The translations under genes were made by a program, and so were the position numbers. From a virus: a stretch of DNA of 21,048 nucleotides. Positions 1 through 21,048 of this stretch are shown here, piece after piece (the first letter of the stretch is position 1; every line of letters starts with the position of its first letter). The stretch lies in IMG/VR virus record IMGVR_UViG_3300048592_000834, positions 1 through 21,048 of that record; one strand, written 5' to 3'. The notes beneath the pieces are model-generated. The model ran no database searches. It worked only from the letters and a program-made list of their open reading frames with translations, and was not told the origin of the DNA.

Positions 1-44
1 CGCGGGCCCCTGCGGTGTACTATCAGAATCCCGGAGTCGTCTGA
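1..44 (+). CDS. C-terminal end of an upstream protein (partial)
   Basis: Reading from position 3, codons run without interruption to a TGA at 42-44 and give the residues RAPAVYYQNPGVV. The TGA shares its A with the ATG of the next gene (TGATG), the same coupling seen at other junctions of this operon. That makes it likely that a real rightward gene ends here. Too little is visible to name it. By position, just before accessory genes and the head-tail connector, it could be a virion or accessory protein. Confidence 0.5.
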   Translation, partial: RAPAVYYQNPGVV

Positions 45-1099
45 TGACCATTTCTGTCTGCATGATGGTGCGTAACGAAAGCGAAGTGCTGGCCGCGGCG
101 CTGCGCAGTGTGGCGGGCCTGGCCGACGAGGTCATCGTCGTGGACACCGGCTCGACCGACAACACGGTGGAATTGGCGCGGGACTTGGGCGCGACGGTCA
201 TCACAGGCGGCGATAGGCGCAACAAGGCCAGCGGGCGCAACTTGGGGCTGGACGCCGCGACCGGGGACTGGGTGGTGATCCTGGATGCCGACGAGCAAGT
301 GGCCGATGCACTGGGCGTGCGCCGGTTCCTGGAGACAACTGAGGCGGAGTCGGTTTACATCAAAGAGACGCACATGGTAGGCGACCAGCCCACGTCCTGG
401 TTCCACCAGATGCGCGCCTGGCGGCGGGGGGTACTGAGGTATCGGTATCGGGCGCATGAAGTACCTATCAAAACAGGGACTAACTGGCCCTCCACGGTAC
501 TGACGGACTTCGTGTGGGAGCATCGCCCGCCTGGTAACCGGCTGTGGAAGCGCGAGCACATGCTGATGCTGCTGTGCATGGACGTGGAAGAGAACCCGCA
601 CGACGCGCGGCCTTACTATTACTTGGGCCGCGAGTACGTCTATCTCAAGGCGTGGGACGCGGCGCTGGACATGCTCAATCGTTATCTGAGCCTGGCCTCG
701 GAGCAGGACAATGACCGGGCTGAAGCCTGGGGGCATCTGGCGACGTGCTATCTGGGGCAGGATAAGCCCGAGGAAGTGCGGCGGTGCTTGCACCAGGCAT
801 TGGCGCTGCAGCCGCAGCGACGGCATTGGTACGGCTGGCTAGCTCAGAACTACCACGACCAGGGGCTGCACGAACAGGCGGCGGGGCTACTCCTGACAGC
901 GCGGCGCTTGCCGTATCCGCAGACAGGCTACGTCGATGAGTTGTGGTACAGCACGCCGCATCTGCCGGACTTGCTGGCGCGCTGCCTGTATTATGCCGGT
1001 CGCAAGGACGAGGGCTTGGCGTTCGCGCGGGAGGCATTGGCGTTGGCTCCCGAGGATGCCAGGCTGCAGGCGAATCTAGCCTTCTTCGAGCAGGGGTAA
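44..1099 (+). CDS. GT2-family glycosyltransferase with C-terminal TPR repeats
   Basis: The 351-aa protein starts with the GT2 signature: CMMVRNES at residues 6-13, then [12 protein letters not shown], and a DXD-type metal/nucleotide-sugar site at D81-A82-D83 inside VILDADEQ. The transferase domain covers about residues 1-190. About 190-351 is helical with TPR-like repeats ([43 protein letters not shown]). GT2-TPR proteins of this type transfer a sugar from a nucleotide donor; the acceptor cannot be read from the sequence. The ATG overlaps the preceding stop, and the collagen-like gene starts 4 nt after its stop, so the two are probably co-translated. My inference is that the Thr-rich collagen-like protein is the acceptor. 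The family call is firm; the substrate is speculative. Confidence 0.9.
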
Positions 1100-1103
1100 C
1101 CCG

Positions 1104-2420
1104 ATGGCTGTACTTGATCTCCGTCCCGCGGGAACGCCGGGAAAGCCAGGACCTACGGGTCCGACTGGCCCAACTGGCCCAACTGGTACTACTGGCGCGC
1201 AAGGAGAGCAGGGCACCGCGGGGGCCACTGGTCCGACCGGGCCCACGGGCACCACAGGTGCGCAAGGTATCCAGGGCATCCAAGGCACCGCGGGGGCGAC
1301 TGGTCCCACGGGTCCCACGGGCACCACAGGTGCGCAAGGTATCCAGGGCATCGCGGGGGCGACTGGTCCGACCGGGCCAACGGGCACCACGGGGGCGCAG
1401 GGTATCCAAGGCGCCGCGGGGGCGACTGGTCCCACGGGTCCCACCGGCACCACAGGGGCGCAAGGCATCCAAGGCGCCGCGGGGGCGACTGGTCCGACCG
1501 GGCCCACGGGCACCACGGGTGCGCAAGGTATCCAGGGTATCCAAGGCACCGCGGGAGCCACAGGTCCGACCGGGCCCACGGGCACCACTGGCGCGCAAGG
1601 GGAGCAAGGGACAGCGGGAGCCACAGGTCCGACCGGGCCCACGGGCACCACAGGTGCGCAAGGTATCCAGGGCATCCAAGGCGCCGCGGGGGCGACTGGT
1701 CCGACCGGGCCCACCGGCACCACAGGGGCGCAAGGCATCCAAGGCATCCAAGGCACCGCGGGAGCGACTGGTCCCACGGGTCCCACGGGCACCACGGGTG
1801 CGCAAGGTATCCAAGGCACGGCAGGAGCCACGGGGCCAACTGGTCCCACGGGCACCACCGGAGCATCTATCACGGGTCCTACAGGCACCACGGGTGCGGC
1901 TGGACCCACCGGCCCCGCGCCAGCCGGGCAGATCATTCTTACCGCCGCGGGCGGCTGGCCTTCGCTGACGACTGGTTGCGCCGCGCCGACGCAGATCGAC
2001 AGTGGCACATACGACGTGGATTTGTGGGTGCTGGACTTTGACCCTGCGGCGGACGAGAACGCCCAGTGGTCGCTAGTTATGCCGTCTGATTACAACGGCG
2101 GCACGGTGACGGCAGTCTTTTACTGGATTGCCAACTCGTCGTCTACCAACGGGGTAGCCTGGTTCATTCAGGGGAACGCGTACGGCGACAATGAGGCAGT
2201 GGACTTGTCCTGGGGCACCGCGGTGGGCGTGACGGACGCGAACAACGGCACACACAAGCTCAACATCTCGCCCGCCTCCGCGGCAGTGACGCTGGCCGGT
2301 TCGCCCGCAGCCTCGGAACTGGTGCAATTCCGTGTGTATCGGGATGTTAGCGATGGCGCGGATACGCTGGCCGTGGATGCGCGGTTAGTCGCAGTCAAAC
2401 TTTCATTCACGAGGGCCTGA
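1104..2420 (+). CDS. Collagen-like phage virion protein (tail fibre or head decoration)
   Basis: The 438-aa product has a short N-terminus (residues 1-9), an unbroken Gly-X-Y tract (about 10-272) and a compact C-terminal domain (about 275-438). The tract is about ten copies of a 21-24-residue unit built on [16 protein letters not shown] followed by one or two IQG or EQG triplets, so Thr is very often in the Y position. The C-terminal domain ([10 protein letters not shown], then [14 protein letters not shown] and [10 protein letters not shown], ending [15 protein letters not shown]) resembles, from memory, a beta-rich domain of phage structural proteins that probably trimerises and nucleates the triple helix. 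Its stop overlaps the next start (TGATG). Codon use is less GC-extreme than in the connector and tail genes, which hints at separate acquisition. Fibre versus head decoration cannot be decided. Confidence 0.85.
1131..1920 (+). repeat. In-frame collagen triplet repeat tract
   Basis: DNA-level repeat encoding Gly-X-Y triplets, with higher-order units of 63 or 72 bp that differ by one GGTATCCAG-like triplet block. Copies are near-identical at DNA level, so expansion and contraction by slippage or unequal recombination is expected. The repeat opens every reading frame on both strands, which produces spurious overlapping ORFs. Confidence 0.9.
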
Positions 2421-3220
2421 TGCTTTCTGTTACAGCGTTCTTCACGCAAGACGGCGGGGCGCCTGCCACGGGTTTAGCCCTGGCAGACGTAGCCTTGTAC
2501 TTGACGGCGATTGCCAAGGCGAACGGCGCAGCTACGGTCATCTGGGACGGCACGCAGCATCCTAGCGCGGAGGTGGCGGGCCTGGGGCTGTACTTGCGGC
2601 AGTACAGCGGTGAGGACACGGTCCTGTACGACTACGTGGCTGGGGCGCTGTATACCGGAGCGGCAGAGTTGGACACTGACTGGACGACCGGTGTCTTGGC
2701 CGCGCCTGTCAAGACGGATGCGGCTGGGCGGGTGGAAATCTCATCCGCTACTGATAAGAATACACTGGATGACCTAACGCTCAATCCGACGCTGGCGATT
2801 TCGCAGGCGGAGGCGCTGAGCGTGGCGGAGGGGGATCTGGCGCTGGCGACCTATCACGAGTTCAGCCAGACAATCACATCCACCTCCACGGATAATCTGG
2901 GCACGGCGGTGCTGGCCCTGGGGATCAAGGTGCGGGCGACAGACGCCGATACGGCGGCGATCCTGCTGGTGCGCTCGGACACGGGGCTGAGCCGGGTCAA
3001 CGGGGCGGCGTACGCGACGCCGGCGCATGGCACGCTGACGGTGAGCGGGTCGAGCGGCGACTGGGAGATCACGGTCACGGTCACGGCGGCGGTGGCGGGA
3101 CTGCTGGAGAGCTACAGCGGGCGGGAGCTGCCGAGCGAGCTAAAGAATCTGACGACGGACCGGGCAGTCTGGACGGGCAAGACGGCCGTGACGAGCGGGA
3201 TCGTGAAGGCGACCGCGTAA
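2420..3220 (+). CDS. Unidentified phage structural protein
   Basis: A 266-aa protein translated from an ATG that overlaps the collagen gene stop. I do not recognise the family. The N-terminal part ([19 protein letters not shown] to about residue 115) is beta-rich with alternating hydrophobics, like a sandwich fold. The C-terminal part is Ala/Thr/Val-rich with few charges, no signal peptide and no membrane segment, which fits a virion component. It lies between the collagen-like gene and the head-tail connector. Codon use changes inside the gene: the first ~370 bp use mixed third positions, while from about 2790 onward the coding strand becomes extremely G/C-ending, as in the downstream tail genes. 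This may be a recombination joint. Confidence 0.6.
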   Translation: MLSVTAFFTQDGGAPATGLALADVALYLTAIAKANGAATVIWDGTQHPSAEVAGLGLYLRQYSGEDTVLYDYVAGALYTGAAELDTDWTTGVLAAPVKTDAAGRVEISSATDKNTLDDLTLNPTLAISQAEALSVAEGDLALATYHEFSQTITSTSTDNLGTAVLALGIKVRATDADTAAILLVRSDTGLSRVNGAAYATPAHGTLTVSGSSGDWEITVTVTAAVAGLLESYSGRELPSELKNLTTDRAVWTGKTAVTSGIVKATA

Positions 3221-3230
3221 AGGGGGGACG

Positions 3231-3800
3231 ATGCGCGGGTTGACGGTGGTGACCGGGCCGGCAGTGGAGCCGTGGACGCTGGACGAGGTGCGCGGGCACC
3301 TGCGGGTGGAGCACCATGACGAGGACCTGCTGATCGAGGGGCTGCTGCGGGCGGCTATCGAGCGGGTGGAGCTGATCGCGCAGCGGAGCCTGATCACGCA
3401 GACGCTGGAGGCGCGCTATGATGCGTTTCCCGGCGGGCGGGCGTTGACGCTGCCGCGGCCGTGCCAGAGCGTGACGAGCGTGCAGTACACGCCGGCCGGG
3501 GCGGTCGTGGCTTCGACGTTTGCCGCCTCGAACTACCAGGTGGATACGGTGGGGACGCCGGGGTCGATCTGGCTGCGGTCCGGGTGCAGCTGGCCGGGCG
3601 ACGAGCTGGAGCCGGTCAACGGGGTGCAGGTGCAGTTCGTGGCGGGGTACGGGGATGCGGCGACGGATGTGCCGCAGACGCTCAGGCAGCTGCTGCTGAT
3701 GTATGTGGCGCACTGGTACGAGCGGCCGGAGACGGACCCGAGCCAGGGGGAGATTCTGCGGGCGCTGGACAACCTGGTCCTGGCGTACAGGTGGGAATGA
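3231..3800 (+). CDS. Head-tail connector protein (HK97 gp6 / phiE125 gp8-type)
   Basis: This 189-aa protein has the pattern of phage gp6-like connectors. An N-terminal helical segment begins with WTLDEVRGHLRVEHHDEDLL and an IERVELIAQRSLITQTLEARYDAFPG helix-strand region. A beta part follows (LPRPCQSVTSVQYTPAG) and then the hallmark FVAGYGDAATDVPQTLRQLL before a terminal helix ending in HWYERPE. In siphoviruses this protein forms the ring below the portal that joins the head to the tail. Length matches the family (about 170-200 aa). The ATG at 3231 follows AAAGGGGGG-type purines about 6 nt upstream. The order connector, head closure, gp10-like, terminator supports the assignment. Confidence 0.85.
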   Translation: MRGLTVVTGPAVEPWTLDEVRGHLRVEHHDEDLLIEGLLRAAIERVELIAQRSLITQTLEARYDAFPGGRALTLPRPCQSVTSVQYTPAGAVVASTFAASNYQVDTVGTPGSIWLRSGCSWPGDELEPVNGVQVQFVAGYGDAATDVPQTLRQLLLMYVAHWYERPETDPSQGEILRALDNLVLAYRWE

Positions 3801-3855
3801 TCCTTCGACTGGTGTTGAGCGGCCGGGCAGGTTGAGCCGTTCACCCGCTCAGGAT
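3800..3855 (+). repeat. Intergenic inverted repeat (CCTTCGAC...GCTCAGGATGAC type)
   Basis: The spacer between the connector and head-closure genes starts TCCTTCGACT and ends CCGCTCAGGATGACG. ATCC (3800-3803) pairs with GGAT (3852-3855), and TGAGCGG (3816-3822) pairs with CCGCTCA (3845-3851). This resembles a dispersed palindromic repeat that I recall from many bacterial chromosomes. Its presence in a phage operon would fit long residence in, or exchange with, a host genome. A database search for dispersed copies would test this. Confidence 0.55.
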
Positions 3856-3886
3856 GACGACGGATGCGGATTAGCGAGGGGATGAG

Positions 3887-4213
3887 ATGAAGGTCGGACG
3901 GTTCCGGGCGCGCGTGGAGCTGCTCGTCAAGACGACGACGGCCGATGGGTACGGCGGGCAGACGGAGAGCTGGGCCCGGCTGCGCTGGGCGTGGGCCGAG
4001 CGGCTGCCGCTGCGGGGGCGGGAGCTGGTGCAGGCCGGGCTGATCCTGGCCGAGGGGACGACGCGCTTTGTGCTGCGCTATGCGGAGGATGTGACGCCGG
4101 CGCTGCGGGTGCGGGATGGGGCTACGGATTATGAGATCACGGCGGTGACGCCGGACGGGCTGCGGCGGGAGATGGAGCTGCTGTGCCGGACGGTGCCGGA
4201 GGGAACGGTTTAA
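3887..4213 (+). CDS. Head closure / head-tail joining protein (SPP1 gp16-like)
   Basis: The 108-aa product fits the phage head-tail joining (head closure) family in length and pattern: MKVGRFRARVELLVKTTTADGYGGQTESW at the start, then RLPLRGRELVQAG and TTRFVLRYAEDVTPALRV, and a final ELLCRTVPEG. Family members form the ring that closes the head after packaging and docks the tail. ATG 3887 is preceded by GAGGGGATGAG, giving a purine-rich Shine-Dalgarno about 6-8 nt away. It follows the connector in the standard order, separated by an 86-nt repeat-containing spacer. Confidence 0.85.
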   Translation: MKVGRFRARVELLVKTTTADGYGGQTESWARLRWAWAERLPLRGRELVQAGLILAEGTTRFVLRYAEDVTPALRVRDGATDYEITAVTPDGLRREMELLCRTVPEGTV

Positions 4214-4245
4214 GGTTGACAGGTTGCAGGTTGCAGGTTGACGGG
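4213..4245 (+). repeat. Short tandem repeat AGGTTGAC/AGGTTGC, copy 1
   Basis: Directly after the head-closure stop lie AGGTTGAC, AGGTTGC, AGGTTGC and AGGTTGAC in a row, ending in GGG. The same 7-8 bp units occur in three other spacers of this operon (about 5203, 6276 and 6893). Confidence 0.85.
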
Positions 4246-4287
4246 TGGCTCGGTGGCGCAACTGCGTTGCGCTGGGACACCGGCCAC
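4245..4287 (+). repeat. Long imperfect hairpin upstream of the gp10-like gene
   Basis: GTGGC (4245-4249) pairs with GCCAC (4283-4287). CGGTG (4251-4255) pairs with CACCG (4278-4282), with T4250 bulged. An inner stem GCGCAAC (4256-4262) pairs with GTTGCGC (4266-4272) over a 3-nt loop. No T-run follows, so it is not an intrinsic terminator. It may be an RNA processing or stability element, or a dispersed palindrome. Confidence 0.65.
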
Positions 4288-4311
4288 GGCGAGAGATAGC
4301 GGGGTGAGGCG

Positions 4312-4785
4312 ATGACGGTGCGGTTCAAGATCGAGCTGGACTTGTTCGGGGAGATCGCTGAGAACCTGCGGCCGCAGGCGCTGAAAGTGTGCCGGCAGAC
4401 GGCGAACCGCATCCGCACGGGCGCACGCGGGAAGATTCGCACGCGGGGCCGGGTGCTGCTGACTTCCTCTGCGGAGCGGGAGCCGGGCGCGAAGCCGAGG
4501 CGTTATTGGGCGAGTCCGCCGGGCGGACCGCCGGCTAAGGACACCGGGGAGCTGATGCGGGCGATGCGGGTGCGTAGGACGGGCCGGTTGACGATGCAGG
4601 TGGACTTCGGGACGGGCAAGAGCGGCATGGACCACGTGGCGCGCATCCTCGAAGGCGGGACGGCGCGCATTGCGGCCCGGCCTTTTTTCTACCAGACGGT
4701 GGTCGAGGCGGGGCCCTTCTTTGAGTCGGAGATGAGCGGCATCTTCGACGAGGCGGCCAAGGGCAGCGGCGGGGAGGTCGCATGA
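4312..4785 (+). CDS. HK97 gp10-like neck / tail completion protein
   Basis: A 157-aa protein with the gp10-like layout: a basic helical N-terminus (LRPQALKVCRQTANRIRTGARGK), the region GSPP-like ASPPGGPPAKDTGELMRAM, and the characteristic C-terminal HVARILEGGTARIAARPFF followed by an amphipathic helix. The G-T-x-x-x-x-A-R-P-F-F signature near the end is the strongest indicator. These proteins sit at the neck and are needed to complete tails. The gene is followed by a 4-nt ATGA overlap with the tail terminator gene, as expected for stoichiometric coupling. ATG 4312 has GGGGTGAGG upstream. Confidence 0.85.
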   Translation: MTVRFKIELDLFGEIAENLRPQALKVCRQTANRIRTGARGKIRTRGRVLLTSSAEREPGAKPRRYWASPPGGPPAKDTGELMRAMRVRRTGRLTMQVDFGTGKSGMDHVARILEGGTARIAARPFFYQTVVEAGPFFESEMSGIFDEAAKGSGGEVA

Positions 4786-5198
4786 TCGAATCATTGATCG
4801 TCGACGCCTGGCTGGCGACGGTGTTGGGGGGTGATGCGACGCTGCTGGCGGCAGCCCCCGGCGGGGTGCATGCGGATGTGGCGCCGGAGGGGACGGCCTC
4901 GCCGTGGGTCGTGTGGTTCCAGGTGGCGGGCGAGGATACGCGGGGCATGGGGGCGGCGCGCATCATGGCCGATCTGCTGTACGAGGTGCGGGTGACCGGG
5001 CGTAACTGCGGTTACGGGGCGCTGAAGGCGGCGGCGAACCGGGTGGATGCGCTGCTGCACCAGGCGGCGACGACGACGAATGCGGATGGGACGATCATCG
5101 GGTGCCTGCGGGAGGACACGGTGCGCTTCTCGGAGCAGGACGGGGAGACGATCTACCGGCACTTAGGGGGGACGTTCCGGGTGCTGGCGCAGGCGTGA
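4782..5198 (+). CDS. Tail terminator / tail completion protein (DUF3168, gp17-like)
   Basis: The 138-aa product starts with a short helix (MIESLIVDAWLATVLGGDAT). It then has the family pattern VHADVAPEGTASPWVVWFQVAGEDT, a strand with YEVRVTGRNCGYGALKAAANRVDALLH, and a final strand ending RHLGGTFRVLAQ. The DUF3168/gp17 family caps the assembled tail tube and joins it to the head. It overlaps the preceding gene by 4 nt (ATGA) and lies two genes before the tape measure chaperones, the usual place. Confidence 0.8.
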   Translation: MIESLIVDAWLATVLGGDATLLAAAPGGVHADVAPEGTASPWVVWFQVAGEDTRGMGAARIMADLLYEVRVTGRNCGYGALKAAANRVDALLHQAATTTNADGTIIGCLREDTVRFSEQDGETIYRHLGGTFRVLAQA

Positions 5199-5202
5199 GG
5201 AC

Positions 5203-5233
5203 GGTTGAAGGTTGGCAGGTTGCAGGTTACGGG
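5203..5233 (+). repeat. Short tandem repeat AGGTTGGC/AGGTTGC, copy 2
   Basis: GGTTGA, AGGTTGGC, AGGTTGC and AGGTTACGGG follow the tail terminator stop. The end unit AGGTTACGGG is shared with copies at 6304-6313 and 6931-6940. Confidence 0.85.
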
Positions 5234-5234
5234 G

Positions 5235-5263
5235 ATTGCTTCGGGACTGCGGTCCCTCGCAAT
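5235..5263 (+). repeat. Palindromic repeat ATTGC...GCAAT
   Basis: ATTGC (5235-5239) pairs with GCAAT (5259-5263), and GGGAC (5243-5247) pairs with GTCCC (5252-5256) around a TGCG loop. It ends in GCAATGACGG. The ATTGCTTCG...CTCGCAATGAC layout resembles a dispersed palindrome I recall from several bacterial phyla. It lies just upstream of the tail tube gene, whose AGGGAGGTAGGGAG ribosome site follows. Confidence 0.6.
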
Positions 5264-5286
5264 GACGGATAAAGGGAGGTAGGGAG

Positions 5287-6273
5287 ATGCCAGAGAGAGC
5301 AACGACGTTCCAGACGGCGCAGATCGGGCTGGAGAGTGCGGCGGGGACGGCGGTGGCGGCCGGCAAGCTGCTGATGGCGTCGGAGGTGAGCCTGGCGATC
5401 AAGAACCAGGCGGTGGCGTTCCGGCCCGGCGGGCAGAAGTTCATCACGACGGCCTCACCGGGCAAGGAGTGGTCGACGGGCAAGTGGTCGATGGGCGCGG
5501 TGACGTACGACGAGATCGTGTACTGGCTGAGCGCGAGCCACAAGAAGGTCACGGCGGCGAGCGACACGTCGCTGGGCAAGCTGTGGACGATTGCGCCGGC
5601 GTACAACGATGCGGACACGATTGCGACGTACACCATCGAGGTGGGGTCGGGCGTGCGGGCGCACGAGGCGGCCTACTGCATCGTGCCGGAGTTCAAGATG
5701 CACTGGGACCGGGACAAGGTCACGGCGGACGGGACCATCCTGGGCTATGCGCTGAGCGACGGCATCACGATGACCTCCACGCCCTCGGCGCTGCCGGTGG
5801 TGCCGGTGCTGCCGACGCAGGTGAGCCTGTACCTGGCCGACACGATGGCCGGGCTGGCCGGGGCGACGGCGATTGACCGGGGCTTTGCGGTGGACTACAG
5901 CCTGGCGGACCGCTTCGGGCCGGTGTGGCCGCTGAAGGCGGCGGCGACGAACTGGCCGGCGCACGTGGAGACGGTGCCGAAGGCGACGATGAAGCTGCTG
6001 CTGGCGGCAGATGCGACCGGGATGGGGCTGCTGACGCAGATGCGGGCGGGCAGCACGAAGTACCTCCGGGTGGACGCGGTGGGCGCGACCATCGAGAGCG
6101 GCAAGACCTACCAGCTGGAGCTGACGGCGGCGCTGAAGTTCACGACGGACCCCGACGAGTTCACGGACCACGAGGGGGTGTATGCCATCGCGTGGAATGC
6201 CGAGGTGGCGTACGATGCGACGGCGACGTATGCGATGCAGTGGAAGGTCAGGAACACGACGGCGGCGCTGTAA
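5287..6273 (+). CDS. Major tail tube protein
   Basis: A 328-aa protein located between the tail terminator and the tail assembly chaperones, where siphoviruses encode the tube subunit. It starts MPERATTFQTAQIGLESAAGTAV, a common opening for this family (QIG.E...GT). It continues with beta-rich segments, for example WSMGAVTYDEIVYWLSAS, and ends with strands from a tube-type beta fold (KTYQLELTAALKFTTDP, AMQWKVRN). No signal peptide or membrane segment is present. At over 300 aa it is larger than the minimal tube protein, which suggests an extra decorating domain, perhaps about residues 180-290. A strong AGGGAGGTAGGGAG precedes ATG 5287, fitting an abundant virion protein. No tail sheath gene is present, so the tail should be non-contractile. 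Confidence 0.8.
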   Translation: MPERATTFQTAQIGLESAAGTAVAAGKLLMASEVSLAIKNQAVAFRPGGQKFITTASPGKEWSTGKWSMGAVTYDEIVYWLSASHKKVTAASDTSLGKLWTIAPAYNDADTIATYTIEVGSGVRAHEAAYCIVPEFKMHWDRDKVTADGTILGYALSDGITMTSTPSALPVVPVLPTQVSLYLADTMAGLAGATAIDRGFAVDYSLADRFGPVWPLKAAATNWPAHVETVPKATMKLLLAADATGMGLLTQMRAGSTKYLRVDAVGATIESGKTYQLELTAALKFTTDPDEFTDHEGVYAIAWNAEVAYDATATYAMQWKVRNTTAAL

Positions 6274-6275
6274 CG

Positions 6276-6313
6276 AGTTGCAGGTTGCAGGTTGGCAGGT
6301 TGCAGGTTACGGG
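6276..6313 (+). repeat. Short tandem repeat AGGTTGC/AGGTTGGC, copy 3
   Basis: GAGTTGC, AGGTTGC, AGGTTGGC, AGGTTGC and AGGTTACGGG lie between the tail tube stop and the gpG leader. Unit order and end block match copy 2. Confidence 0.85.
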
Positions 6314-6328
6314 TGTTCGCGAGCCAAC

Positions 6329-6346
6329 ACGTTTGCGCGCAAACAC
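6329..6346 (+). promoter_or_regulatory. Palindromic element upstream of gpG (copy A)
   Basis: ACGTTTGCGCGCAAACAC contains the perfect 14-bp palindrome GTTTGCGCGCAAAC (6331-6344). The identical 18 nt occur at 20179-20196 in the same orientation relative to the ParB-like gene. This copy ends 16 nt before ATG 6363 and immediately precedes the GGGGGAGG ribosome site. It is a candidate operator or protein-binding site. Confidence 0.65.
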
Positions 6347-6362
6347 GTCAGGGGGAGGATGC

Positions 6363-6719
6363 ATGCCGGTACGGTTGTTTGATCTGAAGCGGGGGGAGCG
6401 GGAGCTGGTGATCCCGGTGCTGGAGGAGGAGACGCTGCGCGTGATCTACCGGCCGGGGGTGGTGACGCCGGGGTTCGCGGATGCGTTCTGGTTCCAGCCG
6501 GCGGAGTGGATCAGCCAGGTCGTGGTGAGCTGGGACCTCCTGGGGGATGACGGGCTGCCGGTGCCGCTGCGGGCGCTCGACGAGGAGGGGCGGCCCACGG
6601 ACGCGCCGAGCGCGGAGCTGCGGGCGGTGCCGACGGATGCGCTGATGTTCGTGCAGCGGGCGATCAACACGGACCTGCTGCCGGGAAAACGGTTACGGGG
6701 GACCTCCACGCCTGGATAG
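6363..6719 (+). CDS. Tail assembly chaperone (gpG-like)
   Basis: This 118-aa acidic protein (MPVRLFDLKRGERELVIPVL, then VIYRPGVVTPGF, ending LLPGKRLRGTSTPG) lies between the tail tube and tape measure genes, where gpG-type chaperones are encoded. The pair gpG/gpGT coats the tape measure during tail assembly. I chose ATG 6363 because a strong GGGGGAGG at 6351-6358 precedes it; the frame is open further upstream but overlaps the tail tube gene. An in-frame slippery heptamer lies 28 nt before the stop and would yield the longer gpGT product. Position and frameshift support the call more than sequence similarity does. Confidence 0.8.
   Translation: MPVRLFDLKRGERELVIPVLEEETLRVIYRPGVVTPGFADAFWFQPAEWISQVVVSWDLLGDDGLPVPLRALDEEGRPTDAPSAELRAVPTDALMFVQRAINTDLLPGKRLRGTSTPG
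6683..6689 (+). promoter_or_regulatory. Programmed -1 ribosomal frameshift site G GGA AAA
   Basis: In the gpG frame the codons are CCG GGA AAA CGG, so the heptamer GGGAAAA is in the X XXY YYZ register needed for tandem slippage. The lambda G/GT site is GGGAAAG. A -1 shift after AAA (6687-6689) continues at ACG (6689) into an open frame to 6907. No obvious downstream pseudoknot was identified by eye. Confidence 0.85.
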
Positions 6720-6907
6720 AGACCAGCGGGCAGATGGGCAGCTGTCCGGACTTTCACCTGCTCTTCCGGGCGGCGAAGTTTCTGGGGGTGCCCCCGTGGG
6801 AGTTGGCGGCGCAGAGCCAGGCGTGGCTGGAGTGGACGCTGATCGAGATGCAGATGGAGACGGTCCGGCCGAAGTGGGGGCTGGACGAGGACGGGTTGAC
6901 AGGTTGA
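6689..6907 (+). CDS. gpT-like C-terminal extension expressed by -1 frameshift (gpGT)
   Basis: From 6689 the -1 frame is open for 72 codons, starting TVTGDLHAWIETSGQMGSCP and continuing with FHLLFRAAKFLGVPPWELAA, then a helix with LEWTLIEMQMETVRPKW, to TGA 6905-6907. Fused to gpG residues 1-109 it gives a 181-aa gpGT protein, a normal length. In lambda the T part contacts the tail tube protein and recruits it to the tape measure-chaperone complex. An internal ATG at 6734 exists but lacks a convincing ribosome site, so frameshift expression is preferred. The last four residues (GLTG) and the stop are encoded inside the AGGTTGAC tandem repeat, so the repeat appears to have replaced the original 3' end. 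Confidence 0.8.
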   Translation, partial: TVTGDLHAWIETSGQMGSCPDFHLLFRAAKFLGVPPWELAAQSQAWLEWTLIEMQMETVRPKWGLDEDGLTG

Positions 6908-6940
6908 CAGGTTGACAGGTTGCAGGTTGCAGGTTACGGG
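6893..6940 (+). repeat. Short tandem repeat AGGTTGAC/AGGTTGC, copy 4 (longest)
   Basis: GGGTTGAC, AGGTTGAC, AGGTTGAC, AGGTTGC, AGGTTGC and AGGTTACGGG run without interruption. The repeat overlaps the end of the gpGT frame and stops 14 nt before the tape measure ATG. It is the longest of four copies. Confidence 0.9.
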
Positions 6941-6954
6941 GTAGAGGGGCAGAT

Positions 6955-9117
6955 ATGGCGACCAGGGGCGCGACGATCAAGGCGGTCGTGACCGCAGAGA
7001 CCACGCAGGCCGAGGCCGGGCTGAAGCGCATGCACATGCAGGTGCAGGGGTTCGGGCAGGTGACCGGCGGGGTGTTCGACGGGCTCGGGCTGGGGCTGAG
7101 CCGGTTTGCGGGGCCGGCCGGGCTCGGTCTGGCCATCGTGGGCGCGGGCAAGCTCGGCATCGAGATGAACCAGCTGCGCCAGCAGTCGCAGAACGTGGAG
7201 CGGCAGCTCACGGCGTATGCGGGCAGCGCGGGGCAGGCCAAGGCGGCGACGGACGCGCTCGTGGACGCGACGGACCAGGGCGTGAGCCGCATGGATGCGC
7301 AGCGGATGGCGGCGCAGTTGCTCGGCATGGGGCTGGCGGAGACGGCCGACCAGGTGTACGAGCTGACCCGCATGGCGGTGCTGCTGGGCGACAAGACGCT
7401 GAGCGTGGAAGAGCGGATGGGCAGCTGGAACGCGATGCTGGCGAACCAGTCCATCGAGCGGCTCGATACGTTCGGGATCTCCTCCGGCCGGGTGCGGCAG
7501 CGCATCGATGAGCTGATGGCGGCGAACAAGGGGCTGAGCCGGGAGCAGGCGTACGTCAACGCAGTGCTGGAGATCGGCGGCGAGAAGCTGGACGCGGTCG
7601 AGGCGGCCGGGGTGGAGGCCGCGTCGAGCGTCGATAAGGTGACTTCGGCGTGGGAGAACCTGCGGGTGGAGGCAGCCAAGGCCATCAATCTCGATCAGGC
7701 GCTCGGCGGGGTCGCATCGTTCATGAACGGGCTGAGCGAGGAGATCGCCCGCGGGCAGGCGCTGCAGAGCAACGAGGCGGCTGTGCGACTGGAGGCGCAG
7801 AGGGCGCAACTCCAGGAATTACTCACCCTGCGCGACCAGAGGGATAACTGGCGCGGCAATCCCCGAATGTTCTCCGACGCGGGAGGGAATCTGGATCGGC
7901 AGATTGCCGATATGCAGAAGCTGGTCTCCTGGACGGAGCTTTACGGTGATTCAGCGGACGAGGTGGCGTGGAGTGTCAATCAGCTGCATACGGCCGCCTC
8001 GTGGCTAGCGGACACGGAGCGCGAGCTCACCTACGCGCTGGAGGAGGGCGATGATGCCGTCATCGCCTGGGCCAAGGCGGAGCGGGATGCAGCGGCGGCG
8101 GCCTACGAACAGGCGAAGGCTTCGCTCTATGCGGCAGTCGGTGTGTCTCGGATGGGCGAGGATGCCGACATCACGCGGATCAAACTGCTCGGCCTGGCGG
8201 AGGCGAACCGGGAGGTGGCCGCGACAGCCGCGGCGGCGGGTTCGCTGCGGAACTACGATTTCGACCTGGGGCTGACCGAACGGATGGCGGGCGGCCGGGG
8301 CAGCACTGCGCCGGCGCCGAAGCCCGTGGTCGGCTCCAGGGCGTGGAACGAGCAGCAAGAGGCAGATCGCAAGCGGGCCGAGTTCCTGGCGCAGAGCAAC
8401 AAGACCGTGGCCGAGAGCGCGGCCAGCGACTGGTCGCGCGCGATGACGGATGCGGCGCGCGATTTTCAGGGGGAGTTCAAGGGCGCGCTGGACGGGGCGA
8501 TCCGGGACTCCATCGGGCTGGGCAGCCTGCTGCCGGGCGGCGGGGAGGACCCGAACGCGCCGGGGGCGAACGGGGCCTTCGAGGCCATCTTCCGGCTGCA
8601 ATCGGTGGCCATCCACGGGACGGGCGGCGCGAACGAACAGGAGTGGGCGGCCATGTACGGGCTGGACCAGGCCGGGGCCGCGGAGGTGGTGCGCAGGTTC
8701 CAGCAGGGGCTGTGGGACGAGTCGGTGAAGCAGTTCATCAACTTCGACCAGCTGAAGGGGCAGATTCAGACGCAGCAGATGGCCGGGGCGCTGATGGACC
8801 AGCTGGCGGCGGACCTGGCAGCCGAGACGCAGGGCGATCCGAAGCTGATCCGGGCGATGCTGGGGCTGGGCGGCGGCGGCGACCAGGCGGGCGGCGGGCA
8901 GCTCACGGGGATGGACCTGAGCGGGTTCGTGCCGGGGTTCCTGGCCGGGGTGGACAAGGCGCTGGCCGAGGATGCGAAGGAGCTGGAGGCGCGCGGGGAG
9001 CAGTTGTTTGACAAGCTCGGCGGCGGGTTCGTCCGGCGGGCGACGGAGTCGCGCGTGTTCCGGCAGGGGGTCGAGAAGATCGTCGAGAGCGTGCTGGCGG
9101 AAGGGCTGGAGGACTGA
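6955..9117 (+). CDS. Tail tape measure protein
   Basis: A 720-aa protein directly after the frameshifted chaperones, the diagnostic place for the tape measure. The N-terminus (about 1-40) has the typical IKAVVTAETTQAEAGLKRM pattern. A Gly/Ala-rich hydrophobic stretch FAGPAGLGLAIVGAGKLGI (about 44-62) follows, then a long Ala/Gln/Glu-rich helical body (about 65-480) with coiled-coil character, and a helical C-terminal part. The protein spans the tail lumen; at about 0.15 nm per residue the tail would be near 108 nm. ATG 6955 has GAGGGGC upstream. Codons from about 7790 to 8250 (residues ~280-430) are visibly less G/C-ending than the flanks, which suggests a mosaic insert. The stop overlaps the next start (TGATG). 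Confidence 0.85.
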   Translation: MATRGATIKAVVTAETTQAEAGLKRMHMQVQGFGQVTGGVFDGLGLGLSRFAGPAGLGLAIVGAGKLGIEMNQLRQQSQNVERQLTAYAGSAGQAKAATDALVDATDQGVSRMDAQRMAAQLLGMGLAETADQVYELTRMAVLLGDKTLSVEERMGSWNAMLANQSIERLDTFGISSGRVRQRIDELMAANKGLSREQAYVNAVLEIGGEKLDAVEAAGVEAASSVDKVTSAWENLRVEAAKAINLDQALGGVASFMNGLSEEIARGQALQSNEAAVRLEAQRAQLQELLTLRDQRDNWRGNPRMFSDAGGNLDRQIADMQKLVSWTELYGDSADEVAWSVNQLHTAASWLADTERELTYALEEGDDAVIAWAKAERDAAAAAYEQAKASLYAAVGVSRMGEDADITRIKLLGLAEANREVAATAAAAGSLRNYDFDLGLTERMAGGRGSTAPAPKPVVGSRAWNEQQEADRKRAEFLAQSNKTVAESAASDWSRAMTDAARDFQGEFKGALDGAIRDSIGLGSLLPGGGEDPNAPGANGAFEAIFRLQSVAIHGTGGANEQEWAAMYGLDQAGAAEVVRRFQQGLWDESVKQFINFDQLKGQIQTQQMAGALMDQLAADLAAETQGDPKLIRAMLGLGGGGDQAGGGQLTGMDLSGFVPGFLAGVDKALAEDAKELEARGEQLFDKLGGGFVRRATESRVFRQGVEKIVESVLAEGLED

Positions 9118-9530
9118 TGGGACATCCGCAGTACAAGACGAGCGCGGGGGCCTCGCTGGCCGACGTGCCGGCGGCGGCGCTGGGCAACTTCGGGGCGAAC
9201 GGGAGCGGGCCGGTCGTGGTGGACCCGGAGCCGGCGGGCATCGCGGGGGATGGGACGCCCTGCGGTGCGGTGGGGCGGCCGGTGATCCGGCTGGCGCTGG
9301 AGTTTCTGAGCGGGGCCGGGATGGACTGGTGGGCGGACCTGTTTGCGTCACGGACGGCGCTGACGGCGACGCTGTGGCTGGAGGCCTGGGACCCGCGGGC
9401 GGCGGCCTGGGTGACGTACACGGGGTTATTGACGCGGCCGAAGTTCAACCGGGTGGACCCCGGCAACAGTGCGGCGGCGACGCTGTTCTACGACGTGAGC
9501 ATCGAGATGATCGAATGCGTGGCGGCGTGA
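9117..9530 (+). CDS. Minor tail protein, unidentified (between tape measure and hub)
   Basis: A 137-aa protein coupled to the tape measure by a TGATG overlap. It starts MGHPQYKTSAGASLADVPAA, a low-complexity Gly/Ala-rich segment, then has a beta-type domain with EFLSGAGMDWWADLFAS, TATLWLEAWDPRAAAWVTYT and GLLTRPKFNRVDPG. Its place matches distal tail or tail-tip adaptor genes, and the strand pattern fits. I cannot assign a family. Confidence 0.65.
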   Translation: MGHPQYKTSAGASLADVPAAALGNFGANGSGPVVVDPEPAGIAGDGTPCGAVGRPVIRLALEFLSGAGMDWWADLFASRTALTATLWLEAWDPRAAAWVTYTGLLTRPKFNRVDPGNSAAATLFYDVSIEMIECVAA

Positions 9531-9531
9531 G

Positions 9532-9559
9532 GAATTACGAATTAGGAATTAGGAATTAT
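9532..9559 (+). repeat. Short tandem repeat GAATTAC/GAATTAG
   Basis: GAATTAC, GAATTAG, GAATTAG and GAATTAT follow the minor tail gene stop. This 7-bp AT-rich unit contrasts sharply with the GC-rich coding sequence. It is a different unit from the AGGTTGC type but occupies an equivalent spacer. Confidence 0.85.
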
Positions 9560-9570
9560 GAGGTGACGGG

Positions 9571-12258
9571 GTGGCGCTGACGGCGGACCAGGTTGCCAAC
9601 ACGATTGCGGACGCCTTTGACGTGCGGCTGCGTTATTTTGCGGCCGGGGCGGACTATGACACGCTGACCCTGGCGCACTACGAGTTCGGCAGCGCGCCCG
9701 TCGGCTGGACCATCAGCGGGGACACGATCACCCCGGCGGGCGGGTGGACGGAGGTCACGGACCGCATCTTCGGCCGGGGCAGCCTGGTGCAGGAGTGGAG
9801 CGGGGCGGCCGTGCGCTGGCACACGGAGCTCCAGGGCGTCAACTACCTGGCGGACTATTTCGCGGTCGACCGGGCGGTGCTGTGCCTGCGGCGGATCGTG
9901 CGGGGAGCGTACGACTCCGGGTGGGTGGTCTGGTGGCTGGGCTGCATCGAGGCCGGGCGCTGGCGCGACGACTACCGCAACGGGTACGGCTGGCAGCGGT
10001 CGGTCCGGGGGACGGACGCCACGCTGCGGCTGACGGACGCGCCGCGGATGACGGCCGGGCGGACGAATATTGCGGAGGGGGCGAGCGCGAGCGCATCGGA
10101 GACGCTGGCGACGCCATCCGTCGAAGCGGCGAACGGGGAGTTCGTCGGGACCACGGCCAACGTGGCCGCGGGCAACGTGGTGGACCAGCGGCTCAACACG
10201 GTGTGGATCAGCCAGGACCCGCCCAGCGCGACGACGGAGACGATCCTCTACAACGCGCAGCAGCCCAAGATCGACGAGGTGTTCTTCGCGCCGATTGCGG
10301 GGTTCGACGCTGACAAGGCGTGGTGGGTCGAGATCGTCAACGCCTCGACGAACGATACGGTGCTCTCCATCTGGGACACGCTCTTCGTGACCTACACGGC
10401 GCTGGGCGCGCACGTGGCGACACGGTTCCCGGCGGCGGGCAACCTGGAGCCGGGCGAGCGGCTGATCATCTGCGGCAACCGGGCGACGTTCGAGGCCCTG
10501 ACCGGCGGCGCAAAGGGGGCCAAGACGGTCCTCGCCGCGGACGAAACTCCTTACTCTTACGTGGTCTCCTCCTGGACGGAAACCTCGGCCGGCTCCGGGT
10601 TCTACACGGCCAACCTGGGCACGACCTGGACGCGGCAGACGCTCAATGCAACGGGCGGGTATGCGATGCTGGCGCCGCGGTATTTCAGCGCGTGGACGGA
10701 CAAGGACGGGGTGAAGTGGGGGACAGACCGGGCGTTGCCCTCCGGCGTGGTCGCGGCGGAAATCTGGTCCGGGGCCACGGTGGATATCAGCACGCTCACG
10801 GACGGGCAGAGCATTCGGCGGACGTACACGGGCGGCGGGACGGGCGCCAGCAACGAGGATACGGAGACGGCGGCCGACTGGCAGATCGAGACGTACCCGA
10901 CGCCGGGCGACAAGTTCAGCCGGACGCGCTTCGACTGGCTCCTCGTGACGCTGCCGGAGCACGTTTCGACGCTGGGCGACAATATCACGACGAGCTCGAC
11001 GGAGATCGCCATCGACGAAGGGACGCTGGGCTGGCCGGAGAGCGGCGACGGGGTCATCGAGGGCGACACGTTCAGCTACACGGGGCGCACGGCCACGGAG
11101 TTGACCGGCGTGACGGGGCTGGCCAGCAGCCACACGGCCGGGGCGACGCTCAACCCGTATGCGGGCGGGGCGGCGCAGACGGGCTGGCACATCACGAGCG
11201 TGCAGCTGCGCCGGCGGCCGGGCACGGCCTACGTCAAGCGGTGGGAGCTGTGGGTCAGCGAGAGCGCCGGGCCGGGCACGCCCGACGGGGAGGACCCCAG
11301 CGACGTGCTGTGGCGGGCGGACTATGACGAACCGCATTACGGCGGGTCGAACCTGAACGGGTTCACGGGGCTGGGCGGCGGGCCGGACCTGGGGGTGCAG
11401 CTCGCACCGGACACGGGCGGCCGCTGGGTGCGCTGCCTGCTCATCAACATCCTGGAGATGTACCCGGAGACCGGGGAGGTGAGCGGGGCGCGGGCCAAGC
11501 TGAACGAGGTGGAGCTGACGCTCGACGAGATGACGCTGCCGGACCAGGGCGTGACGAGCCTGCCGGGGGTGAATGCGGGGCTATTCGCCGGCTACCTGGT
11601 GGAGGAATACTCCTGGCTGCAAGCCTCGGATTTCTACGATGCGACCCAGGCCGGCTGGGGCGAGATCGGCGCGGTGGCGACGGCCATCCAGCCGCTGCCG
11701 GTGGTCCTCGAGGACCTGGCCAACATCCACGGCTGCGTGCTGCTGTGGGGGGTGGACGGGCAGTTGACCTGGCTGCGCGATCCGTGGTGGCCGGGCGGGA
11801 TCACGACGCATCCGGACTGTGCCGAGGGTCCGATCTACCGCTGGGAGCCGGGCACGGTGCGCGGGGAGATCGTCTTCGAGCAGCGGCAGACGGATGTCGC
11901 GGGCGTGGCGGTCACGGCGATGGACGGGGAGGGCAACCCGCTGGAGCGGGTCACGGCGCCGCCGGGCGTGACCGGGAGCGGGGTGCGCGAGTTCACGGGG
12001 CTGACGGTGGCCAGCCAGGATGCGGCGCGGCTGCTGGCCTACAAGCTGGAGCTGCGGGAGAAGAACCAGGAACGCGGCACGCTGACGGTGCGGGGCATCG
12101 GCGAGTGGTGCTGGCCGACGCAGGTCTATTACGTCGAGTGGCCGGACGGGACGGCGCGCGGGACCTGGATTGCGGAGCGGGTGACGTGGAGCTGGGCGTT
12201 CGGCGCGGCCAAGCAGTGGAGCTGCACGCTGGACCTGCGGCGGATGTACGTGGGGTGA
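9571..12258 (+). CDS. Large tail-tip / baseplate hub-like protein
   Basis: An 895-aa protein starting at GTG 9571, with AGGTGA at 9561-9566 as ribosome site; no upstream ATG is in frame. The N-terminal ~150 residues (WTISGDTITPAGGWTEVTDR, then RRIVRGAYDSGWVVWWLGCI) look like a beta-rich tail-tip domain. Residues about 170-310 resemble a discoidin-like or lamin-tail-like surface module (AGNVVDQRLNTVWISQ, WWVEIVNASTNDTV). The C-terminal third (about 650-895) fits hub proteins of the gp27/late-control type, with DAARLLAYKLELREKNQERG, ERVTWSWAFGAAKQW and a final CTLDLRRMYVG. The hub would sit at the distal end of the tail under the tape measure. Fold-level assignment only. Confidence 0.65.
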   Translation: MALTADQVANTIADAFDVRLRYFAAGADYDTLTLAHYEFGSAPVGWTISGDTITPAGGWTEVTDRIFGRGSLVQEWSGAAVRWHTELQGVNYLADYFAVDRAVLCLRRIVRGAYDSGWVVWWLGCIEAGRWRDDYRNGYGWQRSVRGTDATLRLTDAPRMTAGRTNIAEGASASASETLATPSVEAANGEFVGTTANVAAGNVVDQRLNTVWISQDPPSATTETILYNAQQPKIDEVFFAPIAGFDADKAWWVEIVNASTNDTVLSIWDTLFVTYTALGAHVATRFPAAGNLEPGERLIICGNRATFEALTGGAKGAKTVLAADETPYSYVVSSWTETSAGSGFYTANLGTTWTRQTLNATGGYAMLAPRYFSAWTDKDGVKWGTDRALPSGVVAAEIWSGATVDISTLTDGQSIRRTYTGGGTGASNEDTETAADWQIETYPTPGDKFSRTRFDWLLVTLPEHVSTLGDNITTSSTEIAIDEGTLGWPESGDGVIEGDTFSYTGRTATELTGVTGLASSHTAGATLNPYAGGAAQTGWHITSVQLRRRPGTAYVKRWELWVSESAGPGTPDGEDPSDVLWRADYDEPHYGGSNLNGFTGLGGGPDLGVQLAPDTGGRWVRCLLINILEMYPETGEVSGARAKLNEVELTLDEMTLPDQGVTSLPGVNAGLFAGYLVEEYSWLQASDFYDATQAGWGEIGAVATAIQPLPVVLEDLANIHGCVLLWGVDGQLTWLRDPWWPGGITTHPDCAEGPIYRWEPGTVRGEIVFEQRQTDVAGVAVTAMDGEGNPLERVTAPPGVTGSGVREFTGLTVASQDAARLLAYKLELREKNQERGTLTVRGIGEWCWPTQVYYVEWPDGTARGTWIAERVTWSWAFGAAKQWSCTLDLRRMYVG

Positions 12259-12261
12259 GCG

Positions 12262-14115
12262 ATGGGTGAGATCAAGCGGCTGCTGCAGGACCGCTTCGAG
12301 ACCCGGCGCAGCCAGCTGCCGGCGCGGGTGACGTCGATCCCGCTGGACGCCGACGGGAAGGGGCTGGGCTACGTGCTGGCGGAGATCGCCGGCAACCCGG
12401 GCGTGCGGGTGCGCGTCGGGCCGAGCGACAACTATTATCCGGGCGACTGGCTGGCGGCGGAGCAGATCGGCGGCGGCGCGGGCGCGCAGTACGTGGCACG
12501 GGGGTATGTGCCGGGCAGCCGGCCGCAGTCGGGCGTCTGGGAGATCACGACGCCGACGACCATCGGCACGGAGGTCTTTGACGCCGGCGACGTCGTCCAC
12601 GGCAACCCGTATGACACGCACTGGTGGTATGACTACTCGGCCGGGCGGTGGTACGTGCGGCAGGGCTCGACGACGCACGGCGCGCTCGGCTTCCTCGCCG
12701 ACACCTACGACTATGCGGTGGACAGCCCGGCGGTGGGCTTTGCGTTCGGGGACGAGGTGGCGACCTGGCTGAGCGGGGACGATGTCAACGGGTTCCGCAT
12801 CTTCTCCGGCAGCACGCAGCGGGTGGCGCTCAACCCGGACGGCAGCGGGTGGTTCGTGGACCCGGCCGTGTTCGCCTGGGATACGAGCGGCAACCTGGCG
12901 CTTGCCGGCGATTTCAAGGCCAACTCGCTGCGCATCGGGCCGCAGCACGGGCCGACGCTGTTCGGCGGGGTGGTCACGGATTACGATGACGCGGGGCAGC
13001 CGCTGCCGGACGCGCAGCAGGGCGGGCACTTCGGGCTGTGGATCGAGGATTACTACGGGCGGCGGCGGGTCGCGCTGCTGACGGGGACGGCGGATTGGCC
13101 GGACCAGCCGGCGCTGTTCGTGGGGGCGGTGGACGATGCGAGCTATCTGCGCTACGAGGGCGACCGGCTGACCGTCAAGGGGCGCATCATCGGCGACGAG
13201 GGGGAGTTCGCCCGCTTCCAGATTCTGGAGCACCGGCTGGAGTCGGTCAACCAGAAGATTCGGCTGATTGCGGAGGCCGACGACGAGTTCGGGGAGGGGC
13301 TGGTGCTCGTGACCGGGCCGACGACGGCGGACGCGGGCACGGTGCGCTGGAATGACCCGGACCCGCCGCCCTCGCGGCCGAACTACACGCTGGGCATCAA
13401 GATGTGCTACTACGACGACGCCTACGGCGGCTGGGTGATGCAGAGCCAGACGACGACGCCGTACGGGGATGACACGAGCCCGACCAAGCACGTCTGGATT
13501 TCGGGGACGTGGGGCAGCACGCAGAACACGATGGAGTTTGACCGGGACGGCTTCCTGACGGCGCCCTACCTCAAGGCCAACTCGCTCGGGGGATACGGCA
13601 GTCGCCTGGGGTTCAGCGATGTCGTGTGGACGCGCCGGTTGGCCGGGCTGACGATCAACACGAACCTGGGCGGGGTGGCGCGCGTGAGCGAGCACCAGGG
13701 CGGGTTCACCGGCGCGCCGGCGACGCAGCTGCCCGTCAACGCCGCGGAGGTCACGATTGCGCTGCCGCACGAGCGGCCGCCGGGCGTGAGCGCGCACTAC
13801 CTGCGCAAGCTGATCATCAAGTGGCAGAAGACGATCAGCGGGGCCTATTTCGAGTACGTCAAGGTGCTGCAGCGCAACACGAACGACGGCACGGTCACGG
13901 AGATCGTGAGCTATGCCGACCTGCGGCAGGCGGACGGCGCGGCGCGCTACACCGACACGATCATCGACGACACGACCACGCCCGCGGACATCTACCTCGA
14001 GGCGCATCTGGATTTCTTTCTCGTGCTCAAGACGGCGGGCGTGTCGAACGCGAACCATCTGCTGCTGCACCATGTGGAGATGACCTACAGTGACTCAGAC
14101 ACCCTCACGGTTTAA
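12262..14115 (+). CDS. Tail fibre / tail-tip protein
   Basis: A 617-aa protein that starts 4 nt after the hub-like gene stop, with GGGGTGAGCG before ATG 12262. The N-terminus (MGEIKRLLQDRFETRRSQLP) is a short helix, which could attach the protein to the tail. The rest is beta-rich and full of Gly, Asp and Tyr, for example WWYDYSAGRWYVRQGSTTHG. A repeated phrase, KANSLRIGP (about residue 220) and KANSLGGYG (about 437), suggests two related fibre segments. A helix near residue 320 (FARFQILEHRLESVNQKIRL) could be a trimeric coiled coil. The C-terminal domain (about 500-617) is a compact beta domain that could bind receptors. Its end overlaps the next gene by 26 nt. Confidence 0.6.
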   Translation: MGEIKRLLQDRFETRRSQLPARVTSIPLDADGKGLGYVLAEIAGNPGVRVRVGPSDNYYPGDWLAAEQIGGGAGAQYVARGYVPGSRPQSGVWEITTPTTIGTEVFDAGDVVHGNPYDTHWWYDYSAGRWYVRQGSTTHGALGFLADTYDYAVDSPAVGFAFGDEVATWLSGDDVNGFRIFSGSTQRVALNPDGSGWFVDPAVFAWDTSGNLALAGDFKANSLRIGPQHGPTLFGGVVTDYDDAGQPLPDAQQGGHFGLWIEDYYGRRRVALLTGTADWPDQPALFVGAVDDASYLRYEGDRLTVKGRIIGDEGEFARFQILEHRLESVNQKIRLIAEADDEFGEGLVLVTGPTTADAGTVRWNDPDPPPSRPNYTLGIKMCYYDDAYGGWVMQSQTTTPYGDDTSPTKHVWISGTWGSTQNTMEFDRDGFLTAPYLKANSLGGYGSRLGFSDVVWTRRLAGLTINTNLGGVARVSEHQGGFTGAPATQLPVNAAEVTIALPHERPPGVSAHYLRKLIIKWQKTISGAYFEYVKVLQRNTNDGTVTEIVSYADLRQADGAARYTDTIIDDTTTPADIYLEAHLDFFLVLKTAGVSNANHLLLHHVEMTYSDSDTLTV

Positions 14116-16663
14116 GCTGCTGCTCGCCGGCGGGCTGGCAATGCTGCTGCTCGGCGGCCTGGCCTGGTCGCTGGCGCGACCGGGGCCGGAGCCGGAGCCG
14201 GAGCGCATCATCAGCATCCTGTCCGGCTCAGCGACGCCGCGGCCGGCGTACTACGAGTCGGAGGCCTACGGCACGCACGTGCCGCCGACGCGCTCGGCCA
14301 CGGATCCGCTGAGCACGCCGGGCGCGGGACGCCGGCAGCCTTACGGCATCATGGTCGGCTCGTACCTCGACAGCGTGTGGGCCACGGAGCCGACCGGCTG
14401 CACGGGCCTCGCCTGTACGACGTCCAACATCAACTGGGCGGGCATCGATGCCATCGTGGACGCGCAGCAGGCGCTGACCGTGACGTATGCGGACGGCACG
14501 ACGGGACCCTCGCCGGTGGGCCTGTATCTGCCGCCGAACTTCATGGACGCGGAAGCCGACAGCTCGTGCGGCTCCAGCAGCGACCCGTGCATCCGGTTGT
14601 TCCTGCCCAGTTGGATGCAGAACGCGACCTATCAGAAGACCTTCCAGAACACGGAGGGCTATCGCACGGTCTATCCGGGCGGCGGCGCGACGCCCTACAC
14701 GGAATACTCCAACAAATACTACAACGCCTTCACCTACTCGACGACGGCGCTCAACCGGTTCGGGCAGATGTTCGAGGAGGCGGCCGCACATTTCGCCGGC
14801 CGGGTGGACCTGGTCATCATCAACACGGGCTATCAGCGCGAGGCGCAGCCGTCGAAGAAGGACACCAACGACATCGGCACGGAGGCGCAGCTGATCAAGA
14901 GCCACGAGATCGGCGTCATCAGCTGCTCGGCCTACCGGGAGTGGGTGGAATACCTGGTCGAGGACGCCTATGCGGCCTTCAGCCCCTACGGCATCCAGGT
15001 GCAGCTGGCGCCGGGGCCGAACCCGTGTTCGACGGGCAATGCGCAGAGCTGGCGCGCGTACCTGGACGGCGCGCTCGATCCGGCCATCGGGTGGTCGATG
15101 AACGCGAACAACCCGGACCGGGCGGATGCGGACAGCGAGCCGGCCTGGTACAACGCGGGCTATCGCTGGTACTCGACCTCGCGCACGATGCTGGCCAGCG
15201 GGCGGCCCGTGTCGCACGAGTCGTTCCTCTCGCCCTCCAGCACCATGCCGGACGGCGACACGGACCCGTGGCGCTACCTGTACTGGTCGCACCTGGTCAC
15301 AGGCATGATCGGGCAAGACTCGATCCGGGACAACCAGTATTACATCCCCTTCCAGTCCGACCTGTCGTGGGAAGTCGTCAACCGGGTCCTGGGCCAGCAG
15401 CCGGGCCGCCTGGGCTACGTCTTCCGGGGGGCGGAGTTCCCGTCGTACTCCTGGGCCACAGGCTACGGAGCCAGCGGCTACCAGGACGGGTTCGGCAACT
15501 GGCTGACGCTCGCGGAGGCGGACGATTACGACCAGGCGTGTGCGCCGTGGCTGGTGACGCTGGCCGGGGCGCGCAATCTGGCCGCTTCGGGCAGCATCTC
15601 GTATCTGGCCTGCCGCTCGGTCGCCTCGCAGAATCCGTACGCGACGCCCACCTACGTGCCGCTGCCGACGCCGGCGATCACGCCCCGCCCCACGGCCACG
15701 CCGGACGACCTGGTGGACCTGCGCAACCGGGCGTTCAACCGGCAGACGCTGGTGTTGGACGCGACGGGCACGCGCGCGGTGATGACGCTGACGCTGGCCG
15801 GCGACCATCCGCAGTACGGGGCGGCCCACGACGTGACGCTGCTCGTCGAGTACCTGGACGTCGGGACGGACGGGTTCAGCGTCGTGCTGCCGACTGCCTC
15901 CGGCGTCTACACGGAGACGATCTCGAAGGGGGACACGGGCCTCTGGCAGCGGGACAGCTTCGACCTAGAGGCCATCGCGCTGCAGAACACGCTGCCCGAC
16001 GGTGCGTTCCTGCGCATCGTCAACGACGGGACGCAGGCGGAGTACCTGCACGCGGTCTACGTGGACATCGGCAGCCAGGTGGGGGTCGATCCCACGGCCA
16101 CGCCGAGCGCGACGCCGACGGCGACGCCTACGGCGACGGCGACGCCTACGGCTACCCCCACGGCGACGGCCACGCCGACGGCGACCAGCACGCCGCTCTA
16201 CACGCCGACGGCGACGCCGACGTATGGGCCGGGCACGGAACCCGGCCCGCGCTTCTCGGAGGCGCACCTGCTGCCGACGCTGGACTGGAATCTGTCGGGC
16301 CGGGTGGATGGCGGCGACGCGTGGATAGAGATGTACAACACCAGCCCCAGCGCGGTCGACATGGGCGGCTGGCGATTGGACTTCTACGTTGAGGGCAATC
16401 TCGTTGAGTACACCTTCCCCTCTGGCACTTTCATCCCAGGCGGCGGCTACAAGGTGTTGTACGCGTCCGACATCGCTGGCCTGACCTGGCCACCGCCCTG
16501 GCTGACGCTGAACCTTTGGAACGCAGAAGGTGTCTTCGTGCAGATGCTGGACCAAACCAGCGCCACTAGCGGCCTAAGCTGCGCCCTGGCTGACCCCGCT
16601 GCTATCGGACAGTTTGTGGAATGCACCGACGGCTACACGCCCACGCCCGGCCGGGCGAATTAG
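14090..16663 (+). CDS. Membrane-anchored or secreted glycosidase-like protein with PT linker and lamin-tail-like domain
   Basis: An 857-aa protein read from GTG 14090 (GGAG at 14076-14079). Residues about 8-27 (FKLLLAGGLAMLLLGGLAWS) form a signal peptide or N-terminal anchor, rare for a phage tail-operon product. Residues ~65-500 resemble a TIM-barrel glycoside hydrolase: E251 in IINTGYQREAQ and E377 in PVSHESF are spaced like the acid/base and nucleophile of clan GH-A enzymes. That catalytic reading is inference. A Pro/Thr linker (~520-535), a beta domain (~540-665), a TPTATPTATA linker (~668-711) and a lamin-tail-like domain (~720-857, AWIEMYNTSPSAVDMGGWRL) follow. It could be a host-surface conversion protein or an exported polysaccharide-degrading enzyme. 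Codon use becomes less GC-ending after about 16375, within the last domain. Confidence 0.7.
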   Translation: MTQTPSRFKLLLAGGLAMLLLGGLAWSLARPGPEPEPERIISILSGSATPRPAYYESEAYGTHVPPTRSATDPLSTPGAGRRQPYGIMVGSYLDSVWATEPTGCTGLACTTSNINWAGIDAIVDAQQALTVTYADGTTGPSPVGLYLPPNFMDAEADSSCGSSSDPCIRLFLPSWMQNATYQKTFQNTEGYRTVYPGGGATPYTEYSNKYYNAFTYSTTALNRFGQMFEEAAAHFAGRVDLVIINTGYQREAQPSKKDTNDIGTEAQLIKSHEIGVISCSAYREWVEYLVEDAYAAFSPYGIQVQLAPGPNPCSTGNAQSWRAYLDGALDPAIGWSMNANNPDRADADSEPAWYNAGYRWYSTSRTMLASGRPVSHESFLSPSSTMPDGDTDPWRYLYWSHLVTGMIGQDSIRDNQYYIPFQSDLSWEVVNRVLGQQPGRLGYVFRGAEFPSYSWATGYGASGYQDGFGNWLTLAEADDYDQACAPWLVTLAGARNLAASGSISYLACRSVASQNPYATPTYVPLPTPAITPRPTATPDDLVDLRNRAFNRQTLVLDATGTRAVMTLTLAGDHPQYGAAHDVTLLVEYLDVGTDGFSVVLPTASGVYTETISKGDTGLWQRDSFDLEAIALQNTLPDGAFLRIVNDGTQAEYLHAVYVDIGSQVGVDPTATPSATPTATPTATATPTATPTATATPTATSTPLYTPTATPTYGPGTEPGPRFSEAHLLPTLDWNLSGRVDGGDAWIEMYNTSPSAVDMGGWRLDFYVEGNLVEYTFPSGTFIPGGGYKVLYASDIAGLTWPPPWLTLNLWNAEGVFVQMLDQTSATSGLSCALADPAAIGQFVECTDGYTPTPGRAN
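16091..16222 (+). repeat. In-frame Pro-Thr-Ala-Thr linker repeat
   Basis: Units of CC(C/G) ACG GC(G/C) ACG encode a PTAT linker of about 44 residues that separates the beta domain from the lamin-tail-like domain. Linkers of this composition are common in extracytoplasmic proteins of Chloroflexota and cyanobacteria and are often glycosylated. The DNA repeat is prone to length variation. Confidence 0.8.
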
Positions 16664-16681
16664 GAAGGGAAAAAGGAAAAA

Positions 16682-16876
16682 ATGGAACTGACAGACACAC
16701 AGGACATTGCGATACAGAACCGGCTCGCGCAACTGAGCCAGATGCGGGCCCGGCTGATCGAGCAGGCGAACCTGGAACTGGCCCGGATCGACGCGCGCAT
16801 CGATGAGCTGCGGCTGCTGCTGCAGGGGGACGCGGATGAACAGCCCGGACCCGCTGAGCCTGCCCCACGCCTGTAA
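16682..16876 (+). CDS. Small coiled-coil protein, unknown function
   Basis: A 64-aa protein starting 18 nt after the preceding stop. Its leader is purine-rich (AGGAAGGGAAAAAGGAAAAA), a good ribosome site. Residues about 10-50 form one long amphipathic helix with heptad spacing of Leu and Ile (LAQLSQMRARLIEQANLELA, then RIDARIDELRLLL), followed by a Pro/Ala-rich tail. There is no membrane segment, so it is not a holin. It overlaps the start of the SH3b gene by 41 nt in another frame, which suggests coupled translation. Confidence 0.65.
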   Translation: MELTDTQDIAIQNRLAQLSQMRARLIEQANLELARIDARIDELRLLLQGDADEQPGPAEPAPRL

Positions 16877-17084
16877 GGGGCAGGCGGAGGTCACGGCCTC
16901 GGCGCTCCGGGTGCGCGGGGGACCGGGGCCGGGCTATGCCCAGATCGGGCGGCTGCTGGTGCGGGGTGAAGTGGTGGATGTGTGGGCGGCGGGTGGGGTG
17001 TGGTGGCTGGTGCAGGCGGCCGATGGGTTGACGGGGTGGTCGCACAGCGAGTGGCTGCAGGCGGTGGGGACGCTGAGACCGTAG
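16836..17084 (+). CDS. Stand-alone bacterial SH3 (SH3b) domain protein
   Basis: The 82-aa product starts MNSPDPLSLPHACKGQAEVT and carries one SH3b domain over about residues 18-78. It has the typical LRVRGGPGPGYAQIGRLLVR (cf. LNVRSGPSTSYPVIG), then VVDVWAAGGVWWLVQ and GWSHSEWLQ. SH3b domains often bind peptidoglycan or cell-wall peptides and usually accompany an endolysin catalytic domain, but none is fused here. I chose ATG 16836 because GGGGGACGCGG precedes it and the upstream 11 codons (including SCGCCCR) look non-native. It is the last gene of the rightward operon. Confidence 0.75.
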   Translation: MNSPDPLSLPHACKGQAEVTASALRVRGGPGPGYAQIGRLLVRGEVVDVWAAGGVWWLVQAADGLTGWSHSEWLQAVGTLRP

Positions 17085-17110
17085 GGTTTTCGGACGCGTG
17101 AGAAAAAGAG

Positions 17111-17136
17111 GCCCCCGGGGATGAGCCGGGGGCTTT
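17111..17136 (+). terminator. Bidirectional intrinsic terminator between converging operons
   Basis: GCCCCCGG (17111-17118) pairs perfectly with CCGGGGGC (17126-17133) over a 7-nt loop, followed by TTT. On the opposite strand the stem is followed by CTCTTTTT. It therefore should end both the rightward late operon and the leftward cassette whose last stop is at 17145. Confidence 0.85.
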
Positions 17137-17144
17137 CGCATGTG

Positions 17145-17456
17145 TCAGTCAGTGGTCTTGCGGGGCCGGCCGCCCTTGCGGCCGTTGGCGGCGCTGGATG
17201 CTGCCTTGCGCTCGCTGCGGATGGAGCCGAGTTGAGCGGCAGCCTCGGACCGCATCAGCGCGGCCACCACCTCGCGCTGCGGCAGAGTGCGGATGCCGCC
17301 GGCGTTGCCCTGCACGTAGTTGCCGCTGGCGAGCTTGATGAGCGCACCGCTATCGCCCACGTCGCGCCGCACGACGCCGAGGGCTTCCGCCCCCTCGGGC
17401 AGGGGCATCATGCCCCAGTACAATTTCCAATTGCCGGACTTGGTGACTGTCAACAT
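17145..17456 (-). CDS. Small protein with basic GRKGGRPRK tail, unknown function
   Basis: A 103-aa leftward protein, third gene of a cassette, with an AGAGGT ribosome site that overlaps the stop of the upstream gene. The first part (MLTVTKSGNWKLYWGMMPLP) is beta-like. The centre GDSGALIKLASGNYVQGNAG looks well structured, and LPQREVVAALMRSEAAAQLG is a helix. The C-terminus (SIRSERKAASSAANGRKGGR, then PRKTTD) is strongly basic with an AT-hook-like GRP core, so nucleic acid binding is possible. I do not recognise a characterised family. It could be an early regulator or a host-takeover factor, or the repressor of its own promoter. Confidence 0.7.
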   Translation of the reverse strand: MLTVTKSGNWKLYWGMMPLPEGAEALGVVRRDVGDSGALIKLASGNYVQGNAGGIRTLPQREVVAALMRSEAAAQLGSIRSERKAASSAANGRKGGRPRKTTD

Positions 17457-17459
17457 GGT

Positions 17460-17615
17460 TTACCTCTGGTTGCGCCACGTCCGCAAGTCTTGAGCGGAGC
17501 GGAAAAACCTATAGCCGCCAACGACCTTAACCTTGTACGGGTAGTCGCGGGCCGCATCCTTGAGCGCAGCGCGGTACTCTTTTTCGGTGCGATAGTTCGA
17601 GCGAGAGATGTTCAT
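17460..17615 (-). CDS. Very small basic protein, unknown function
   Basis: This 51-aa ORF (MNISRSNYRTEKEYRAALKD, then DYPYKVKVVGGYRFFRSAQD, ending WRNQR) lies between the two other cassette genes on the same strand, with its stop 3 nt before the next start. The composition is natural for a protein: a basic amphipathic helix, then strands and a WRNQR end. The ribosome site is weak (AGACAGG). It is probably translated with its neighbours. Confidence 0.6.
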   Translation of the reverse strand: MNISRSNYRTEKEYRAALKDAARDYPYKVKVVGGYRFFRSAQDLRTWRNQR

Positions 17616-17663
17616 GCCTGTCTGCTTTCTGCTGGCCCTTGGCCCGGTCAGCGGGGCGTCTGC

Positions 17664-17957
17664 CTAGAAAAAAAGAGCCTCGGTTTCGACGTTGTACCAA
17701 TCGCTGTCCATCCAAGCCTGTTCGAGCAGGTCGTCGCCGCTGATGCCTTCGGGGTGGTCTACGATTGCGAAGTTGATCGTGATGCCAAGCTCTTTGGCGG
17801 CGGCGTAAGTGTGGTGTCCGTCGCTCAGGATTGCGCAATCGTAAGCCTTGACATCCCAGGCAACCAGCGTCACGCTCTCAGTGTTCGCAAGCTCGGCCAT
17901 CTTGTCGTTGATGATGCTGTTATCGAGATACCGCTGGCTGCTAATGATTGTCGTCAT
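17664..17957 (-). CDS. Small ParB/sulfiredoxin-fold-like protein
   Basis: A 97-aa leftward protein, first gene of the cassette, with a strong AGGAGAG before its ATG and a promoter 46 nt further upstream. The centre ILSDGHHTYAAAKELGITIN resembles the D-G-H-H/R-R-x-x-A-A-x-x-x-G motif of ParB-type domains, here as a minimal version without a DNA-binding helix-turn-helix. It is followed by VDHPEGISGDDLLEQAWMDS and a C-terminal LFF encoded in a T-rich run (CTTTTTTTC). In the ParB superfamily this motif binds or hydrolyses nucleotides (CTP in canonical ParB). Whether this protein does so is unknown. Codon use is less GC-extreme than in the late genes. Confidence 0.7.
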   Translation of the reverse strand: MTTIISSQRYLDNSIINDKMAELANTESVTLVAWDVKAYDCAILSDGHHTYAAAKELGITINFAIVDHPEGISGDDLLEQAWMDSDWYNVETEALFF

Positions 17958-18002
17958 CGTGCTCTCCTGTGGTGGGTCGCTGTCTTACTGTCTTATGGCT
18001 TT

Positions 18003-18031
18003 AGTATAAACCTAACGTTAGGTTTTGTCAA
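18003..18031 (-). promoter_or_regulatory. Sigma70-type promoter of the leftward cassette
   Basis: On the minus strand, TTGACA (18031-18026) and TATACT (18008-18003) are separated by exactly 17 bp. That is a perfect -35 box and a near-perfect -10 box at ideal spacing. Transcription should start near 17996 and read genes 17957 to 17145. In this GC-rich window such a site is very unlikely to occur by chance. Confidence 0.9.
18008..18025. promoter_or_regulatory. Perfect palindromic operator inside the promoter spacer
   Basis: AAACCTAACGTTAGGTTT is an 18-bp perfect palindrome that fills the whole 17-bp spacer and overlaps the -10 edge. A dimeric repressor bound here would exclude RNA polymerase. 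No adjacent obvious repressor gene is visible; the basic protein at 17145-17456 is one candidate. Confidence 0.85.
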
Positions 18032-18051
18032 GGGGTTTTCTGCGCTCTAAT

Positions 18052-18061
18052 CTAACATTAA
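18052..18061. promoter_or_regulatory. Possible secondary operator
   Basis: CTAACATTAA matches the operator core CTAACGTTAG at 8 of 10 positions. Its centre is 40 bp from the main palindrome, close to four helical turns, so cooperative binding on one DNA face is possible. Confidence 0.4.
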
Positions 18062-18077
18062 TCCTCCTTTAATCTGG

Positions 18078-18095
18078 TGTTCTAATTTTAGAACA
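18078..18095. promoter_or_regulatory. Second perfect inverted repeat TGTTCTAA-TT-TTAGAACA
   Basis: Eight-base arms pair perfectly around a 2-bp centre. The sequence differs from the CTAACGTTAG operator, so it would bind a different regulator. It lies upstream (in minus-strand terms) of an AAAGGAGG at 18063-18070. Confidence 0.6.
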
Positions 18096-18103
18096 AGAAG
18101 GGA

Positions 18104-18139
18104 CCCTGGGGAATGCGTCTCCCAGGGGCTTTTGCTTTT
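18104..18139 (+). terminator. Hairpin with T-rich tail (rightward orientation)
   Basis: CCCTGGG (18104-18110) pairs with CCCAGGG (18121-18127), followed by GCTTTTGCTTTT. This is a good intrinsic terminator on the plus strand, although no plus-strand gene is visible upstream of it. It may block antisense transcription into the ParB-like gene, or end a short RNA. Confidence 0.55.
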
Positions 18140-18150
18140 CATAATCCCCA

Positions 18151-18175
18151 CAAACGGCCCTAGAACGGGCGTTTG
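18151..18175. repeat. Hairpin CAAACGGCCC / GGGCGTTTG
   Basis: CAAACGGCCC (18151-18160) pairs with GGGCGTTTG (18167-18175) with one bulged G and a 6-nt loop. It belongs to the hairpin cluster of this spacer. Confidence 0.55.
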
Positions 18176-18202
18176 GGCGGGGCACGTCAATCATACGGCG
18201 AT

Positions 18203-18247
18203 GCAGCGTTGCGCTGCGCTGCGGCCCTGCCCCGCCCTGCTGCGGGG
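18203..18247. repeat. Two adjacent GC hairpins
   Basis: GCAGCG (18203-18208) pairs with CGCTGC (18212-18217) over a 3-nt loop. CCCCGC (18230-18235) pairs with GCGGGG (18242-18247) over a 6-nt loop. GC richness makes short stems easy here, so each alone is weak evidence. Confidence 0.45.
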
Positions 18248-18276
18248 CTGCTAGACCAGGGCGTCGAAATTTAGCA

Positions 18277-18311
18277 CGGGTGTACGGGCGGGAGAATGGC
18301 CCGCACACCCG
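18277..18311 (-). terminator. Stable hairpin just downstream of the ParB-like gene
   Basis: CGGGTGT (18277-18283) pairs with ACACCCG (18305-18311) and CGGGC (18285-18289) pairs with GCCCG (18299-18303), with one mismatch between and a 9-nt loop. Read leftward it starts 6 nt after the ParB-like stop and is followed by TGCTAAATTTC. The weak T-run makes it a moderate terminator or a 3'-end stability element. Confidence 0.55.
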
Positions 18312-18316
18312 GACGG

Positions 18317-20167
18317 TCAGAGGGTGGGGATGGCGACCTGCGAGAGGTCCATCAGGCGGTCGTTCAGGACCTGGATGCGCTCGAGGCTGCCGGCGAGGTC
18401 GAAGGCGTACTGCAGCAGCGCCGGCGTGGCCTTCTCCAGCGCCTGGTCGAAGTTGAGGCTGCCGACCGGTTCGGTGAGCAGGACCTCGCTGGTCTGGCGC
18501 TTGCCGAGGCGGCCCCAGTCGCTCTTTTCGTTGATGGCGGGGGCAATGTCGGCGACCTTGCGCAGGATGGCGAGCGCGTCCTGGGCCTGGGTGAGCAGGG
18601 GCAGGGTCTCCGCCTGGTTGGCCAGGGCGATGATGTCGGCGATGAGCGCCTCCAGGTTGGCGATGTTGCCCTGGACGGCGTCGAGGTTGATCTCGTAGTC
18701 ATAGCGCCACCACTGGCGGCCGTCAACCCAGCCGGCGACGCGCTCGTGCCGTCGCTGGAGCTTTTCGAGGTCGCTGGTGGCCCAGGGGATGGGCAGGCCG
18801 ATCTCGACCAGGCGCTGCTCCCGGACGGCCTTCCACTGGTCGAAGTTGCCCTTGTCCTTGACATCGTAGTCGTGGGTCTCGGCCAGGGCGTTGGCGATCT
18901 TGCGCTGCAGCGTGGGCAGGTCGTCATCGTTGCGGGCGCTGGTGCCCCACATCCTGGTGGCCATAGCGGCCCAGACGTTGCGGTCGTTGGCCTGCAGGGC
19001 GGCGACGATGGCCGCGGCGGTCGGCTCGATGATTTCGGCCTGGATGCGCTTCTGCTCGGCCTTCTGGGCCTGGATGTCGGGATCGGCGCGGGTGGCGGCG
19101 GCCTTGGCGGCCGAGCCGCAGGTGCAGCGGTTGCCCTCGCCGTGCAGGCAGATGACCTCGATGTCGTCGTACTCGCCGCCGGTGGGATGGAGCACGGTGG
19201 CGCCGGGGTAGATGTTGTAGCGCAGGCGCAGGTTCGGGCAGCCTTTGGTGAGGACCTGCTCCGGGTGGGGGACGCTGGTCATGGCGGAGTACTGCTTATA
19301 GGACAGCTCCGCCGGCGCGACGGGGATGCCGGTGACGATGGCGGCGGCGGCCAGGCGGGCGCCCTCCCAGAGCTTCTGCTTGCGCTCGTTGCAGGTCTTC
19401 GAGGTGCAGCGGTAAGCACCATCTCGCTTGATCCGGAACTCGCAGACGTTGCAGGTGGGCGCCTTGACGTGCGGGTCGTCGAAGGTGTAGCCGAACCACT
19501 GGTTGGGGATCGCAGCGGTGGCTGCCTGGACGATGCGCTCGACGTCATCCCGGAGCATGTCGGAGGAGTACTGGTGGGACCGCGCGACGATGTCGGCGGG
19601 CTTGCGTCCGTAGCCGTTCTCCCGCTCGTAGGCCTTCAGGCAGGTGGCCGGCAGGTCGTACATGGGCAGGAGGGCGGCGGCCTGGCGCTCGCTGAGCTCG
19701 CCGGCGGCGAGGCGGTCGAGGACCTCGGCCGGGAGGCGCAGGAGACGGAGCTTGTTGGCCACCGTCGACCGGTTGAGGCCCAGTTTTTCCCCGACTGTGT
19801 CCTGGGTCCAGCTGAACCCCTTCGCCATCCGCTCGATGGCGCGCGCTTCTTCGACGGGGTTGAGGTCCTTGCGCTTGGCGTTCTCGGACCAGGCGAAGAG
19901 GGCCATCTGCTCGTCGGACAGCTTCAGGACCTCGCAGGGCATCTCGGCGACGACGTCGCCGGCGGCGTGGAGCTGGCGCCAGGCCCGGAGGCGGCGGTGG
20001 CCGAAGGCGAGCTGGAAACGGTTTTGCCCGGCGACGCCGCGCACGACGGGCGGCTGCAGCAGGCCGTTCTGGCGGATGTCGGCGGCCAACTCGTCGATGG
20101 CGGCCGGGTCGTAGGTGGCGCGGGTCTGATAAGGGTTGTCGTCGATCAGGTCAATCGGGACTTGCAT
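18317..20167 (-). CDS. ParB-like DNA-binding protein with zinc-finger-like Cys clusters
   Basis: A 616-aa leftward protein. Residues 1-110 form a ParB N-terminal domain: IDLIDDNPYQTRATYDPAAI, IRQNGLLQPPVV and the nucleotide-binding FGHRRLRAW. Residues ~105-150 match the ParB helix-turn-helix region (ENAKRKDLNPVEEARAIERM, then TVGEKLGLNRSTVANKLRLL). C239-x2-C242-x11-C254-x4-C259 looks like a zinc site, and C340, H342, C348 and C350 form a second cluster. The remainder is helical. Canonical ParB is about 280-330 aa, so this is a double-length relative. No ParA is visible. GGAGGG lies 4 nt before the ATG, and the 18-nt palindromic element ends 11 nt upstream. Roles in maintenance of an extrachromosomal prophage or in early gene control are inference. 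Confidence 0.85.
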   Translation of the reverse strand: MQVPIDLIDDNPYQTRATYDPAAIDELAADIRQNGLLQPPVVRGVAGQNRFQLAFGHRRLRAWRQLHAAGDVVAEMPCEVLKLSDEQMALFAWSENAKRKDLNPVEEARAIERMAKGFSWTQDTVGEKLGLNRSTVANKLRLLRLPAEVLDRLAAGELSERQAAALLPMYDLPATCLKAYERENGYGRKPADIVARSHQYSSDMLRDDVERIVQAATAAIPNQWFGYTFDDPHVKAPTCNVCEFRIKRDGAYRCTSKTCNERKQKLWEGARLAAAAIVTGIPVAPAELSYKQYSAMTSVPHPEQVLTKGCPNLRLRYNIYPGATVLHPTGGEYDDIEVICLHGEGNRCTCGSAAKAAATRADPDIQAQKAEQKRIQAEIIEPTAAAIVAALQANDRNVWAAMATRMWGTSARNDDDLPTLQRKIANALAETHDYDVKDKGNFDQWKAVREQRLVEIGLPIPWATSDLEKLQRRHERVAGWVDGRQWWRYDYEINLDAVQGNIANLEALIADIIALANQAETLPLLTQAQDALAILRKVADIAPAINEKSDWGRLGKRQTSEVLLTEPVGSLNFDQALEKATPALLQYAFDLAGSLERIQVLNDRLMDLSQVAIPTL

Positions 20168-20178
20168 GATGCCCTCCG

Positions 20179-20196
20179 GTGTTTGCGCGCAAACGT
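20179..20196 (-). promoter_or_regulatory. Palindromic element upstream of the ParB-like gene (copy B)
   Basis: Minus-strand ACGTTTGCGCGCAAACAC is identical over 18 nt to 6329-6346 and has the same orientation relative to its gene. It contains the 14-bp palindrome GTTTGCGCGCAAAC. Being next to the ParB-like start, it could be an autoregulatory operator or a parS-like site. Confidence 0.65.
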
Positions 20197-20206
20197 TGAT
20201 TGCTGT

Positions 20207-20482
20207 TCAGCGGGGCTGGCGCTCGACGCGCCACCCGTTGCCGAGTTCCTCCACCACTTCCCGGTCGGGTGCCGTAGGCGCGGCGGTCGGCGTCGCGCAC
20301 GGGGACGGGGCCAGGTCGAGGAGCCACTCCACCGTCCGCAGGCGGGCCGACAGGTCGCAGATGATTTCGATCAGCCGCCGGCTGCCCAGCAGGGCCAGCT
20401 CCGTCGCGAGGCTCTCCGGCTCCAGCGGGAGCGGGGCCGGGTTCGGCGGCGGGTAAGGCTGGGACTGGATGATGTTGGTCAC
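20207..20482 (-). CDS. Small protein of unknown function upstream of the ParB-like gene
   Basis: A 91-aa ORF from GTG 20482 with GGGAG about 8 nt upstream. A Pro-rich N-terminus (QPYPPPNPAPLPLEPESL) is followed by an amphipathic helix, LLGSRRLIEIICDLSARLRT then VEWLLDLA. The Thr/Pro/Ala-rich tail ends VVEELGNGWRVERQPR. It sits 39 nt before the ParB-like start on the same strand, so it is probably co-transcribed. I do not recognise the family. Confidence 0.6.
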   Translation of the reverse strand: MTNIIQSQPYPPPNPAPLPLEPESLATELALLGSRRLIEIICDLSARLRTVEWLLDLAPSPCATPTAAPTAPDREVVEELGNGWRVERQPR

Positions 20483-20557
20483 GGGTCAACTCCCTGTGGG
20501 TGAGGCCGATGACGGCCAGGATAGACGACGCCAGAATCAGGCAAAGCAGGTTGGGAA

Positions 20558-21048
20558 TCAATGCTGGATGATCCCTTCGTAGCCCGCCGGGACGTAGGAT
20601 GACGCTCCGGCGGGTTCGGCGACGCCCCAGGCGACCAGGTCGTCCGGGGCGACGCGGCCGGCGAGTAGACCGGCTTGCAGCTCGGCGGCGGTCAGGTTCT
20701 CGGGCACGGCCCACTGGCGCAGGCGCTTGACGAGCGCACCCACGCCCACGGGATCGCGGCCGGTCCGGGCAGCCTGCCAGGCGGCGACATGGCGGGCGAC
20801 GGTCTCGAAGCCGAGCCCGGCCAGCTCCGCCACGATGTGCGGGGCCACGCCGGCCGCGCCGAGCAGTTCGGCGGCGTCCGGGTCCGGTTCCCCCACACCC
20901 TCTCCAGAGCAGCAGCTAGGTTTAACCTGCTGCTGCTTGCTAGTATTAACTAATTCCATACTCGCGGGTGCAGGGGGGATTTGAGCGTCGTCACGCTCAG
21001 ATTCGTCAGCGGCAGCGCGCCCACCGGGCGCGCTTTTCGCAGTGGAGC
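20558..21048 (-). CDS. C-terminal part of a probable replication/DNA-binding protein (partial)
   Basis: The frame is open from the right edge of the window to the stop at 20558. An internal ATG at 20959 lacks any ribosome site, so I treat the gene as truncated by the window. The visible part has a low-complexity linker (SAPGGRAAADESERDDAQIP, then a Gln/Ser/Cys-rich patch) and a helical module: ELLGAAGVAPHIVAELAGLG, then FETVARHVAAWQAAR and GALVKRLRQW. This module resembles, from memory, C-terminal segments of phage or plasmid replication-initiation proteins with helix-turn-helix domains. A role in replication fits the ParB-like neighbour but is not proven. The stop is 75 nt before the next gene start. 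Confidence 0.6.
   Translation of the reverse strand, partial: STAKSAPGGRAAADESERDDAQIPPAPASMELVNTSKQQQVKPSCCSGEGVGEPDPDAAELLGAAGVAPHIVAELAGLGFETVARHVAAWQAARTGRDPVGVGALVKRLRQWAVPENLTAAELQAGLLAGRVAPDDLVAWGVAEPAGASSYVPAGYEGIIQH

Follow-up and report, generated by a model that had tools for sequence, protein, structure and literature searches.

Sequence comparison places a perfect 18-bp palindrome, embedded in a viral promoter, in a predicted operator family, AACCYA-N4..6-TRGGTT, that sits between the -35 and -10 boxes in phages, plasmids and chromosomes. The family is unified by a gene located downstream in the same orientation and encoding a protein with a C-terminal tail of ~30 residues. We propose, at a probability of roughly 0.77, that an autogenous repressor uses the palindrome as its operator: a 103-aa protein would bind it via such a tail and thereby shut off the three-gene cassette in which it is encoded.

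The promoter, its palindrome and the cassette

The DNA analysed here as a whole (the window) is a 21,048-base IMG/VR virus record. Its features around the promoter are as follows.

18003-18031, minus strand: sigma-70-type promoter (TTGACA at 18031-18026, a 17-bp spacer, TATACT at 18008-18003)
18008-18025: putative operator, the perfect 18-bp palindrome AAACCTAACGTTAGGTTT, filling the spacer and the first T of the -10 box
18009-18024: operator core AACCTA-ACGT-TAGGTT, with 12/12 matches to the family operator
18052-18061: secondary half-conserved site CTAACATTAA, of doubtful function
18082-18091: third partial site CTAATTTTAG inside GTTCTAATTTTAGAAC, of doubtful function
17664-17957, minus strand: cassette gene 1, 97 aa, with a DGHH motif (phrog_4807) and the ribosome-binding site CAGGAGAGCACGATG
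17460-17615, minus strand: cassette gene 2, 51 aa
17145-17456, minus strand: cassette gene 3, 103 aa, the predicted autorepressor with a C-terminal tail
17157-17231, minus strand: tail module LGSIRSERKAASSAANGRKGGRPRK, residues 76-100 of the 103-aa protein (alignments A1 and A2)
17111-17133, minus strand: intrinsic terminator, an 8-bp all-GC stem followed by CTCTTTTTCT, 12 bp past gene 3

The original prediction of TTGACA and TATACT boxes 17 bp apart, with a perfect palindrome filling the spacer, was confirmed on the minus strand. The promoter matches the consensus at 11 of 12 positions and is the sole promoter-like site between 16500 and 21048, where 0.4 would be expected from shuffling. The palindrome alone proves little, since perfect palindromes of at least 18 bp arose in 50 of 300 Markov shuffles of 21 kb (about 1 in 6); the unlikely part is its exact placement within the only good promoter, and it is the comparative data that settle its non-random origin. 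Scanning the window with up to 3 mismatches revealed no further copy.

A related site 40 bp away, which had also been pointed out from the sequence, is indeed present. Jointly with the partial site at 18082-18091, it exceeds local shuffles (P 0.0004 for two sites, with the motif picked post hoc), but it is not conserved in relatives. Counting the window, 2 of 52 loci have an extra upstream site, versus 0.68 expected, and secondary upstream sites were rejected as a general feature on this ground. The CC/GG conserved in the operators is absent from both CTAACATTAA and CTAATTTTAG.

The three genes (97, 51 and 103 aa) lie downstream of the promoter on the same strand, between a ParB-like gene and the late genes. 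Having its own promoter and a terminator just after the last stop codon, the cassette is self-contained. The GC content is 0.46 in the promoter region, 0.54, 0.56 and 0.69 in genes 1 to 3, respectively, and 0.68 in the window. Homologues of the 97-aa protein occur in Salmonella phages, some of them annotated as chromosome partitioning proteins. We suspect from sequence similarity that it belongs to a ParB/SerK-like superfamily, which fits its weak match to SerK. The window's ParB-like protein and an 895-aa late protein, used as queries, retrieved no relatives. Pfam gave no match for the 103-aa protein, DUF2442 included, and DUF4160 matched neither the 97-aa nor the 51-aa protein. No TetR, Xre or ribbon-helix-helix DNA-binding domain was found in the predicted regulator with Pfam, NCBIfam or PHROGs.

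Several side observations concern cassette cargo and the rest of the window. At L002 5880-6564, TGCGCA-type repeats precede a homologue of the 97-aa DGHH gene and an Xre-like helix-turn-helix (HTH) gene comes after it; there, the DGHH cargo seems to be under a different repressor. Homologous cargo proteins of ~72 aa (SDSGLGIGGINNDQS...CxxCGASKNFDGA) are encoded at L009 4098-4313 and by cassette gene 2 of L130, in different operator/tail cassettes, which suggests that cargo and switch travel together. An identical 14-bp palindrome, GTTTGCGCGCAAAC, appears twice in the window, at 6331-6344 and 20181-20194 (0.06 copies expected at up to 2 mismatches). The copies lie upstream of a gene starting near 6364 and just ahead of the start of the ParB-like gene (20167), and the sequence may serve as a parS-like site or a ParB operator. 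Positions 2-2420 encode a TPR-containing glycosyltransferase of family 2, whose neighbours are a collagen-like protein of Gly-X-Y repeats and head-tail genes.

Association of the operator family with a C-terminal tail

Searching viral contigs for AACCTAACGTTAGGTT returned 14 matches, 8 of them between TTGACA and a -10 box, and a pattern that included the promoter yielded 21 loci. A small gene with a window-like tail lies near the promoter in L009, L018, L029, L032 and L038, and divergently in L014. The tail consensus common to these loci and the window is LGSxxSxxKAxxSxxNGxKGGRPRK. Four loci fetched with the 103-aa protein alone (L021, L023, L024 and L025) carry the variants CCTAACGATAGG, CCTAGCGATAGG and CCTAGCGTTAGG at the same spacer position. 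Exact CCTAACGTTAGG in TTGACA promoters was confined to phage contigs; the strict promoter pattern containing it had no match in genome contigs, and chromosomes carry variants. Some of the 21 loci have another AT-rich palindrome, TATACTAACGTTAGTATA, which may represent another system. It occupies the promoter spacer in L030, L034, L035, L039 and L041, all AT-rich phage contigs with no tail gene, and probably belongs to a different regulator.

The association was also examined in reverse, with loci fetched by the tail alone. The tail-only alignment A1 gave 80 genome loci and 80 viral loci, 143 of the 160 being non-redundant and ~5 of the 160 lying on contigs that had seeded the tail alignment. 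With no operator assumed, the top upstream palindromic words were AACCT-N6-AGGTT and ACCTA-N4-TAGGT, both absent from the downstream list. ACCTA ranked first among the 1024 five-base half-sites in promoter spacers, occurring in 29 loci (mean 0.23), with control counts of 2 loci downstream and 1 antisense. A perfect AACCYA-N4..6-TRGGTT was present upstream in 42 of the 143 loci and downstream in 1, and permuted half-sites gave a mean of 0.7 (maximum 11); relaxing the requirement to 11/12 matches changed the counts to 73 versus 8. A near-perfect operator is missing from about half of the tail loci. The central dinucleotide of the N4 operators, left out of the scoring, is CG in 25 of 25. The link between tail and operator spans phages, plasmids and many phyla.

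The spacing between half-sites follows the class of the tail. N4 spacing was found with 25 of 31 LGSxxS tails versus 0 of 21 other tails (p 1.6e-9, a value inflated by relatedness), and the co-variation is partly shared descent. CPAC-type tails go with N6, most NGSxxS tails of DUF2442 proteins with N5, and GGSxxS tails with N5 or N6. The window obeys this rule, combining an LGSxxS tail with an N4 operator. The N-terminal parts of the tail proteins are diverse: DUF2442 accounts for 27 of 104, several of them encoded after a DUF4160-like gene in the manner of toxin-antitoxin pairs, and others have zinc knuckles or AP2, HNH, LAGLIDADG or HicB-like domains. Some are nearly tail only (L142, 40 aa). 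Given a shared operator and unrelated N-termini, the tail is the natural candidate for reading the operator.

A BLAST search with the tail among named phages and plasmids supplied records outside the earlier sets. In podovirus ctQWt234, TTGACAT-AACCTA-AGCGAT-TAGGTT (N6) stands just ahead of an antirestriction operon whose last gene is a tail gene. In a Leptospirillum plasmid and in S. elongatus pANL, the operators are of the N5 type and precede operons with a DUF2442-tail gene. In all three records, the spacing agrees with that predicted from the tail class. A match in an Acinetobacter phage was rejected as a tail, being an internal basic stretch.

Whole genomes were informative about the uniqueness of the site. 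Genomes of 6.3 Mb and 5.5 Mb each contain a sole perfect N5 site, about 750 bp from the tail gene. A third has two perfect sites, one near the tail gene (about 0.5-0.75 kb over the three genomes) and the other away from any tail gene; in the fourth (G005), the linked site matches at 11/12 and the perfect-pattern search therefore finds nothing. The additional operator matches in Planktothrix and in one acidobacterial contig look fortuitous and are without a neighbouring tail gene. The original prediction had suggested searching phage and host genomes for the palindrome to find its regulon; a genome-wide regulon is unlikely, given that bacterial genomes contain the linked perfect site just once or nearly so. 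Among DUF2442 loci, an operator accompanies 5 of 5 with the tail (all from genomes already in the first set, with the L210 site a weak 10/12) and 3 of 39 without it, all three being weak matches.

Proposed autorepression and alternative explanations

In the proposed mechanism, the 103-aa protein, most likely as a dimer, would contact the two AACCTA half-sites between the -35 and -10 boxes, its C-terminal ~30 residues serving as the DNA-reading part. The bound protein would occlude RNA polymerase, so that the cassette would be expressed until its last product accumulates. Binding, dimerisation, repression rather than activation, and its relief are all steps that we infer. Some loci consist of a single gene, the tail gene, about 100 bp from the operator, an arrangement that one would expect of an autoregulator. 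Comparison strongly backs the earlier claim of a repressible promoter driving a three-gene cassette, but that claim had overlooked both the 103-aa protein as the likely repressor and the self-contained nature of the cassette.

A coincidence of palindrome and promoter would be in keeping with the 1-in-6 odds of an 18-bp palindrome in 21 kb. The same sequence nevertheless recurs at the same place in unrelated contigs, down to the unscored central CG in 25 of 25, and we regard chance as having next to no weight. It could also be that a third-party repressor, for example of the TetR or Xre type and encoded by the host or elsewhere in the phage, reads the operator and that tail proteins are frequent passengers. 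The palindrome does resemble a classical repressor site, half of the tail loci are without an operator, and the window is a fragment outside which other regulators may lie. A passenger role is hard to reconcile with a tail-operator link that holds across phages, plasmids and many phyla, with spacing that tracks the tail class, with a perfect site that is single or almost single in whole genomes and adjoins the tail gene, and with the want of operators in DUF2442 operons that have no tail. We consider a third-party repressor unlikely.

Another possibility is that the tail protein binds the operator and activates transcription, or functions chiefly in co-repression together with a cassette partner through conditional cooperativity of the toxin-antitoxin kind. 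Type II antitoxins commonly repress their own promoter, and toxin-antitoxin partners often modulate this repression. DUF4160-DUF2442 operons have the gene arrangement of a toxin-antitoxin module, and the share of DUF2442 among the tail proteins, several behind a DUF4160-like gene, speaks for such a role. Against it, an operator lying between the -35 and -10 boxes of near-consensus promoters is suited to occlusion and not to activation, and many tail genes stand alone directly behind the promoter. Activation or partner-dependent co-repression appears quite improbable, and autogenous repression by the tail protein is the reading that we favour.

The tail itself was matched by no Pfam, NCBIfam or PHROG model. 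AlphaFold modelled the tail of a DUF2442 protein as a low-confidence helix and that of a 50-aa zinc-knuckle member as two HTH-like helices (pLDDT about 80), and a PDB fold search with the latter model found no match. For the solved DUF2442-like structures 3k8r and 2x8n, the match is limited to the N-terminal domain. The basic end of the tail, GGRPRK, has a weak, non-significant match (E 0.24) to GRIGGRPPK of a DNA invertase; no AT-hook profile match was obtained. It seems on balance probable that the ~30-residue tail is a minimal, sequence-specific DNA-binding module of a new class, which is attached to unrelated N-terminal domains or makes up nearly the whole protein (about 40 aa). It would autoregulate phage accessory operons as well as type II toxin-antitoxin modules across many phyla, and the tail subclass would set the half-site spacing.

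Relation to known regulatory systems

If correct, this proposal would supply both a function and a DNA target for the tail found on many unannotated phage proteins and DUF2442 antitoxins, and would add one of the smallest repressors known. It would also provide a simple sequence signature for spotting self-regulated accessory cassettes such as the ctQWt234 antirestriction operon. Neither the operator nor the tail letters were found in a relevant context in openly licensed literature; an earlier description elsewhere is possible.

DUF4160-DUF2442 pairs are reported to be type II toxin-antitoxin systems, including dhiTA of Dickeya dadantii (PMC8198452) and a Thermus plasmid pair (PMC12724237), and the passages on these pairs in the two papers report no operator. 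The window cassette resembles these modules in being small with the repressor-like protein last, and their tail-bearing DUF2442 versions have the same operator and tail; in contrast, the window genes are neither DUF4160 nor DUF2442. Phage morons, which have their own promoter and terminator, are likewise similar in the separate promoter, the terminator 12 bp past the last gene and the lower GC of genes 1 and 2. Unlike morons, the window cassette has its own predicted repressor, and the GC of gene 3 (0.69) is that of the rest of the window. The basic GGRPRK end recalls the AT-hook, which has a GRP core flanked by basic residues, and the Hin-type GRPR minor-groove arm; the match to the DNA invertase is confined to a short basic stretch.

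Small autorepressors with spacer operators are known from the Arc, Cro/Xre and TetR types. The tail proteins differ from these in having no HTH, ribbon-helix-helix or TetR family match and in a common part of only about 30 residues; what they would share with them is a palindromic operator between the -35 and -10 boxes, a presumed dimer and autoregulation.
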